This document shows, in pieces, positions 1 to 64,000 of a stretch of DNA of 64,000 bases. Below the pieces are notes generated by a model. The model ran no database searches, was not told where the DNA came from, and saw only the letters and a list, made by a program, of their open reading frames with translations. The stretch is from Haloplanus sp. HW8-1. Its GTDB lineage: Archaea > Halobacteriota > Halobacteria > Halobacteriales > Haloferacaceae. The number at the start of each line of letters is the position of its first letter. The stretch's first letter is position 1. The DNA lies in contig NZ_CP098518.1 of assembly GCF_023703795.1 (NCBI RefSeq), forward strand, positions 3,100,001-3,164,000, given 5' to 3'. The translations under genes and the position numbers were made by a program.

Positions 1-2
1 GT

Positions 3-947
3 GAGTGGGTGCTTGGCCGCCAGCTCGGCGCCGCCGTCGCCGATCCCGGATCTCGCGTCGTCGACGTCTGTGCTGTGGTCCCCGGCCCGGCGTTCGACCA
101 CCGCACGGCCATCACGAGCGAGACGATCCCACCGCGAGCGATCGAGAGCGACGTGGGTCCCGGCCGGGCGGTCGATCCCGTCGACGCCTTCGACTGCTCG
201 CCGGACGCCGCCCGCCGCGCCGCCGACCGCGCGGTCGAGGTGGACTTTTTCGAGGCGGAGCGACGCGGAAGTCGCCGGTACGTCCGCCAGACGACCCGCT
301 ATCCCGACTGGATCGGCCGGCTGATCGGCATCGAGAACAAACCCGACCTCGGCCGGCCGGGGGAGCTGGAGTGGCAGTTGCGCCGCGACGTCAGCCTCGG
401 CCTCTTCGACGCCGTCGTCCTCGCCACCGAGAGCTACGTCACCGGCGCGCACCTGAACCGGATCCCAGAGGCCGTCGGAGTCTGGCGATTCTGCGGAAGC
501 GGGGAGCCACGACCTGCGGACACCCTGGCACGGTCCGACGACGGAGAGTTCACGGTCGTCCGGGAGCCGACGCCGCTCGCACCCGACGAACCGGGCATCG
601 AGCCCCTCGACGAGCGGCCGCTCCGGACGGACGTGGTCGTCGTCCCGCCGGCCGAGAAGGCCCGAAAACGGCGGGCGATCGCCGAACGCGCCTACGGCAA
701 GGGGTGGCGTCCCCGGTCGTATCCGCCGTGTGCGTCGATGTGCCCGACCGACGACGGGCGGCCCTACTGTGCGGCGTTCGATCGGGTCGTCGATCCAGGG
801 AGCGCGTGTGGCGAGTCGTGTCCGGCCTTCGAGCCGGGTGATCGGCCACCCGTTGACCGCGAGGGGCTACGCGACGCGCGGACGCCGTGGATCGCCGATC
901 CCGACGGGGTTCGGCGGCGGCAGGCCGGACTCGACCGGTTCACCTGA
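3..947 (+). CDS. Conserved haloarchaeal protein (DUF5787-like), 5' end cut off
   Basis: The reading frame is open from base 3, so the start lies upstream of the window. About 314 residues are visible. The C-terminal third carries a cysteine cluster (CASMCP, YCAAF, CGESCPAF, around residues 240-275) that could bind a metal or iron-sulfur centre. The middle has an acidic stretch resembling a nuclease-like or unknown conserved haloarchaeal family that I associate with DUF5787. That assignment is from memory and only moderately sure. No function can be stated. The gene runs toward the convergent small membrane gene ending at 971. Confidence 0.75.
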   Translation, partial: EWVLGRQLGAAVADPGSRVVDVCAVVPGPAFDHRTAITSETIPPRAIESDVGPGRAVDPVDAFDCSPDAARRAADRAVEVDFFEAERRGSRRYVRQTTRYPDWIGRLIGIENKPDLGRPGELEWQLRRDVSLGLFDAVVLATESYVTGAHLNRIPEAVGVWRFCGSGEPRPADTLARSDDGEFTVVREPTPLAPDEPGIEPLDERPLRTDVVVVPPAEKARKRRAIAERAYGKGWRPRSYPPCASMCPTDDGRPYCAAFDRVVDPGSACGESCPAFEPGDRPPVDREGLRDARTPWIADPDGVRRRQAGLDRFT

Positions 948-970
948 GGCGCCCGGACTCGCGACGGCTC

Positions 971-1189
971 TCAGCGCCGCCCTGCGAGCGCGGTGAGGCC
1001 GGCGACGGCGACGCCGAGGACGAGTCCGACTGCGGCCGCCCGCCGCGGCTCCGGGGCGCCGAGAACGAGTAGGGAGACGGCGATCCAGACGAGCGCCCCC
1101 GCCAGCCCGCTGGCGGCGCCGCGGCCGAGCGTCGAGACGACGGTCACGGCTGTGACTGTGGCCGACCGCGGGTTATACGTTTTGTTCAC
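971..1189 (-). CDS. Small two-helix membrane protein
   Basis: A 72-residue protein with two hydrophobic segments (about residues 25-45 and 52-68) separated by a short PEPRR loop, ending in RR. The GTG start at 1189 overlaps the TGA of the upstream metallo-hydrolase (GTGA), which suggests translational coupling in one transcript. An alternative GTG lies 14 codons further in. The function is unknown. Confidence 0.6.
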   Translation of the reverse strand: MNKTYNPRSATVTAVTVVSTLGRGAASGLAGALVWIAVSLLVLGAPEPRRAAAVGLVLGVAVAGLTALAGRR

Positions 1190-2010
1190 AGGTCGTAGGT
1201 CTCCCCGTCGACGGCGAGGGGTTCGGCGAAGGCCTCCTCGGCGGGATAGAAGTGCGCGAGGTGGACCAGTCGGGTCCGATCGGTGTCGAGTTCGGCCGCC
1301 AGTTCCAGCGCCCCCTCGCGGGTCATGTGTTTCGTGCCGAAGGTGCGGGGGACGCCCTCGGCGTTCCGGTGTGAACCACCGTGTGGGTGGTGTTCGCACA
1401 GCGACGCCGGAACGATGGCGTCCGCCAACAGGAGGTCGGCTCCGGCGAGGGCCGCCCGCGACTCGTCGGGGATGTCGAAACTCGTGTCGCCGGTGAGCGC
1501 GCATTTCGCGCCCGTCTCTGGATCCTCGACGACGACGCCGTAACACAGGAGCGGGGGATGATCCACGGGGACGAACCGCACGTCGAGCCCACAGATCCGG
1601 ACCCGTTCGTGAGGGGCGTGGTCGTGGACGCTCACCCGATCCAAGTAGTCGTACTTTCGGCGGATCGTCTCGGCGACGCTCTCCCCGGTGGCCGGATCGA
1701 CGACGTCCGTCGCGTGGACGGGCAGGTCGTCGAACAGGCGGTAGGCGTTGCCGAGGCCGTCGAGGTGGTCGAAGTGGATGTGGGTCACCAGGGCCGCGTC
1801 CGGGAGCGGAACGTCCTGTGTGAGAAACTGGTGGCGAAAATCGGGGCTACAGTCGACCAGCAGCGACTCGCCGGTCCGGTCGTTCTCGACGTGGACCGAG
1901 AAGCGTGAGCGTTCGACGCCACGGGCAGTGGCACGTTCACAGGTGGTACAGTCACAGCCGACGGTCGGGGTGCCGGTCGTGTCGCCGGTGCCGAGGAGCG
2001 TCACCCGCAT
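1186..2010 (-). CDS. MBL-fold metallohydrolase (PhnP-like phosphodiesterase)
   Basis: A 274-residue metallo-beta-lactamase-fold enzyme. The N-terminus has the LLGTGDTTGTP strand-loop followed by a CDCTTC cysteine pair typical of PhnP/RNase Z-like phosphodiesterases. The metal-binding HIHFDHLDG motif lies near residues 97-105, a later GDTSFD supplies the bridging Asp, and a C-terminal HLAHFYP supplies another His. The family hydrolyses cyclic phosphodiesters such as phosphoribosyl 1,2-cyclic phosphate, but the substrate here cannot be read from the sequence. It is probably cotranscribed with the small membrane gene it overlaps. It could also be a tRNA-processing-like MBL hydrolase of unknown substrate. 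Confidence 0.85.
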   Translation of the reverse strand: MRVTLLGTGDTTGTPTVGCDCTTCERATARGVERSRFSVHVENDRTGESLLVDCSPDFRHQFLTQDVPLPDAALVTHIHFDHLDGLGNAYRLFDDLPVHATDVVDPATGESVAETIRRKYDYLDRVSVHDHAPHERVRICGLDVRFVPVDHPPLLCYGVVVEDPETGAKCALTGDTSFDIPDESRAALAGADLLLADAIVPASLCEHHPHGGSHRNAEGVPRTFGTKHMTREGALELAAELDTDRTRLVHLAHFYPAEEAFAEPLAVDGETYDL

Positions 2011-2049
2011 TCGGTCGGACGTTGCCGGGCGGCGGCCTTATACTGCCGG

Positions 2050-2283
2050 TTAGCGGCCGTGGCCGTGGCTTCGGTTCGGACGGGTCCGATAGCCGTGCCC
2101 GACGACCAGCGCCGCGGCGTTGAGGGCCAACACGGCGCCGACGAGGCGAAGGTTCCACCCGAACGTCAGGAGGGTGATGGCGGCAAGTGGCAGTGCAACG
2201 GCGGCCCAGAACGCGGCGGCACGCACGGCGGTCCCGGCGCGGGCGATGGCAGACCGGGCGTGGACGGAACGGACGGAGGGCAT
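2050..2283 (-). CDS. Small membrane protein of unknown function
   Basis: A 77-residue protein with two predicted membrane helices (about residues 20-40 and 44-62) and a basic, His-rich tail. I chose the internal ATG at 2283 because the sequence upstream of it in the same frame looks noncoding. An in-frame start at 2331 is possible. It lies between the ATPase stop and the MBL hydrolase and has no recognisable domain. Confidence 0.55.
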   Translation of the reverse strand: MPSVRSVHARSAIARAGTAVRAAAFWAAVALPLAAITLLTFGWNLRLVGAVLALNAAALVVGHGYRTRPNRSHGHGR

Positions 2284-2353
2284 CGTGGTCGATCCTTCGA
2301 CACGGGGATGCAAAAGGCTGTGTAAGACCAAAATACGCCTTTGAGCGACGCCG

Positions 2354-4837
2354 TCACTGACCGCCGTCGGTCGCCGCCGGTGTCACCGACGGTCGGGTGT
2401 CGCCGTCGGCCCCGCCGACGCTCGTCCCGTCGGCCACGTCGTCGATGTCGAACCCTCGCGCGGAGTTCGCGACGACCAGCAGGCTGCTCGCGCCCATGGC
2501 GACGGCGGCGACGAGGGGGTTGAGCGCGCCGAGTAGGGCCACCGGTACCGCCACGGCGTTGTAACAGAACGCCCACCCCAGGTTCTGCCGGATGCGCCGC
2601 CTCGTCGCTTCGGTGAGGTCGAACACCTTCGGTACGGTCGTCAGGTCGTCGGTCGTGACGACGGCGTCAGCGGCGTCGGCTGCGAGGCGTGTCCCGCTCT
2701 CAAGCGAGATGCCGAGGTCGGCGGCCGCGAGCGCCGGCGCGTCGTTGCTGCCGTCGCCGACCATCACGGTCGTCCCGTCGACGCGGAGGCGGTCTACCAC
2801 TTTCGCCTTTGCCTCCGGGGGGACGTCCGCGAACACGTCGTCGATGTCGGGATGGTCGCGAAAGCGGGCAGCGGCCGCCTTGCCGTCGCCCGTGAGTACG
2901 ACGACCCGGTCGACCGTCTCGGCGACCGCCGAGACGACCGACTCCCACTCCGGTCGCGGGCGGTCGCCGGCGACGAGGACGCCCCGCACCTCGCCGTCCC
3001 AGCCCACGAACGCGGGGATCCGTCCGGCGTCGACGGCGCGGTCGTATCGCTCGCGGTAGCGCTCCGGCACCGTCGCGTCCGCGAACAGGTCGGCCCGCCC
3101 GACCGTCACCCGGACGGCGTCGTCACCCGTCGGTCCCTCCCCCCGGACGACGCCGCTGACGCCGCGCCCGGGGTGGCGTTCGAAGTCCTCGACCGACGAC
3201 TCGCGGGCGTCGACGGCCTCGCCGATGGCCCGTCCCATCGGGTGGTCGGCGAACGTCTCGACGGCCGCCGCCCGCGCGATGGCGTCGTCGTCGCCGACGG
3301 CGTCGTGGAGGCGCATCGCCCCCGTCGTCAGCGTTCCCGTCTTGTCGAAGGCGACGACGTCCGCCTCGCTCGCCCGCTCGAAGGTGTTGCCCTCCGCGAT
3401 GACGACCCCCCGGTCGAGCGCTTCGCGGACGCCCGACGCGACGGCGAGCGGTGTCGCCAGTCCCAGCGCGCAGGGACACGACACCACGAGCACGGCCAGT
3501 CCGGTCAGGAAGGCGGCGGTCGGCGCCGCGCCGAGTCCGAGGTGGACGACGACCGCCGCGGCGGCGAGGACGACGACCACGGGGACGAACACCGCCGCGA
3601 TGCGGTCGGCGAGACGCTGGACGCCCGAGCGCGAACTCCGGACACGCCAGAGGTGGGTCACCAGCCGATCGAGCGTGCTCGTCGCCGCCGCGGACGCCTC
3701 GATCACGATTCCACCCTCGGTCACCAGACCGCCGCCGATCACCTCCTCGCCCTCGCTCCGACGGACGGGCACCGACTCGCCGGTGACGAGCGACTCGTCG
3801 ACGGCGGCGGTCCCCTCGATCACCCGGCCGTCGACCGGCACCCGTTCGCCCGTCCCGACGACGAGTTCGTCGCCCGGGTCGACGGCGTCGACGGACACCC
3901 TCTCCTCGCCCTCGGCCGTGCGGCGCCGTGCTTCGTCGACCCGGCTCTCGGTGAGTTCGGTCAACTGTCCCGCCGCCCGCTCTTTCAGTCGGGTCTCGTA
4001 GTAGCCACCCAGCGTGACCACGAGGACGACGACCGTCGTGATGTCGAAGTACACCTCGGTGCCGCCGAGCAGGAGCGTCGCGGTGCTGTAGACGTAGGCC
4101 GTGCCCGCCGCGAGCGCCACCAGGAGGTCCATGTTCGGTCGCCCGGCCCGGAGGCTGACGTACGCCCCGCGGAGGATGGGATAGCCGGTGTACCCGAGGA
4201 CGACGCTCGTCATCACCCAGACGTTCCAGAGGAGGTAGCCCCCGGCGGCCCCCGTCACGTCGAACAGCAGGAGGTCCGAATCGAGACCGAGATACGTGGG
4301 ATAGAGAAAGAGGACGTACCACGCCATCGTCATCATGCCGAAGAAACCGCCGATGATCAGGCGCCCGACCGTCTCGGTGGTGTCGTCCTCTCCCTCCGCG
4401 TCGACGTCGCGGGCCCGGTAGCCCGCCCCGTCCAGTAGCGGCGGCAGTTCGTCCGCGTCGAGGCGCTCCGCGTCGTAGCGTAGGCGCACCAGGTTCGACG
4501 GGTAGGACGCCTCCGCCGCCACGACGCCTTCGTTGTCGGTGGCCCGCGACTCCAGGAACGCCTCACAGGTCGCACAGTGCATCCCGTCGACGGCGACGAA
4601 GGCGGTGTCGGTCTCGGTCGTGGGGGTGTCGTCGGCCGCCTCGCCGCCGTCCGCCCCGCCCGACAGCGTCGCCCGGACGTCCTCCGGATCGGTGTCTGCG
4701 GCGGTCCGGTCGTCGTCGACCGCATCTAGCTGTCGGGCCACCTCCAGACAGCCACGACAGCAGAACGTTCCAGCCACCTCGTCGTCGGTGACGGGCGAGT
4801 CCGGCGTCGGCAGGTCACAGAGCGTACAGGACATCAT
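2354..4837 (-). CDS. Heavy-metal (copper) P1B-type ATPase, CcoI/FixI-like
   Basis: An 827-residue membrane pump expected to move Cu(I) across the membrane with ATP. The N-terminus carries a Cys-rich metal-binding module (C4, C7, C26, C27, C30) and then an HMA domain with GMHCATC (C88, C91). Next come membrane helices, the actuator TGE (352-354), the ion-selecting CPC (454-456), the phosphorylated Asp in DKTGT (D498), an HP motif and GDGxNDAP in the ATP domain. This double N-terminal metal domain is the arrangement of CcoI/FixI pumps that load copper into heme-copper oxidases. The ATG at 4837 overlaps the stop of the DsbD-like gene upstream (ATGA). With the ba3 oxidase next door, a role in oxidase copper supply is likely. 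Confidence 0.92.
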   Translation of the reverse strand: MMSCTLCDLPTPDSPVTDDEVAGTFCCRGCLEVARQLDAVDDDRTAADTDPEDVRATLSGGADGGEAADDTPTTETDTAFVAVDGMHCATCEAFLESRATDNEGVVAAEASYPSNLVRLRYDAERLDADELPPLLDGAGYRARDVDAEGEDDTTETVGRLIIGGFFGMMTMAWYVLFLYPTYLGLDSDLLLFDVTGAAGGYLLWNVWVMTSVVLGYTGYPILRGAYVSLRAGRPNMDLLVALAAGTAYVYSTATLLLGGTEVYFDITTVVVLVVTLGGYYETRLKERAAGQLTELTESRVDEARRRTAEGEERVSVDAVDPGDELVVGTGERVPVDGRVIEGTAAVDESLVTGESVPVRRSEGEEVIGGGLVTEGGIVIEASAAATSTLDRLVTHLWRVRSSRSGVQRLADRIAAVFVPVVVVLAAAAVVVHLGLGAAPTAAFLTGLAVLVVSCPCALGLATPLAVASGVREALDRGVVIAEGNTFERASEADVVAFDKTGTLTTGAMRLHDAVGDDDAIARAAAVETFADHPMGRAIGEAVDARESSVEDFERHPGRGVSGVVRGEGPTGDDAVRVTVGRADLFADATVPERYRERYDRAVDAGRIPAFVGWDGEVRGVLVAGDRPRPEWESVVSAVAETVDRVVVLTGDGKAAAARFRDHPDIDDVFADVPPEAKAKVVDRLRVDGTTVMVGDGSNDAPALAAADLGISLESGTRLAADAADAVVTTDDLTTVPKVFDLTEATRRRIRQNLGWAFCYNAVAVPVALLGALNPLVAAVAMGASSLLVVANSARGFDIDDVADGTSVGGADGDTRPSVTPAATDGGQ

Positions 4838-5628
4838 CCGAGGGGCTGGTAGACGGGGATCGGTGGGTGGGGGAGGTGGATCCCGAGGAGCATCAATCCG
4901 TGTGCTAGCGGCAGGTAGCCGAGGGCGATGAACGCGACGCCGAGAGCACGGTGGAGCCCCACCCGTGAGTCCGTCCCGAGCGACTGAAAGACGGTGCCGT
5001 ACGCGAGCAGCGTCGGCACGGTTCCGATTCCGAGGACGCCGAGCGAGAGCGCCCCCCTGAGCGGCGAGCCGACGGCGAAGGCGTAGATGAAGGCGGGATA
5101 GAGCAGGGGGCAGGGCAAGAGGCCGTGGAGTGCGCCGAGGGCGACGATCCGCGGGCCGCCGACCCACGCGTCGACGCGTGCGGTGACGGCACCGTACACT
5201 CGCGAGAAGGCGTCGCCGACGAGCGGGATCGAGACGCCGTGGCCGACGGAGCCACGGCGGAGGTAGCCCACGCCGGTGAAGACGATGAAGCCGCCGGCGA
5301 GGATCCCCGTGACCCCGCGCACGTCGGTCGCGAGCGTGGCGACGGCGGCGACGTCGAAGAGTACCGCCCCGAGTGCCCCCATCACCGCCCCGATGGCGGC
5401 GTAGCTAACCGTGCGGCCGGCGTTGAACAGGAGGTGCTGACGGACGTCGATGGGCCGGACACGGTCGGTCTCCGCACCCATGCGGTCGGCGTACAGCGTG
5501 ACGAGCGGGCCACACATCCCGAGACAGTGGGCCCCGCCGAGGGCACCGATCGTGAGGAACACGAGCAGGGAGACGTCACCCTCGGCGGCGACGGCCGACG
5601 CCACGCCGGAGCCGGCGAGTGGGATCAT
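4834..5628 (-). CDS. DsbD_2/TauE-SafE-type membrane protein (oxidase maturation)
   Basis: A 264-residue protein with about six to seven membrane helices. The signature GGAHCLGMCGP near residue 32 places two Cys and a His in the first helix, as in the cytochrome c biogenesis transmembrane (DsbD_2) family often labelled sulfite exporter TauE/SafE. A second conserved block, LHGLLPCPLLYP, occurs near residue 168. In bacteria such proteins sit beside CcoI-type copper ATPases in cbb3 oxidase maturation clusters. The same pairing here, with a 4-base overlap, supports handling of copper or reductant for the adjacent oxidase. A true sulfite transport role is unlikely. Confidence 0.82.
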   Translation of the reverse strand: MIPLAGSGVASAVAAEGDVSLLVFLTIGALGGAHCLGMCGPLVTLYADRMGAETDRVRPIDVRQHLLFNAGRTVSYAAIGAVMGALGAVLFDVAAVATLATDVRGVTGILAGGFIVFTGVGYLRRGSVGHGVSIPLVGDAFSRVYGAVTARVDAWVGGPRIVALGALHGLLPCPLLYPAFIYAFAVGSPLRGALSLGVLGIGTVPTLLAYGTVFQSLGTDSRVGLHRALGVAFIALGYLPLAHGLMLLGIHLPHPPIPVYQPLG

Positions 5629-5631
5629 CGC

Positions 5632-5811
5632 CTACGCTGAGGCCGCCTTGAGCGTCGACTCGCTGGGCAGGAACATCGTGTACACGCTCGCGGCGATGAG
5701 GACGACGTTGACGAGTGCCACCACGACGATCGTATCGACGGATAGCGCGTACAGCGCGGCCGGGAGCAGCGCAAGCAGCGCGACGGACGGTACCTGGTGG
5801 ACGGAAACCAT
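5632..5811 (-). CDS. Small CbaC-like membrane protein of the ba3 oxidase locus
   Basis: A 59-residue protein with two hydrophobic helices (about 8-24 and 26-46) and a short basic tail, with no Cys. The start ATG at 5811 is followed at the far end by a TAG four bases beyond the start of the DsbD-like gene. A TATA-like box at 5834-5842, 23-31 bases upstream, fits a leaderless transcript running through all three minus-strand genes. Small membrane subunits of this kind accompany haloarchaeal ba3 oxidases. The CbaC comparison is inferred from context. Confidence 0.6.
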   Translation of the reverse strand: MVSVHQVPSVALLALLPAALYALSVDTIVVVALVNVVLIAASVYTMFLPSESTLKAASA

Positions 5812-5833
5812 ACTGGATGTCTGGGCGTGTCTG

Positions 5834-5842
5834 CTTAATAAC
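5834..5842 (-). promoter_or_regulatory. TATA-like promoter for the 5811-2354 operon
   Basis: On the minus strand the box reads GTTATTAAG and lies 23-31 bases upstream of the ATG at 5811. This is the normal archaeal spacing for a leaderless mRNA that would carry the small membrane protein, the DsbD-like protein and the copper ATPase. Confidence 0.55.
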
Positions 5843-5912
5843 TGCCGCCGCTATTCCAACGTTCCGAAAATGGCCGTTCGTATTATGTGACGTAGGGTCC
5901 GTGATCGCACGT

Positions 5913-6104
5913 ATGGTGGCATTCGACGGTAGCGAACGGCTCACCGACGAGCGGTCCGGGGGTGACCCCGGGAGACGACGGGACCGTCCCTCCCGGCGTC
6001 GTCCTCGTCGGCACGAGGGACAGCGGCGGTGTCCGATCGGCCGGCCACGGCCGACGCGTGAGACGTTCACCGACGACCACGGGAACGGGGGGCGACGCGC
6101 ATGA
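5913..6104 (+). CDS. Candidate 63-aa mini-ORF coupled to the halocyanin fusion gene
   Basis: The ATG at 5913 lies 26-34 bases after a TATA-like CGTATTATG (5879-5887), so it would be the first codon of a leaderless transcript. The ORF ends in TGA overlapping the ATG of the next gene (ATGA at 6101-6104). The first 18 residues look haloarchaeal (acidic), but the rest is Arg-rich with weaker codon bias. It may therefore be a coupling leader, a frameshifted gene or chance. No other gene is apparent in the roughly 290 bases before 6101. Confidence 0.25.
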   Translation: MVAFDGSERLTDERSGGDPGRRRDRPSRRRPRRHEGQRRCPIGRPRPTRETFTDDHGNGGRRA

Positions 6105-7036
6105 CGGGGACCGATCCGACGGACCGATCCGTCCTGACTCGCCGGGGAGCGCTCCGGGCCGCCGCCGGGACCGTAGCGGCCGGCACGACGGCGGCCGGCC
6201 TCGGTGCCCGTCCCGTCGCCGCACAGAACGGCGTCGACTACGGTGGCTGGTTCGGCTCTAGCCGGGGTGCCGAGACCCAGAACTTCGACGGTACGGTGGA
6301 TCGAACCGGACAGGATTCGGTGACAGTCGAGGTCGGCGCCGAGGGCAACGGCGGCCCGTACGCCTTCGGCCCGGCCGCCGTCCGGATCGATCCCGGCACG
6401 ACGGTGACCTTCGAGTGGGTGTCCGACACCCACAACATCCTGCTCGAATCCCAGCCGTCCGGCGCCGGCTGGCAGGGCGTCGAGAGCATCGAGAACTCCG
6501 GATACTCCCACGAACACACCTTCGAGACCGAAGGCATCTACAAGTACTACTGTCAGCCCCACCTCGCGCTCGGCATGAAGGGCGCCCTCGTCGTCGGTGG
6601 CGGTGGCGGCGACGGCGGCGGTGGTGGTGGCGGCGACGGCGGTGGCGGTGAGGCCGGCGGCGGTGGTGGTGGCGGCGACGGCGGCGGTGGCGGTGAGGCC
6701 GGCGGCGCCTCGCCCACCCTCTCGCTCGCGTTCCGTCTCGTCGGCGGTGCCGTCGCGGCGGCGCTCGCGCTCGTTCTCGGGGTCACCGCTTGGGTGTTCC
6801 TCAACTACGACGAGTTCACGACGACCGGAGAGACGGACACGACTCCGTCCCAAGCCGCGCGGGCGCCCTCCGAATCGGTGTTCGAGGCGGGGGCCGTCCG
6901 CGACTTGGACCACGACGACTACGACCCCTACGGCACGGCGACGTTGATCGCCATCTACGTCGGGATCATCAGCCTGCTGTGGGTGTTCATGTACTTCGTC
7001 GAGTTCCTCGGTGGCGGACCGACGGTGATCGGCTAA
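6101..7036 (+). CDS. Halocyanin domain fused to a ba3 oxidase small-subunit-like tail
   Basis: A 311-residue exported protein. A Tat signal (TRRGALRA, R14/R15) is followed by a plastocyanin-like domain at about residues 65-165, with type-1 copper ligands H111, C151, H154 and M159. A Gly/Asp/Glu low-complexity linker spans about 166-203. Two membrane helices follow (about 207-231 and 281-305), the last in a DPYGTATLIAIYVGI context resembling CbaD-type small subunits. Halocyanin donates electrons to the ba3 oxidase in Natronomonas, so the fusion would tether the donor to the enzyme. Subunits II and I follow directly. ATG 6101 overlaps the stop of a candidate leader ORF; the Tat motif confirms the start region. 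Confidence 0.88.
   Translation: MTGTDPTDRSVLTRRGALRAAAGTVAAGTTAAGLGARPVAAQNGVDYGGWFGSSRGAETQNFDGTVDRTGQDSVTVEVGAEGNGGPYAFGPAAVRIDPGTTVTFEWVSDTHNILLESQPSGAGWQGVESIENSGYSHEHTFETEGIYKYYCQPHLALGMKGALVVGGGGGDGGGGGGGDGGGGEAGGGGGGGDGGGGGEAGGASPTLSLAFRLVGGAVAAALALVLGVTAWVFLNYDEFTTTGETDTTPSQAARAPSESVFEAGAVRDLDHDDYDPYGTATLIAIYVGIISLLWVFMYFVEFLGGGPTVIG
6594..6715 (+). repeat. Gly-rich low-complexity linker repeat
   Basis: The coding sequence repeats GGTGGCGG-type units, with near-identical GDGGGGGEAGG blocks occurring twice. This makes a flexible glycine linker between the copper domain and the membrane anchor. Such runs are prone to slippage, so the length may differ between strains. Confidence 0.8.
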
Positions 7037-7051
7037 CTGGGGGGAACACGA

Positions 7052-7558
7052 ATGGAAATTCATCGATACGAGAAAATCTGGACTGCTGTTGCGCTCCTGT
7101 TGATCGTCGGCCTCATCGCCACGGTGACCTACGGAGCGCTCGGCCCGGGGGTAAAGATGGTCGACGATTCGGGCGGCACGATCGACGCCGACTCGCTCGG
7201 CGATACCGAGTTCGCCGATCCCGGCGTGACGAAAGTCGGCGAGGACCAGTACGAGGTTCACGTCGTCGCCAGACAGTTCCTGTTCCAGCCCGGAACGACG
7301 TCGCCGATCCGCGTGCCGGCGAACTCAGAGGTGACGTTCTACATCACCAGCCCGGACGTGGTTCACGGCTTCGAAATCGCGGGCACGAACGTCAACACCA
7401 TGGCGATTCCCGGGCAGGTAGCGGAGGTCACCGTCCGGTTCGACGAACCGGCCGAGTACGGGATCGTCTGTCACGAGTACTGCGGGGCCGGCCACCACAC
7501 GATGGCGGGCCAACTCGTGGTCGTTCCCGAAGACGAGTACGACACGGAGGGTAGCTAA
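7052..7558 (+). CDS. cbaB: ba3-type cytochrome c oxidase subunit II (CuA)
   Basis: A 168-residue protein with a single N-terminal membrane helix (about 10-30) and an extracellular cupredoxin domain. The binuclear CuA ligands are all visible: H105 in DVVHGF, then C140, E142, C144, H148 and M151 in CHEYCGAGHHTM. It accepts electrons from a blue copper protein or cytochrome and passes them to subunit I. The short single-helix form matches ba3 (type B) oxidases rather than aa3. It starts 15 bases after the halocyanin fusion gene, and its stop abuts the subunit I ATG. Confidence 0.95.
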   Translation: MEIHRYEKIWTAVALLLIVGLIATVTYGALGPGVKMVDDSGGTIDADSLGDTEFADPGVTKVGEDQYEVHVVARQFLFQPGTTSPIRVPANSEVTFYITSPDVVHGFEIAGTNVNTMAIPGQVAEVTVRFDEPAEYGIVCHEYCGAGHHTMAGQLVVVPEDEYDTEGS

Positions 7559-9238
7559 ATGGCATACGTCGACGACTTCCCGACCGACGCACGAATCGTT
7601 CGCTGGAACATGCTGGTCGCGTTCACGGCGCTGGGGATCGGTGGTCTGTTCGGCATGATCCAGGGGCTCCACCGAACGGGATACTTCCGTGGCTTCGTGA
7701 GTTCCGCGGACTACTACACGGTGCTCACGGGTCACGGCGTCCTCCTCGCACTGGTGTTTACCACCTTCGCCCTCTGTGGCCTGTTCACGTGGGGGGTTAC
7801 CCGGAGCCTCGATCGACCGCTCCCGAGCGCGCGGTTCGCGATGACCTGGTTCGGCCTGATGCTCGTGGGCGCGGTCATGGCGGCGGTCACCATCCTCGGC
7901 GGACTGGTGCCCCAGATGCCCCTGAACGCGGACGTGCTCTACACGTTCTACGCGCCGATGAAGGCACACCCGGCCTTCTACGCCGGGCTTGCGCTGTTCA
8001 TCGTCGGCTCGTGGCTCGCCGGCGTCGACTGGTTCCGCACGTACTGGCGCTGGCGCGGTGACAACCCAGACCAGCGCATCCCCCTGCAGACGTTCATGGC
8101 GCTGACGACCATGCTGATGTGGTACATCTCCTCGGCCGGCGTGGCCGTCGAGGTACTCGTGTTCCTCCTGCCGTGGTCGCTCGGCCTGATCCAGCAGGTC
8201 GATCCGCTGTTGACCCGGACGCTGTTCTGGTACTTCGGCCACCCGGTCGTCTACTTCTGGCTCATGCCGGCGTACTTCATCTGGTACACCGTGTTGCCGA
8301 AGCTCTCGGGCGGTCGTCTGTTCAGCGACCCGCTCGCGCGAGTGGTGTTCGTCCTCTTTCTCCTGCTGTCGACGCCGGTCGGGTTCCACCACCAGTACGT
8401 CGATCCCGGCATCCCGGAGGGATTCAAGTTCATCGCGATGACGAACACCATGTTCCTCCTCCTGCCCAGCCTGCTCACCGCCTTCACCGTCGTCGCCAGC
8501 ATGGAACACGGTGCGCGACAGCGCGGCGGCGAGGGTCGACTCGGGTGGCTGCGGGAACTCCCGTGGGACGAACCCGCCTTCGCCGGCTGTGCGCTCGCCG
8601 GCCTGATGTTCGCCGCCGGGGGTTTCTCCGGCATGATCAACGCCGGCATGAACATCAACTACCTGATCCACAACACGCTGTGGGTGCCGGGTCACTTCCA
8701 TCTCACCGTGGGGACGGCCTCCGCGCTGACGTTCATGGCCGCGGGCTACTGGCTGTTCCCGCAGATCACCGGCAACCGCCTGCGATTCCGCTCGCTCGCG
8801 ACGATCCAGCCGTACGTCTGGTTCATCGGCATGACGCTCATGTCGAACGCGATGCACCGGGCCGGGCTCGCGGGCATTCCGCGCCGCACCGCCGAGCCCC
8901 AGTACGACAGCATCACGTTCCAGGGCGTCGTCGGCGGCGTGAGCGAGATGCGCCTGCAGATAGCCATCGGCGGGACGATCCTGTTCTTGGGGCTCGTCCT
9001 CTTCCTGATCGTGATCTTCGGGACGTGGCTCGGCGGTAGCGGGAACGACTCGCTTCGGGTCAACGGGGCGATTCCGGCGCCGCTCTCCGGTCCGGAACAC
9101 AGTCCGCGGATCCTCGACAACCTGAAACTGTGGACGGCGGTCGCCATCCTGCTGATCGTCCTCGCCTACGGCCTGCCGCTGTCGGCGATGATCAGCGACG
9201 GGCTGTTCGCCCCGGGTAGTCCGCCCATCCCCGTCTGA
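7559..9238 (+). CDS. cbaA: ba3-type cytochrome c oxidase subunit I
   Basis: A 559-residue catalytic subunit with about 13 membrane helices that reduces O2 and pumps protons. GHGVLLALV carries a low-spin heme His. GHPVVYFW (H228, Y232) carries the CuB His and the cross-linked Tyr. HHQYVDPG (about 277-278) gives the other CuB His pair, and HFHLTVG (about 379) holds heme ligands. The HPVVYFW form, instead of HPEVY, is typical of type B/ba3 oxidases such as those of Thermus and Natronomonas. The ATG follows the subunit II stop without a gap, so the two are surely cotranscribed. Confidence 0.96.
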   Translation: MAYVDDFPTDARIVRWNMLVAFTALGIGGLFGMIQGLHRTGYFRGFVSSADYYTVLTGHGVLLALVFTTFALCGLFTWGVTRSLDRPLPSARFAMTWFGLMLVGAVMAAVTILGGLVPQMPLNADVLYTFYAPMKAHPAFYAGLALFIVGSWLAGVDWFRTYWRWRGDNPDQRIPLQTFMALTTMLMWYISSAGVAVEVLVFLLPWSLGLIQQVDPLLTRTLFWYFGHPVVYFWLMPAYFIWYTVLPKLSGGRLFSDPLARVVFVLFLLLSTPVGFHHQYVDPGIPEGFKFIAMTNTMFLLLPSLLTAFTVVASMEHGARQRGGEGRLGWLRELPWDEPAFAGCALAGLMFAAGGFSGMINAGMNINYLIHNTLWVPGHFHLTVGTASALTFMAAGYWLFPQITGNRLRFRSLATIQPYVWFIGMTLMSNAMHRAGLAGIPRRTAEPQYDSITFQGVVGGVSEMRLQIAIGGTILFLGLVLFLIVIFGTWLGGSGNDSLRVNGAIPAPLSGPEHSPRILDNLKLWTAVAILLIVLAYGLPLSAMISDGLFAPGSPPIPV

Positions 9239-9254
9239 TCCCCTCCATCCACTC

Positions 9255-9902
9255 GTGACCGACGACCTTCCGACCGGAACCGACGAGACCGACGGTACCG
9301 AGAGCGGCGCCGACGATCGGACGGCGGACGGTCCAACTCCGGACACGGACCACGGGGCGGTCGGCGGCCTCTCGAAACGGACGCTGATCCGGCTGCTCGT
9401 CGGATTCGGGATCGGCATCCCGATCCTCGTCGAGGGGCTCACGTTCCTCGGTCTCCTCCGGAACCAGTTCGGCGGCGGCGGCGGGGGATCGTCGGGTGAG
9501 GACACCGCGACGGCCACTGTCGGCTCGGACGCGGTCGCCGTCGGCGACGACATGCTTCCGGAGACCGATCGGGCCGAAACCCTCGCCTCGGCCGTCCTTC
9601 GGGAGATCGACGGCGACCGCTGGCCGCTCTCGCTGACCGTCGACGTACGGAACACCGGCGACACCGACTACGAGTTCCAACTGCTCGGCGTCCACCTCGA
9701 CGACGGCCGGACCGTCTCCGGACGGACGAGTACCGATCGCCTGGCGCCGTCCGAGAGCCGTACCATCACCGCCGAACGGTCCATCCCCGCGGGGTCGACC
9801 CCGAGAGCCGTCGAGGTCGTCGCCCTCCTCTACGGCGGCGGCTCCGTCGAGACGGTCGAACGACGCGTCGAACTGGCGAAGATCCCCGTCCGCGGCGGCT
9901 GA
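9255..9902 (+). CDS. Single-pass membrane protein downstream of the ba3 oxidase
   Basis: A 215-residue protein with an acidic cytoplasmic N-terminus (about 1-42), one membrane helix (about 46-66), a Gly-rich linker and an extracellular beta-rich domain with an NTGDTDYEF repeat-like strand pattern. The GTG start at 9255 lies 16 bases after the subunit I stop, so it is probably the last gene of the oxidase operon. The outer domain looks like a DUF-type immunoglobulin-like fold of the kind seen on haloarchaeal cell surfaces. Its role in oxidase assembly is only inferred from position. Confidence 0.7.
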   Translation: MTDDLPTGTDETDGTESGADDRTADGPTPDTDHGAVGGLSKRTLIRLLVGFGIGIPILVEGLTFLGLLRNQFGGGGGGSSGEDTATATVGSDAVAVGDDMLPETDRAETLASAVLREIDGDRWPLSLTVDVRNTGDTDYEFQLLGVHLDDGRTVSGRTSTDRLAPSESRTITAERSIPAGSTPRAVEVVALLYGGGSVETVERRVELAKIPVRGG

Positions 9903-9908
9903 CCCACC

Positions 9909-10547
9909 TCACGTCTCGCTCTCGGCGTCGCCGAAGGCCGTCGGCTTCCAACGGAGCGTGCCCCGCACTGCCTCCCACTCGTCGCGCTCCTGCAACCGGT
10001 AGCGGGCGAAGGCCGGGTTTCTGACGAGTTCGAGTTCGGCCAGCCGTAGCCGGACGGCCCACCGGAGGTCCGCCCACGCACACTGATCGCGGCCTTCCTC
10101 GATTTCCTCCTCGGCGGGTTCGAAGTCGATGTACTCGTCGCCCTCCACGAATCCCTTCACGACGCCGTGCTGCGAGCGGAGCCACCGCTCGTACGACTCG
10201 AACGGGATCGTCTCCGTCGGTGTGGGCTCCCGCGAGAACAGGGATTTGAACCGCATGGCCGACTCGTCATCGCCCCACCGGTATCCACGGGCGGTCAGTT
10301 TGATCGTCCCGGCACCGTCCACGGCGCAGTTGAATTGGAGTCGCGCGTAGCCACCCGGTCCCGGGACGTCCGTCCCCTCCGCCGTCTTCGGCGTCAGAAA
10401 AGCCCCGTCCGCGTACTGGATCGGATACCGAGTCCCCACCGCACGCTCGATGACGGGCACGGCCGGCGATCCCGACGTATCGGACGGGACCTCTGACGTC
10501 CCCCATGTGCCGGCCGCCGTCTCCTTCGGGTCGATCCAGACTTTCAT
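9909..10547 (-). CDS. Hypothetical acidic protein
   Basis: A 212-residue soluble protein with no signal peptide or membrane helix and no recognised motif. It begins MKVWIDPKETAAGTW and has one EEEIEEGRDQ charged stretch and two Cys. The ATG at 10547 follows an AT-rich upstream region (TATAATT at 10551-10557 on the plus strand). It converges on the oxidase operon with a 6-base gap. I do not recognise the family. Confidence 0.65.
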   Translation of the reverse strand: MKVWIDPKETAAGTWGTSEVPSDTSGSPAVPVIERAVGTRYPIQYADGAFLTPKTAEGTDVPGPGGYARLQFNCAVDGAGTIKLTARGYRWGDDESAMRFKSLFSREPTPTETIPFESYERWLRSQHGVVKGFVEGDEYIDFEPAEEEIEEGRDQCAWADLRWAVRLRLAELELVRNPAFARYRLQERDEWEAVRGTLRWKPTAFGDAESET

Positions 10548-10629
10548 GGTCTATAATTGGAGACGGGTCAAAAAACGGTTCCGCCGCGTGGCGGCGACGT
10601 TGCGGCAGGAAGAGACGGGCCGTCAGTGG

Positions 10630-11493
10630 TCAGTATCGCGAGGGCATGTAGGCCATGCCGAGCAGCATGATCGCCGTCGCGAAGCTCACGATGGAGATTC
10701 CCCACAACCCGTTGACGTGTTCGTGGTAGGTGTCGATCTCCGCGGTCTGCCGTTGATACACGCCGTAGTCGCTCTCCAACACGAGCGTGCTGTTGTCGGG
10801 GAAGTACGCGAAGTACTGCTGGCCGTTCAGCGTGACGTTGGCCTCGTCGCCGACGTCGACGGGGTTCGTCCGGGGGGCCGTCCACGCGAGCGTCGCACTG
10901 TCGTTCGACACGCTGCTGACCGTCGTCGTGTTCCCTTGGTACGGCAGCGAGTCGCCCTCACTGTACTGGGTCGACGCCGGTTCGGGGAAGTACTCGCTCG
11001 CCGGGGTCAGCGTGCGGTTGCCGTCGGTCTCGCGGACGACGTACTCCGTGCCGTTCACCGTGACGAGTTCGTTGCGGGCGGCGGAGTCGTTCCGGAGGAT
11101 CGCGCTCCGGTTGATCACCTCTTCCAGGCCGAACGTCGTGGGGTCTTCCTCCTGGACGACGACGACCCGGTAATCCTCTCCCTGGTAGGTGACGGTGGCG
11201 TCGTGTTCCCACGTCTGAGTGTACCGGGCGGAGTCGTTAGTCCAAGTGAGTTGTCCGGAGCGGGTGACACTCGCCGCACCGCCGTGGCCGCCGCCGCCAC
11301 CCTCCATCTCCGCCGAGATCGTCGTGACGGTGTACTGGCGGTTCTCGACCGAGAACTCGTCCCCTTGCGCGAGCCTGTGATCGGGGTTGTCGAACTCGAC
11401 CGTCGGCGCAGTGGCCGTGGCGATCAGCGAGTACGACGCCGCGCCGAGGACGATAAAGAACGCGACGTAGATGGCCGCAGCGCGTCGTTGCAT
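10630..11493 (-). CDS. Two-helix membrane protein with a large extracellular domain
   Basis: A 287-residue protein starting with a membrane helix (about 7-27), then a roughly 220-residue outer domain of repeated beta motifs (GDEFSVENRQYTV, TYQGEDYRVVVV, TVNGTEYVV, TLNGQQYFAYF). It ends with a second helix (about 258-280). The repeated YxV strands suggest two to four copies of a small beta domain. Many NxS/T sequons are present, as on surface glycoproteins. No enzyme motif was seen and the function is unknown. Confidence 0.7.
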   Translation of the reverse strand: MQRRAAAIYVAFFIVLGAASYSLIATATAPTVEFDNPDHRLAQGDEFSVENRQYTVTTISAEMEGGGGGHGGAASVTRSGQLTWTNDSARYTQTWEHDATVTYQGEDYRVVVVQEEDPTTFGLEEVINRSAILRNDSAARNELVTVNGTEYVVRETDGNRTLTPASEYFPEPASTQYSEGDSLPYQGNTTTVSSVSNDSATLAWTAPRTNPVDVGDEANVTLNGQQYFAYFPDNSTLVLESDYGVYQRQTAEIDTYHEHVNGLWGISIVSFATAIMLLGMAYMPSRY

Positions 11494-11545
11494 ACGTGGG
11501 GCCTAGTCCACCCCGCGTATAACGATTACTAACTGCCGACGACGG

Positions 11546-11728
11546 TTACGGACCGGGATCGTCGAGGGCCTCGACGAGTTGTAGCGCCTGCCGGAGGTGG
11601 AACCGCGTTTCGGGATTCTCCGCGTCGTCGAGCGCGGCGTGAAGGTGTCGCTCGATCGTCTCGCCTGCCGACGGCGTGATTCCCGTCTCCCCGTTCCCCT
11701 TTCGATCGCTCGCTGGTTCGGAACTCAT
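11546..11728 (-). CDS. Small conserved acidic protein
   Basis: A 60-residue soluble protein whose second half (ERHLHAALDDAENPETRFHLRQALQLVEAL) looks like a two-helix hairpin. I preferred ATG 11728 because a TATA-like CATATGG lies 18-25 bases upstream. An in-frame ATG at 11770 would add 14 residues. I do not recognise the function. Confidence 0.55.
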   Translation of the reverse strand: MSSEPASDRKGNGETGITPSAGETIERHLHAALDDAENPETRFHLRQALQLVEALDDPGP

Positions 11729-11800
11729 AGCGTGTCGTTTGGCGTCATATGGCTTAGGTATCGGGAGCATACCGGGGGGTTCTACGGTTCATCGAGATCG

Positions 11801-12202
11801 GTGTCGATTTCTCCAAAACGTTCTATTCGTCGGGTTTCGGATGGTTCTAACCACCGATATACGTCGGCCACCACTCCAGACCGATCGGGCGTCGGGGTCG
11901 AACTCGTCGATGACGGGGTCACCGCGCCGGCGGACGTCGTCTTCGCGGGGGACGACCCGCTCGCCGCCGATCAGCCGGGGTGGGTGTTTCGTGGCGATTC
12001 GGCCGAACCGGCACTCGATCTCACGGATCGAACGGTCGATCTCTCGGTCGGTCGCTTCCGCGGACGATCCGACCCGGCCGATGTGTTCCGCGGACCGGCG
12101 TCCCGTCCGGACGGACCGTTACTTAAATGTTCGGGTCTACCCCCGGGTCGTCGGCCCGACCGACAGGTTTTGTACCGACCTGTCCCTAGGTCGAGCGCAT
12201 GA
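11801..12202 (+). other. Uncertain ORF or gene remnant upstream of hemH
   Basis: The roughly 470 bases between 11729 and 12198 hold no convincing intact gene. One plus-strand frame (GTG 11801) has a haloarchaeal-looking middle (residues about 34-90, VELVDDGVTAPADVVFAG and onward) with Arg-rich, poorly biased ends. Its TGA overlaps the hemH ATG (ATGA). A TATA-like ACTTAAATG at 12121-12129 inside it would more plausibly serve hemH. I read it as a remnant or a coincidental frame. Confidence 0.2.
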
Positions 12203-13248
12203 CCACCGGGATCGTGTTACTCAACTTCGGTGAACCTGCGGAGCCGGACCGGGACGTCGTCGTCGACTACCTCGAACGCATCTTCTTCGCCAACATGGAC
12301 ATCGAAGGCGAGGAGACGACCGAGGCGGAGGCACGGGAGCGCGCCAGCCAGTTGGCCGGGCGCCGCGCCCCCGGTCTCATGGAGGAGTACGGAGCGATCG
12401 GCGGGTCGCCGCTGATCGACCATGCGACCACGCAGGCGACGATGCTCGCCGAGGAGTTGGACCGCCGCGGCTACGACGTCGAGACCTACTATGGGATGCA
12501 GTACACCGAGCCGTTCATCACGGACGCCGTGGAGCGCGCCCGAGCGGACGGCGTCGACCACCTGATCGGCCTGCCGGTCTATCCGCTGTGTGGCCCCTCG
12601 ACGACCGTCCAGTCGCTCGACGAACTCGACGAGGCGCTCGACGACGTGGGCTGGGACGTGTCGGTCGACGGCCTGACGGGCTGGCACAAACACCCCGCGT
12701 ACACCCGCGTCCGCATCGACAACATCCGCTCGTTCCTGAACGAGAATGATCTCTCGCTGGGGGACGGCACGCAGCTCGTCTTCTCCGCTCACGGGACGCC
12801 CCAGTACTACCTCGACGAGGGGAGTCGCTACGAACAGTACGTCGAGGAATTCTGTGGCGTCGTGGCGACGGCCCTCGACGCCCCGGACTACGCACTTGGC
12901 TACCAGAACCACGAGAACCGCGACGTGGCGTGGACCGAACCCGACGTCGAGGAGGTCATCGAGACAGTCGAAGCCGACCGGGTCGTCGTCGAACCGGTCA
13001 GCTTCATGCACGAACAGAGCGAGACGCTCTCCGAACTCGACGTCGAACTGCGTGAGGAAGCCGAGGCGGCGGGCCTGGAGTTCTACCGCGTCCCCATCCC
13101 CTACGACGACGAGCGGTTCGTCGGCGCGCTCGCGGACCTCGTGGAGCCGTTCGTCGCAGGATACGATCCGTCGTACGCCGGTCTCCAGCAGTGTGAGTGT
13201 CGGGACGTTCCGGGGACGATGTGTCTGAACGCGCCCCACGACGAATGA
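12199..13248 (+). CDS. hemH: Ferrochelatase
   Basis: A 349-residue enzyme that inserts Fe(II) into a porphyrin, the last or second-last step of heme synthesis. The N-terminus GIVLLNFGEP and the motifs YGAIGGSPL, LPVYPLCGPSTT and VFSAHGTP (the catalytic His) are typical. Acidic EPVSFMHEQSET follows. The C-terminus has a Cys group (QQCECRDVPGTMC) that could hold an iron-sulfur cluster, as in some ferrochelatases. It overlaps the porphyrinogen oxidase gene by four bases (ATGA). It could act on coproporphyrin rather than protoporphyrin. Confidence 0.93.
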   Translation: MTTGIVLLNFGEPAEPDRDVVVDYLERIFFANMDIEGEETTEAEARERASQLAGRRAPGLMEEYGAIGGSPLIDHATTQATMLAEELDRRGYDVETYYGMQYTEPFITDAVERARADGVDHLIGLPVYPLCGPSTTVQSLDELDEALDDVGWDVSVDGLTGWHKHPAYTRVRIDNIRSFLNENDLSLGDGTQLVFSAHGTPQYYLDEGSRYEQYVEEFCGVVATALDAPDYALGYQNHENRDVAWTEPDVEEVIETVEADRVVVEPVSFMHEQSETLSELDVELREEAEAAGLEFYRVPIPYDDERFVGALADLVEPFVAGYDPSYAGLQQCECRDVPGTMCLNAPHDE

Positions 13249-14543
13249 CGGTCGGTATCGTCGGCGCCGGCATCACGGGGCTCGCGCTCTCGCAGTACTG
13301 TCGCGAGCGCGGCGTCGACGCCGTGGCATACGAGGCGTCGGCCGATCCCGGCGGGGTCATCGGGTCCGAACGGGTCGACGGACGGGTGCTCGAACACGGC
13401 CCCCAGCGCACCCGCCTGACGCCCGAAATCGAGGCGCTCGTCGACGACTGCGGCCTCCGGTCGGACCTCCTGGTCGCCGACACCGACCTCCCGCTGTACG
13501 TCTACGCGGACGGCCGCCTTCGGCGAGTGCCCTTCTCCCCCCGGGAGTTCCTGTCGACCGACCTGCTCTCGACGCGGGGCAAACTCCGCCTGCTCGCGGA
13601 GCCGCTGACCGGCGGCGCCCGCGACGACGAGACGGCAGCGGACTACTTCGTCCGGAAGTTCGGCACCGAAGCGTACCACAACCTCGTCGAACCGCTGTTC
13701 GGTGGCATCTACGGCTCCGATCCGGCCGAGATGCCCGGGAAGTACGCCCTCCGGACGGTCCGCAAGATGGAGCGTTCGGGAAGTCTCGTGTGGGCGGCGG
13801 TCAACCGGCGCCTCGAGGGGAAGGAGCGCCAGCCCCCGATCTCCTTCGCCGACGGGATGGTCCAACTCCCCCGCGCACTCTACGAGCGCAACGCCGATCG
13901 CGTGGAACTGGGGACGGCGGTCGAGCGCATCGTCCCCGAGGGGACGGGGTATCGACTCGAAACCGAGGCGGGAGGGCGGACCGTCGACCACGTGGTCGTG
14001 ACGGTACGGGCCGACGTGGCGGCGGGGCTGCTAGCGGACGTCGACGCCGGGAGCGCCCGGGCGCTTCGCCGCCTCTACTACAACCCGCTCGCGTACGTCC
14101 ACCTCGTCTCGGAGGCCGATCCCGACGGCTACGGCTATCAGGTGCGCCACGACGACCCGCTCCACACCCTCGGTGTGACCTGGAACGCCAGCCTGTTCGA
14201 CCGCGACGGCGTCTACACCTGCTTTCTCGGCGGCATGGAGAATCCGGGGCTGGTCGACCGCCCGGCGGACGAACTCGGGCACATCGCGGCCGAGGAGTTC
14301 GAGACGGTGATGGGCGCGTCCGCCGACGTGGTGAACGTCACGCGCCACCCGCGCGGCATCCCCGCCTACGACGGGTCGTGGACGGCGATGGAGTCGGTCG
14401 ACCTCCCCGAGGAGATCACGCTGGCGTCGAACTACGCCGGGCGGATGGGCGTCCCGGCGCGAATCCGCGAGGCAAAGCGGCTGGCCGAACGGTTCGCGGG
14501 GGCCGACGCGGCCAATACGGCGCCGGTCGCGACTACCGGCTGA
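13245..14543 (+). CDS. hemY: FAD-dependent porphyrinogen oxidase (HemY/CgoX type)
   Basis: A 432-residue flavoprotein with an N-terminal Rossmann FAD site (GIVGAGITGLALS). The internal LVEPLFGGIYGSDP block and the C-terminal NYAGRMGVPARIREA that completes the FAD site are typical of oxygen-dependent protoporphyrinogen/coproporphyrinogen oxidases. I chose the ATG at 13245 because it overlaps the hemH stop and puts the FAD motif at residue 3. An earlier in-frame start at 13197 adds an unlikely tail. It is convergent with hemE, overlapping it by 11 bases. Confidence 0.9.
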   Translation: MTVGIVGAGITGLALSQYCRERGVDAVAYEASADPGGVIGSERVDGRVLEHGPQRTRLTPEIEALVDDCGLRSDLLVADTDLPLYVYADGRLRRVPFSPREFLSTDLLSTRGKLRLLAEPLTGGARDDETAADYFVRKFGTEAYHNLVEPLFGGIYGSDPAEMPGKYALRTVRKMERSGSLVWAAVNRRLEGKERQPPISFADGMVQLPRALYERNADRVELGTAVERIVPEGTGYRLETEAGGRTVDHVVVTVRADVAAGLLADVDAGSARALRRLYYNPLAYVHLVSEADPDGYGYQVRHDDPLHTLGVTWNASLFDRDGVYTCFLGGMENPGLVDRPADELGHIAAEEFETVMGASADVVNVTRHPRGIPAYDGSWTAMESVDLPEEITLASNYAGRMGVPARIREAKRLAERFAGADAANTAPVATTG

Positions 14544-15540
14544 TCGACTTCGCCGTCTCGACGAACGCCAGCACCGACTCGACGGGGGTATCGCGGTCGA
14601 CGCCGTGGCCGAGGTTGAGGATGTGGCCGCGCGGTCCGGCGGCGTCGATGACCTCCGTCGTCCGCTCGCGAACGAAGTCGGGCGATCCGAAGAGGTACTG
14701 GGGATCGAGGTTGCCTTGCACGGGGCGGTCGCCGAGTTGCTCGCGGGCGTCGGCCATGTCGACCGTCCAGTCGAGGCCGACCACGTCGGCGCCCGTCGCC
14801 TCCAGACTGTCGAGTCGCCCGCTCATGTTGCGAACGAAGACGATGGAGGGCACCGAGAGGTCCGACAGGATCTCGCGGTGGAGCGGCAGGACGAACTCGC
14901 GGTAGTCGGCCGGCGAGAGCACGCCGGCGTAGGTGTCGAATAGCTGGACTACGTCGGCGCCGTGGTCGGCCTGATACTCCAGATACTCCCGGACCACGTC
15001 GGCGAACGCCGAGAGCAGCGTCCGGAACGCCTCCGGGTGGCGAGCCCGGAAGCGTCGCACGGGGCCGTGGTTGCGCGAGGTGCCGCCGGCGACGGCGTAG
15101 GAGGCGAGCGTGAAGGGGCCGCCGGCGAAGCCGATGATGGCCGTCTCCGACCCGACCCGTTCGACCAGGTTGTCGAGGAGCGCGCCGACGAAACCGAGGT
15201 CGTCGGCCACCGATCCGCGGGGGCGGTCGGCGTCCGCAGGCCCGTCGACGGGGTTCTCGACGACGGGGCCGACCCCGCTCTCGAGATGATAGTCGAACCC
15301 CAGCGGTTCGAGGACGGTCAGGATGTCGGAGAACATCACCAGCCCGTCCGGTTCGTACAGCTCCCACGGCAGGAGCGTGATCCGGGTGGCCACCTCCGGC
15401 GTCTCGATAGCCTCGCGGAACCCGTAATCGGCGCGGATCTCCCGGTATTCGGGGATATGCCGCCCGGCCTGTCGCATCAGCCAGACGGGCGGGCGCTCCG
15501 TTCGTTCGCCCCGTGCCGCGCGGACGAGGAGGTGCGTCAT
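14533..15540 (-). CDS. hemE: Uroporphyrinogen III decarboxylase
   Basis: A 335-residue enzyme converting uroporphyrinogen III to coproporphyrinogen III. The substrate-binding LMRQAGRH (about 22-29), FSDILT (about 70), GFAGGPFTLASY, QLFDTYAGVL and NLGHGV motifs are all present, and the length is normal. A TATA-like box at 15565-15572 (25-32 bases upstream) predicts a leaderless mRNA. With hemH and hemY convergent on it, the locus supplies the late non-siroheme branch, presumably for the nearby oxidases. Confidence 0.95.
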   Translation of the reverse strand: MTHLLVRAARGERTERPPVWLMRQAGRHIPEYREIRADYGFREAIETPEVATRITLLPWELYEPDGLVMFSDILTVLEPLGFDYHLESGVGPVVENPVDGPADADRPRGSVADDLGFVGALLDNLVERVGSETAIIGFAGGPFTLASYAVAGGTSRNHGPVRRFRARHPEAFRTLLSAFADVVREYLEYQADHGADVVQLFDTYAGVLSPADYREFVLPLHREILSDLSVPSIVFVRNMSGRLDSLEATGADVVGLDWTVDMADAREQLGDRPVQGNLDPQYLFGSPDFVRERTTEVIDAAGPRGHILNLGHGVDRDTPVESVLAFVETAKSISR

Positions 15541-15564
15541 GGACGGAGGTTGGGCCGAGGCCGG

Positions 15565-15572
15565 CTAAGTAT
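15565..15572 (-). promoter_or_regulatory. TATA-like promoter of hemE
   Basis: The minus-strand sequence ATACTTAG lies 25-32 bases upstream of the hemE ATG, the usual leaderless spacing. Confidence 0.55.
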
Positions 15573-15793
15573 GTCGCAATCGGTCCCGGCCGACGGTATA
15601 TGTGGCTAGGTCCCGTAGCGCGTGCATGACTTCACGGCTGCTCATCGGTGATTCCCCCCTCGACATCAGTCTGCTCGGACTCATCGCCGTCATCGTCGGC
15701 GGCTACGGTCGCGAGATATCGGTCCCTCCCGATACGTCGCCGCATCTCATCCGCTTTTTTTCGGTGTCGCCGGACCGCACCTATCCGGCAGTG

Positions 15794-15970
15794 ATGCCCC
15801 AGGACAAGGCGTTGCTCCTCCTGAACGATCCGTCGACGACGGAGGCCACCAGAGAGGCTACCGCGGCCGGCGGATCGCTCTACGCCGTCTGGACCCTCGT
15901 CGCGGTCGTCGGCGTGTTGCTCCTGCTTGCCGGGCCGGCCGTCGCCTGGCGGAACCGGGGCGACGACTGA
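15794..15970 (+). CDS. Small single-helix membrane protein
   Basis: A 58-residue protein with a soluble N-terminal half (LLLNDPSTTEATREATA) and one membrane helix (about 30-52) ending in WRNRGDD. The start is uncertain. An in-frame ATG at 15626 has a TATA-like GGTATATG (15595-15602) at ideal leaderless distance and would give 114 residues with an extra helix. The added segment has weaker codon bias and a TTTTTTT run. The stop TGA abuts the convergent HxlR stop (TGATCA). The function is unknown. Confidence 0.55.
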   Translation: MPQDKALLLLNDPSTTEATREATAAGGSLYAVWTLVAVVGVLLLLAGPAVAWRNRGDD

Positions 15971-16312
15971 TCAGCCACCCAGTTCCTCCTCGGCGACCCA
16001 CTCCCTCGCCCAGTCGCCGATGGCGTCGAACACCGGACAGAGCGCCTCGCCTTTCTCGGTCAGCGAGTAGTACGTCGCCACCGGCGCGTCCTCCTCCAGT
16101 CGCCGGTCGACGAAGCCCATCTCCTGTAAGTCGTCGACGACCCGCGAGAGCGTCCGGGAACTCGCACCCGTCGACCGCTTGAGTTCGTTGAACCGCTTCT
16201 CCCCGCCCTGCAGGTCGTGGAGGACCGCCAACCGCCACTGGGAGCCGATCTGTTCGAGTGAGTCGATGACATAGCAGGTCTCCGCGTCCTCGGTTCCCGT
16301 CTCTATCGCCAT
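15971..16312 (-). CDS. HxlR-family winged-helix regulator
   Basis: A 113-residue DNA-binding protein of the HxlR/MarR-like group. C13 sits in the ETCYVIDSLEQIGSQWRLAVL start, where redox-sensing HxlR proteins carry a reactive Cys. KRFNELKR and SSRTLSRVVDDLQEMGFVDR form the helix-turn-helix, and PVATYYSLTEKGEAL forms the wing. It is divergent from a DoxX gene, a pairing common for HxlR-controlled redox or thiol-stress genes. It probably controls itself and the divergent DoxX unit through the shared 16313-16468 region. Confidence 0.88.
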   Translation of the reverse strand: MAIETGTEDAETCYVIDSLEQIGSQWRLAVLHDLQGGEKRFNELKRSTGASSRTLSRVVDDLQEMGFVDRRLEEDAPVATYYSLTEKGEALCPVFDAIGDWAREWVAEEELGG

Positions 16313-16434
16313 ATCTACCTGTCGCCGCTCGGACGGTTAGCAGTTACGCTACGAATCAGGTGTCGGAGTGTTACTACGCTGGGAACGGCCCCCGGTAACA
16401 TCCGCGTCACCCGGTGACACCAATGTCAGATAAC

Positions 16435-16443
16435 GTATATATT
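16435..16443 (+). promoter_or_regulatory. TATA-like promoter of the DoxX unit
   Basis: GTATATATT lies 26-34 bases before the ATG at 16469. The GTTAC/CTACG half-sites between 16350 and 16380 could be HxlR operators, but this is a guess. Confidence 0.55.
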
Positions 16444-16468
16444 CGTCGAGGTCTTGTGAGTCGATACG

Positions 16469-16534
16469 ATGATCCGCTCATCCACTGCCGACGCATCGCT
16501 CCGGACGACCGCCCGTCCCGAGGTGATCGCCTGA
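16469..16534 (+). CDS. Candidate 21-aa leader peptide upstream of the DoxX gene
   Basis: The ATG at 16469 is the first start codon after a strong TATA box and would be leaderless. The ORF encodes 21 residues and ends TGATG, with its TGA sharing a base with the DoxX ATG at 16534. This arrangement would couple DoxX translation to that of the leader. There is no evidence that the peptide itself is functional. Confidence 0.35.
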   Translation: MIRSSTADASLRTTARPEVIA

Positions 16535-16950
16535 TGGCCTTCGACACCGCCGGCGCGGGCGTCGCCTTCCTACTCGCCCGCCTCCTGTTCGGCGCCGTCC
16601 TCGCTTTCACTGGACTGAACCACTTTCAGAACGCGGAGGGCATGATCGGCTACGCACAGTCCAAGGGGATTCCCATGGCGTCGCTCGGCGTCCCGGCCTC
16701 CGGTGGCCTCCTGATCGCCGGCGGGCTTGGCATCGTCCTCGGCGTCTTCCCGACGCTCGCGGCAGGCGCCCTCGCCGTCTTCCTCGCCGTCGCGACGCCG
16801 ACGATGCACGACTTCTGGAACGCGCCCGAGGAACAGTACCAGGACGAGTTCAACAACTTCCTCAAGAACGCCGCCCTCCTCGGTGGCTCGCTCGCTTTCC
16901 TCGTGTTCGCGAGCGAGCCGTGGCCGCTCGCCGTGAACGTCGGACTCTGA
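16534..16950 (+). CDS. DoxX family membrane protein
   Basis: A 138-residue protein with four membrane helices. GLNHFQNAEGMIGYAQSKGIP after helix 1 and GLLIAGGLGIVLG are DoxX-family features. The loop HDFWNAPEEQYQDEFNNFLKN before the last helix is typical of DoxX proteins controlled by HxlR regulators. In Acidianus, DoxX-family relatives belong to quinone-linked oxidases, but the precise role here is unknown. The ATG at 16534 was chosen because the sequence upstream is a separate short frame; an in-frame ATG at 16423 precedes the TATA box and is unlikely. Confidence 0.85.
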   Translation: MAFDTAGAGVAFLLARLLFGAVLAFTGLNHFQNAEGMIGYAQSKGIPMASLGVPASGGLLIAGGLGIVLGVFPTLAAGALAVFLAVATPTMHDFWNAPEEQYQDEFNNFLKNAALLGGSLAFLVFASEPWPLAVNVGL

Positions 16951-17170
16951 TCGCCTCCCGTGGCTGAATCCGCGGGCGTTCGCCTCACGATACCCTAACC
17001 GACGGCCGGTCGTCGCCCGGCCCCGAACGTGATCGGTGCCGACCGACCATTCACCCGAACGTGATCGGGTGAGATCGCTTCTGATCGCCGTAACACGCCG
17101 CTCCGGACGTCTCACCGGCTAAAATGTTATCACAGTAACAATTATTTCCATGAAGAACCATGAAGGATGT

Positions 17171-17674
17171 ATGGCCAACGAGCCTCGGACGGAGACGGCC
17201 GTCGAGGAACCGGCCCTTGGAGAGAGCGAGGAACCACTGTCCCTGCGGAGCATCACGAGCGCCTTCGTCGGTGGCGCCGCCGGCCTCATCGCTATGTCGC
17301 CGCTGATCGCCGGGGTCCCGATTCTGCTCGGCATCTTCCAACTGGAGTCGCTCGCGCGGCTTGCCGAGTTCGTCATCTCACAGGCCGACGCCACCCTTGG
17401 GCTGCTGTTTTTCGGCGGCGGCGGCGTCGTCGTCCTCCCGCTCTTTTTCATCGTCACGGCGACGTTTCTCCCCCCGAAGCAGCCCCGATACCTGCGCGGG
17501 GCCACCATCAGTTCCTTCTTCTGGGTCGGCTTCGTCTACATCTTCTGGCCCGCCGGGGGCGTGTTCATCAACGCGACGTTCGTGGTCGTCACGCTCGTGT
17601 CACACTGGATCTACGGCGCCGTCCTCGGACTCGTGATGCAACGACTCACCGGTATTCCGGAACACGCCGTCTGA
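17171..17674 (+). CDS. Four-helix membrane protein (DUF6789-like)
   Basis: A 167-residue protein with an acidic N-terminus and four hydrophobic segments, including FVGGAAGLIAMSPLIAGVPILLGIF and VGFVYIFWPAGG. It resembles haloarchaeal DUF6789-type proteins found near terminal oxidases, but I name the family with only moderate confidence. ATG 17171 has AATTATT at 17140-17146, the right leaderless distance. An ATG at 17150 in the same frame is the alternative. It is the first of a run of plus-strand membrane genes extending to 19885. Confidence 0.7.
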   Translation: MANEPRTETAVEEPALGESEEPLSLRSITSAFVGGAAGLIAMSPLIAGVPILLGIFQLESLARLAEFVISQADATLGLLFFGGGGVVVLPLFFIVTATFLPPKQPRYLRGATISSFFWVGFVYIFWPAGGVFINATFVVVTLVSHWIYGAVLGLVMQRLTGIPEHAV

Positions 17675-17729
17675 CGTCCGACCCGAACTTTCTTGTCAGA
17701 GTAAAACAAATTCTTGCGAGTGAACACGT

Positions 17730-18140
17730 ATGTCGGCCCGAGAACTCCTGCTCGTCTCCGTCGTGATGGGACTGCTGGCGGTCGGGACCGCCGCGTCGGT
17801 CGGCCGGATCCGGCGTGAGGCGACGTATCGGCCGTCGAGTCGTCGCGTCCCGAGACTCGCCGGGGGTACGGTGGCGGGGTCGTCGACCGTCCGTTCGGAC
17901 ACCGTTGGCCTCGGCCTCGTTGCGCTTCTCGCCGTCTTCCTCGTCGCCACGGCGGTCGTCGACACCGCGCTGGTCGCGGTCGTGGCCCTGGCGACGGCCA
18001 TCCTCGGCTACTTCGCCTGGGGTGTGTACAGCCTCGCGCGCCTCCGTGGGCTCCCCCGGGCACACGCCGTTGGACTGAGTGTGTGGCTGTTCGGCGTCGT
18101 CCTGATCGGCGTCGTCGCGGTGCAACTCCTGGTCGGGTGA
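17730..18140 (+). CDS. Four-helix membrane protein of unknown function
   Basis: A 136-residue protein with helices at about 6-24, 58-76, 78-98 and 112-132, and a basic loop (RIRREATYRPSSRR) between the first two. It has no Cys or His ligands. It sits 12 bases before the large membrane gene at 18153, so the two are probably cotranscribed. An AT-rich GTAAAAC at 17701-17707 may be its TATA element. Confidence 0.65.
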   Translation: MSARELLLVSVVMGLLAVGTAASVGRIRREATYRPSSRRVPRLAGGTVAGSSTVRSDTVGLGLVALLAVFLVATAVVDTALVAVVALATAILGYFAWGVYSLARLRGLPRAHAVGLSVWLFGVVLIGVVAVQLLVG

Positions 18141-18152
18141 CCCGTCGGGCCC

Positions 18153-19544
18153 ATGTCGACTGCGATCCCCGACCCGGTCGGGCCCCCACTCCACGTCGGT
18201 GGCCTGAGCGACGCCGTCACTGCGGCGCCCGTCCCCCCGTGGCTCACCGTTCTCACCGGCGGCGTCCTCGTCGGCGCCTCCTTTCTCGTCACCAGCCTCC
18301 TGACCGACCACGCGGCCATCCGTGCCGTCAACGCCTGGTACGCCCGCCTCCCCACACCCGTTTCGCTCCACCGCGGCGTCGCCGCCGCGCTCTCGGCGGC
18401 CGGCGTCGTCACCTTCGCCGCCGTCCTCGTGTCCGGCGCCGCCGGATCCGCGACTCCCACCGCGAACTTCGCGGTCCTCGTCGTCTGGGTCGGCTGGTGG
18501 GCCGGCTACGCGATGTCGACCTATCTCGTCGGGAACACCTGGCCGGCGGTGAACCCCTGGCGAACGCTCGCTCGCTCGCTTCCCACGACCGGGCGGCGGG
18601 TCCTCCCGAGGCGGTACGGGGCGTGGCCGAGCGTGGGCTTCCTGCTCGCGTTGGTGTGGATCGAGGTCGTCAGTCCGCTCGCGACCGTCCCGCGGGCGCT
18701 CGTCGCCCTGATCCTCGGCTACACCGCGATCACACTCGCAGGCGCGCGAAGATACGGCGTCGTCACGTGGTTTCGCCGGGTCGATCCGGTGTCGCGGGTG
18801 TTCCGCCTCTACGGACGGGTCGCGCCGGTCCAGTTCGACCGCCGGATCGAGGATCCCCCCGTGGTCGCCGGCGTCGACCTCCGGGTGCGGCTCCCGGGCG
18901 CCGCGCTCACCGACCCGACCACCGACGACCCCGGCGCGACCGCCTTCGTCGTCGCCCTCCTCTGGGCCACGACGTTCGACGGCCTCGTGACGACGCCCGC
19001 GTGGAACGCGTTCGCGCGCCGCCTCCTCGCACCGCTCGCCCCGCTTCAACTCGCCGGCCGGCCTCTGGTGTGGCTGTTCTACCTGCTCGCCTTGCTCGTC
19101 GGCTTCGCCGGCTTCCTCGGCGCCTACCGGCTCGCGGTCGCCCGGTCCCGGTCGGTCGCCGGGAGCCTGCTGGCGCCCGTCGCCATCGGCCGCCGGTTCG
19201 CGCCCGCACTCCTCCCCATCGCCGCCGGCTATCATCTCGCTCACTTCCTCGGCTACTTCCTCACGCTGTCGCCCGCCCTCGCCGCCGCCCTCGCCGACCC
19301 GTTCGGCGGGGGAACGGTCCAGGTCGCCGTGTTGCCCGCGTGGTTCGGCACGCTCCAGGTCGGGGTCGTCGTCGCCGGCCACCTGCTCGCCGTCTGGGTG
19401 GCACACGCCCTCGCGATGGACCTGTTCCCGGGCGTCCTCCGGCCGATACGGAGCCAGTATCCGCTCGTCGGCGTGATGATCGGCTACACGATGACCAGCG
19501 CGTGGATCGTCGGCCAGCCGACCGTCACCCCCGCCTTTTTGTGA
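18153..19544 (+). CDS. Polytopic membrane protein near the cox genes
   Basis: A 463-residue protein with ten or more membrane helices. Motifs include GNTWPAVNPWRTLARSL, YGAWPSVGFLLALVWIE, paired His in the late helices (GYHLAHFLGYFLT, AGHLLAVWVAHALAMDLFP) and a C-terminal YTMTSAWIVGQP. It resembles actinobacterial membrane proteins that databases misleadingly call fenitrothion hydrolase; no hydrolase motif is visible. The conserved His pairs inside helices could hold heme or metal. It overlaps the next gene by four bases (GTGA). An oxidase-related role is inferred only from position. Confidence 0.72.
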   Translation: MSTAIPDPVGPPLHVGGLSDAVTAAPVPPWLTVLTGGVLVGASFLVTSLLTDHAAIRAVNAWYARLPTPVSLHRGVAAALSAAGVVTFAAVLVSGAAGSATPTANFAVLVVWVGWWAGYAMSTYLVGNTWPAVNPWRTLARSLPTTGRRVLPRRYGAWPSVGFLLALVWIEVVSPLATVPRALVALILGYTAITLAGARRYGVVTWFRRVDPVSRVFRLYGRVAPVQFDRRIEDPPVVAGVDLRVRLPGAALTDPTTDDPGATAFVVALLWATTFDGLVTTPAWNAFARRLLAPLAPLQLAGRPLVWLFYLLALLVGFAGFLGAYRLAVARSRSVAGSLLAPVAIGRRFAPALLPIAAGYHLAHFLGYFLTLSPALAAALADPFGGGTVQVAVLPAWFGTLQVGVVVAGHLLAVWVAHALAMDLFPGVLRPIRSQYPLVGVMIGYTMTSAWIVGQPTVTPAFL

Positions 19545-19885
19545 CGCCCGTGCCTACCTCCTTCGTGTTCCCCGACGCCGACCGCGGCGACGCGCGTGGG
19601 ACCGTCACGACCCCCGAGACGGCGGTCCGCGCCGACGAGACCGTGGCCGCCGTCTGTCCCTACTGCCGTCGCCCCTTCGCCGAGCGCGAGGCTCACGACC
19701 TGCACGTCGGCGAGCGCCACGCCGAGGCCTGTTCGGCGGTCGAGCGCGACGCGTACGCGGCCGCCCGCGAGGCCGAACGCGACGCGCTGTTTTACTTCCA
19801 CCTGCGGGTCGTCGCGGCGATCGGCGTCCTCTATACGATCACCGTCCTCCTCTATATGATCGCCCTCGGCGGCGGCTTCCTGTAG
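19541..19885 (+). CDS. Membrane-anchored C2H2-type zinc-finger protein
   Basis: A 114-residue protein. The middle carries CPYCRRPFAEREAHDLHVGERH (about residues 38-59), a C-X2-C-X(n)-H-X4-H zinc-finger pattern. It is followed by a charged helix (CSAVERDAYAAAREAERDAL) and a C-terminal membrane helix (about 88-112). The GTG start at 19541 overlaps the preceding stop, so it is coupled. Similar proteins (DUF7410 in my recollection) occur with haloarchaeal oxidase genes. Confidence 0.65.
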   Translation: MTPVPTSFVFPDADRGDARGTVTTPETAVRADETVAAVCPYCRRPFAEREAHDLHVGERHAEACSAVERDAYAAAREAERDALFYFHLRVVAAIGVLYTITVLLYMIALGGGFL

Positions 19886-19893
19886 CGCGGCGA

Positions 19894-20088
19894 TCAGCCG
19901 TCCGCCCGCGTCGGCGGTGGCGACCGCGCGATTGCGGCCGTCAGTCCCCCCACGGCGAGGAGCGCGAGACCGCCGCCCACGGGAACCAGATAGCCGACGC
20001 CGTGGAAGAACTCGCCGGCGAGTAGCGCGGCGACGCCGACGATCAGCAGGCAGAGCACCCCGCCGTAGGCAACTCCCGAACGGTCCAT
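19894..20088 (-). CDS. Small two-helix membrane protein
   Basis: A 64-residue protein with two hydrophobic helices (about 7-26 and 31-53) and a short proline-rich tail. A TATA-like CTTTATTC on the minus strand (20113-20120) is 25-32 bases upstream, next to the end of the 86-base palindrome at 20121. The function is unknown. Confidence 0.6.
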   Translation of the reverse strand: MDRSGVAYGGVLCLLIVGVAALLAGEFFHGVGYLVPVGGGLALLAVGGLTAAIARSPPPTRADG

Positions 20089-20112
20089 GGTAGCACGGTA
20101 CGTGGTCCGGCC

Positions 20113-20120
20113 GAATAAAG
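20113..20120 (-). promoter_or_regulatory. TATA-like promoter abutting a palindromic element
   Basis: CTTTATTC on the minus strand lies 25-32 bases before ATG 20088 and directly borders the palindrome ending at 20121. The element's AT-rich end (ACTATAG) sits just upstream of the box, where the BRE would be. Confidence 0.45.
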
Positions 20121-20206
20121 CTATAGTAGCGATTGAAACTGCTTGCTCAGCCGATCGTACACCGTACTGCGATCAGCTGTGCAATGACGTTCAATCGCTA
20201 CTATAG
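20121..20206. repeat. 86-base palindromic element, copy A1
   Basis: The outer arms are CTATAGTAGCGATTGAA and its exact inverse complement. An inner stem AGCCGATCG / CGATCAGCT (one mismatch) surrounds a 12-base loop. It differs from the copy at 55124 at about 8 of 86 positions. Its end supplies the last codons TAT AGT AGC GAT TGA (YSSD, stop) of the minus-strand gene ending at 20191. Confidence 0.85.
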
Positions 20207-20421
20207 CCGGCGTCGGGGGACGTCTCCGTCGCGCCACGGTGGGTCGCGCCGAAGACGAAACCGGCCACGAGGAGCGCCGCCGTCCCGCCCGCCCCGACGA
20301 CGAGCGGATCGGCGAGCCCGGTCCCGGCGGTCCGTGCGGTCGCCAGGGCGATGCCGCCGCCCATCGGTAGCCCGAACAGCAGCGCCCACACGGCCCGTGC
20401 CCGCACGGTCGTCATCGGCAT
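20191..20421 (-). CDS. Small two-helix membrane protein ending in YSSD
   Basis: A 76-residue protein with hydrophobic segments at about 10-27 and 41-58. The last four residues and the stop codon (YSSD, TGA) come from the palindromic element at 20121-20206. The start is uncertain: ATG 20421, ATG 20415 two codons later, or ATG 20478 with an Arg-rich extension. It follows the cox subunit IV gene on the same strand and may be the last gene of the cox operon. Confidence 0.55.
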   Translation of the reverse strand: MPMTTVRARAVWALLFGLPMGGGIALATARTAGTGLADPLVVGAGGTAALLVAGFVFGATHRGATETSPDAGYSSD

Positions 20422-20529
20422 CGCCCCGTGCGTCGCGACGGCGGCCGACCGCCACGGGCGTCGCGCGCGACGCGGCACACGGTCCCGACGCGGGCAGGAA
20501 CGGCGGCAGTGGACGGTGTGAACACGGAT

Positions 20530-20790
20530 TCAGGTGATCGAGTACGTCGAGGCGACGGTCAACGCCAGCGCCGCGAGCAGCCCCAGTCCGACGAGATACG
20601 TGAGCGACCGCGGCTCCCACCGGAGATGCTGGTAGTAGCCCGCGACGACGGCGGCCTTGACGAACGACAGCGCCATGATGAGCGCGAATGCCCGCCCGTA
20701 CGGGAGCCCGGCCCCTTCGACGAGCACCTGTACCGTCGCCGAGACGAACAGGACGACGTATATCGCGGTATAGAGTTTGAGCCTGGTCAT
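20530..20790 (-). CDS. Cytochrome c oxidase subunit IV (prokaryotic type)
   Basis: An 86-residue protein with three membrane helices and the COX4_pro pattern: a start helix ([19 protein letters not shown]), [25 protein letters not shown] in the centre, and a third helix. It overlaps the end of the coxA-coxC fusion gene by four bases (ATGA). It stabilises the oxidase complex and has no redox centre. Confidence 0.85.
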
Positions 20791-23294
20791 AGGATGTAAA
20801 ACAGGGGGAACAGGAACAGCCACACGATGTCCACGAAATGCCAGTACAACCCGAAGTGCTCGATCGGTCCCGCGTCGTCGAGATACGCGCCCCGCCACGC
20901 TCGCGGGAGCAGGTAGGCGACGATCACCAGCCCGGTGATGACGTGGGCGGCGTGCAACCCGGTGGTCAGGAAGAACGTCGACGCTCGGATGTTCGACGAG
21001 AGCCCGACGCCCTCTCCGAAGAGGTGGGCCCACTCGATGGCCTTGTTGCCGAGGAAGCCGATCCCGAGGACGAGCGTCGTCACCAGGCTGGCGACGACTC
21101 CGAGACGGTTCCGTCGCTCGGCGGCCTCCAGGGCGAGCACGACCGCGAAACTGCTCGTCAGGAGGAGGTAGGTGTTGATCAGCCCGGGTCCGATGTTCTC
21201 CGGAATCGGCTCCCATCCCGTCCACCCGACCGAAAACCGGAGGAAGACGTACGCGCCGATGAACGCGCCGAACAGCACCACGTCCGACGCGAGGAAGATC
21301 CAGACACCGGTCTTGAGGTTGTCGACCCCCTCGAACGGCCAGCTCTCGCCGAACGGACCGCTCGGTCCGTGGAACCGTTCGTATCCCATTCCGACCAGCG
21401 TCGCGAGCGTGGCGACGAGGCCCAGTCCCAGCGTGACGGCGTAGACCGGCCCCATCGTCCCCGTCGGGAACGCCCCGTTTTCGAGCCCCGAGAGGCCGAA
21501 GAAGACGAGGAAGGCGGCGACGCCGACGCCGAACGGCCAGACGCTCGCGTGGTCCTCGCCGTGGCCGCTCGCGGCGGCACCGCCGTCGGTCACCTCCCCC
21601 GCCTCGCCGCCCGCGGTGGCCGTGGCGGACCGATCCAGGAATCGGAGGGTGCCGTCGCCGTAGCTCGGGAGCCCGGGGAAGTTCTCCAGCGGCGGCGGCG
21701 ACGCGACCGCCCACTCCGCGGTCGACGCGTACGTCCAGGGGTTGTCCCCGGCGGGCTCACCGGCGTAGGCGGAGACGACCATGTTGTAGAACATGAGGAG
21801 GAACGAGGCGCCGAAGACGACCGCCCCGACGGTCGCGAGCTGGTGCCACGGCGTCATCCCGGCCTCGTACTCGAAGACCCGTCGGGGCGTCTCCCAGGCG
21901 ACGAACATCGGGAAATAGAGGAGGTTGAACCCGACGAAATACGTCGCGAAGTGGAGTTTGCCGAGGAACTCGTCGTACATCCGCCCCGTGATCTTCGGAT
22001 ACCAGTAGTAGAGGCCGCCGACGAGCGCGGTCACGCCGCCGACCATCACGTAGTGGAAGTGTGCGACCACCCAGTAGGTGCCCCGGAACTCGTAGTCGAG
22101 GACGACCGCACCCAGAAACACGCCGGTGATCCCGCCGACGATGAACAGGAGGAGGCCACCGAACGAAAAGAGGAAGGGCGTCTTGAACCGGATGCGCCCC
22201 TTGACCATCGTGTAGATGAGCGCGAACACCATGAGGTCGAAGGGCAGCGAAATCCCGATGGTGGTCGCCATGAAGAGCGTCTTGATACTGAGGTTGATGC
22301 TGGTGAGGAACATGTGATGCATCCAGACGATGAAACTCTGGAGGGCGACCAGCACCATCGAGGCGATGAACCACTTGCGGCCGACGAGTCGCCGTCCGGT
22401 GAACGTCTGGAACGTCTCGGCCATGACGCCCACCGCCGGGAAGAAGACGATGTAGACCTCCGGGTGGCCGAAAAACCAGAACAGGTGCGTCCACAGGAGC
22501 GAGCCGTTCGCGGCCTCAGTCGCGAAGTACGTCGTCCCGAGCAGCCGGTCGGCCGAGAGGATCAGGAGCGCGGCGAGCAGCGCCGCGAAGGCAAACAGCA
22601 TCATCCAGACCGTCAGCAGGATGGTCCAGGTAAACAGCGGGAGGCGACGGAGCGTCAGGCCCTCCGCGCGCATGCGGTGGATCGTCGTCAGGAAGTTCAC
22701 CGAGCCGACGGTCACGGAGACGACGAAAAGCATCAACGCGAGGATGGCGGAACTGCCGCCGACGCTCGGGGTGTAGGCCGGCAGATTCAGCGGCGCGTAC
22801 ATCGTCCACCCGCCCGCGAACGATCCGCCCTGGAAGAACGAGACGCCGAGGAGGAGCCCCGAGGCCAGGTAGAGCCAGTAACTCAGCGCGTTCAGCCGCG
22901 GGAAGGCGAGGTCCTTCGCGCCGATCTGCAGGGGCACGACGTAGTTCGCGAAGCCGAAAGCAAAGGGCGAGAGAAACCAGAACACCATCACCAGCCCGTG
23001 GACGGAGACGGCCTGATTGTACGCGAGCGCGGAGAGCGGACCCGTTCCGGGTGCTCGCGGCACCCACAGTTGCGCCCGCATCAGGAGGGCGAGGACGCCC
23101 CCCATGGCGAGAAAGAGCAGCGACGTGACGAGATAGAGGATGCCGACGTCCTTGTGATTCGTCGTGACGAACCAGCGCTTGATCGACGCCTTCGGGGGGA
23201 ACGCGTGGTCTACCGGGTCACTCGCCCCCTCGCGGGCGATTCCTCCGTCCGATCGCGCGGTCGAGCCGTCGGTCGCTGAGTCGGATGCTGACAT
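20787..23294 (-). CDS. Fused cytochrome c oxidase subunits I and III
   Basis: An 835-residue fusion. Residues about 35-560 are a type A heme-copper subunit [12 protein letters not shown] marks the start, [10 protein letters not shown] a heme region, GHPEVY (about 276-281) CuB and the Tyr, WMHHMF the CuB His pair (about 324-325) and HFHYVMVGG (411, 413) the heme ligands. A Gly/Ala/Glu-rich linker follows. Residues about 615-835 are subunit III ([49 protein letters not shown]). I/III fusions are known in several archaea and bacteria. It lies 4 bases after coxB and overlaps subunit IV, so these genes form one operon. Confidence 0.96.
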
Positions 23295-23298
23295 GAGG

Positions 23299-24060
23299 TT
23301 ACCCTCCGATACGGACGCGATCGGTCGCGTTCACGCCCGCCGTCGCGCTCGCGTTCCCTCCCTCCGCGCTCCCGTTCGCGTACCACGCCCGGTAGGCCGC
23401 CGGCTCCATCACCCGCACCTCGGCGTCCATATAGGAGTGGGCGGCCCCACAGAGTTCGTAGCAGTGCGCCCGGTACGTCCCCGTCTCCTCGGCCACGAAC
23501 CACGTCTCGCTTCGCTGGCCGGGGATGGCGTCGGCCTTCGCCCGCAACTCCGGCACGCCGAAGTTGTGGAACACGTCCGCCGAGGTCACCCGCAACCGGA
23601 CGCGTCGATCCTCCGGTACGCGGAGGGTTCCCGCCACCGAACGGCCGTCGGGATAGACGAACTCCCAGTAGAACTGGTGGCCGACGACCTCGATCTCCAG
23701 TGCCTCCTCGGTCTCCGTCGGCGCTGGGTCTTCGACGTACAGGAGCGTGAAGTAGGTCCACGTGATCAGCGAGACGACGACGACGGCGCTGAGAGCCAGC
23801 GAGACGAACAGTTTTCGGCCGCCGCCGCCACCCGTCGGGAGTTCGCCGACCCGCGGCCGCTCGCGGTCGTCGACCGTGTAGTCCGCTGCCGCCCGATACC
23901 GGTACGCCTTCTGCAGCATGTACGCGACGACGACGACGCCGATGGCCGTCCCCAACACGAGAAAGACGACGTAGATCTCCTGAAAGATCTCCGATCGTGC
24001 GCCTCTCGGGATCAGCGACGACTGTAAGAGCCCCTGTGGGAGACGATCGGCGGGGAACAT
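23299..24060 (-). CDS. coxB: Cytochrome c oxidase subunit II (CuA)
   Basis: A 253-residue protein with two membrane helices (about 26-48 and 84-106) and an extracellular cupredoxin domain. [15 protein letters not shown] is the aromatic electron-entry patch. The CuA ligands are the His in DVFHNFG and [12 protein letters not shown] (Cys, Glu, Cys, His, Met). The two-helix form fits a type A oxidase, unlike the single-helix subunit of the ba3 locus. Its promoter region is shared with the divergent DoxX-like gene. Confidence 0.95.
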
Positions 24061-24079
24061 GGCCCGTAATGTTAGACTA

Positions 24080-24088
24080 TATTAATTA
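24080..24088 (-). promoter_or_regulatory. TATA-like promoter of the cox operon
   Basis: The minus-strand TTAATATAG region lies 20-28 bases before the coxB ATG in an AT-rich 35-base tract. Confidence 0.5.
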
Positions 24089-24142
24089 TTGTTATGTAAA
24101 CATTTCGCCCGGATCGCCGCCGACACCGGACCGCGGCCGAGA

Positions 24143-24150
24143 CTTTATTA
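24143..24150 (+). promoter_or_regulatory. TATA-like promoter of the 24175 gene
   Basis: CTTTATTA lies 25-32 bases upstream of ATG 24175, consistent with a leaderless mRNA. Confidence 0.55.
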
Positions 24151-24174
24151 TCGCCGATTGCGTCAGACGAAATA

Positions 24175-25278
24175 ATGAGGCACGCCCGGTCACGCCGCGT
24201 CGCGGCGGCGGCGCTCGTCGCGGCGGCCGTCGCCACTCGTCCGGCCACGGCCCACGTCGACTACGTGACCGACGGGGGCGGCGACGGCCCGACCGCCGTC
24301 GAGTTCCTGACGGCCGTCTTCTCGGCCCCGCTCAACCTCGTTCTCCTCGGCGCCGGGGGCGCGGGAGTGGCCGTCGCGACGGCGGGGTGGCTCCGGTACG
24401 GTGACCACCTGGCGGACGTGACCGTGCTGCGGCGGACGCTCCGCTCGTACCAGCCGTATCTCGGCTGGCTGTTACGCCTCGCCACCGGCCTCCCGCTCAT
24501 GGGCGCCGGGTTCGGGGGATATCTCTTCTCGCCTGCGGTGCCAGCCGAGGCGCGTCTCCTCCAGATTACGCTGGCGTTTCTCCTCCTCTTTGGCCTCGCG
24601 ACCCGGCTGGCGGCGGCCGCGGGACTCGTGGCGTACGCCGTGGGGCTGGCGACGCACTTCCCGACGCTTCTCCTGAGTTCGGAGTACGTCGCGGGCTTTC
24701 TCGGCATTCTCGTCGTCGGTCCCGGACAGCCGAGCGCCGACCTCCTCTTCCGACGACTGGTGCTCACCGACGGCACGCTCGCCAGTCGGTTCCGCGACCT
24801 GACGACGCCGGGGGACATCCTCGCCGCACTCGGCGTCCAGAAAGCCGTTGCGCCCCTCCTCATCCGTCTCTTTCTCGGGTTCAACTTCGCCTACCTCGGC
24901 GTGACGGAGAAGTGGCTGAACCCCGGCCGGGCGCTCGAAGTCGTCGAGAAGTATCAGCTCACGCGTGTCCTGCCCGTCGCTCCCGAGATGTGGGTGTTCG
25001 GTGCCGGCCTCGGCGAACTCGTCGTCGGGCTCTGTATCCTCACCGGCACCTTCACGCGGAGCGCGGCCGGCGCGGGCTTTCTCATCCTCACGACCACGCT
25101 CTTTGGCCTCCCCGACGACCCGGTGCTCGCTCACGTCACCCTCTTCGGGCTCTCCTCGGCACTCCTGATCACGGGCAGTGGCCCGGTCGCGCTCGACCGG
25201 TCGGTGATCCCCCGCCTCCGGGCACGCTTCGGCACCACCCCGCTGACCGACGACGGGCCGGCCGCCCCGTCCGACTGA
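24175..25278 (+). CDS. Large DoxX/DoxD-like membrane protein
   Basis: A 367-residue protein with an N-terminal hydrophobic segment (possible signal, residues 1-26), then about eight membrane helices. The LRLFLGFNFAYLGVTEKWLNPGRALEVVEKY block and GAGLGELVVGLCILTGTFTR match DoxX/DoxD-type quinone-interacting membrane proteins, and the first half looks like a second copy of the fold. It is divergent from the cox operon. DoxD relatives are oxidase or thiosulfate:quinone oxidoreductase subunits. A respiratory link is plausible, but the substrate is unknown. Confidence 0.78.
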   Translation: MRHARSRRVAAAALVAAAVATRPATAHVDYVTDGGGDGPTAVEFLTAVFSAPLNLVLLGAGGAGVAVATAGWLRYGDHLADVTVLRRTLRSYQPYLGWLLRLATGLPLMGAGFGGYLFSPAVPAEARLLQITLAFLLLFGLATRLAAAAGLVAYAVGLATHFPTLLLSSEYVAGFLGILVVGPGQPSADLLFRRLVLTDGTLASRFRDLTTPGDILAALGVQKAVAPLLIRLFLGFNFAYLGVTEKWLNPGRALEVVEKYQLTRVLPVAPEMWVFGAGLGELVVGLCILTGTFTRSAAGAGFLILTTTLFGLPDDPVLAHVTLFGLSSALLITGSGPVALDRSVIPRLRARFGTTPLTDDGPAAPSD

Positions 25279-25322
25279 CTCGCAGCCGGCAGCCGATTAT
25301 CAGATATTGTACTGTGAGGGGT

Positions 25323-25339
25323 GCGGTTATTATAACCGC
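25323..25339 (+). promoter_or_regulatory. Palindrome over the TATA box of htrII
   Basis: GCGGTTATTATAACCGC is a perfect 8+1+8 palindrome whose centre is the presumed TATA element, 21-37 bases before the htrII ATG. Such symmetry over a core promoter suggests a repressor or activator site. The protein that binds is unknown. Confidence 0.55.
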
Positions 25340-25359
25340 TTCACTACCCGGACGTAGGC

Positions 25360-27681
25360 ATGGCCATTCCCCTTCTGGATCATATACGAGAGCGGTACGG
25401 GCTGAAGTTGGCTGCCGCGCTCGTCGCAGCACTCCTCTTGACCGTCGCCGTCGGCGGTGTGGTGAGTGCCAACGCGTCGACCCAGTTGCGCGAGGACGTC
25501 GAACACCACATGACGGACCGAACGGAACAGCGCTCGGCACAGCTCGACGCGTGGCTCACCGGTCTGACGACCCAGGCCCGGGTGGCCTCGGACCACCCGG
25601 CACTCCGGAGCGACGACCGGGCGGCAGTCGAGTCGTATCTCGACGAACTGGTTCGGGACGAGCGGGCGCCGCCGGGCGTCGCCGCGGTCCACTACGTCGA
25701 CGCCACGTCCGGCACCATCGTGACGAGTTCCAACGACGAACTCGTCGGTGTCGACGCGCGCGCCCAGGGCGCACCGTTCGCCCAGGAAGACGTGTCGTTC
25801 GAGGGGTCGAGTGACGTGTTGGTCACCGATCCGTTCCGCCCGAACGTCGTCGACTTCACGACTGTCGCCGTCGCGACGCCGGTCGAGGGGCGGTCGGATC
25901 GGTTGCTCGTCTACATGGTCGACTTCGAAGCGCAGGTGAGCCAGTTCGCCGGCGCGAGCGACGCCGGGCGGACGGTCGTCGTCGGCGAGGACGGGACGAT
26001 CATCGCGCACCCGGAGACGGACCTGATCGGCACCGGGGCGGCGGAGACGTCGACGACCGTTCCCGACGGGGGGTTCGATGGGGCGACGTTCGTCCAGCGG
26101 GACGGCCGCGCCGTCGCAGCCGCGCCGATGGAGACGACCGACTGGGCGGTGGTCGTCTCGGAGCCAGCCTCCGAGGCCTTCGCCGTCCAGCGGGGGATCG
26201 TCTCCGGCATCGTCGGACTCATTCTCGTGGCCGTCATCTCGCTGTCGCTGATCGGCGTCACCATCGGCAGTCGGACCTCCCTGTCCCTGCGGCGTCTCTC
26301 CGGGAAGGCCGAGGCGATGGCGACGGGCGATCTGGACGTCGACCTGACGACCGGCCGAACCGACGAGATCGGACAGCTCTACTGGTCGTTCGATCAGATG
26401 CGTGCCTCGCTCCGAGAACGCATCGACGAGGCGGAGGAAGCGCTCGACGAGGCGGAGACGGCCCGCGCGGAGGCGGAGGCGGCCCGCGCGGAGGCGACCC
26501 GGACTAACGAACGCCTCGAACGCACCGCCGAGACCTACGGGGAGGTGATGCAAGACGTCGCGGACGGCGACTTCACCCGCCGGATCGACGTGAGCGACTC
26601 GAACGACGCGATGGCCACCATCGGAGTCGCGTTCAACGACATGGTTTCGGCCATCGAGTCGACGATCCGCGAGGTCAAGACCTTCGGCGCCGAGGTGGCC
26701 AACGCCGCCGAGGCAGTCGACCGGAACGCGGCCGAGGTCAAGGCGGCGAGCGAGGAAGTGAACGAGGCGGTCGCGGAGATCGCCGACGGGGCGCGCACAC
26801 AGACCGAGAGTCTTCAGGAGATGACCGGGGAGGTAAACGATCTCTCGGCCAGCGCCGAAGAAATCGCGGCGACCGTCGATACGGTCGCGGACACCTCCGA
26901 ACACGCCGCCGAGGCGGGTGCCGACGGCCGTGCCGCCGCCGAGGCGGCCGTCGAGGAACTCGCCGGGATCGAGGAGACGACGGCGGACACCCAGACCGAG
27001 GTGGAGGCACTCCACGACGAGATGGCCGAGATCGGCGAGATCGTGGACGTCATCTCCGACATCGCCGAGCAGACGAACCTGCTGGCGCTCAACGCTTCCA
27101 TCGAGGCCGCTCACGCCAACGGCGAGGCCGGCGACGCCGACGGGTTCGCCGTCGTCGCCGACGAGGTCAAGAACCTCGCGGAGGAGACCAAAGAGTCCGC
27201 GAGCGAGATCGAGGCCCGCATCGAATCCGTCCGGGAGCGAACCGAAGGGGTAGTCGAAGGCACCCAGGAGACGGGCCAGCGCGTCGCCGAGGGCGTCGAG
27301 ACCGTCGAGGGAGCCATCGAGGCGCTCGAACGTATCGCAGACTACGTCGAGGAGATCGACACGAGTATCCAGGGGATCGCCGACGCCACGGACGGCCAGG
27401 CCGACTCCACCGAGCGGGTGGTCGGGAGCCTCGACGAGGTGGCGGCCATCAGCAAGCAGACTGCCGAGGAGGCCACCGGCGTGACCGACACCGCCAGTCG
27501 ACAGGAGCGGACCCTCGCCGAGGTGGACGACGCGGCCGACGAACTGACACGGCGGGCCGCCCGCCTGCGCGAACAACTCGCGGACTTCGAGGTCGATTCG
27601 CCAGGGGCCGACGCGGCGGACGGGAGTTCCTCGGCCGGTGCGATCGGTGACGGCGGCCACACGGAGGGGGAGCGCCGATGA
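25360..27681 (+). CDS. htrII: Phototaxis/chemotaxis transducer (HtrII-like)
   Basis: A 773-residue methyl-accepting transducer. TM1 is at about 15-37. An extracellular domain of roughly 240 residues (38-279) of the dCACHE type follows, then TM2 (280-304), a HAMP region and a long coiled coil. The signalling hairpin tip IAEQTNLLALNASIEAA lies at about 568-584 and is flanked by Glu-rich methylation helices. The next gene, overlapping by four bases, encodes the sensory rhodopsin, so it relays the light signal to CheA/CheW. The large outer domain matches the Halobacterium HtrII form, which also senses a chemical, rather than the short Natronomonas form. The ligand here is unknown. Confidence 0.93.
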   Translation: MAIPLLDHIRERYGLKLAAALVAALLLTVAVGGVVSANASTQLREDVEHHMTDRTEQRSAQLDAWLTGLTTQARVASDHPALRSDDRAAVESYLDELVRDERAPPGVAAVHYVDATSGTIVTSSNDELVGVDARAQGAPFAQEDVSFEGSSDVLVTDPFRPNVVDFTTVAVATPVEGRSDRLLVYMVDFEAQVSQFAGASDAGRTVVVGEDGTIIAHPETDLIGTGAAETSTTVPDGGFDGATFVQRDGRAVAAAPMETTDWAVVVSEPASEAFAVQRGIVSGIVGLILVAVISLSLIGVTIGSRTSLSLRRLSGKAEAMATGDLDVDLTTGRTDEIGQLYWSFDQMRASLRERIDEAEEALDEAETARAEAEAARAEATRTNERLERTAETYGEVMQDVADGDFTRRIDVSDSNDAMATIGVAFNDMVSAIESTIREVKTFGAEVANAAEAVDRNAAEVKAASEEVNEAVAEIADGARTQTESLQEMTGEVNDLSASAEEIAATVDTVADTSEHAAEAGADGRAAAEAAVEELAGIEETTADTQTEVEALHDEMAEIGEIVDVISDIAEQTNLLALNASIEAAHANGEAGDADGFAVVADEVKNLAEETKESASEIEARIESVRERTEGVVEGTQETGQRVAEGVETVEGAIEALERIADYVEEIDTSIQGIADATDGQADSTERVVGSLDEVAAISKQTAEEATGVTDTASRQERTLAEVDDAADELTRRAARLREQLADFEVDSPGADAADGSSSAGAIGDGGHTEGERR

Positions 27682-28418
27682 TCGGCTCGACCGCGACGTG
27701 GGCCGCAATCGGCGCCGTCGGCATGGCGCTCGGCACCCTCCCGCCGCTGTGGGGGCTGGGGAACGATCCCGAGCGGCGCACCCACTACCTCGTCCTCGCC
27801 GGCGTGACCGGCATCGCGGCCGTGGCGTACGCGCTGATGGCGTTCGGGATCGGAGACCTCGTCGTCTCCGGACGGGTCGTCTCACTCCCGCGATACGTGG
27901 ACTGGCTGCTCACGACCCCGCTCATTCTCCTCTTTCTCTCCCTCTTGGGGAACACCGGCCGTGGCTCGCTCACGCGACTCGTCGTCGCCGACGTGACGCT
28001 ACTCGTCCTCGGCGCCGTCGCGGTCGCCGTACCCGGGACCGTCCGCTGGCTGGCGTTCGCCGGCGGTCTCGCCGCCTTCGGGGTGCTGGTGTACGAACTC
28101 TACGCCCGCATTCCCCGGCTAGCGTCGTTCTCCAGCGAGCGGGCGCGCATCCTCTTCGTCACGCTTCGCAACCTGACGATCGCGCTCTGGACGCTGTACC
28201 CCGTCGTCTGGGTCCTGGCGCCGTCGGGCATCGGCTTGCTCACCCGTGACATGACGATGCTGGTCGTCGCCTACCTCGACTTGATCAGCAAGGCGGCGTT
28301 CGTCGCGCTCGCAGTCGACGGCATGGACGCTCTCGCCGACGTCGACCGTGGCGCCGCCGCCGCCGGTGCCGTCACGGTCGAGCGCGCCCCGGACGCCGAC
28401 TCGGGAACCGCCGACTGA
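27678..28418 (+). CDS. sop2: Sensory rhodopsin II-type photoreceptor
   Basis: A 246-residue seven-helix retinal protein. Numbering coincides with Natronomonas SRII: counter-ion D75 in RYVDWLLTTP, F86 where proton pumps have the donor Asp, Y174 in WTLYP, D201 and the Schiff-base K205 in YLDLISK. Lack of an Asp at 86 and the pairing with a transducer indicate a sensor, not a pump. Position 204, Thr in NpSRII and essential for signalling through its bond to Y174, is Ser here, so the hydroxyl is kept. The tail (about 215-246) is acidic. The start overlaps htrII (ATGA). Confidence 0.94.
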   Translation: MIGSTATWAAIGAVGMALGTLPPLWGLGNDPERRTHYLVLAGVTGIAAVAYALMAFGIGDLVVSGRVVSLPRYVDWLLTTPLILLFLSLLGNTGRGSLTRLVVADVTLLVLGAVAVAVPGTVRWLAFAGGLAAFGVLVYELYARIPRLASFSSERARILFVTLRNLTIALWTLYPVVWVLAPSGIGLLTRDMTMLVVAYLDLISKAAFVALAVDGMDALADVDRGAAAAGAVTVERAPDADSGTAD

Positions 28419-28427
28419 CGCCCGCGA

Positions 28428-28441
28428 TCTCGTTTTTTCCC
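28428..28441 (+). terminator. T-rich terminator after sop2
   Basis: CTCGTTTTTTCCC follows the sop2 stop by about 15 bases. Oligo-T tracts are the usual archaeal terminator. Confidence 0.5.
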
Positions 28442-28553
28442 GAGTGTCTCGGCGCTCACACCACGACCCATACAGCGGCCGACTCCTCGGTTTAGCTTCT
28501 CTCCGTGGATGGCGATGCGTCCGCCGAGACCGGCGAGGTCGCCGTCCACATAG

Positions 28554-28886
28554 ATGGGGGCCGACGATCGGCTGTCGGTCCGGACGGTCACCGACGCCAC
28601 CCTCGACGCCGCGACCGTCGCCCTCTACACCGACGAAAGCGAGGCCGCCGCCAGCGACGCCATCGCCGACGACGGCTCCGGCATCCCCGACGCGGAGCGG
28701 GAAGCCGTCTTCGAGATGGGCGACACCACCGCCGACGAGAGGACGGCACCGGAGCTCGCCGTCGTCGAACGGATCGTAGACGAACACCGGCGGACCGTCG
28801 GCGTCGGCGATCTCTACGAGAAAGGGGCGGGAGAAGGCGGAGTGTCGACGTCGTCGACTAGGGCGCTTCGCCGGTTTCGATCGTGA
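28554..28886 (+). pseudogene. Decayed histidine-kinase C-terminus
   Basis: The frame from 28554 contains IADDGSGIPDAEREAVFEMGDTT, a clear match to the N- and G1-box region of HATPase_c domains. A degenerate G2 segment (APELAVVERIVDEHR) follows, lacking the usual GTGFGL glycines. There is no dimerisation domain or sensor before it, and the end runs past the ferredoxin stop at 28858. I read it as a remnant of a sensor kinase, perhaps once linked to the phototaxis genes. Confidence 0.6.
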
Positions 28887-29457
28887 AGTCGGCCTTCGGG
28901 TAGGCCACGCAGGTCAGGGTGTAGCCGTCGCCGAGTTCGTTGTCGTCGAGCATCTGCTGATCGTCGTGGACGACGTAGTCCTCGGCGTTCCCCCCGGAGG
29001 TGATCTGGCCGGCACACGAGACACACTGGCCCTGCCGGCAGGCGTAGGGCAGGTCCCAGCCGGCGTCCTCGCCGGCTTCGAGGACGGTCTCGTTCTCGGC
29101 CACCTCGATGGTGTCCCCCTCCTTTGCGTACTCGATCTCGAAGGTTTCGGCCTCGTCGTCCGAGACGTCCCACGGACCGGACTCCTCGGCCGCCTCGGCG
29201 CCTCCTTCGAGTTCGGCGCCCTCCTCCTCGCCCGCCACGGCCCCCGCGGCGACGGCACCGCCGCCGCCGGCGCCGATGGCCCGGTTCATCGGTTCCGGGA
29301 ACTCCGTCTCGGGCACCGACTCGGCCCGGCGCTCGAGTACCTCCTGGCTGATGTCGGTTGTGGGCGTCCACCCCGTCCCCTTCGAGAGATGCAGGGCGAC
29401 GGCCGTGAGCGTGAGGGCTGCGCCGATACTCAGCCCCACCAGATTTACCTCGACCAT
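28858..29457 (-). CDS. Membrane-anchored [2Fe-2S] ferredoxin
   Basis: A 199-residue protein with an N-terminal membrane helix (about 5-24), an acidic Gly/Glu/Ala linker (about 60-95) and a plant-type ferredoxin domain (about 105-197). The cluster ligands are visible in ACRQGQCVSC and a distal TLTC. Such anchored ferredoxins would deliver electrons at the membrane, for instance to a desaturase or oxidoreductase. The partner is unknown. It converges on the kinase remnant. Confidence 0.9.
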   Translation of the reverse strand: MVEVNLVGLSIGAALTLTAVALHLSKGTGWTPTTDISQEVLERRAESVPETEFPEPMNRAIGAGGGGAVAAGAVAGEEEGAELEGGAEAAEESGPWDVSDDEAETFEIEYAKEGDTIEVAENETVLEAGEDAGWDLPYACRQGQCVSCAGQITSGGNAEDYVVHDDQQMLDDNELGDGYTLTCVAYPKADFTIETGEAP

Positions 29458-29515
29458 AACCGGGGCTTTGGATGCAGGGGTTAAGGGAATTGTGATCCTC
29501 GCGCCGGCCGGGGGT

Positions 29516-30412
29516 TCACTCCTCCCGGCGGGCGACCTCGTGGCGGCCGAACCCGTAGCGCAGACGGTTGGCGAGGCGTCGCGAGAACCGATCCCGGCGC
29601 GAGGCGAACCGCTCGGCGAGCGCTTGGTGGATCAGCGGTACCGGCACCTCGCGTTCCAGCGCCTCCCAAACCGTCCACGTCCCCGTCGACCCGCCGGCGA
29701 CGTGGTCCGCCACGTCGCCCAGATCGCTCCCCTCCTCGCGGAACGCCTCCTCGCAGAGTTCGAGCAGCCACGACCGGATCACTGCGCCGTTGTTCCACGT
29801 CCGTGCGACCGCTTCGAGGTCGAGGTCGTACCGGCCCTCGAAGAGTAGCTCGAACCCCTCGCCGTAGGCCTGCATCAGGGCGTACTCGACGCCGTTGTGG
29901 ACCATCTTCACGTAGTGGCCCGCGCCCGCGGGGCCCATCCGGTCGTGCCCGTCGGGACCGGTCGCGACGGCGTCGAAGACGGGACGCATCGTCTCGTAGG
30001 CGTCTTCGGGTCCGCCGACCATGAGCGAGAAGCCGAGGTCGGCCCCCGCGGGCCCGCCGCTCGTCCCGCAGTCGAGGTAGGCGGCCGGCGTCGACTCGGC
30101 GCGGCGGACGGAGTCCTCGAAGTGGGAGTTGCCGCCGTCGACGACCACGTCCGCGCCCGACAGGTGTGGTTCGAGTTCGTCGAGTGCGGCGTCGACCGCA
30201 TCCCCCGCCGGCACCATCAGCCAGATCCGTTTCTCGTCGCCGAGGCGGTCCGCGAGCGCCGACAGCGAGTCGGCCGTTCCCGCGCCAGCGTCGGCGGCCG
30301 TCGCCACCGCTTCGTCGTCGATGTCGAACGCGACGACGTCGTGTCCCTCCGTGAGGACGCGTTCGACGACGATCTGTCCCATCCGCCCCAGTCCGACCAC
30401 ACCGAGTTCCAT
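29516..30412 (-). CDS. gnd: 6-phosphogluconate dehydrogenase (decarboxylating)
   Basis: A 298-residue short-form (GntZ/GndA-type) enzyme that oxidises 6-phosphogluconate to ribulose 5-phosphate and CO2. It has an N-terminal Rossmann site GVVGLGRMGQ, DGGNSHFEDS, CGTSGGPAGA and the catalytic KMVHNGVEYALMQ. GGSTGTW lies near the end. The ATG at 30412 was chosen because upstream in-frame codons encode a low-complexity Thr run from a GTGGTT repeat. It likely feeds the pentose supply of haloarchaea. Confidence 0.92.
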   Translation of the reverse strand: MELGVVGLGRMGQIVVERVLTEGHDVVAFDIDDEAVATAADAGAGTADSLSALADRLGDEKRIWLMVPAGDAVDAALDELEPHLSGADVVVDGGNSHFEDSVRRAESTPAAYLDCGTSGGPAGADLGFSLMVGGPEDAYETMRPVFDAVATGPDGHDRMGPAGAGHYVKMVHNGVEYALMQAYGEGFELLFEGRYDLDLEAVARTWNNGAVIRSWLLELCEEAFREEGSDLGDVADHVAGGSTGTWTVWEALEREVPVPLIHQALAERFASRRDRFSRRLANRLRYGFGRHEVARREE

Positions 30413-30435
30413 ACCGGGGACTCCCGCGCGCCGGG

Positions 30436-30468
30436 AGGTAGTGGTTGTGGTTGTGGTCGTGGTTGCGG
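30436..30468. repeat. Short GTGGTT tandem repeat
   Basis: Five to six imperfect copies of GTGGTT/GTGGTC lie in the intergenic space upstream of gnd. It is a simple-sequence tract prone to length change. Confidence 0.7.
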
Positions 30469-30539
30469 GTCGGTCCCCCACCGCCTCGCTACCCCGTACC
30501 ACCGGAAGACGTTTTATCGTCGGCCGATCCGTCACCCGT

Positions 30540-31169
30540 ATGAACCGGTCCCTGTCGACGCTGCTCGCCGCGCTCGTCGCCCTCTCGCTCGTCGGCGCGC
30601 CGGTCACGATGGCCGACTGGGGCGAACAGGCGACCGTCTCCGCCGAACCCGTCGAGCCGAACCGGATCGACGACGAGACGCCGGTCCTGCAGTACCGGTC
30701 GCTCTCGCCGTCCGCACGGACGGCCGTTCGCCGCGCCATCGAGGACCCCGACGGCACTCACGTCATCTACGGTCAGGAGGACTTCCCCGAGGACTTCGCC
30801 TACTCCGACTACAGCGAACCCGGATACGGGCTGTACGCCGTCGCCTACGAGGGACAACACTACCGGCTCTATACGTATGCCGCCGGGGGCTTCCCGTTCG
30901 TCTACTGGCTCTACGAACTCCCCTTCGTCGTCTACGGACTCGTCCTCGGCTTGCTCGCGTTCCGCGTCGCCCGGGGCGAGCGCTCGCCGCGGACGGCGAC
31001 GCTCGCGGCGCTCCCCGGTGTCGCCGTCCACCTCCTCGGCCCCGAGTTCGACTTCCCGCTGCTCGCGCCGATGGCCGTCGTCGCGCTCGGCGCCCTGTCG
31101 GCCGCGATTGCCGTTGTCCTCCTCGTCCGTGATCCCGACCTGGATCTCGGCGACGTCCGCCGGGGGTGA
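30540..31169 (+). CDS. Secreted/anchored membrane protein of unknown function
   Basis: A 209-residue protein with a signal peptide (residues 1-24), an extracellular segment of about 90 residues with SPSARTAVRRAIEDPDG and YEGQHYRLYTY, then three membrane helices (about 120-140, 148-165 and 172-192) and an acidic tail. A TATA-like TTTTATC (30512-30518) is 22-28 bases upstream. The pattern resembles DUF7979-type haloarchaeal proteins, a tentative link. Confidence 0.65.
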   Translation: MNRSLSTLLAALVALSLVGAPVTMADWGEQATVSAEPVEPNRIDDETPVLQYRSLSPSARTAVRRAIEDPDGTHVIYGQEDFPEDFAYSDYSEPGYGLYAVAYEGQHYRLYTYAAGGFPFVYWLYELPFVVYGLVLGLLAFRVARGERSPRTATLAALPGVAVHLLGPEFDFPLLAPMAVVALGALSAAIAVVLLVRDPDLDLGDVRRG

Positions 31170-31217
31170 TCGCCCGCCGCCCCGGGCGCTTTTGCCCGCC
31201 GGTCGTCACGCTCACGT

Positions 31218-32315
31218 ATGGACGACCGCATCCGCGCCCACGCCGAGACGCTCGTCGACTGGAGCGCCCGCGTCGATCCCGGTGACGACGTGGTGCTTCG
31301 CGTCGCCGAGGATGCTCACGACCTCGCCGTCGCTGTCGCGGCCGTCCTCGGCGACCGCGGGGCGAACCTACTGGCCACCTATGGCTCCGACGAGATGACC
31401 CGCGCGTATCTCCGCGCCCACGACGGCGACTTCGCCCCCGCCGAGGCCGAACGCGCACTCTACGACCGCGCCGACGTCTACCTCTCGCTCGGCGGCGGCC
31501 GGAACACCGCCGCGACGGCCGACGTCCCCGGCGACGTACGGGGGGAACACGCCCACGCTCGGGCGGAGGTCCGCGAGGCACGCATGGCGACCGACTGGGT
31601 GTCGACCGTCCACCCCACCCGCTCGCTCGCCCAGGCCGCCGGCATGTCCTACGCGGCCTATCGCGACTTCGTCTACGACGCCGTCCTCCGGGACTGGGAG
31701 AGCCTCGCCGCGGAGATGGCGGGGCTGACGGAGATCCTTGACGACGGCGACGAAGTCCGGATCGTCGCCGACGGCACCGACGTGACCCTCCCCATCGAGG
31801 GACGGACCGCCGTGAACAGCGCCGCCTCCGTCGCCTACGACTCCCACAACCTTCCCAGCGGCGAGGTGTTCACCGCCCCGGTCGGCGCCGATGGCGAGGT
31901 GACCTTCGACGTGCCCATCACGGTCCAGGGGACGGCGCTCCGTGACGCCAGCCTCGTCTTCGAGAGCGGCGAGGTGGTCGAGTTCTCGGCGGCGGCCGGC
32001 GAGGCGGCCCTCGCCGACCTACTCGACACCGACGACGGCGCGAAGCGACTCGGCGAACTCGGGATCGGCATGAATCGCGGCATCACCCGCCCCACCGACA
32101 ACGTCCTCTTCGACGAGAAGATGGCCGGGACCGTCCATCTCGCTCTCGGTCGTGCCTACGACGCCTGCCTCCCGGACGGCCAGGCGGGCAACGGGAGCGC
32201 GATCCACGTCGACCTCATCACCCGGATGGGTGAGGGATCGCGCCTCGTCGTCGACGGCGCGACGATTCAGCGGGACGGCGTCTTCCGGTGGGAGGAGGGG
32301 TTCGACGGACAGTGA
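31218..32315 (+). CDS. Aminopeptidase (M29 family)
   Basis: A 365-residue cytoplasmic metallopeptidase of the M29 (AMPS/PepS) family, which removes N-terminal residues from peptides using two metals. NLPSGEVFTAPV holds a metal-binding Glu, EKMAGTVHLALGRAY holds further Glu/His ligands, and IHVDLITRM a His-X-Asp near the end. The length is slightly below the usual 370-410. Its stop overlaps the GTG of the phosphodiesterase gene (GTGA). Confidence 0.88.
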   Translation: MDDRIRAHAETLVDWSARVDPGDDVVLRVAEDAHDLAVAVAAVLGDRGANLLATYGSDEMTRAYLRAHDGDFAPAEAERALYDRADVYLSLGGGRNTAATADVPGDVRGEHAHARAEVREARMATDWVSTVHPTRSLAQAAGMSYAAYRDFVYDAVLRDWESLAAEMAGLTEILDDGDEVRIVADGTDVTLPIEGRTAVNSAASVAYDSHNLPSGEVFTAPVGADGEVTFDVPITVQGTALRDASLVFESGEVVEFSAAAGEAALADLLDTDDGAKRLGELGIGMNRGITRPTDNVLFDEKMAGTVHLALGRAYDACLPDGQAGNGSAIHVDLITRMGEGSRLVVDGATIQRDGVFRWEEGFDGQ

Positions 32316-33043
32316 CCGCCGTCGTCGCCCACCGCGGCTTCGCGGGTGTCAACCCCGAGAACACCGTCGCAGCCGTCCGCGCGGCCGCCGCCCGCGCCGA
32401 CAGCGTCGAGGTCGACGTGGTCGCCTGCGCCGACGGCACGCCCGTCGTCTTCCACGACGCCCGCCTCGACGGCCGCGGGGAGAGCCGCGGGATCACCGAC
32501 GGGACGGGGGCGGTGGCGGACCTCCCGCCGGAGACGGTGACGGCCGCGACCGTCGGTCCGAGCGAGGAGACGGTGCCCACGCTCGCCGACCTCTGTGGGG
32601 CCACGGCGGTTCCGCTGGACGTGGAACTCAAGCGCCCCGACGCAGTGGTCCGTCGGGGGTCGATCCCGCCGTCGGACCGCGACGCCGCCCGGGAGCGGTG
32701 GCTGCCGTTCGTCGACCGCGTCCTCGATGCGCTCGACGACCGGTCGGTCCGCTTCTCGTCGTTCTCGGAGGGGGCGCTTGCGGCGGTCCGGGAGCGCGAT
32801 CCGGACGCCCGTCTCGCGGCGCTCTGTCGTGACTACGCGACGGGGCGGGAACTCACCGATCGGTACGATGCCGACGCGATCCACCCGCCGCTGTCGGCCG
32901 TCCGCGGCGCCGACCTCGACGCCGACTGCACGGTCAACGTCTGGACGGTCCGGACGTGGGACGAGGCGGTCGCGGCGGTCGAGGCCGGCGCCGACGGCCT
33001 GATCGCGGACTATCCGGGGCTAGAGCGGTGGCTGGAGGCGTAG
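32312..33043 (+). CDS. Glycerophosphodiester phosphodiesterase
   Basis: A 243-residue TIM-barrel enzyme that cleaves glycerophosphodiesters to glycerol 3-phosphate and an alcohol. HRGFAGVNPENT near the start holds the catalytic His and Glu, VEVDVVACADGTPVVFHD holds the metal-binding pair and second His, and VNVWTVRTWDEA and DGLIADYPG mark the C-terminus. GTG 32312 overlaps the peptidase stop and gives the family-typical start. The stop is followed three bases later by the 3' end of the RNase P RNA on the other strand. Confidence 0.9.
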   Translation: MTAVVAHRGFAGVNPENTVAAVRAAAARADSVEVDVVACADGTPVVFHDARLDGRGESRGITDGTGAVADLPPETVTAATVGPSEETVPTLADLCGATAVPLDVELKRPDAVVRRGSIPPSDRDAARERWLPFVDRVLDALDDRSVRFSSFSEGALAAVRERDPDARLAALCRDYATGRELTDRYDADAIHPPLSAVRGADLDADCTVNVWTVRTWDEAVAAVEAGADGLIADYPGLERWLEA

Positions 33044-33046
33044 AGC

Positions 33047-33507
33047 GGCTGAGAGGAGTAAGCCCCCTTCCGTTCTCCCGGCATTCGGCTGAGCGTCCAC
33101 CTCCGCGTCCGGACTACCTTGACGAGGCGGACTTGCACCGGTGAGGATTCGCCGTTCCATCCGTTCTCGGCCGTCGAATTGCGGCTTCCGCCGCTCGCAT
33201 CGTCCGTGATCGCTATGCGATCACGCGGTTCACGGCTTGCACCGTTCACCTGCCGGAGACGCGTAGCGTCTCCCTACTCGCGACTGACGCCGCTCGCATC
33301 GAGGCGCGGAGCGCCTCACAGCCCTCGGTGGGTCAACTCCCCTCGCTTGCGCTCGGGTTCGCACACCTCATCGGTCGGGCCGAGTGGTCTCGTTTCTGTT
33401 CCAGAGCCAGCCGTCTCCGACTCCGGGCTTGCGCCCGGTCACCCGTCCGGACGGTGGGGGGACTTTCCTCATGTCCTGGTGGACACGGGAGCCGGGCTCT
33501 CTCTGCC
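33047..33507 (-). ncRNA. rnpB: RNase P RNA
   Basis: The minus strand contains the conserved GAGGAAAGTCC (33467-33477, CR-I), the ACAGAAA block (CR-II/III region, near 33393-33399) and a CTTACTCCTCTCAGCC 3' end. The 5' GGCAGAGAG can pair with the 3' CTCTCAGCC to form P1, giving an RNA of about 461 bases, typical for Halobacteria. Several strong hairpins (for example AGACGCTACGCGTCT) explain why this tract has odd ORFs on both strands. The ends are estimated from P1 pairing and the TATA distance. Confidence 0.9.
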
Positions 33508-33530
33508 ACGCTTATCTACCCGGGGTGGCC

Positions 33531-33538
33531 GAATAAGC
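33531..33538 (-). promoter_or_regulatory. TATA-like promoter of rnpB
   Basis: GCTTATTC on the minus strand lies 24-31 bases before the inferred RNA 5' end at 33507. Confidence 0.6.
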
Positions 33539-33598
33539 CGTTCGGTCGACCGACCCGTCGGCCGGAAATCATCACGGTCTTCCCCGGTGGAAAGGAAG

Positions 33599-33606
33599 GC
33601 TTAAAG
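33599..33606 (+). promoter_or_regulatory. TATA-like promoter of the AMMECR1 gene
   Basis: GCTTAAAG lies 25-32 bases before ATG 33631, the leaderless spacing. Confidence 0.6.
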
Positions 33607-33630
33607 TCGGTTCGGGGCATCGTATGACGC

Positions 33631-34233
33631 ATGTCAGAGGCGCAGACGGTACACCTTTCTTACGAGGATGGCGCCCGAGCGGTCGAACTGGCCCGCGAGG
33701 CCGTCGAAGCGTACGTGCTTCAGGGGCAGCGCGAACAGCCAGGGAGCATGCGCGACGCGTTCTACGCACGCACCGGGTCGTTCGTCCGGATCACGTCGAC
33801 CCGCGGCCGCGGACGCCTCCGCGGCTGTGCCGGGGCCTATCGCGGGAACGACCAGCTCGGCCACGCCATCGTCGACGCCGCCATCACCGCTGCGTCGGAC
33901 GACTCCTGTGGCTCCGAAGTCGAACCCCCCGAACTGGAGAGCCTCAACATCTCCATCTGTGTCGTCTGCAATCACGTCCTCACGAACGACCCGCTCGCCG
34001 ACCTCGAACTCGGCACACACGGCATCGCCATCGACGCCGACGGTCAGCACGCCTGGATGTACCCCACGCTCCCGGTCGAAAACGACTGGAACGAAGAACA
34101 GTTTCTCACCCACGCCTGTCGGAAAGCCGGCCTCACACCGCTCGCCTGGCAGGACGACGACACCATGATCACGCTCTTCGAGGGACAGGTCTTCCGCGAG
34201 CGCCCCGAGGGCGGCAGCGTCGAACAGCTCTAG
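33631..34233 (+). CDS. AMMECR1-domain protein
   Basis: A 200-residue protein covering the whole AMMECR1 fold, with the hallmark LRGCAGAYRG near residue 62. Archaeal members are conserved single-domain proteins of unsettled function, sometimes linked to radical SAM or RNA metabolism. The stop TAG interlocks with that of pncB in a shared CTAG (34230-34233). Confidence 0.9.
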   Translation: MSEAQTVHLSYEDGARAVELAREAVEAYVLQGQREQPGSMRDAFYARTGSFVRITSTRGRGRLRGCAGAYRGNDQLGHAIVDAAITAASDDSCGSEVEPPELESLNISICVVCNHVLTNDPLADLELGTHGIAIDADGQHAWMYPTLPVENDWNEEQFLTHACRKAGLTPLAWQDDDTMITLFEGQVFRERPEGGSVEQL

Positions 34234-35381
34234 TCCGCACCGAATCCGACCGTTGCCGCGTCCGTCAGCGCCCGCTCGGCCGCCGCGTCGAGGTCGAACT
34301 CCCGGACGACCTCCCCGTCACGGATCAACGGTTCGAGCAACGGCTCCCCGTCGGCCGGCCCCTCCCGATCCGCGAGACGGATGTGGTGACCGCCCGCCGG
34401 CGTCCGATAGACCTGTTTCGTCCCCGAGAGCTTTCCCCGCTTGGCCGCCGGTTCTCCCCCGACCTCGACGATGTCGAGCGCGAAGTCCACGGGGTCCGCG
34501 TTGGAGACGTACCCACCGACGCCGAAGCCGTCGACCACGTCCCGGAGTTCGCGGAGGCGGGCGGGGCCCAGGCCGCCGCTCGCGAACAGGGTCACGTCGT
34601 CGTGCCCGCGGGCGTCGAGTTCCCAGCGTACCTCCCGGAGGATGTGACGGAAGTCACCCCGGCGGGACCCCGTGGTGTCGATCCGAACGCCGTCGAGGTT
34701 CTCGCCCAGCGCCTCGGCCGCGCGCAACACTTCCTCCACCTCGTCGCCGTAGGTGTCACAGAGCGCGACCCGCGGCACGTCCGGCCCGACCGCCTCGTCG
34801 AACGCCCGCCACCCCGCCTCCTGGTTCCCGCGCCCGAAACAGATCAGCAGGGCGTGGGGCATCGTCCCGCCGGCCTCCCGGCCGAGCACCTCGCCCGCGG
34901 CGACGTGAGAGAAGCCGTCGAGCCCGGCGAGCAACGCGCTCCGCTCGACCATCGCCGCCATCGAGGGGTGGACGTGTCGTGCGCCGAAAGAGAGCACCGT
35001 CGAGTCCGGTGCCGCCCGCCGCGCCTCTAGGGCCGCCGTCGCGATGCCGCTCGCGTGGGAGAGAAAGCCGAGCAGCGACGTCTCGAATCGGGCGAACTCC
35101 AGGTACGGTCCCTCGATGCGGAGGACCGGGCCGCCGTCGAACAGTCGCCCCTCCCGCATCGCGTCGACGTCGACGTCGAGGCCCTCCAGCAGCGTCGCGA
35201 CGTCTTTCACTCCCGCTACCAGTTCGAACTCCCCGTCCGGGAACTGATCGGCAGTCACCTCGGCGACGACCGTCGGGTTCCGATCGGCGTGTCGTAGCGT
35301 CGCCTCGGTCCGCAGAAAGTAGGCGTCGGTCGCCGTCCCGTCGCGGATGGCCGCCGGGCCGACGATGTCGAACGATCCCAT
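34230..35381 (-). CDS. pncB: Nicotinate phosphoribosyltransferase
   Basis: A 383-residue enzyme that joins nicotinate to PRPP for NAD salvage. DAYFLRTEATL at the N-terminus, FETSLLGFLSHASGIAT, FGARHVHPS (catalytic His region), DTYGDE, RIDTTGSRRGD and ASGGLGPARL are characteristic of the archaeal/thermophilic short form. The length is normal. The gene is convergent with AMMECR1. Confidence 0.93.
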   Translation of the reverse strand: MGSFDIVGPAAIRDGTATDAYFLRTEATLRHADRNPTVVAEVTADQFPDGEFELVAGVKDVATLLEGLDVDVDAMREGRLFDGGPVLRIEGPYLEFARFETSLLGFLSHASGIATAALEARRAAPDSTVLSFGARHVHPSMAAMVERSALLAGLDGFSHVAAGEVLGREAGGTMPHALLICFGRGNQEAGWRAFDEAVGPDVPRVALCDTYGDEVEEVLRAAEALGENLDGVRIDTTGSRRGDFRHILREVRWELDARGHDDVTLFASGGLGPARLRELRDVVDGFGVGGYVSNADPVDFALDIVEVGGEPAAKRGKLSGTKQVYRTPAGGHHIRLADREGPADGEPLLEPLIRDGEVVREFDLDAAAERALTDAATVGFGAD

Positions 35382-35451
35382 ACCCGCGGGCTTCGACCCC
35401 GCCGGTGAAAAATCCGTTCGTTCGGTCGCCGGGGTCGAAGAGGATTCCTCT

Positions 35452-36876
35452 TCATCGGGCGTGGACCGAATCCAGCGCCTCGACCGTCGGTGCGTTCACG
35501 ACGGTGACGGTCGTTCCGTCGTGCGTGACGCGGAAGGCGTCGGCGTAGGGGCCGGCGGGCACCACCAGTACGTCCCCGTCACGCCGTTCCGCGCCCCGAC
35601 GCTCCCGAAGAAGTTGCCGGTAGGTCGCCGCGAACGCGGCGGCGTCCTCCTCCGTCGCCCACGCGGTCCGGAAGACGTAGCCCGTCCCGCCGTCCGCGCT
35701 CCGGTAGGGGACGATCCGATCGCCGGTCCACCCCGTCGTCACGGGGTGGCTGTAGTTGTACGCCCGGTGGGGCCGGCTCGTCCGCTGGAGGTGGAACGGC
35801 TCGACGGCGCCGTTGGCTCGGAGCGTCGCGAACAGCGACGCCTCGCCCACCGTGGTCCCCGGCGGCGTGTGGTTCAGTCGCGACCAGTTCGTCGCCGATC
35901 GGTCCGCGATCCGAACCCGCTCCGCCGACCAGTTCGGATATCGCTCGGGGTGGATCACCTGTGTCGAACTCGTCGGCGGGTCAGCGTAGGCGGCGTTCAC
36001 CGCCTCCCACCCGCCACGCTGTCGGAGGTGGTGGACGAACGCCGGCCCGTCGCTGTAGGGCTGGTAGACGGCGACGTAGACGCCAAGGTCGCCGTCGAGG
36101 CTCGCTCCCGGGCCGCTCGGCGGCCGGGGCCGGCAGGGCCAGTCCGCCCGACACCGCCGCTCGTAGCGGTCCTCGACGTAGCCGGCGTCACCCTCGATCA
36201 ACCCCTGGCGTGCCAGCCGCTCGTCACGCGTGACCCTCTGCCGGTCGACCCCGAAGTGCTGGTCCTGCAGGGCGTGGACGAGTTCGTGGGCGAGTGTCCG
36301 CCGGTCGATCCTCGGCTCCGCCGCGTCGCTCACGACCAGGATGCGGTCCTCGCTCGGCACGTACGACCCCTGCACCGACGCGCCGTAGAACGACTCGAAG
36401 GTCGCCTCGACCGACCGGTCCTCGCCGATCAGCAAGAGCGCCTCCCACACCGCCTCGTCGAACGCCGTGGCGGTCACTTCCTCCTCGGCGCGGTACGTCT
36501 CGCGGTCCACCACCGCGACCGGGACCGGGTCGGTGAACTCCAGCCCTCGAATGCGTTCGACGCGGGCCATCGTCCGCGCGACGACGGCCGTCCGCTCGCT
36601 CCCGTTCAGGCCGTCGGTGGCGTTCACCGACAGGGGCTCGTCGTACCACCGTCCCGCCTCCCAGCCCAGTCGGTCCGTCTGGGGGTCGGCGAAGTCGGGG
36701 TGATCTGCCGGCGTCGGCGTCGGCGTTCCCGTCACCGTGAACGTCGACGTCCGTGTCTCCGTCGTGTCGGCCGTCACCGTCGATGTCGTCGACTCTCCCT
36801 CGGGTGCGGTGAGGCCACCACACCCGGCGAGGACGATCAGGAGTGCTGCGAACGCAGGTGCCGAACGCCGGGCCAT
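35452..36876 (-). CDS. Hvo_1808-like surface lipoprotein with an HEXXH motif
   Basis: A 474-residue exported protein with a lipobox (VLAGCGG, Cys about 19) and a Thr-rich stalk (about 28-60). The LAHELVHALQDQHFGVDR motif contains HEXXH of zinc metallopeptidases. EGDAGYVEDRYERRC follows and may give the third ligand. It is a paralogue of the next gene (shared W-x-GRW/YYDEPL start block, HELVHALQDQ, YSDGPAFVHHLRQRGGW), so the pair arose by tandem duplication. The function as a cell-surface peptidase is inferred from the motif only. Confidence 0.85.
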   Translation of the reverse strand: MARRSAPAFAALLIVLAGCGGLTAPEGESTTSTVTADTTETRTSTFTVTGTPTPTPADHPDFADPQTDRLGWEAGRWYDEPLSVNATDGLNGSERTAVVARTMARVERIRGLEFTDPVPVAVVDRETYRAEEEVTATAFDEAVWEALLLIGEDRSVEATFESFYGASVQGSYVPSEDRILVVSDAAEPRIDRRTLAHELVHALQDQHFGVDRQRVTRDERLARQGLIEGDAGYVEDRYERRCRADWPCRPRPPSGPGASLDGDLGVYVAVYQPYSDGPAFVHHLRQRGGWEAVNAAYADPPTSSTQVIHPERYPNWSAERVRIADRSATNWSRLNHTPPGTTVGEASLFATLRANGAVEPFHLQRTSRPHRAYNYSHPVTTGWTGDRIVPYRSADGGTGYVFRTAWATEEDAAAFAATYRQLLRERRGAERRDGDVLVVPAGPYADAFRVTHDGTTVTVVNAPTVEALDSVHAR

Positions 36877-36933
36877 TCCGTCGGCCCTCGGCGTCGCCGC
36901 GTGAAAAGGATGCCGTCGGTCCGCGCCACCGCC

Positions 36934-38532
36934 TCAGTCGCGTCGCCGCGCCGCCACGAGCACTACCGCGGCCAGAACCGCGACGAGAGCCGCCAACGCT
37001 CCGAACCCGGGCGCTTCGAGGCCGGTCGAGCCACCCTCGTCCGTCGACGCGGCGGTCGCCTCGTCACCGCTCGCGGTCGTACCGCCCGCCGTCCCGTCCC
37101 CGTTCGCCGCCCTCGGGCGGATGTCCTCGACCGCTTCGGGCGTCGGTCCGTTGACGATGGTGACGCGCGTCCCCGACCGGTCGATGCGGAACGCGTCGGC
37201 GAACTCGCCGTCGGGGACGACGTATCGTCCCTCCCCGCTCACCTCGGGGACGCCTTGGGCTTCGAGGATGGCACCGTAGGCTCGGACGAACTCCGAGGCG
37301 TCCTGCTCGCTGTCCCACTCGGTCACCCAGACGTAGCCGTACCGGGCGTCGTCACCGCTCCCCTTTCGGTAGGGGAACACGCGATCGTTCCCCCAGCCCG
37401 CCGATGGCTCCGCGTCGTAGTTGTACAGATCGAGCGGCCCGGTCGTTTGCGTCACCGACTGGACCGGAACCGTATCGGCGCGGGCGGTCCGCGCCTGGTA
37501 CCAGAACATCACGTACATCGAGGCCTCGCCGACCGTGTCGGAGCCGTTCTCCCCCTGGTTCGGGAACGTCTCCCAGCCGTTGCGGGCGCGGTCCTCGTAC
37601 TCGATCGGGGTCGGCGGATCGTCCGTCCGGTGAATGATCTGCTCGCTCGATTCGGGCGGGTTTTCGAAGGCCGTGTCGACGGCGTCCCAGCCACCCCGCT
37701 CGCGGAGCCAGTCGATGTACACTGGGCCGTCGGAGTACGGTTGGAGCAGCGTCAGCAGGATGCCGAGGTTCGGCGGCTCGCCGGGGGAGCCGCCGTCGCT
37801 GGGTGTGCCCACACACTCCCACTCGTCGCCACACCGCTGGGTGTATCGCCGCTCGATGTAGTTGGCCTCGCCCTCGACGACGCCGTCGACGGCGAGGTCA
37901 CCGTCCTGGGTCTCGGTGCTGCTGATTCGCTCGCCCAGGTTGTCGTTCTGGTCCTGCAGGGCGTGGACGAGTTCGTGGACCAAGGTCGCGTTGTCGATGG
38001 TCGGGCTGTCGGGCGAGTCGGTGATGATCCGGATGCGGTCGTCCGCCGGGGCGTAAAAGCCCGCAGTCGTCTGCCCGGACGCACTCTGGAGGGCGGTGTT
38101 GGCACCCGTATCCTCACCGACGACGAACAGCGCCTCCCACACCTGATCGTTCCAGGCGTCGAAGGAGGCGTTGCTCGTCGCGTTCCCGGACTGTCGCTGC
38201 TGGAACTCCTCGCGGGAGAGGATTTCGACGGGCACGTCGGCGTCGAACTCCTCCTGACGGATGTACTCCACGCGCGCCATCGCGCGGCTGACGTAAGCGT
38301 CGATCTCTGCGTCGCTCAGGCCGTCGGACTGGTTGATATCCACCCGCTCGTCGTGCCAGTATCCACCCTCCCACCCGACGGTGTCGGTGTCGGGATCGGC
38401 CCGCTGGGGCGTCACGTCCGCCCCGGTCGTCTCCGCGTCGACGGCGGTCGGGGGTTCGGCCGCCCCCGCTATCGGACCGACCGACGCCACGACGAGCAGT
38501 ACCGCGAGACCGACGCATAGCCGCGTTCGCAT
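36934..38532 (-). CDS. Hvo_1808-like surface protein with PGF-CTERM anchor and HEXXH
   Basis: A 532-residue exported protein. It has a signal peptide (about 1-26), a body with LVHELVHALQDQNDN (HEXXH) and EGEANYIERRYTQRC, a Thr/Gly/Ser-rich stalk, and a C-terminal PGFG plus hydrophobic helix plus RRRD. That C-terminus is the archaeosortase signal that swaps the helix for a lipid anchor. It is paralogous to the gene just downstream, which instead uses a lipobox. ATG 38532 was chosen because it starts the signal peptide. The sequon-rich body fits a glycosylated surface protein. Confidence 0.87.
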   Translation of the reverse strand: MRTRLCVGLAVLLVVASVGPIAGAAEPPTAVDAETTGADVTPQRADPDTDTVGWEGGYWHDERVDINQSDGLSDAEIDAYVSRAMARVEYIRQEEFDADVPVEILSREEFQQRQSGNATSNASFDAWNDQVWEALFVVGEDTGANTALQSASGQTTAGFYAPADDRIRIITDSPDSPTIDNATLVHELVHALQDQNDNLGERISSTETQDGDLAVDGVVEGEANYIERRYTQRCGDEWECVGTPSDGGSPGEPPNLGILLTLLQPYSDGPVYIDWLRERGGWDAVDTAFENPPESSEQIIHRTDDPPTPIEYEDRARNGWETFPNQGENGSDTVGEASMYVMFWYQARTARADTVPVQSVTQTTGPLDLYNYDAEPSAGWGNDRVFPYRKGSGDDARYGYVWVTEWDSEQDASEFVRAYGAILEAQGVPEVSGEGRYVVPDGEFADAFRIDRSGTRVTIVNGPTPEAVEDIRPRAANGDGTAGGTTASGDEATAASTDEGGSTGLEAPGFGALAALVAVLAAVVLVAARRRD

Positions 38533-38540
38533 ACCCCTCG

Positions 38541-38831
38541 TTAGAAACCGGGACAGAAGTACCTTGTCCGCGGTGTCGGGGGTCGTCGAGCGGGCGGCTC
38601 CCGTTCGAGCACGTAGCCGCTCGCGCCGACGGCGTATTCGCCCTCGACGGTCGTCTCCACGTCGTAGAGGGTGGCTCCGATCGGCGTCTCGGCGTTCATC
38701 CACACGCGATCCGCGGCGCCGATGGTCGGCACGACCGCCAGGGCGGCGGCCGCTGCGCTACTCCGGAGGAACGTCCGTCGCGTCGTCTCGTGTATCGAAC
38801 ACTCCACCCGGGGCTGTGATCCGTCGGTCAT
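38541..38831 (-). pseudogene. Truncated Tat-exported protein remnant
   Basis: 96 residues: a Tat signal (TRRTFLRSSAAAAALAVVP), then about 40 residues (TPIGATLYDVETTVEGEYAVGASGYVLERE) resembling the first blade of haloarchaeal beta-propeller surface proteins. The frame then runs into an unrelated Pro/Arg tail and stops 8 bases before the next gene. The rest of the protein is missing, so I regard it as truncated by deletion; the signal peptide could still be expressed. Confidence 0.6.
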
Positions 38832-38868
38832 TAATGTCGGGTGGCGGTTAACGGGAATTCAACCGAGT

Positions 38869-39153
38869 TTACGCCGCGTCGTCGGCCCGCGCGTCGGAAT
38901 CGACCCCGAACAGGTCGTCGACGGCGGCCTGCGCCGCCCGCGCGGCCTCGTCGGCCACCGCCTCCGGGTCGGGGTCCGACTCGTCGTCCGGCACGTTCAG
39001 ATACACGTCGACGTCGAGAACACCTTCCTCGAACGTGACCGTCACGTCGAGGTCACGGACTACCGACTGCCGGTAGTTGGCGAACACCACGCCCTCGGCG
39101 GCCTCGGCAGCCGTCCGCACGACGGTCTCGTCGTCCGGTTCGTCGGCGGCCAC
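38869..39153 (-). CDS. DUF3194 family protein
   Basis: A 94-residue protein with the DUF3194 pattern (FANYRQSVVRDLDVTVTFEEGVLDVDVYLN), a conserved archaeal partner of prefoldin gene clusters. The GTG start at 39153 lies 4 bases after the pfdB stop. The longer frame upstream encodes only Ala/Arg low complexity from within pfdB. The C-terminal third is Ala/Asp-rich. The function is unknown. Confidence 0.85.
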   Translation of the reverse strand: MAADEPDDETVVRTAAEAAEGVVFANYRQSVVRDLDVTVTFEEGVLDVDVYLNVPDDESDPDPEAVADEAARAAQAAVDDLFGVDSDARADDAA

Positions 39154-39157
39154 GGCC

Positions 39158-39565
39158 TTACGCGCCGCCGGCGCCGCCCGGTCCCATCGGGCCGCCGCCG
39201 GCGCCGCCGGCGCCGCCCGCGCCACCCTGCAGCATCTGCTGGAGCTCCCCCTGGAGCGACTCGAACTGCTCGCGGACGCGCTCCTCCTGTTTGCTCAACT
39301 GCTCGACGCGAACCTCCAGGCTGTCGACTTTCTCCTCTAGGTCGTCGTAGGCCTCGTCGTACTCCGTCTCGACGAGCAACTCGCCGACCTCGCGGTACAT
39401 GGCGGTGTCCTCCTCGATATCCTCGAGGGCGTCGAGCGCCGTCTGGGACTCGTTGAGTTGGGTCTCGGCCTGCTGTTTCTGGGCCGCGACCTGCTGTGCC
39501 GTCTCTTGGAGATCCTGCAGTTCTTCGAGCTTATCCTGGGCTTCCGGCGGCAGATTTCCTTGCAT
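39158..39565 (-). CDS. pfdB: Prefoldin subunit beta
   Basis: A 135-residue molecular chaperone subunit. Two long coiled-coil helices (about 8-50 and 70-113) flank a short hairpin, as in archaeal prefoldin beta, which assembles as alpha2beta4 and passes unfolded proteins to the thermosome. A Gly/Ala-rich tail ([18 protein letters not shown]) is a haloarchaeal addition. It is cotranscribed with pcc1 upstream and DUF3194 downstream, the usual archaeal order. Confidence 0.95.
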
Positions 39566-39625
39566 AGGCGAATCGTCGGGACCCGGAGTGAAAAAGCCCC
39601 GTATTCCCGATTCGGGACGGTGGGG

Positions 39626-39922
39626 TCACCCCCCGTCAGTCCGACTCGGGACCCCCTCGGCCGCCCCGGTCACCCGCTCCGCCACGTCGAGTAGCCGCGT
39701 CCAGGTGTTCGTCCCCGCCCGGAGGGCGACCAGGTCGGCCGCGCCGATCCACACCCGGACCGTCCGTCCCTCCCGCTCGACCCGTGCTGTCGACCGCGCG
39801 TCGTCGATCTCGCCGACCTCGACCCGTACGCTCCGCTCGACGACCGCCGCGTGCCGTTCGGTGTCGTACTCGAACCGGAGGGAGAGACGGTGTGGCGCGT
39901 CGTCCGTGGACTCGACTGCCAC
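39626..39922 (-). CDS. pcc1: KEOPS complex subunit Pcc1
   Basis: A 98-residue protein with the Pcc1 alpha/beta fold pattern (LRFEYDTERHAAVVERSVRVEVGEID, VRVWIGAADLVALRAGTNTWTRLLDVAERV). It dimerises and scaffolds the KEOPS complex that makes the t6A modification in tRNA. It starts with GTG at 39922, 5 bases after rpoP. Confidence 0.9.
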   Translation of the reverse strand: MAVESTDDAPHRLSLRFEYDTERHAAVVERSVRVEVGEIDDARSTARVEREGRTVRVWIGAADLVALRAGTNTWTRLLDVAERVTGAAEGVPSRTDGG

Positions 39923-39927
39923 GGGCG

Positions 39928-40062
39928 TTACTCGACGTCGACTTCCTTGATGGTCGGGGCGCGCTCCTTCAGGAGCACGCGATGCCCGCAGTACGGACAG
40001 CGAACGCCGCCGTACTCGTCGAGTTCGACGTCGCGCTTACACCGGGAACACTTGTAGCTCAT
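39928..40062 (-). CDS. rpoP: RNA polymerase subunit P (Rpb12-like)
   Basis: A 44-residue zinc-binding subunit with CSRC (residues 5 and 8) and CPYC (22 and 25), the four-Cys zinc ribbon of archaeal RpoP. The ATG shares one base with the L37Ae stop (TAATG), so translation is coupled. Confidence 0.95.
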
Positions 40063-40334
40063 TACTCCTCGTCGTCGGTGGCGAGTGCCGCGCGGATCGA
40101 CCGCTGGACGGTGCGACCCCCGGGCGTCTCCGGCCGGTAGGCCCCGCCGGTGAAGACCTCCCCCGTCTCCTCGTTCTTCCAGACGCCCGTCCCGACTCGC
40201 GTCACGCTGTCGCCGTCGAGGGTGGCGTTCTGCATCTCGCCTTCGATCTCCTTGACGCGGCGACGGGCGACGCGCCCGTATCGCGCGCCGAATCGGCCCG
40301 CGCTCCCGGTACTGCGTGCCTTGTTTTCGGCCAT
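40062..40334 (-). CDS. rpl37ae: Ribosomal protein L37Ae (zinc-finger cysteines absent)
   Basis: A 90-residue large-subunit protein. The N-terminus ([22 protein letters not shown]) and C-terminus ([22 protein letters not shown]) are unmistakable. The central segment that normally has a CPxC...CxxC zinc finger reads [30 protein letters not shown] in approximate residues 35-63 and has no Cys at all. The protein must fold without zinc. It heads the rpoP-pcc1-pfdB-DUF3194 operon. Confidence 0.92.
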
Positions 40335-40385
40335 GGTACCGTTCGATACCCGTAGCGAACGGATAAAGCCTGCGAGTCACGGCCG

Positions 40386-41105
40386 TTACTGCAGGTCCGC
40401 GGCCGCGAGTTCCTCGTTCAGATCCGTCCTGACGCGTTCGCCCGTCTCGCGGTCCATCGCCGTCGTGACGATCCGGTTTTCCTGTACGCTCGATCCGTCG
40501 CGAAGCAACAGACGGACGTTCCCGTTGCCGTCCGCCCGCGTCACCTTCGCCCGCAGGCCGGACTGCGATCCCGTCCCGCCGGCGTCGATGGGTCCGGGGA
40601 CGATCTTCTTGACGTGGGGGTGTTCGGCCACCGTCGAGATAGCTCGCCGTCCCGTCCGACCGCCGATCAGCGTCGTGTGCCGCCCGCCGAGTTTCTCCTT
40701 CGGCGGCGTCTCGACCACCTCCAGTGCGCGCTCGCCCCGCCGGTCCAGCACCGCCGCCACGGGGTCTTCGCCCGCGACGCGGTAGAACTCGTAGTGGGTC
40801 TCGGCCCGCACCGCCCGGATGACCTCCCGGTCGCCGGCCGCGAACACCGTCTCCGGGCGCTTGCGACGGATCTCGTCGGCGATCAGCCCGGCGAAGTTGC
40901 GCCGTTCGATCACCCGGCTCCGCCCCTCCTCCTCCGGCCGGGTCGTGATGGTCGTCTCTCCCAGCACCGTCTCGTCGTCCAGCATGGTCAGGTGGGCACG
41001 GTCCACCGACACGTCGAGGACGACGGCGTCGCAGTTGCCGGTGTGACAGACCAGACAGTAGTCGCCGGGGCGTTCCAGCGGGGACCCACACCGCCCACAC
41101 TCCAT
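40386..41105 (-). CDS. DUF2103 family zinc-ribbon protein
   Basis: A 239-residue protein beginning with a zinc ribbon ([18 protein letters not shown]). The DUF2103 core follows, with [31 protein letters not shown] and an [21 protein letters not shown] block. Such archaeal proteins are next to ribosomal or RNA genes and are thought to bind nucleic acid or metal, but the function is not established. The ATG at 41105 directly precedes the zinc ribbon. Confidence 0.85.
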
Positions 41106-41193
41106 GGTGGTGACAGTCGGTCGCGTCTGATAAGTTCGTCCTTCGACGTGGCTCGACACAAGATCCATTGGGACGCGGCGGCACACGCCCCCC

Positions 41194-42549
41194 ATGGTCC
41201 GCCGCCTCTCCCCCGCACACCTCCTGATCGCTACCCTCCTCGTCGGATCGGTACTGGGGGTCGGTCTGACGACCGCCAGCCCCCGCCCCGTCCAGGTCTG
41301 TGCGCCCTGCGACCGCGGCTTCGTCGGCGCCGCCCAGACCCACGACCTCGACGTTCGGATCGAGCACAGCACCGCCACGATGCGCGTCCACCGCAACGGG
41401 TCCGCGACGTGGACCGTCGAGACCCGACTGGCCGACGCCGAACCCTTCGAGAACGCCACGCTCCGGGAGTCGGTCGCCCGCGAGGCCGTCGCGGTTCACG
41501 ACGGTCGCCTCCGCTCGACGAGCGTCGACGGCGACACCGTCAGGGTGCGCTACCGCACGCCGGACGTCGCCGTCGACGCGCCCGGCGGCCTCCTCCGCGT
41601 GACCTACTTCCGTGACGACGGGGGCGCGACCGTACGGGACGGCCTCGGCGCCGACCGCCTCACCCTCGTCGCGCCCGAGGGGATGGTCGTCGAGCGCGGT
41701 CTGCCCGGCGCCGACGTGTCCGGCCGCCGGATGACGGCCACCTCCTTCGAGGGGTCGGGCGACGGGCCGTTCGTGACGCTCGCGCCCGCCGACGCCGCCC
41801 TCGCGCCCCTGTGGAGTCTCCTCGCCGTCTCCCTCCCCCTCGTGCCCGTCGTCGGCCGCAACCTCCTCCTGCTGGTCGCGATTCCGGCGGCCGTGTTCGT
41901 CGGCGGCCTGGCGGCCGTGGCCTGGGGAACCGAGCGCGTCGGCCTCGGGACCACCGCCACCCCCGACCGCCGCGCCCTGGCCGTCCTCGCACTCGGCGTC
42001 CTCGCGCTCGCACACCCGCTCTACGCCGAGGCCGTCGTCGCGGGGACGACGCCACCGTTCGTCGCCGCCGGTGTCGGCGCCCTCGCCCTCGGCGGCACAC
42101 TCGCCGTCCCCGCGGTCCGCGAGGGGCTCTCGGCTCGCCGCCTCGCCGGCGTCGTCCTCGGTGCGTTCGCCGTCGCCGTCGCGGCCGGCCTCCTGCTCCG
42201 GGCGCTCCCCCTCGGCGACCTCTCGATCCGGGACGACGCCAGCGTCCTGACGCTCGTCCTGCCGGCACTCCCCGTCTACGCGGCCACGCTCGTCGGCTAC
42301 GCGGCCGCCCACGGCTCGCTCCGCCGCGGGCTGGCTGCCGCCGTCGGCGCCTTCGTCCTCGTCCTCGTCACGACGTTCTCCATCGCGTCACAGGGTGGGA
42401 CGCTCTACTTCCTGGGTGTCGTCCTCGCCGTCCTCGGCGCCGTCGGGGGCGTCGTCGTGGCTGTGCCCTTCTTCCTGCTCGGCTACGGGCTGCCCGGGCC
42501 GAACGGTCGCGGCGACGGACGACGGCACGACGCCGGCGACGGTACCTAG
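41194..42549 (+). CDS. Membrane protein with an extracellular beta domain
   Basis: A 451-residue protein: signal/anchor helix (about 9-29), a CAPC pair, an extracellular beta domain of about 160 residues ([21 protein letters not shown] and further strands), then eight membrane helices to about residue 432. The outer domain pattern resembles DUF7345-type or TM-linked DUFs of haloarchaeal regulators, uncertain. It interlocks with truD through a CTAG stop overlap (42546-42549). Confidence 0.68.
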
Positions 42550-43880
42550 AGGTCCTGCGGATCCACCTTCAGGAACTCCCGGAGGACGGCCGTCGCGTAG
42601 GATCCCCGTGGCAGGGAAAAGGAGAGCGAGAGCGGGTCGCGCTCGACGGTGAGGTCGGTGCCGACCAGTATCGCGCGGCGGGTGCCCGTCGAGTCGAAGT
42701 TGCCGGGCAGGTCGAAATCCGCCGGCGCGAGGTCGAGGGCGTCGAGTACCGCCCGCTCGATGTCGCCCGGGTCGCCGCCGCCGAGGTCGGTTTCGGTGCC
42801 GACGAGCGGCGCGGTGACGAACGCCCGCCCCCGCTCGCAGTGGCGACGCACCACGTCGACGCGGTCCTCGGTCACCCGCTGGAGACGGTCGGTGTCGGGA
42901 ACGACGAGGTCCGACGGGGCGTCCGCATCCACGAAACAGACTACGTCGCCGACGACGGGTCGGTCGAAGGGAAGCCCGCGGCGCAGGCGCTCCGAGCACA
43001 TCCGATTGAACGCGTAGGACTGGGCCGCGTTGACGAACAGTCGCTGGAGGTTCCATGGAACCGCCTCCAAGGCGGCCCGGAAGTCCGCCGCCTCCCGGCC
43101 ACCGTTCTCGACCAGCGCGTGGAGCATCGAACGCTCGTAGCCGAGATGGCCGGGCATCGCGTCCAGGGCGGCCGGCCAGTCCGGGTCGTCGCCCGCCGCC
43201 ACGTCCTCGACCGTTGCCCGGGCTGTCCGGGTTCGCTCCGGCTCCGTCTCGGCCGGATTGCCCACGTAGGCGAGGACAGCCTCGCGCCACTCCCCGCGGA
43301 CGACGTGGAGCCCCACCTCGTGGGTGACGGGGCGCCGGCTACCGAACCGCTGGTGGCCGAACCAGTTCGGCACCGCGGGGCGCCCGCCACCGAACGTTTC
43401 GAGCGCGTCGAGAACGCTGTCGACGGCGTCTGGCCGGGGCGGCCCGGCGACCCGAATCTCGAAGGCGTTGCCGGCCAGGTCGCCGAACTCCAGGTTGCGG
43501 CCCACCCGGCCGAGCGCGGTCACCTCCGCGCCGTCGAGGGCGGGCAGGTCCGCGGGATCGACCCCCTGAACCGAGAACAGCTGTGTCGTGACCGCGCGCT
43601 TGTCCTTCGTCCCCGCCCACGACACCCGCTCGCGACTGATCCCGAGGGCGTCCGAGAGCGCCCCGGCGAAGTCGTTGGTGTCCCAGTCGGTGAGCGTCGC
43701 CCGGACGAGCAGGTGGGGGTACGCTCCCGGGTCGGCAGCGAGCGGTTCCGGCTCGACGGCTTCGCGTTCCCGTACCCGGAAGTCGGCCGGCGCCTCGCGG
43801 AGGCGCCCGCCGATCCCGGGACCGTCGCTCACGTAGTACTCGATGCCGACCTGCCGTTCCAGCGGGTGTGCCTCGCGCAT
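42546..43880 (-). CDS. truD: tRNA pseudouridine(13) synthase
   Basis: A 444-residue TruD enzyme that isomerises U13 of tRNA. The catalytic GTKDKRA (residues 90-96, Asp93) follows [27 protein letters not shown] and the C-terminal GTRRAILV are TruD hallmarks. The archaeal insertion domain is present. In many Halobacteria truD lies next to pth2. Here a metal transporter flanked by two palindromic elements separates them. Confidence 0.95.
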
Positions 43881-43930
43881 TGCGGTCGTCGCCGATCGTT
43901 CGCGGTGCCGATGGGTGAGGGTGTCGGTTC

Positions 43931-44016
43931 CTCTCGTAGCGTTCGTCAGTCAGCACACAGCTCATCGCATGACTGCGTGCGATCGGCTGTGTAGACAGTT
44001 ACGAACGCTACGCTAG
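43931..44016. repeat. 86-base palindromic element, copy B1
   Basis: The outer arms CGTAGCGTTCGT / ACGAACGCTACG are exact inverse complements, and the inner arms ACAGCTCATCGCA / TGCGATCGGCTGT pair with two mismatches. It aligns without gaps to the copies at 20121, 44869 and 55124 over 86 bases, sharing GTAGCG, TGCGATC and TGTGT blocks. Its right end supplies the TAG stop of the transporter gene ending at 44013. Confidence 0.8.
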
Positions 44017-44717
44017 CCGACGAGACCGACCCACTCGACCACCAGCAGGAGGCCGACGCCGACGCCGAGGACGCCCGCGAACGTCCGAAGCGCCCGCTCG
44101 ATGCTGGTGTCGAGCGTCCGCCGCCACAGCGCCGAGACCGTCGCCATCGTCAGCACCGACGCGAGACCGAAGGCCGCGAGGAAGGACGCCGCGGTCGGGA
44201 GGTCGGGCGCCGTCGAGACGAGGGCGACTACGAGCGCGCCGCTCCCCGCGACGCCGTGGAGTGCGCCCACGATCGCGGAGTCGCCGTGGACGTGGACGTG
44301 CCCGCCGCCGATCGACAGAGTTCCCACGTCGACGTGGCTGTGGAGTGGATGCGTGCCGTGGGCGTGCTCCCGGAGGCCGACCACGCCGGCGAGCATCCGC
44401 CCGCCGAGGTAGACCAGGGCGACCCCGACGGTCGCTTCGAAGAGCCCGACCACCGACTCGGGGAGGCGAAGCCCGAACACGAGCAGGGTGACGCCGAGCG
44501 CGGCGATGGGGACGGTGTGACCGATCCCCCAGGAAGCCCCGACGAGGCCGGGGCGCGATACGCCCTCGCTGTCCGAGGTGCGTGACCCCTCGCCCTTCTC
44601 CGGGGTGTGTGGCTCCTCGCCGTCGATCAACGTCGCGATGGCGGCGAGGTGATCCGTTTCGAGCGCGTGGTGAGCGCCGAGGGCCCCCCCGGCGACAGCC
44701 GCGGCGATCAGCGACAT
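44013..44717 (-). CDS. NicO/UreH-type nickel or cobalt transporter-like protein
   Basis: A 234-residue protein with six membrane helices. The N-terminal GAHHALETDHLAAI gives the H-X5-DH metal motif of NiCoT/NicO permeases, GIGHTVPIA the second, and a His-rich loop (HAHGTHPLHSHVDVGTLSIGGGHVHVHGD) lies between helices. Uptake or export of Ni2+/Co2+ is likely, but direction is not visible. ATG 44717 was chosen because ACACTTAGC at 44740-44746 is a TATA at leaderless distance; ATG 44741 is the alternative. It is flanked by two palindromic elements. Confidence 0.82.
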   Translation of the reverse strand: MSLIAAAVAGGALGAHHALETDHLAAIATLIDGEEPHTPEKGEGSRTSDSEGVSRPGLVGASWGIGHTVPIAALGVTLLVFGLRLPESVVGLFEATVGVALVYLGGRMLAGVVGLREHAHGTHPLHSHVDVGTLSIGGGHVHVHGDSAIVGALHGVAGSGALVVALVSTAPDLPTAASFLAAFGLASVLTMATVSALWRRTLDTSIERALRTFAGVLGVGVGLLLVVEWVGLVG

Positions 44718-44739
44718 ACCGGCCACTTGCCCACGCCAC

Positions 44740-44746
44740 ACTTAGC
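44740..44746 (-). promoter_or_regulatory. TATA-like promoter of the transporter gene
   Basis: GCTAAGT on the minus strand lies 23-29 bases upstream of ATG 44717, so the inserted transporter has its own promoter. Confidence 0.45.
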
Positions 44747-44868
44747 CGTTGTGTGCTCGGTCGACCCTCGTGTCCGCCGGCGCCCCGAAGACACACCCAG
44801 ACCTACCGCTATCCGGTGAGCGAGGACGCGACCGAGCGCCGGGCGGTCGAGACCCGCGCGTCGGTCGG

Positions 44869-44954
44869 CTATCGTAGCGTTTGGAACTGTTTGCACACCT
44901 GATCGCTAGACTGCGTGCGATCCGGTGTGCGATGACTTACAACGGCTACGATAA
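44869..44954. repeat. 86-base palindromic element, copy B2
   Basis: The outer arms CTATCGTAGC and GCTACGATA pair, with weaker inner stems. It aligns end to end with the other three copies. It begins one base after the pth2 stop codon (44956-44958 on the minus strand). Confidence 0.75.
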
Positions 44955-44955
44955 C

Positions 44956-45294
44956 TCAGTACAGCGATAGTTCGCCGGTCACGCGGTCCACCTCGTCGTC
45001 GTCGCCCGGCCCCACCGCCAGCGCCGTCACGGTTCCCGGCTCCAGTTGCGTGTGGCCCGCGTCGCGGACGATGGCGTTCGGCAGTCCCGCCCGCTCGGCG
45101 GCGTCGGCCAGTTCGAACAGCTGTGACTCGCCACTCCCCTTCAGGACGACCTTCTTCTGCCCCTCCCCTTTCCACGCGCGTTTCGTCCGCTCGTCGGCGT
45201 CCTCGTAGGCCGACAGCGCGGCGTGGGCGACCTGCGCGGCGAGTTTCCCCTGGCCCATCCCGACGTCGGTCCGTGCGACGATGGCCTGTTTCAT
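44956..45294 (-). CDS. pth2: Peptidyl-tRNA hydrolase, Pth2 type
   Basis: A 112-residue enzyme that frees tRNA from stalled peptidyl-tRNA. [27 protein letters not shown] at the start and [34 protein letters not shown] are diagnostic of archaeal/eukaryal Pth2. The ATG at 45294 matches the family start. The gene ends one base from the palindrome at 44869-44954. Confidence 0.95.
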
Positions 45295-45339
45295 GTCCCT
45301 CCGTCCACGCGGGCGGGTCAAAGCGTCGTCGGTCCGACG

Positions 45340-45564
45340 TCAGTCCCGGACGGACTCGGGTGGGTCACGGACGCGCCCGACGCCCCGAACGACGCTTCCC
45401 AGCAGGTACAGGAACGCCCCGACGAACAGCGGGATCGTGACGAACGTCGCGATGCTCCCGGCGCCACCGGGGGCGATTCCGTACAGCTGCGCGGAGATGG
45501 CGCCGAGTTGCAGGAGTAGGAGGGCACCGACGCGACGGACGGTCCGCTGGAGGGCGGCGGTCAT
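45340..45564 (-). CDS. Small two-helix membrane protein
   Basis: A 74-residue protein with helices at about 13-29 and 38-58 and a charged tail (RGVGRVRDPPESVRD). It lies between pth2 and the actin-like gene on the same strand. No family was recognised. Confidence 0.65.
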   Translation of the reverse strand: MTAALQRTVRRVGALLLLQLGAISAQLYGIAPGGAGSIATFVTIPLFVGAFLYLLGSVVRGVGRVRDPPESVRD

Positions 45565-45603
45565 GGCCGTAGTCCCGGCAAGAGGTCGAAAAGAATTTTC
45601 GCT

Positions 45604-46686
45604 CTAGTACGCCCCGGCGTCGACCAGTCGTTTCGCGATGCGCTGGGCGCCGACCGCCGCGGACTCCGCCGGCTCGTCGGGCGCAACCGCCTCGACGTCC
45701 CGCTGGAGTTCCTCGCTCAGGCGTTCCTCGAACTCCTCGACGATGCCGGGGATGCAGGCCATCCCGCCCGTCAGAACGATGGGCCGATCGAGCGCCAACT
45801 GGTAGACTTTGATGTGGTCGTTCGCCAGTTCGGGGAGGAAGGCGTTGGCCACCTCCTCGACGGCCTCGTCGACGTACTCGTCGACGGCGTCCATGACGCT
45901 GCGTTCGATGGTGAACTCGTGGGAGCCGCCACCGGGTTGCTGGATCACGTCCGTGAACGGCTCGAAGTCCACGAAGTCGGCGTGGTCTTCCTTGTACTCG
46001 CGGGCGGTCGTGTTGTCGATGTTGACCCGTCCCTGGGTCTCTTCCTCGACGTAGTTGGCGACCATGCGGTCCACCTCGTTGCCGGTGACCGCGCCCGTCG
46101 TGAAGGGGACGAGTTGTTCGCCGCGACGGTAGGCGGACGCTTCGAGGTTCGTCGAGCCCAGATTGACCGTGACGAAGATGTCCTCGACGGCCTCTAGGTC
46201 GTCGCCGAGGGCGGGCACCGACCCGCAGAGCGATTCCGGGTAGCTCCGGATCAGCGCCTTGCCGATGGCGCTTCCCTCGATGACCGACTGGAGGTTCTCG
46301 AGCCCCCGCTCGTTGTCGATGGTCGGGATGGCGTACACCACCGCGCTGTCCGTCGGCACGTCGTTCGCCGCGATGACCTCCTCGAAGAACGTCGCCGTCA
46401 GGTCCGCGCCGGATTCGTCCTCGGGGAGTCCCGACCGGAGGGTGTACTGCACGCGGTCGGGGTACTCCGTCGCCGCCTCCTCGCCGTAGAGCACCCGCTC
46501 CTCGCCCGTGATGACGTCCTCGTAGGTCGCGAGGCACGTGAGCGTCTTGACCGTGCGCAGTCCGTCGCCGTCAGGGATGGCGATGACCGTCCGGGTGCTC
46601 CCGAGTTTCACCCCGATGGGCGTCGGTTCGTCGCTGCCACCGTCTTCAACCGGCTCTTCGGCCTCGTTCTCGTCGGAGTCACTCAT
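45604..46686 (-). CDS. Actin-like ATPase (salactin/MreB superfamily)
   Basis: A 360-residue member of the actin/HSP70 ATPase superfamily. The acidic N-terminus is followed by phosphate-1 GVKLGSTRTVIAI (about 24-36), phosphate-2 VTVNLGSTNLEASAY (about 169-183) and the adenosine motif VLTGGMACIPGI (about 304-315). A C-terminal AAVGAQRIAKRLV helix closes the fold. It resembles haloarchaeal actin homologues such as salactin, which form dynamic filaments, but identity with salactin itself is an inference. The ATG at 46686 was preferred over an upstream in-frame ATG at 46803. Confidence 0.8.
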   Translation of the reverse strand: MSDSDENEAEEPVEDGGSDEPTPIGVKLGSTRTVIAIPDGDGLRTVKTLTCLATYEDVITGEERVLYGEEAATEYPDRVQYTLRSGLPEDESGADLTATFFEEVIAANDVPTDSAVVYAIPTIDNERGLENLQSVIEGSAIGKALIRSYPESLCGSVPALGDDLEAVEDIFVTVNLGSTNLEASAYRRGEQLVPFTTGAVTGNEVDRMVANYVEEETQGRVNIDNTTAREYKEDHADFVDFEPFTDVIQQPGGGSHEFTIERSVMDAVDEYVDEAVEEVANAFLPELANDHIKVYQLALDRPIVLTGGMACIPGIVEEFEERLSEELQRDVEAVAPDEPAESAAVGAQRIAKRLVDAGAY

Positions 46687-46735
46687 ACGGCCGCCGCTAC
46701 ACGCGGGGGTGATAAATAAGCACTCCCGGAATCGG

Positions 46736-47236
46736 TCAGCGCCCGGCGAGCGAGGCCAGTCGAGCGACGTAGTGGAGGCTGACCCGGTGGTCGTCGGCGT
46801 CAAGGCGGTTCGCGTCGTTCGCCCGCGCGTCGTCGATGCCCGCGAGGTAGGCGCCGAGCGCCTCCGCGGCGTCCGCTCCCAGCCAGCCGACGGACTCGTA
46901 GAACGCCAGCGCGTCGGCCACCGACTCGCGGCCCGCCTGCAACACGAGGAACTCCAGCCACTCGAAGATCAGCGCCTCGGCGGTCAGCGACGCCGGCAGT
47001 GCGGGGAGGTAGGGACGTTCCATCGGCCCGTCCCGGTGGTCCATCGCGACCAGATCGCGAGTTACCGACTCTTCGAACGCGGCGTCGGCTGCCGGACGGT
47101 CCGACTCGTCGGCCGTCGGTTCGTCGTCGCGTTCCTCCGCCGCGTCGTCGTCCGGCCACCCGGCATCGCCGAGCGGCGACGCGTCGCTGGCCGTCCGGAG
47201 TTCGTCGAGGTCGTAGTTTCGCGGGTCGATGGCCAT
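46736..47236 (-). CDS. FlaD/E-domain protein
   Basis: A 166-residue soluble protein. The C-terminal half contains the archaellum FlaD/FlaE domain pattern (RPYLPALPASLTAEALIFEWLEFLV, a middle ALAFYESVGWLGADAAEALGAYL, and HRVSLHYVARLASL at the end). The N-terminal half is acidic and likely disordered. True ArlD/E proteins lie in the archaellum operon; this one stands alone beside an actin-like ATPase, on the same strand 50 bases upstream of it. A role in polar or cytoskeletal organisation is inference. Confidence 0.82.
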   Translation of the reverse strand: MAIDPRNYDLDELRTASDASPLGDAGWPDDDAAEERDDEPTADESDRPAADAAFEESVTRDLVAMDHRDGPMERPYLPALPASLTAEALIFEWLEFLVLQAGRESVADALAFYESVGWLGADAAEALGAYLAGIDDARANDANRLDADDHRVSLHYVARLASLAGR

Positions 47237-47339
47237 CGAACGCCGGGAAATAGGGACGCCCAGAAATTAAACCTTCCCGACCGTCTGCCGTCCGTCCGAC
47301 GGTCCTGTTCGGGCGTCGCTGGGGCGGGTGAGCGCGACG

Positions 47340-48512
47340 TCAGGCGTCGACGCCGAGCGTCCGGGTCAGGAGCAACACGACGACGAGGAGCGCCAGGAGC
47401 CCGGCGATCAGTCCGTACGCCGCGAACCAGCCCACTTCCTCGGCGACCGTCCCCGTCACGCCGCTGCCGAGCGAACTGACGAGCAACAGGACGGTCCGCA
47501 CGAGGCCGAACCCCGTCCCGCGCTCGTCGGCCGCGAGGTGGTCCATGAACCGGGAGTTGACGACGCCCGGCCACGAGAGCCCCAGCGCGACGAGCCCCGT
47601 TCCCGCGACGACGGCGACGGGCCCGCCGTCGCCGAACAGGAAGCAGGCGTAGCCGGCGACACCGGCGAGAAAGGACGCCCCGAGCGCCGGATCCCGCCCG
47701 GTCGTATCCGACAGCCATCCGAGGACGGGGGCGGTAACGAGGGTGAGCGCGAACACGGCGCCGAACACGAGGCTCGCACGCCCGGTCGCGAGGCCCACGT
47801 GGGCACGGAGAAAGGTCGGGAAAAACGAGGCGAACGACTGCCAGGTGAAGAAGGCGACCATGGCAAGCGCGGTCGTGAACGCGATGCTCGGTCGGGTGAG
47901 GAGGCCGATAAGTCGCCGAGGGGTCGTCCTGTCGACGACGGCCCCGTCGCCGCTCGGCGGCGTCCTCGGGACGCGCCACGCGAACAGGACGAGGACGACC
48001 GGCGCGACGACGGCGGGGACCAACACTCCCGCCCGCCAGCCGAACCGCGTGGCCGCGGCCGCGCTCGCGACGGGGGCGATCAGCCCCGCCGACGACGCGC
48101 CGATTTCGTGGATCCCGAGCGCCCGCCCGGTGTCGTCGAACTGGGCGGTGAGAAACGACGTGCCGGCGGTGAAATACAGGCCGGCGGCCCCGCCGAGGGC
48201 GACGGCCGCGACGGCGAAGACGGCGAAGGTGGGGGCGCTCGCCAGTGCGAGACTCGCCGCGGCGATGCCCGCCATCGCGAGGAGGATCACGCGCCGCTCC
48301 CCGATCCGATCGGCGATGACGCCGCCCGGGAACTGAAACAGGGCGTAGGCCGCCCACATCCCCGAGAGGGCGACGCCGACCGTCCCGGTCGTGACGCCGA
48401 AGGCGTCGATGATGCCGGGGACGAGCGGGCTGGGCGCCAGCCGTGCTACCATCGTCACGAAGAAGGCAGCGGTCGTGACACCGAGGAGATCCCAGCCGCC
48501 GGTTCGGTCCAT
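47340..48512 (-). CDS. MFS transporter
   Basis: A 390-residue, 12-helix major-facilitator protein. The A-motif-like loop between helices 2 and 3 reads GVIADRIGERRVI, and a second-half counterpart is GWLSDTTGRDPALG. Substrate motifs are not recognisable. It is a drug/metabolite permease of unknown substrate. Confidence 0.88.
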   Translation of the reverse strand: MDRTGGWDLLGVTTAAFFVTMVARLAPSPLVPGIIDAFGVTTGTVGVALSGMWAAYALFQFPGGVIADRIGERRVILLAMAGIAAASLALASAPTFAVFAVAAVALGGAAGLYFTAGTSFLTAQFDDTGRALGIHEIGASSAGLIAPVASAAAATRFGWRAGVLVPAVVAPVVLVLFAWRVPRTPPSGDGAVVDRTTPRRLIGLLTRPSIAFTTALAMVAFFTWQSFASFFPTFLRAHVGLATGRASLVFGAVFALTLVTAPVLGWLSDTTGRDPALGASFLAGVAGYACFLFGDGGPVAVVAGTGLVALGLSWPGVVNSRFMDHLAADERGTGFGLVRTVLLLVSSLGSGVTGTVAEEVGWFAAYGLIAGLLALLVVVLLLTRTLGVDA

Positions 48513-48618
48513 CGTCGGTCGATCAGTCCCGACCCGCTTCGTTCTTGTGTTCGGCGTCGACGTCTCGACCGCTCCCTGCCGGGTGGCTTTTTACCGCCCC
48601 GGCGACATTGGTCCGGGT

Positions 48619-49815
48619 ATGGATCCCGGGGACGTCGAGTACGAACCGGTCAGCGTGAAGGCCGTCCTCGTCGAGATGAAGGACACAGCCGAACTCCTCA
48701 TCGACCTGGCGTACTCGGCGGTCCTCCACGGGAGCGACGAGGTGGCGGCGGAGGTGCTGGAACTCGAAGAGCGGATGGACGTGTTGCAGTTGCAGGCGCG
48801 GATGAGCCTCCTGATGGCCGCACGCAACCCCGAGGACGCCGAGAAGTTGGCGCCGGTCCTCGGCGTCGTCGGCGCCGCCGAGAAGATCAGCGACGCCGCG
48901 GGCGACATCGCCAAAGTGGTGTTGGAGGATATCGGCGTCCCCGAGGCGATGCGGACGGCCATCCCGGCGGCCATGGAGACGGTGATCCGTGCCGAGGTAG
49001 CTTCCGACTCGACGTACGTCGGCGCCTCGCTCGGCGGCCTGAACCTCGAAACGGAGACCGGCGTCCGGGTGATCGCCCTCCGCCGGGCGGGCGAGTGGAT
49101 CGTCAACCCGGACCGCGACACCACCTTCGAGGCCGCGGACGTGGCGCTCCTCCGGGGCACCGAGACGGCGCTGTCGGGGGTGTACGAGACGGTCACGGGC
49201 GACGCCTACGACCCGCCCGCCCCGGTCGATTCGACCATCGACGACCTGGATCGTGCCGTCGACTCCATCGTCCTCATGAAGAACATGAGCGAACTCGCGG
49301 TGGATCTGGCCTACGGCTCCGTCCTCTTCGACAGCGAGGGGGTCGCCGCGGAGGTGGTCGAACTCGAAGCGGAGGTCGACGCTCTGAAATCACGGTTCGA
49401 GGCGTGGGTGTTGCGCGCCGCCGGGCGGGTGGAAGACCCCATCACGCTCCGGGGACTCGTCCACCTCGCGAGCGCGACGGAGGTCATCAGCGACGCAGCA
49501 CTGGAGATCAGCGAGGGCGTCCTCCGGGGACTGGACACCCATCCCGTCGTCGCCGCCGCCGTCGAGGAGTCCGACGAGGTGATCGTGCGGGTGGCCGTGA
49601 CCGCCGAGACCCCGCTTGCCGACGCCTCGCTCGGTGCTCTCGAGGTGAAGACCGAGACGGGAATGCGCGTCATCGCCGTCCGCCGCGGGGACGGCGACTG
49701 GGTGATCTCACCCGGTCCCGAGACGACGGTCCACCCCGACGACGTGTTGATCGCGAAGGGGACACGCGCCGGGGCCGCCCGACTCTCGGAACTCGCGGGC
49801 GACGACTTCGCCTAG
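48619..49815 (+). CDS. Duplicated PhoU/TrkA-C domain protein (potassium channel regulator-like)
   Basis: A 398-residue soluble protein built as two similar halves. Each has a PhoU-like helical part (VEMKDTAELLIDLAYSAVLHG; LMKNMSELAVDLAYGSVLF) followed by an RCK/TrkA-C beta domain (ASLGGLNLETETGVRVIALRR; ASLGALEVKTETGMRVIAVRR). Such proteins gate K+ channels or transporters after binding nucleotides. No pore is present in this protein. ATG 48619 was chosen because the longer frame overlaps the MFS gene on the other strand. It ends in a shared CTAG with the convergent gene. Confidence 0.85.
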   Translation: MDPGDVEYEPVSVKAVLVEMKDTAELLIDLAYSAVLHGSDEVAAEVLELEERMDVLQLQARMSLLMAARNPEDAEKLAPVLGVVGAAEKISDAAGDIAKVVLEDIGVPEAMRTAIPAAMETVIRAEVASDSTYVGASLGGLNLETETGVRVIALRRAGEWIVNPDRDTTFEAADVALLRGTETALSGVYETVTGDAYDPPAPVDSTIDDLDRAVDSIVLMKNMSELAVDLAYGSVLFDSEGVAAEVVELEAEVDALKSRFEAWVLRAAGRVEDPITLRGLVHLASATEVISDAALEISEGVLRGLDTHPVVAAAVEESDEVIVRVAVTAETPLADASLGALEVKTETGMRVIAVRRGDGDWVISPGPETTVHPDDVLIAKGTRAGAARLSELAGDDFA

Positions 49816-50102
49816 AGGCGGCGCGAGACGCGGACGGCGGTCGCCGCCGTCAGCGCCGCCGTCACCAGCAGCGCCGTCGCCGACGCGAGGACGACCCCGA
49901 GGACGAGAAACCAGCCCTCGGGGCCGATGACGGGGTACCGCTGGGTCCCGGCGTTCGGGCCGAGCAACTCGAACGTGCGGACGAGGTAGACGAGGAGCGC
50001 GAGGGCGGTGCCGACGCCGAGTCCGACGGTCGCGTTCCGCCGCACTCGTAGCGCCTCGACGAGTCCCGCCGCAGGCGGTCGATCCGGTCGGTCGTCGCTC
50101 AC
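49812..50102 (-). CDS. Small membrane protein of unknown function
   Basis: A 96-residue protein with two to three membrane helices (about 26-46, 60-80 and perhaps 78-92) after a Pro/Arg-rich N-terminus. It is convergent with the TrkA-C gene, overlapping by four bases (CTAG). It resembles the DUF7536 type, tentatively. No functional motif. Confidence 0.65.
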   Translation of the reverse strand: MSDDRPDRPPAAGLVEALRVRRNATVGLGVGTALALLVYLVRTFELLGPNAGTQRYPVIGPEGWFLVLGVVLASATALLVTAALTAATAVRVSRRL

Positions 50103-50234
50103 GGTCGTCGTCGGGGCTCCAAGATCAAAGCCCCATCGACCTCCCGGCGCGTGGCGGCCGCTCCGACCGCCGTCGTCCGACCGCCATCGGGCGGGACCGA
50201 ATCGCTCAAAGGGGACGAGTCCCTGTGTCGGACA

Positions 50235-51191
50235 ATGACTTCGGTGGGAAGCGCGGACGCGTCACCCGGGACGGCCGACACCGGCCGTCTCGAGGTCGGC
50301 GAGACGCGCGACGGCAGTCCGTTCGGCCTCCCCGTCGCCGTCGTCGAGGGTGCCCGCGACGGCCCGACGCTCTACGTTCAGGCGGCCAGCGACGGCGACG
50401 AACTCAACGGCGTTGGCGTGGTCCAACGCGTCGTCCCGCAGCTCGACCCCGACGAACTCGCGGGGACGGTGATCGTCGTCGGCATCGTCAACTACCACGC
50501 CTTCCAGGTGGCCGAACACCGCAACCCCATCGACGATACGAAGATGAACCGGGCGTATCCGGGCGACGAAAACGGCACGTCGAGCGAGCGTATCGCCGCC
50601 GCCACCTACGACATCGCCCGGGAGGCCGACCTGATCCTCGATCTCCACCAAGGGTCGACGAGCCGAATGATCGACGAGGTGCGGGTACGGTGTGGACGTC
50701 GTCACCAGCTCCACTCCCAGTGTCTCGACCTCGCGAAGACGTTCGGCTGTGGCTACGTCCTCGACCAGAAGGGACCGGACGGCCAGTTGGCCCGCGTCGC
50801 CCCCTCGGACGGCGTGCCCGCGATCGATCCCGAACTCGGCGGTGCCGTCGGCTGGGACGAGGACAGCATCGCCACGGGCGTCGAGGGCGTGTTCAACGTG
50901 CTCCGTGGCTACGACTTCCTCGACGGCGAGGTCGCCGTCGAGGCCCAGACGCGGGCCAAGGGGTTCGACCAGTACGGCTCCCCGGTCGGCGGCCTCGTCC
51001 GCTTCCATCACGACCTCGGGGACCGCGTGACCGCCGACGAGACGCTGTTCGAGGTAACCGACCCCTTCGGCGGGCTCAAGGCCCGGATCACCGCCGACAA
51101 CGACGGTATCTTCTGGCGCAGTCGCCGCCTCCCGCAGGTCGCCACCGGCGAGTACGTCTGTTCGGTCGGGAAGAACGTCGACAGCTACTGA
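50235..51191 (+). CDS. Succinylglutamate desuccinylase/aspartoacylase-family deacylase
   Basis: A 318-residue zinc deacylase of the M14-related AstE/AspA family. AASDGDELNGVGVVQ carries a metal-binding Asp-Glu pair, where the His is replaced by Asp compared with the usual GxHGxE. NPIDDTKMNRAYPGD and DLHQGST, with a His ligand, follow. A C-terminal biotinyl-like beta segment (RFHHDLGDRVTADETLFEVTDPFG) is typical of the longer members. It removes an acyl group from an amino acid-like substrate not identifiable here. The next gene starts one base after its stop. Confidence 0.82.
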   Translation: MTSVGSADASPGTADTGRLEVGETRDGSPFGLPVAVVEGARDGPTLYVQAASDGDELNGVGVVQRVVPQLDPDELAGTVIVVGIVNYHAFQVAEHRNPIDDTKMNRAYPGDENGTSSERIAAATYDIAREADLILDLHQGSTSRMIDEVRVRCGRRHQLHSQCLDLAKTFGCGYVLDQKGPDGQLARVAPSDGVPAIDPELGGAVGWDEDSIATGVEGVFNVLRGYDFLDGEVAVEAQTRAKGFDQYGSPVGGLVRFHHDLGDRVTADETLFEVTDPFGGLKARITADNDGIFWRSRRLPQVATGEYVCSVGKNVDSY

Positions 51192-51192
51192 C

Positions 51193-52269
51193 ATGCCCGC
51201 GGGCCTCGTCTGTCCGGCGTGTGACCGCACCTACGCCGACCGCTGGCGGTGTCCCTGCGGCGCCCCCCTGGAGTTCGCGTCGCCGCCCCGTCCCGACGGG
51301 TCGGCACCCCCCTTCGAGACGTTCGACTCCCGGCGCGGCCTGTGGGCGTTCGACGGTTTCCTGCCCGTCACGGCGGGCGTTACGCTCGGCGAGGGATTCA
51401 CCCCGCTCGTCGACGCCTCCGCGTGGGACGCGGCGTTCAAACTGGAGTACGTCTCGCCGACGGGGAGTTTCAAGGATCGGGGCGCCGCGACGGTGATCTC
51501 CCGGGCGGTCGAACTGGGCGTCGACCGGGTGATCGAGGACTCCTCGGGCAATGCCGGCGCGGCCATCGCGGCCTACGCCGCCAACGCGGGCCTCGACGCC
51601 GACGTCTACGTCCCTGCGTCGGTCACGCCGGCGAAACGGCGAGCCATCGAGGCGACGGGCGCGCGGGCGATGGCGGTCGAGGGCGACCGCGAGGCGGTCG
51701 CCGACGCGTGTCGGCGGGCCATCGAGGCAGACGAGGGATGGTACGCCAGCCACGCCTGGAACCCCGCCTTCTTCGCCGGCACCGCCACCTTCGGGATCGA
51801 ACTGGCCGCTCAGCGGGACTGGTCGGCCCCCGACGTCGTCGTCGTCCCGCTGGGTCACGGCACGCTCCTGCTCGGCGCCTACCGCGGGTTCCGCGCGCTC
51901 GTCGAGGCGGGGTGGGTCGACGAACTCCCACGTCTCCTGGCGGTGCAGGCGGCCGGCTACGCCCCCGTTGCCGACGACCGGCAGGACGCCTCCGAGGACG
52001 GGGGAACGAACGACCTCGCGGACGGCATCCAGATCCGCGAACCGGTCCGGCGCGGGGCCATCGAGGCCGCTCTCGATGCGACGGACGGGGACGCCATCGC
52101 GGTCTCGGCCGCCGCAGTCCGGGCGGCCCTGGACGACCTGCTGGAGGCGGGGCTCGGCGTCGAACCGACCGCCGCCGTCGCCCCGGCCGGACTCCGCGCC
52201 TATCGTGACCGGGACGCCGTAGACGCCGACGCGGACGTGGTCGTTCCCCTCACCGGCCGTGCGAAGTGA
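51193..52269 (+). CDS. Threonine synthase-like PLP enzyme
   Basis: A 358-residue fold-type II PLP enzyme. An N-terminal zinc-ribbon-like CPACDRTYADRWRCPCG (residues 7-21) precedes the catalytic domain. GSFKDRGA holds the PLP Lys, EDSSGNAGAAIAAYAA binds phosphate, and GHGTLLLGAYRGF forms the second site. In threonine synthase O-phosphohomoserine is converted to threonine. The length is short for that enzyme and a threonine synthase-like role is possible. It follows the deacylase gene by one base. Confidence 0.85.
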   Translation: MPAGLVCPACDRTYADRWRCPCGAPLEFASPPRPDGSAPPFETFDSRRGLWAFDGFLPVTAGVTLGEGFTPLVDASAWDAAFKLEYVSPTGSFKDRGAATVISRAVELGVDRVIEDSSGNAGAAIAAYAANAGLDADVYVPASVTPAKRRAIEATGARAMAVEGDREAVADACRRAIEADEGWYASHAWNPAFFAGTATFGIELAAQRDWSAPDVVVVPLGHGTLLLGAYRGFRALVEAGWVDELPRLLAVQAAGYAPVADDRQDASEDGGTNDLADGIQIREPVRRGAIEAALDATDGDAIAVSAAAVRAALDDLLEAGLGVEPTAAVAPAGLRAYRDRDAVDADADVVVPLTGRAK

Positions 52270-52270
52270 C

Positions 52271-52486
52271 TCACCGGATCTCGTCGATGGCGACGAAGGC
52301 GTCGTCGGTCGCCTTGATCCACGCCGTGAGTCGTCGGTCCTCGGGGACCTCCGACGGGTAGATCGTACACTGACTGCCGTCGCAGCCGACGGCCTCGACG
52401 GTGTGATCGAGCGTGAACGTCGGCCACCGGTCGAGCGCGGGGCTGTCCACCGTCGCGGGTCGGTCGTCCTCGTGGATCGAACTCAC
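52271..52486 (-). CDS. Small conserved haloarchaeal protein
   Basis: A 71-residue acidic protein with a beta-rich sequence (PTFTLDHTVEAVGCDGSQCTIYPSEVPEDRRLTAWIKATDDAFVAIDEIR) that resembles the DUF7511 type. Two Cys are four residues apart. It is convergent with the threonine synthase-like gene. The function is unknown. Confidence 0.65.
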   Translation of the reverse strand: MSSIHEDDRPATVDSPALDRWPTFTLDHTVEAVGCDGSQCTIYPSEVPEDRRLTAWIKATDDAFVAIDEIR

Positions 52487-52615
52487 GACGGGTCACTCCG
52501 GCGAGGTGTGTCTTGCGTACACATCACACCGACGGTCATGCCCATTCCCCTTCGCCATTCACTGCTTACCGGGGCGGTAACGGCTCATTGAACCGCCGGT
52601 GAGCGCGGGGTACGG

Positions 52616-53884
52616 TCAGCGCTCGGGGTGGACGGGGGCGTCGAACCCGCCCCGGATCAGGGGTTTGGCGACGTGCCGGCGAGCACACGGCGGGACCTCG
52701 TACCAGCCTCGGTCGAGTTGACGGTCGAGGGCCCGCGTCACTCGGTCGGATGCGGCCGTCCCGCAGTCCCGACACCGGTAGCCCTGGTCCCGGCCGGCGC
52801 TCTCCATCGACCGCTCGCAGTCCGGACACGTCGGGACGACACGCTCGATCGTCACCGGCTCCCGGAGAGCGAACTTCTCGAGTTTGAGCGTGCCGCGTCC
52901 CACCTCGCCACAGACCGTGACGCGGTCGCCGGGACGAAGCTCACGCACCCGATCCCGGAACCGCTTGGTGGGTTCGAACGCCACGCAGGGGAGTCGGTCG
53001 TCACCGTCACGGATCGTCAGGTGGACGTGGCCGCCCGTCCGGGTTTCGGGGCCGTCGTCGACGACGCCCTCGACCCGGTAGGCCCGCCCGTCCGCGACCG
53101 CCCCGACGCGTCCCGGCCGCAGGTGGGCGTCGGTTCCCTGGTTGGTCAGGAACGTCGCCTCGCGCTCGACCGGTTCGCTCTCGATGTCCGCCGCCACGGC
53201 CCGGACGGTCTCGGCGTCGTCGCCCCGGATGCCGTAGAGGATGGGCCCGGGTGCCGACGGCACGCAGACGGGTTCGTCCTCGATCCGATCGACCGTGTCC
53301 CAGACGTCGGGGTAGGCCGCCCGGGCGGCGTCGAACACCGACTCGCGATCCACCTGCCGTGGCGTCCCACAGCGATCCAGTTCCCGGTAGACGATGTGCT
53401 CGTAAGTCCAGTCCGCGAAGGCGCGGCCGGCGCCCACGGCCGCCAGCGCACCGACCACCCCCCGGCCGCCGTCCCAGCCACGGTGACGGTAGCCGAGTTC
53501 GCCGATCAGGTCTCGGGCGTCCGCAGGGTCGATTCGCTCCCGGAGCGCCCGACGGGCGAAGTCCGCGACCGGGTCGGGGACGGCGTTGGCCGGTCCCGCC
53601 GCGACGACCAGACCGGGGCTCGTCCGCGGATCCTCGACCGCCGCGAGCGCCTCGATTTCGGCGGCTGCGAGGTCGAGGGCTCTGTCGCGTGCGAGGTCCG
53701 TTTCGAGGCAGAGCGCCGCGTTGCCCCGGGTCTTCCACTCGACGGCCGGGTTGAGACGGACCAGCCGTCGCTCGGTGACTCGGCCGCCGGCGGCCGCCAC
53801 GGCCGCGGCGATCCGTGTCGCCACGTAGGTCGTGCACATTCCCCGTTCCCGGGAGTCGGTGTCGTCGAGGCCCACGAGCGTCAC
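52616..53884 (-). CDS. tiaS: tRNA(Ile2) 2-agmatinylcytidine synthetase
   Basis: A 422-residue enzyme that attaches agmatine to C34 of the AUA-reading tRNA-Ile. [21 protein letters not shown] is the ATP/tRNA site near the N-terminus, [20 protein letters not shown] the kinase core, and [13 protein letters not shown] an OB fold. A C-terminal zinc ribbon ([15 protein letters not shown]) completes the family layout. I chose GTG 53884 as the family-typical start; ATG 53941, nearer to the shared TATA region at 53984, would add 19 residues. The gene is divergent from the regulator at 54017. Confidence 0.93.
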
Positions 53885-53983
53885 GGGTGCGCTACGCCGA
53901 GGACCGTTGAAAGCCGTTTCGCGTCCGAACGGGTCGGCCATCCGACACCCAATCGCCGGACGTCGGCCGGATCGCCGACACAA

Positions 53984-53992
53984 CTTATATAT
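53984..53992 (+). promoter_or_regulatory. TATA-like promoter of the 54017 regulator
   Basis: CTTATATAT lies 25-33 bases before ATG 54017. Being AT-symmetric, it may also drive tiaS on the other strand with a short leader. Confidence 0.6.
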
Positions 53993-54016
53993 GTCGCGGA
54001 GCGCTTACTTTTCGGT

Positions 54017-54988
54017 ATGTCACGGTCAGCACTGGTCGGAAACATCACTGCGATGCTCCAAGACGCGGGATTCGTGGTGAGCGACCGGTGTTCGATTCGT
54101 CCCAAGAGCTTCGACCTGGCGGCGCGGCGCGGCGACGACCTGCTCTTGGTGAAGATCCTCGCCAACGTCGACGGTCTCGACGCCGAGACCGGCACCGAGA
54201 TGCGGCGGCTCGGGTCGTATCTCTCGGCGACGCCGCTGGTCATCGGCCTACGAACCCGCGACGAGGAGCTAAAACCGGAGGTGGTGTACTTCCGACACGG
54301 CATTCCTGCGATCAACCCGGATACCGCCTTCGATCTGTTCGTCGAGAACGTCCCGCCGCTCATCTACGCGGCGCCCGGTGGCCTCTATGTCAACATCGAC
54401 GGCGACCTGCTCTCGGACGAACGGGAGGAGCGCGGCTGGAGCCTCGGACGGTTGGCGACCGAACTCGGTGTCTCGCGGCGCACCGTCTCGAAGTACGAGG
54501 ACGGCATGAACGCCAGCATCGAGGTGGCCATTCAACTCGAAGAGCTGTTCGACCAGCCGTTCAGCGACCCGGTGGACGTGATGGACGGCGCCGAGGGCGT
54601 GCGGGAGGCCGATCCGACCCCCGAGGACCCCGCCCTCGACCCGGACGGGGACCACGTCCTCGCCGTCCTCGCCCGCGTCGGCTTCACCGTCCATCCCACG
54701 AACCGCGCGCCCTTCACCGCCGTCAGCGAGGACGGCGACCACGAGATCGAGAACCTGCTGACGGGCCACTCCGCGTTCACCCGGAGCGCGGAGAAGCGTG
54801 CCCGGATCATGTCCTCGCTCGGCGAGGTGACCCGGACCCGTTCGATCTACGTCACCGAGGAACGCGAGAAGCGCGACGCCGTCGAGGGAACGGCGCTGGT
54901 GAGCCAGGAGGAACTCGCCGCCCTCCGGGACGCCGACGACCTCCGGGATCTCATTCTCGAACGCGCCCGGGCGCCGGCAGAGAGTTAG
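54017..54988 (+). CDS. Archaeal HTH transcriptional regulator
   Basis: A 323-residue protein of the conserved archaeal HTH regulator group. An N-terminal endonuclease-like region of about 100 residues ([35 protein letters not shown]) is followed by an XRE-type helix-turn-helix ([22 protein letters not shown], about 150-172). The C-terminal half is an effector-like domain with [20 protein letters not shown] and a long helix. Targets are unknown. It is transcribed from a strong TATA box, probably leaderless. Confidence 0.88.
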
Positions 54989-55123
54989 TCCCCGACCGCG
55001 TCGCGTCGGAGGCGGTCCGCACTCTGATCGATCACACCGACGAGACGGACGTTCGGCTCGCCGTCGGCGCGCCGCCGGTCGACACCGCCGGGAACGTCGG
55101 GGCGTCCGTGGTCGCGGAGCGAG
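54989..55123 (+). other. Protein-like fragment ending at a palindromic element
   Basis: The 135 bases between the regulator stop and the palindrome at 55124 read, in one frame, AVRTLIDHTDETDVRLAVGAPPVD and onward with good haloarchaeal codon bias, running without a stop into the element. There is no start codon of its own. It looks like the tail of a lost gene cut off by insertion of the element. Confidence 0.35.
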
Positions 55124-55209
55124 CTATAGTAGCGATTGAAACTGGTTGCTCAGCCGATCGGACGCGGTACTGCGATCGGCTGTGTGATGACTTTCAATCG
55201 CTACTATAG
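55124..55209. repeat. 86-base palindromic element, copy A2
   Basis: Perfect 18-base outer arms (CTATAGTAGCGATTGAAA and its complement) and a perfect inner stem AGCCGATCG / CGATCGGCT with a 12-base loop. The right end forms the last codons YSSD and the TGA stop of the minus-strand glutaredoxin gene. All three forward frames stop inside the element. Confidence 0.88.
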
Positions 55210-55466
55210 TTCTCGGCTTTGGCGCCGTAGGTCTTCTCCAGGTAGGCGACGATGTCGTCGCTCTCGGACATCCCCTCGACGCCGTGGTCGGGGTCGACCA
55301 GCACCGGGACGCCGGTCTGTCCGCTCACCTCCTCGACTTCGGTTCGCTCGGCGTGTGCGCGTGGCACCTCGTGGGAGACGTACTCCAGGCCGAGTTCGTC
55401 GAGTTTCGTCGTGACTTTCGCACAGTAGGGACAGCCGGGCAGTTCGTAGAGTTCCAGCGATGGCAT
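55194..55466 (-). CDS. Glutaredoxin/GST-N-like thioredoxin-fold protein ending in YSSD
   Basis: A 90-residue redox protein. CPYC near residues 12-15 (ELPGCPYCAKVTTKLDELGLEY) is the redox-active pair, GVPVLVDP the cis-Pro loop, and SDDIVAYLEKTYG the C-terminal helix. The natural end is probably near YGAKAEN; the final YSSD and stop come from the palindrome. Substrates are unknown. Confidence 0.88.
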   Translation of the reverse strand: MPSLELYELPGCPYCAKVTTKLDELGLEYVSHEVPRAHAERTEVEEVSGQTGVPVLVDPDHGVEGMSESDDIVAYLEKTYGAKAENYSSD

Positions 55467-55496
55467 CGGTATCTCGTACTCGCTCCGTCCTCTTGA

Positions 55497-55527
55497 GGGC
55501 GGCGGCCGTGTGTGCCGCCGCCGCCCC
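55497..55527. terminator. GC-rich hairpin between the permease and glutaredoxin genes
   Basis: GGGCGGCGGC is followed by a short loop and GCCGCCGCC repeats, forming a 10-pair stem that overlaps the 3' end of the permease gene (stop at 55527-55529, minus strand). It likely ends or stabilises that transcript. Confidence 0.45.
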
Positions 55528-56927
55528 TACGCGAGGGTGTTCGTCCGCACGACGTAGTAGAGAACGAACGCGCCCGCGAGCGCCCAGTGACCGGGACGGA
55601 TGTCGTCCCACTCGCCGCGCGCGGCCTTCACGATGGGGTAGGTGACGATGCCGGCCGCGATGCCCGTCGCAATGGAGTACGTCAGCGGCATGACCAGGAT
55701 GGTCATGCCCGCCGGAATCGCGTAGGAGAGGTCGTCCCACGCGATGTCGACGACGTTACCGAGCATCACAACGCCGATGACGACGAGGGCGATGTGAGAG
55801 GCATAGAGCGGGATGGCGGCCGCCAGCGGTACGACCGCGAGCGACGCGAGAAAGAGCAGGGCGACCACGAGGGCGGTCATCCCCGTTCGTCCGCCCTCCT
55901 CGACGCCCGAGGCCGACTCGATGTACGTCGTCACCGTCGACGTGCCGAGCATCCCGCCGACGGTGGTGCCGACAGCGTCGGCCATCAGCGGCCTGTCGAT
56001 GCCGGGAAGGTTGCCGTCCTCGTCGAGAAAGCCCGCGATCTGGGCGACGCCAGTGAGCGTCCCCGCGGTGTCGAAGAAGTCGACGAAAAAGAAGGTGAAG
56101 ACGACCAGCGCGAAGGTGAACGCCTCGATGTCGGCCACCCCGGTAACGAAGGCCCCGGCCAGCGGCGTGATGTCGTAGGTCGCGCTCGGCCCACCCGCGA
56201 CGAGGGCATTCGCGGCCTCGCTTCCGACGATCCCAGCGTTGGCGACGCCCCACCCCAGTAGCGAGGTGGCGACGATGCCGATGACGATCGAGCCCCTGAC
56301 CCCGCGGGCGTAGAGCGCGAACGTCAGGAACAGGCCGACGACGGAGACGATGGCCACCGGATCGGAGGCGACCGCCCCCAACTGGACGAGCGTCGCGGGG
56401 TCGTCGACGACGATACCCATCGCCTGTAACCCGATGATGGCCAGGAACAGGCCGATCCCCGTGCCGACCGCGAACTTGACCGGTTCGGGGAACGCCCGGA
56501 TGACGTACTCTCGGGCGCCGGCGGCCGTGAGGGCGATGAAGATGATGCCCTCGACGACGACGGCCGCGAGTGCCGTCTGCCAGGGGATCCCCAGCGCCCC
56601 GACGACGGTGAACGCGAAAAAGGCGTTCAGCCCGAGTCCCGGTGCCTGCCCGAACGGGCGGTTCGCGTACAGCGCCATGATCAGCGTCGCCGTCGCCGCC
56701 GCGATGATGGTCACCACCGCGAGCATCGACTGGACTTCCGGCAGACTGTATCCCGGGACCGTGATCCCGGGTTTCTCCCCGGGGATTCCGGCGAGGATGC
56801 TCGGGTTCACCACGACGATGTAGGACATCGTGAGGAACGTGGTCAGCCCCGCGAGTACCTCCGTCCGGAGGTCCGTCCCGTGCTCTTCGAAACCGAAGTA
56901 GTTCGCCAGCGAGTCACTCAGCGCCAT
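55527..56927 (-). CDS. NCS2 (AzgA-type) purine permease
   Basis: A 466-residue, roughly 14-helix purine (hypoxanthine/guanine/adenine) transporter of the AzgA group. TFLTMSYIVVVNPSIL near the start, GLGLNAFFAFTVVG in helix 3, FTFFFVDFFDTAGTLTGVAQ in helix 8 and GTSTVTTYIESASGVEEGGRTGMTA are strong family marks. The length is normal. It is cotranscribed with nothing obvious, and a GC-rich hairpin follows. Confidence 0.93.
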   Translation of the reverse strand: MALSDSLANYFGFEEHGTDLRTEVLAGLTTFLTMSYIVVVNPSILAGIPGEKPGITVPGYSLPEVQSMLAVVTIIAAATATLIMALYANRPFGQAPGLGLNAFFAFTVVGALGIPWQTALAAVVVEGIIFIALTAAGAREYVIRAFPEPVKFAVGTGIGLFLAIIGLQAMGIVVDDPATLVQLGAVASDPVAIVSVVGLFLTFALYARGVRGSIVIGIVATSLLGWGVANAGIVGSEAANALVAGGPSATYDITPLAGAFVTGVADIEAFTFALVVFTFFFVDFFDTAGTLTGVAQIAGFLDEDGNLPGIDRPLMADAVGTTVGGMLGTSTVTTYIESASGVEEGGRTGMTALVVALLFLASLAVVPLAAAIPLYASHIALVVIGVVMLGNVVDIAWDDLSYAIPAGMTILVMPLTYSIATGIAAGIVTYPIVKAARGEWDDIRPGHWALAGAFVLYYVVRTNTLA

Positions 56928-57014
56928 GCACGGGTGAGCGTATCCGCAATGTGGGACTTAACGGTTGGCATGCGACGGCCCCGAAATACGAACGAACGTC
57001 GATGACGGTCCCCC

Positions 57015-57542
57015 TCACTCGTCGGCCAGCAGGTCGGTCGCGGTCAGCAGGGCGTCGAGTTCGATGCCGTGGTCGGCGAGCAGTTCCCGGGCGCCCTCTT
57101 CGCGGTCGACGACCACCAGTACGCGGTCGACGACGGCGCCCGCCTCGCGGAGCGCCTCGACGGCATCGAGGGCGCTGTTGCCCGTCGTGGCGATGTCCTC
57201 GAGGACGACGACCCGTTCGCCCTCGTCCAGTCGACCCTCGATGCGGTTGCCCGTGCCGTACTCCTTGGCCTGCTTGCGGGCGATGACGTAGGGGCGGTCG
57301 GTCTCGGCGCTCGTCACCGCCACCAGTGGTACCGCCCCCAGGGCGACGCCAGCGAGTTTCGTCTCCACCTCGTCGATTCGTTCGGCGAACGCCGCGGCGA
57401 TGAGCCGAAGACATTCGGGATCGGTCTCGAAGAGGTATTTGTCCACGTAGTAGTCGCTCGTCCCACCGTGGGAGAGTTCGAACTCGCCGAACCGCACGGC
57501 CTCCGCGTCGCGGAGCGCCGCCACGAGGTCCTGATTCGTCAT
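57015..57542 (-). CDS. pyrE: Orotate phosphoribosyltransferase
   Basis: A 175-residue enzyme of UMP synthesis (orotate + PRPP to OMP). The PRPP-binding [24 protein letters not shown] is the key motif; [19 protein letters not shown] holds catalytic Lys residues. The ATG at 57542 gives the standard start [16 protein letters not shown]. Confidence 0.94.
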
Positions 57543-57614
57543 TAGCACCGTGGGGGCCGCGAACCGACATAAACGGGGCGATTCGCCACGCAAACCGCCG
57601 GTGTCAGTGACGGG

Positions 57615-58157
57615 TTACCACGGTTCGGATTTCAGCCCCAGGAGATACGCCCCGGCGTTCGTGGTGACGTGGAGCAGTGGCGTGGCGAGAGCGATCACCG
57701 CCAGCCGCGCGGGCGAGAACGTCGCGAGCGTCCACGTCGGCGCGAGGACGGCCGCGAGGAGGAGCGCCCCGACCACGAAATCGAGTTGGTCGAGGCCGGG
57801 GACGGCGGCGCCGCGCTCTCGTCCGAGGCGGCGCTTCAGGAAGGAGGCGCCGATGTCGCCGAGCATCGCGCCGAGAGCCAGGCCGAGGGCCGCCCGGAGC
57901 GAGAAGACCGGGAGGTCGGCGCCGAGTGCCCCGGCGGCGCCCGTCCGGACGGCGTTGAGCGCCATCGCGAGGGCGACGCCCGCAACCGTCCCGACGGCCG
58001 TGCCGCGCCAGGTCTTGCCGTCGCCCAGGAGGCGACGCCCGTCGACGGTCCGCCCGCCGTCGATGGGGTGGCCGCCCCCGGCGAGGACGGCGGCGTTGTT
58101 CGGAACGTACGCCGGCAGCATCGCCCAGAGCGCGCCGGCCACGAGCGAGACGACCAT
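57615..58157 (-). CDS. carS: CDP-archaeol synthase
   Basis: A 180-residue membrane enzyme with five helices that transfers CMP from CTP to unsaturated archaetidic acid, making CDP-archaeol for phospholipids. [20 protein letters not shown] near the start, [45 protein letters not shown] and the closing [18 protein letters not shown] are CarS signatures. Start ATG 58157 was chosen over an upstream in-frame tail of low quality. Confidence 0.93.
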
Positions 58158-58248
58158 ACCTTCCGTTGGTGGGCGATGGATGAAAAGCCCCGGCGGTTCG
58201 CGTCGACGGGTGGACACGCTGAAGGTCCCTCCCGTCCACCATCCGGTA

Positions 58249-58869
58249 ATGTCTTCGTGGAGACGCGACGTGGCCAGCGGGCTGGTGGTGCTCGTCCCGA
58301 TCCTCGTCATCCTGTTCGTCCTCAACTGGCTGTACTCCAAGGTTGCGGAACTTCCCGTCGTCCGAACGCTGCCCCCGCATTACGGCGTCCCGGTCGCCGT
58401 CGTGGTGTTCGTCATGCTGGTGCTGTCGATCGGTTACCTGATGCGGACGACGGCCGGCCGCCTGGTCGAACGCGGCCTCGACAGCGCGATGAACCGCGTC
58501 CCCCTCATTCGGGTACTGTACAACGCCTCGAAACTCGCCGTCGAGACGGCACTCACTGGCACCGAGGATCTCCAGAAACCGGTCCGGCTGGAAACCTGGC
58601 CCGGGATCAACATGACCGCGTTCAAGACGGGGAAGACCACCGCCGACGGAAAGGTGGTGCTGTTCATGCCCACCGCTCCCAACATCACCACCGGATTCGT
58701 CATCGAGGTCGATTCCGACCGCATCGAGGAGACCGGTGAGAGCGTCGAGGAAGCACTGACGCGCATCCTCAGTGCCGGGTTCGCCGAGGACGAACACGCA
58801 CAGGGCATCGACATCGCCGTCGAGGACGCGGGCGCGGAGACGACGACGGAGAGGGACGGGATCGACTAA
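58249..58869 (+). CDS. DUF502 family membrane protein
   Basis: A 206-residue protein with two N-terminal membrane helices (about 9-28 and 46-66), then a cytoplasmic beta-rich domain ([44 protein letters not shown]) that is the DUF502 core. Its function is not established; bacterial members are associated with the envelope. ATG 58249 begins the first helix segment. The stop interlocks with ilvE (CTAA, 58866-58869). Confidence 0.88.
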
Positions 58870-59813
58870 ACGTCGACGTACGTGAACCAGTCGGCGTGGG
58901 CGTCCGTCCGCCGCTCCACCAGGTCGAAGAAGGCTTGCTGGATGTCGGTCGTCACCGGTCCGCGGGTACCCTCGCCGACGACGACGTTGTCCACCTTGCG
59001 GATCGGCGTGACCTCCGCCGCGGTGCCCGAGAAGAACAGTTCGTCGGCGGTGTTGAGTTCGCCGCGGCTGATCGTCGCGTCGTCGTGGACGGTGTACCCC
59101 TGCTCGCGCGCGAGTGTGATGACGGTGTCCCGGGTGATGCCGTCGAGGATACCCTCGGCGAGGCCGGGTGTGTAGATTTCGTCGTCGCGGACGAGAAACA
59201 GGTTCTCGCCCGGCCCCTCGGCGACGTTCCCCTCCTCGTTGAGCAGGAGCGCCTCGGTGTACCCCTCGCGTTTGGCCTCCAGACTCGCCAGCACGCTGTT
59301 GACGTACGGTCCCGTCGTCTTGGCGTTGGTCGGGATCTGCGAGGAGGCGTACTTCCGCCACGAGGAGACGGTCACTTCGACGCCCTCCTCGAGGGCGTCC
59401 TCGCCGAGATACGCACCCCACGGCCAGACCGCGATGGCCACCTTCTCGGGGCAGGTCTCGGGACTCAATCCGAGCATATCGTAGCCGTAGTAGGCGACCG
59501 GCCGGATGTAACAGGAGGGGAGTTCCTGTCGGCGGATGAGTTCCGTGGTCGCCTCGGTCAGTTCCTCCCGCTCGAAGGGAATCTCCAAGTTGTAGGGCTT
59601 CCCCGACTGGTAGAAGCGGTCCAGATGCTCCTCCCAGCGGAAGATGGCCGGCCCCTCGGCCGTATCGTAACAGCGGACGCCCTCGAAGATGCCCGTCCCG
59701 TAGTGGAGGCCGTGTGTGAGGACGTGAACCTCGGCGTCGTCCCAGTCGACGAACTCGCCGTCCATCCAGACGGTGTCGACGTCGCCCGCCTCGCGCATCT
59801 CTTCGAAGCCCAT
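58866..59813 (-). CDS. ilvE: Branched-chain amino acid aminotransferase
   Basis: A 315-residue PLP enzyme that makes valine, leucine and isoleucine from their keto acids. HGLHYGTGIFEGVRCYDTAEGPAIFRWEEHLDR is the conserved N-terminal block, NAKTTGPYVNS holds the PLP Lys, and EGPGENLFLVRDDEI and GITRDTVITLAREQGYTV complete the fold-type IV class. ATG 59813 is chosen over GTG 59822. A 24-residue leader ORF ends one base before it. Confidence 0.94.
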   Translation of the reverse strand: MGFEEMREAGDVDTVWMDGEFVDWDDAEVHVLTHGLHYGTGIFEGVRCYDTAEGPAIFRWEEHLDRFYQSGKPYNLEIPFEREELTEATTELIRRQELPSCYIRPVAYYGYDMLGLSPETCPEKVAIAVWPWGAYLGEDALEEGVEVTVSSWRKYASSQIPTNAKTTGPYVNSVLASLEAKREGYTEALLLNEEGNVAEGPGENLFLVRDDEIYTPGLAEGILDGITRDTVITLAREQGYTVHDDATISRGELNTADELFFSGTAAEVTPIRKVDNVVVGEGTRGPVTTDIQQAFFDLVERRTDAHADWFTYVDV

Positions 59814-59814
59814 C

Positions 59815-59889
59815 TCACGCACCCTCCGGACGCCGGTGGGTGCTTCCCGTCCGAGTCGCGTCGCGAGAAGTCGTCGTATCGAACAGCAT
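59815..59889 (-). CDS. Candidate 24-aa Thr-rich leader peptide of ilvE
   Basis: ATG 59889 is the first start after a TATA-like box (CTGTTAAG on the minus strand, 59918-59925) and gives MLFDTTTSRDATRTGSTHRRP and a few more residues, 24 in all, six of them Thr. Its TGA lies one base before the ilvE ATG. It may simply couple translation, or respond to threonine, the isoleucine precursor. Both ideas are unproven. Confidence 0.3.
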   Translation of the reverse strand: MLFDTTTSRDATRTGSTHRRPEGA

Positions 59890-59929
59890 GAGTTGGTGTC
59901 ATTTGGCCCAATCCGCTCTTAACAGTTTC

Positions 59930-60267
59930 CGTGCGGGCCGTGGGGTTCGATCCGACCGTAGTGCCGGTCCCCCTCGCTCGACCACGGGAACCCCGCGGCT
60001 CCGTCGACTCTCCGTAGCGTGTGGACCGTTGCCGGTCCACGGAAAGAGCGAAAGACGAACGGGATCGTCGCCTGCGTGAGACCGGCGATTCGGTCAGGGT
60101 TTCAAATGGTCGCTTGTGGGGTTGAACCCCCCGCTCGCGGAACGCTGCTCGGATCTCTGCCTCGCGTTCCGGACGGACCCGTGTGGGGTCGACCCCCGAC
60201 GGATTCGACGCGACCGGTTTCGGATCGCCGGGACGAAACGCGACCGCTTCCGGGTCGCCGACGCCGG
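59930..60267. other. Intergenic region between ilvE and ribB
   Basis: About 340 bases with no convincing gene on either strand. It holds several small palindromes, among them GTGGACCGTTGCCGGTCCAC (60018-60037), GGGGTTGAACCCC (60118-60130) and GGGGTCGACCCC (60186-60197). The last two begin similar units about 68 bases apart. They may be operators or hairpins of an RNA; no tRNA fits. Confidence 0.4.
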
Positions 60268-60951
60268 TCAGGTTAGTTCGTCGACCAGCGCCGCTCCCTC
60301 GACGAACGGCAGGTCGTGCCGGCGGGCGTAGGCCAGCGCGTCGGCCGTCGAGAGCGCCTCGCCGGTCTCGTCGTCGAGCATCTCACAGCCGGCGACGGCG
60401 GGGGCGACGCCGGCCTCCCGGGCCAGCGCCAGCCCCAGTTCCGTGTGCCCGAGACGCTCGGTCAGGAGGCCGGGCGCCGCTCGCAGGAGGTGGACGTGAC
60501 CCGGCGTCCGGAACTCCTCGGCGAAGGCCTCGACGTCGTAGCCGTCGTCGTCGCTCGCCTCGCCCAGGCGGCGGATGGTCCGCGCCCGGTCGTCGTCGGT
60601 CACGCCGGTGAAACTGTCGCGGTGGTTGACGGTCAGCGAGAACGAGGGCCGGGTATCGTAGTCGAGGTCGGTGTGATCGTTCGCCGGATGGTCGAGTTCC
60701 TCGTGGAGGAAGGGGAGGGCGAATCGATCGGCGACGACGGCAGTGAGGGCGACGAAGACGAGGCCGCCACCGTCGTTGCGGAGACGACTCACCGCCGCCG
60801 GCGTCACCGCGCTCGCCGGATAGAGCAGGTCCGTCTCCCCTTCGCGGTCGTCCGCGTCGTGGACCAACACCGGCTCCCCCGCACGGAAGGCGGCGACGGC
60901 GCGGTCGAGTGCCTCCGTGCCGGCGCTCGTCGACTCCCCGCGACCACGCAT
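60268..60951 (-). CDS. ribB: 3,4-dihydroxy-2-butanone-4-phosphate synthase
   Basis: A 227-residue riboflavin enzyme that makes the four-carbon unit from ribulose 5-phosphate. HDADDREGETDLLYPA contains the metal-binding Glu, TDDDRARTIRRLGE and RTPGHVHLLRAAPGLLTERLGHTEL the substrate site with its His. It is immediately downstream (2-base gap) of the riboflavin kinase/regulator gene, so both form one operon. Confidence 0.94.
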   Translation of the reverse strand: MRGRGESTSAGTEALDRAVAAFRAGEPVLVHDADDREGETDLLYPASAVTPAAVSRLRNDGGGLVFVALTAVVADRFALPFLHEELDHPANDHTDLDYDTRPSFSLTVNHRDSFTGVTDDDRARTIRRLGEASDDDGYDVEAFAEEFRTPGHVHLLRAAPGLLTERLGHTELGLALAREAGVAPAVAGCEMLDDETGEALSTADALAYARRHDLPFVEGAALVDELT

Positions 60952-60953
60952 CG

Positions 60954-61664
60954 TTACTCCTCCCCCAGGTGGACCGTCAGAGCGTCACCGTCGGCGAGGG
61001 CCAGTTCGTCGCGGAGTTTGTCCGGGGCGATGAGTTCGAGCTGGGTGGCGTCGTGGTGGGTTCGATCGGGAACGATGACGTGAGCTCCGTCGTACGACGC
61101 GTCGTCGGTCTCGACCCGGGCCGCGTAGCACGTCGCCGGGCCGAAGGTCCGCTCTTCGTCCTCCCAGCCGTCGATCGGCGTCACGCCACGCTCCAGTGTG
61201 TCCATCTCGCCGCGGGTCCGGACGCTCTCTTCGGTCAGTTCGAGGTTGAGCGTGCCGGGGAACGGCTCGTAGCCGAGTCGGTCGCGGAACTGCGTCATGT
61301 ATCCGGACAGCGAGATGTAGTGACGGCCCTCGCCCATGCCGCTCGTGATGGTGCCGTCGAGCGATAGCGCCGTGTCGTCCTCGAACAGGCGCCGATAGTC
61401 GGCGTACTCTCCCCGAAGCGCGGCCGTCCCCGCGTCGGTGAGGGCGACGAACTGTCCGTCGGCAAGCACCTCGCGATCCAGGAGGCCGGCGTCGTCCAGT
61501 CGCTGAAGCCGCCGTGAGGCGGTCTGGGCCGACGTGTCGAGTCGGTCGGCCAGGCCGGAACAGGAGACCTTCGTCCGTCCCGACAGCCCGCCGTCGAGTC
61601 CGATTCGCTTCAGCGCGGCGAGTTCGTCGTGGCTCACCGACGACGCCGCTACGCTCTCTGCCAT
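60954..61664 (-). CDS. CTP-dependent riboflavin kinase with HTH domain (RbkR-like)
   Basis: A 236-residue fusion. Residues about 10-90 are a winged-helix DNA-binding domain ([31 protein letters not shown]). Residues about 100-236 are the archaeal CTP-dependent riboflavin kinase ([60 protein letters not shown]) that makes FMN. This is the RbkR architecture, which represses or controls riboflavin genes. ATG 61664 fits a TATA box at 61687-61693. Confidence 0.93.
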
Positions 61665-61686
61665 ACCCCGGTTTGTCGCTCGTCGC

Positions 61687-61706
61687 GTATAAGCATATCG
61701 AATATG
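61687..61706 (-). promoter_or_regulatory. rbkR-ribB promoter with candidate operator
   Basis: A TATA-like CTTATAC (61687-61693, minus strand) is 23-29 bases upstream of ATG 61664. Directly beside it CATAT-CGA-ATATG (61694-61706) is an inverted repeat over the expected BRE position, a likely site for autoregulation by the HTH domain. Confidence 0.55.
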
Positions 61707-61835
61707 AGAAGCATAACGAAAACGTGATGATTGCTCCACGTCACGTCTTGGTCGACCGAAGGTAGCGACCGTGGCGGCCTAAACGCGTCGGTGAATCGCC
61801 CCCCGACGGGTGACTCGGCCGCCCCGCTCCCCGCG

Positions 61836-61964
61836 TCACACCAACGGAACGGTGCCGGCGATCAGCGACCCGCCGACCGCCGACACTGCGAACGCACCGA
61901 TACCGAGCGCGAGCAACAGAAACAGCAGTACCCACCAGAGCGGAACCGCGTTCGACTCTTGCAT
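61836..61964 (-). CDS. 42-aa single-helix membrane protein
   Basis: A short gene encoding MQESNAVPLWWVLLF and a continuous hydrophobic helix through VSAVGGSLIAGTVPLV, with haloarchaeal codon bias (nearly all third bases G or C). It ends TGA at 61836. There is no recognised family, but single-helix proteins of this size are common in halophiles. It sits between minD and rbkR on the minus strand. Confidence 0.55.
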   Translation of the reverse strand: MQESNAVPLWWVLLFLLLALGIGAFAVSAVGGSLIAGTVPLV

Positions 61965-62003
61965 ACTCCACCGTCGTCGTGGCGTCCTCAAAGAACTTCC
62001 CGT

Positions 62004-63041
62004 TCAGCCCAGGAGCCAGCGGAGGAATCCGGTTCGCTCGCTCCCGTCGTCGTCCTCGCTCTCGACGGTGACCACCTCCTCGTCGTCGGAATCGTCGTCG
62101 CTCGGCGTGTCGCCACGGTCCATCGCGGCCGCGGGGGTGTCGTCCGTCGAGTCTTCCGCACCCACCGCGATTCCGGCTTCCTCGTCGATCCCGGCGGCGT
62201 CCGTCTCCCCGTCGCGGGCCATCTTCTCGGCGTCGGCGACGACCACCCCGTCCGCGTCGGCAGTCGGTCCGGAAGCGGGTTCGTCGGCCGCCGCCGGGCC
62301 GAGCGAGTCGTCCCCGACCAACTCGACGGCGAGCCGACGGTAGGCGTCGGTTGCAGGGGCGTTCGGGGCGGCAGTGACCAGCGGCTCGCCGGCCTCGGCG
62401 GCGGCGGACACCGCCGGATCGTCGGGGACCGTTCCACGGACCGTGACACCGAGTCGGTCGGCGACGGTGCCGGCGTCACCGCCTTGTGACCGACCACCCC
62501 GGGAACGCCCTTCCCCCTTCCCGGCCGACGCGCGCGTCGCTACGGCACCCCACACGGGCGTTCCAAACCGGTCGGCCACCTCGCGGGTCTTCGCCGTATC
62601 GCCCAGCGCCCCCCGTTCGGCCGTCGACACCAGTACCACTTCGTCGACCACCCGGAGGGGCTCGACGCTGTCGTGGCTCAGTCCCGCCGAGGTGTCGAGG
62701 AGGACGATCTCCGTATCGAGGTCGTCGAGGAGCGTCGAGAGCGCGCCCGGATCGCCGGTCGCGAAATCGTCGAGGTCGTCCGACACTGGGAGCACCGACA
62801 GGCCGACCGGGCCCTCGCGGATGGCCGCGTCCACCGTCGCCGTCCCCGCGAGCACGTCGTTGACCGTCGGTCCCGCGTCGACGTCGACACCGAGGACGCC
62901 CGCCAGGTTCCCCATCCCGAGATCGGCGTCCACGACGACCGTCTCGTGGCCCCCCTCCGCGAGGACGGCCCCGAGGTTGGCCACCGTGGTGGTCTTGCCG
63001 ACGCCACCCTTTCCACTGGCGACCGCGTACACCCGGCTCAT
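62004..63041 (-). CDS. minD: MinD-like P-loop ATPase
   Basis: A 345-residue ATPase of the MinD/ParA group. The deviant Walker A is KGGVGKT (11-17), VVVDADLGMGNL is switch I, and VLLDTSAGLS Walker B. The C-terminal 100 residues are acidic and low in complexity, ending in a short amphipathic GFLRWLLG that could bind the membrane, as MinD does. Haloarchaeal MinD paralogues position polar structures such as chemosensory arrays. Which paralogue this is cannot be told. Confidence 0.87.
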   Translation of the reverse strand: MSRVYAVASGKGGVGKTTTVANLGAVLAEGGHETVVVDADLGMGNLAGVLGVDVDAGPTVNDVLAGTATVDAAIREGPVGLSVLPVSDDLDDFATGDPGALSTLLDDLDTEIVLLDTSAGLSHDSVEPLRVVDEVVLVSTAERGALGDTAKTREVADRFGTPVWGAVATRASAGKGEGRSRGGRSQGGDAGTVADRLGVTVRGTVPDDPAVSAAAEAGEPLVTAAPNAPATDAYRRLAVELVGDDSLGPAAADEPASGPTADADGVVVADAEKMARDGETDAAGIDEEAGIAVGAEDSTDDTPAAAMDRGDTPSDDDSDDEEVVTVESEDDDGSERTGFLRWLLG

Positions 63042-63097
63042 AGGTCGTCAGAAACCTCCGCCGACGAGCATATAACTCTACTCCCCGGGCCGACCGC

Positions 63098-63340
63098 TCA
63101 CCGTCGCACCTTCGTCGGTCGCTCGGCCCGGATGAAGGGTTCTTCCCCGTCGCCTCCGGCGAACGCCACACCGCCCTCGGCGGGCCGCGTGACCGTCCAC
63201 GTCGGCAGTTCGGGGATGTCGTAGTCCGTCGGATCACGGTACCGGAACGCGACGGTCCACGCGCGGGCCCGCATGGGTGACGCCGCCCGCGGTGAGCCCC
63301 GCTCCGCCGATCCGTCGCGTCGCCTGGTGTCTTCGACCAT
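63098..63340 (-). CDS. Small protein under DtxR-like iron boxes
   Basis: An 80-residue protein with a basic N-terminus (about 1-28) and a beta-rich acidic remainder (TVAFRYRDPTDYDIPELPTWTVTRPAEGGVAFAGGDG). ATG 63340 is preferred because a palindromic box lies just upstream and a TATA-like ATTATG falls 24-30 bases upstream. ATG 63274 would give 58 residues. No family is recognised. The promoter suggests iron-dependent control. Confidence 0.55.
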   Translation of the reverse strand: MVEDTRRRDGSAERGSPRAASPMRARAWTVAFRYRDPTDYDIPELPTWTVTRPAEGGVAFAGGDGEEPFIRAERPTKVRR

Positions 63341-63343
63341 GTT

Positions 63344-63359
63344 TTTAGGCAAGCCTAAA
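63344..63359 (-). promoter_or_regulatory. DtxR/IdeR-like box 1
   Basis: TTTAGGCAAGCCTAAA is a perfect 7-2-7 palindrome of the DtxR-family type (core TTAGGC..GCCTAA). It lies just before the ATG at 63340. Confidence 0.7.
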
Positions 63360-63375
63360 CTGGCATAATCGTTCT

Positions 63376-63395
63376 GTTTTAGGCTGGGCTAAAAC
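63376..63395 (-). promoter_or_regulatory. DtxR/IdeR-like box 2
   Basis: GTTTTAGGCTGGGCTAAAAC resembles box 1 with one imperfect arm position. Its centre is about 34 bases from that of box 1. The TATA-like element lies between the boxes, so two bound dimers could block the core promoter. Confidence 0.6.
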
Positions 63396-63448
63396 AAGAA
63401 GTCACGAACACGAGGCGGGGTCGTCGGGCCGTCTTTGCCCAGTCAAAG

Positions 63449-63457
63449 GTTACTTAG
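63449..63457 (+). promoter_or_regulatory. TATA-like promoter of prf1
   Basis: GTTACTTAG lies 25-33 bases before ATG 63482, fitting a leaderless mRNA. Confidence 0.55.
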
Positions 63458-63481
63458 CCGCGGGACGGGCTAGGGACACCA

Positions 63482-64000
63482 ATGAGTACCGACACGCAGG
63501 ACGCCGACGATGACCGTCGGAAATACGAGTTCCGGAGGGTCATCGAGGATCTCAAGGAGTACGAGGGCTCCGGCACCCAACTCGTCACTATCTACATTCC
63601 GCCGGACAAACAGATATCCGACGTCGTCGCCCACGTCACCCAGGAGCATTCGGAGGCGAGCAACATCAAGTCCAAGCAGACCCGGACGAACGTTCAGGAC
63701 GCGCTGACGAGCATCAAGGACCGCCTCCGCTACTACGACACCTACCCCCCGGACAACGGCATCGTGATCTTCAGCGGCGCCGTCGACGCCGGCGGCGGCC
63801 AGACCGACATGGTCACGAAGGTTCTGGAGAGCCCGCCAGATCCCATCCAGTCTTTCCGGTACCACTGTGACTCCGACTTCCTCACCGAACCCCTGGAGGG
63901 GATGCTCTCGGATAAGGGGCTGTTCGGCCTGATCGTCCTCGATCGCCGCGAGGCGAACGTCGGGTGGCTGAAAGGCAAGCGCGTCGAACCCGTCAAGTCC
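63482..64000 (+). CDS. prf1: Peptide chain release factor aRF1 (N-terminal part)
   Basis: The first 173 residues of the archaeal class-1 release factor; the window ends inside the gene. The ASNIKSKQTR segment (about 60-69) carries the NIKS motif that reads stop codons, and GTQLVTIYIPP and VIFSGAV are typical of domain 1. The GGQ peptide-release motif lies beyond the window. The start is ATG 63482. Its promoter sits beside the iron-box region of the divergent small gene. Confidence 0.95.
   Translation, partial: MSTDTQDADDDRRKYEFRRVIEDLKEYEGSGTQLVTIYIPPDKQISDVVAHVTQEHSEASNIKSKQTRTNVQDALTSIKDRLRYYDTYPPDNGIVIFSGAVDAGGGQTDMVTKVLESPPDPIQSFRYHCDSDFLTEPLEGMLSDKGLFGLIVLDRREANVGWLKGKRVEPVKS

Follow-up and report, generated by a model that had tools for sequence, protein, structure and literature searches.

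Palindromic elements in the window

The DNA analysed here (the window) is a stretch of 64,000 nucleotides from the genome of Haloplanus sp. HW8-1. It holds four copies of a palindromic element, two of them near-identical and two more decayed. These are listed below together with the two genes that read into the near-identical copies.

20121..20206, + strand: type I element, full 86-bp footprint (sequence; covariance-model match E=1e-23)
20191..20478, - strand: gene for P0002, a small predicted membrane protein ending ...DAGYSSD*; last four codons and stop from the element
43931..44016, - strand: decayed copy of the same family (covariance model E=6e-15; profile 82 bits)
44869..44954, + strand: diverged type II element (covariance model E=8e-19; profile 113 bits), arms GTTTGGAA / TTACAACGG
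55124..55209, + strand: second intact type I copy (covariance-model match E=1.3e-24); orthologous glutaredoxins stop at the insertion point
55194..55466, - strand: gene for P0001, a glutaredoxin (Pfam PF00462) ending ...AENYSSD*; last four codons and stop from the element

The type II copy lies just downstream of a gene with its stop at 44956, judged by eye to be peptidyl-tRNA hydrolase-like. The footprint at 20121-20206 is composed of C, TA (the duplicated target), an 80-bp core, TA and G (86 bp). The element is short and non-coding, with terminal inverted repeats whose arms pair over the 17-18 terminal bases. The 17-mer CTATAGTAGCGATTGAA occurs exactly four times in the window, at both ends of two elements (0.01 occurrences expected from shuffles). 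Nearly all aligned copies, including those from Halobacteria of several families, are exactly 86 bp, and mismatches are retained at constant internal places (columns 19/68, 21/66 and 22/65).

Read from the right, both type I palindromes open with C TAT AGT AGC GAT TGA, the five triplets occupying the minus strand at 20205-20191 and 55208-55194. Frame 1 of the element is CTA TAG, frame 2 encodes YSSD*, and 27 residues can be read in frame 3 before CTA TAG. The first-pass annotation had stated that all three forward frames terminate in this manner, correctly on our reading of the sequence.

Two proteins extended at their stop codons

It had also been proposed that the palindrome, as a mobile repeat, gives the same C-terminus and a new stop to two unrelated proteins. 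Our results support this: P0001 and P0002 both finish with YSSD* inside near-identical palindromes, and the orthologues of each, without the palindrome, are also without YSSD. For the glutaredoxin, the original C-terminus can be fixed. Its orthologues in four related genomes (G009, G010, G008 and G006) end ...AEN* and that in G003 ends ...AAN*, exactly at the insertion point and with TAA, TGA or TAG as the stop; others stop five residues earlier, after TYGA. The element therefore entered the original TAG and replaced one stop by another four codons further on (TAG to TAT AGT AGC GAT TGA).

P0002 has no Pfam match, and its relatives within the genus are found in only three other genomes (G007, G001 and G009). 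These end close to the insertion point and have diverged too far for the original end to be fixed. Removal of the 82 inserted bases (the 80-bp core and one duplicated TA) leaves GAG AAC TAG in the glutaredoxin gene and GCC GGC TAG in the P0002 gene, in both cases a TAG in the gene's own frame. For P0002 it is this reconstructed empty site that suggests a stop-codon insertion, the ends of its diverged orthologues being slightly different.

The first-pass annotation went further and described a portable stop cassette with frame-dependent tags. This part is not supported. A cassette would carry its stop into open frames, but both empty sites in the window were already TAG in frame. Because the element targets the TA within CTAG, the stop-codon frame alone recurs; use of the other frames is rare (2 of 36 copies lie inside genes). 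'Portable stop cassette' is a name for an effect, a side effect of the insertion site, and not evidence of a purpose-built tag.

Target site and TA duplication

Orthologous empty sites were found for two insertions. At the first (L011, position 1194128 in the genome) the window's genome reads CGAGCGC CTA[...]TAG GGACCG; the empty sites read CGAGCGC CTAG GGGCCG in G001, GACGGC CTAG GGGCCG in G009 and GACGGC CTAG GGACCG in G006, and in each of these three genomes the matches to the two flanks share exactly 2 bp. At the second (L006) the empty site in G007 is GTCTAGCG, that is, CAGGTCGT CTAG CGCTCC. Since the empty sites carry a plain CTAG, with one TA where the occupied sites have two, the TA is duplicated on insertion.

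Of about 110 copies, 80 have TA on either side, and the others mostly show single-base decay. C precedes the TA in 30 of 36 type I copies and G follows it in 29 of 36; the corresponding figures for type II are 51 and 58 of 68. Across copies the site is C-TA-G, with the preference for TA within CTAG. The same preference is attributed to IS630 of Shigella sonnei, a full-length autonomous element unlike the one described here (Tenzen and Ohtsubo 1991, as cited in PMC2170065). The transposase of ISY100, another member of the IS630 family, is alone sufficient for insertion into TA with duplication in vitro (PMC2170065). CTAG is under-represented in the DNA analysed (142 observed compared with 395 expected from trinucleotides), as is known for haloarchaea (PMC6471742).

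A candidate parent transposon

An IS630-family IS of approximately 1.06 kb, with an HTH ORF and a DDE_3 ORF, occurs in two genomes of the host genus (G003 and G002) and in many other Halobacteria. Its ends are TATAGTAACCGTTAGAACTTTTTGC and TATAGTAGACGTTAGAAGTAATTGC and it is mostly bounded by C-TA...TA-G. The left arms of the element match IS end A at 21 of 30 bases, a fit better than or equal to that with end B, while the right arms match end B at 20-22 of 30 bases and fit it better than end A. The permutation p-value for this match is <5e-5 and remains 0.0001-0.0024 without the first 7 bases. The two IS ends differ from one another in the same way as the two arms of the element. From these comparisons we infer mobilisation by this IS; the mover of the element is probably an IS630-type transposase.

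No transposase of the parent group was found in the window's genome at E<=1e-20. The only trace is an internally deleted remnant of the IS (in L075). A matching transposase in the same genome is not strictly required of a MITE, whose parents are often lost. Three type I copies with identical scores in G006 (G006:C1:565123, 1318729 and 2180316) suggest recent movement. That genome gave no DDE_3 (PF13358) match, and the transposase behind these copies is either missing or of another kind.

Two other candidates were rejected. A second IS630 group, present in the window's genome at G000:C1:1338016 and 1655338, gives a weaker arm match as parent (7-14 of 30 bases); copies of this group in G003 end in TGATAGTG / TCATAGTG. 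Single-sided BLAST matches taken as full-length transposon ends proved to be complete diverged copies of the element (L073 and L075) or a short degraded match (L072). As a separate observation, the IS630-type transposase at L129:1779-2791 is encoded by two ORFs that overlap (HTH, 178 aa; DDE, 163 aa), an arrangement as would be expected for expression by frameshifting.

Proposed mechanism

The palindrome is very probably an IS630-type (Tc1/mariner-like) MITE that is mobilised in trans and inserts into CTAG, including TAG stops, with duplication of the TA. An IS630-family transposase, acting in trans, would cut and paste the 80-bp core into the TA of a CTAG. Duplication of the TA would give C-TA-TAGTAGCGATTGAA...TTCAATCGCTACTA-TA-G. 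CTAG is scarce in these GC-rich genomes, and much of what is available outside gene interiors would consist of TAG stops, including convergent CTAG overlaps. Insertion at a stop would convert TAG to TAT AGT AGC GAT TGA, and each protein reading into the end would gain YSSD before stopping. Because both ends are identical over 17 bases, a convergent pair would receive the tail on both proteins. Near-neutrality of the four-residue tail would be the reason why copies at stop codons persist.

Distribution and subfamilies

With a covariance model built from 21 copies, we counted approximately 53 distinct places in the window's genome (our own count over 88 model rows). Matches were obtained in 57 of 145 sampled Halobacteria genomes, covering 26 of 58 genera, and related elements are also found on plasmids of Haloarcula, Haloferax, Natrinema and Halobellus. 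The exact 17-mer gave 14 matches in a collection of GTDB-species contigs, none haloarchaeal by title and all treated as chance; phage records contained no match to the element; and Rfam yielded no family, the best hit being at chance level (15.4 bits compared with a gathering score of 40).

The host genus carries two subfamilies. Type I has arms GATTGAA/TTCAATC and provides the YSSD* tail from both ends. Type II has arms GTTTGGAA / TTACAAAGG and provides tails of approximately 10 residues (YSSVWNCLHT* and YSSLCKSSHT*). Other families of Halobacteria carry AACTGA arms (YSSN*) and further forms. Stem pairing is kept across these subfamily changes, with changes on both sides. This is not evidence for an RNA function, since the pairing would look no different if it came from matched transposon ends. 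Only two sites are common to more than one of the genomes compared, both of them type II.

Two further observations concern individual lineages and positions. In G003 (L129-L145), approximately 20 near-identical type II copies accompany 20 IS630-type transposase matches that fall into two or more groups, which marks a recent burst in this one species. Throughout the genus, the hexamer CTATAG at the element ends has frequently decayed through T to G or A to C changes, giving CGATAG or CTATCG, and the tail YSSD then becomes DSSD or YRSD.

Insertion at stop codons and between convergent genes

We classed the copies in ten genomes of the genus by rejoining their flanks and scoring upstream coding potential on both strands; gene calls are our own codon-score calls and not curated annotation. 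A double stop is defined as a CTAG in which the TAG codons of two convergent genes overlap, an insertion there extending both genes. As a background we used the 135 CTAGs in 464 kb of the window's genome (400 kb of evenly spaced stretches together with the window). The number of sites in each class was as follows.

Type I (n=36): 14 double stops, 11 single stops, 7 intergenic, 4 other
Type II (n=68): 1 double stop, 6 single stops, 47 intergenic, 14 other
Background CTAGs (n=135): 9 double stops, 24 single stops, 59 intergenic, 43 other

Type I is clearly enriched at stop codons (25/36 compared with 33/135 for the background; odds ratio 7, p=1e-6) and at double stops in particular (14/36 compared with 9/135; odds ratio 8.9, p=7e-6). 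It also differs from type II, which lies at stops in 7 of 68 cases (p=1e-9), and continues to do so at matched GC (25/31 compared with 3/22, p=1.4e-6). The stop-codon results hold for three coding thresholds, and in the window's genome 16 gene ends carry the type I tail by the same codon-score calls.

When only GC-rich, non-disruptive sites are considered, 25 of 27 type I copies are at stops, compared with 22 of 30 background CTAGs (p=0.08). From this comparison, target choice together with the loss of gene-breaking insertions explains most of the pattern. In GC-rich DNA, CTAG targeting, the scarcity of CTAG and selection against gene disruption account for most of it. What is left over is the difference between subfamilies: at matched GC, too, type II stays away from stops although it shares the target of type I. 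A plausible conjecture is that the longer type II tail, which contains cysteine, carries a cost. Tail length as a general rule for tolerance at stop codons is not clearly borne out outside the genus (5 of 25 short-tail compared with 2 of 35 long-tail copies lie at stops, in genomes that also differ in gene density and GC).

Alternative explanations

The hairpin could be a bidirectional transcription terminator or an RNA 3'-end element between convergent genes. Both transcripts would form a hairpin of high stability (-46 to -51 kcal/mol, z about -8 to -10), 14 of the 36 type I copies sit exactly between overlapping convergent genes, and the stems keep pairing through changes on both sides. However, the pairing is expected in any case from matched transposon ends, no T-run follows the hairpin and no terminator-like site is present. 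Most type II copies and those of other lineages are not at gene ends, and the insertions are not conserved across species. We consider this explanation unlikely.

A selected stop cassette, in which type I is kept at gene ends for a benefit of the in-frame TGA or of the YSSD tail to the gene (a safe new stop, or a degradation or stability tag), is more doubtful still. In its favour are the large excess of type I over type II at stops, also at matched GC, and the ends at double-stop sites, all 28 of which keep the stop after four codons even where other positions have mutated. Against this, intergenic type I ends keep the same stop equally well (14/14). The non-disruptive GC-rich CTAGs are already at stops so often (22/30) that target choice and purifying selection nearly suffice. 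In another family, only 5 of 25 elements whose tail is similarly short (YSSN/YSSH) lie at stops, and no type I site is shared between the genomes compared.

A palindromic repeat of the REP/RAYT or IS605/PATE type, moved as single-stranded DNA, is very improbable. The element is short, palindromic and extragenic, with GTAG close to either end; a GTAG tag is reported for REP superfamilies (PMC3733652), and PATEs are common in Haloquadratum (PMC3119063). REP/RAYT movement is single-stranded and produces no target duplication, which is contradicted by the exact TA duplication at the empty sites; PATEs have neither terminal inverted repeats nor target duplications (PMC3119063), both of which this element has, and its two terminal inverted repeats match an IS630-type transposon. 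Finally, convergence or shared ancestry of the two C-termini, for which only the shared residues themselves speak, is refuted: the orthologues end without YSSD and the DNA of the tail belongs to the element.

Convergent stop overlaps as landing sites

Returning to the IS630-type MITE, where a genome avoids CTAG and an element depends on it, the sites left are mainly TAG stop codons, above all those in convergent overlaps. This provides a simple mechanical reason for small mobile repeats piling up at the 3' ends of genes, for which reports from Coxiella established no cause. A stronger version, which we put forward tentatively and judge somewhat unlikely, is that IS630-type MITEs in GC-rich genomes find a safe niche where convergent genes overlap tail to tail at a CTAG, and that type I has become adapted to this niche, the in-frame TGA in its perfect 17-bp ends returning a stop to both genes after four hydrophilic residues.

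The insertions also have consequences for annotation. When unrelated haloarchaeal proteins end in the same few residues (YSSD, YSSN, YSSVWNCLHT and similar tails), these can be insertion scars rather than domains or tags. Dozens of natural insertions per genome are available for testing the tolerance of proteins to C-terminal extensions.

Comparison with known elements

Several known repeats resemble the element in part. RUP of pneumococcus, mobilised by IS630-Spn1, is a MITE of approximately 100 bp with IS630-like terminal repeats and TA duplication, tightly folded and over-represented between convergent genes (PMC3049150, PMC2229807). It differs in its unrelated host, its length of 107 bp and its AT-richness; it is described as containing stops in all six frames, and no addition of a defined tail at stop codons is reported for it. 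ERIC/RU-1 of enterobacteria is also a fixed-length near-palindrome with TA ends and TA duplication, and in one case abolished a normal stop codon and extended an amidase (PMC2759123). However, it is 127 bp long with another sequence and a long tail, and the available part of PMC2759123 does not describe the CTAG/convergent-stop pattern. QMITE1 and QMITE2 of Coxiella burnetii, different in sequence, have their insertion at the 3' end in all affected functional genes; the authors gave no certain cause for this preference (PMC5896051), whereas here CTAG targeting supplies one. The MITEs, SMRs and PATEs of Haloquadratum walsbyi are likewise short transposase-free haloarchaeal repeats, but the ends of SMRs are unrelated to known transposons and show no duplication, and PATEs have no terminal repeats (PMC3119063). 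The main text of PMC3119063 mentions neither IS630 nor CTATAG.

Regular insertion at overlapping convergent stops was not found in the literature searched, which lay largely outside subscription journals. The element is very probably a further IS630-family MITE, with an apparently undescribed twist, the use of convergent stop overlaps as landing sites.

In G008 (L275), the convergent gap that holds the type I insertion of the window's genome at L006 is occupied by another palindromic repeat (TTATTGTAACTGTTTACCGGTGGTTCGC...TGACTTACAATAA), whose arms show the same ACTG/TGAC asymmetry. A stretch related to this repeat is found at the L011 locus of G007 (L263). It is possibly a sister MITE family that uses the same gene ends.
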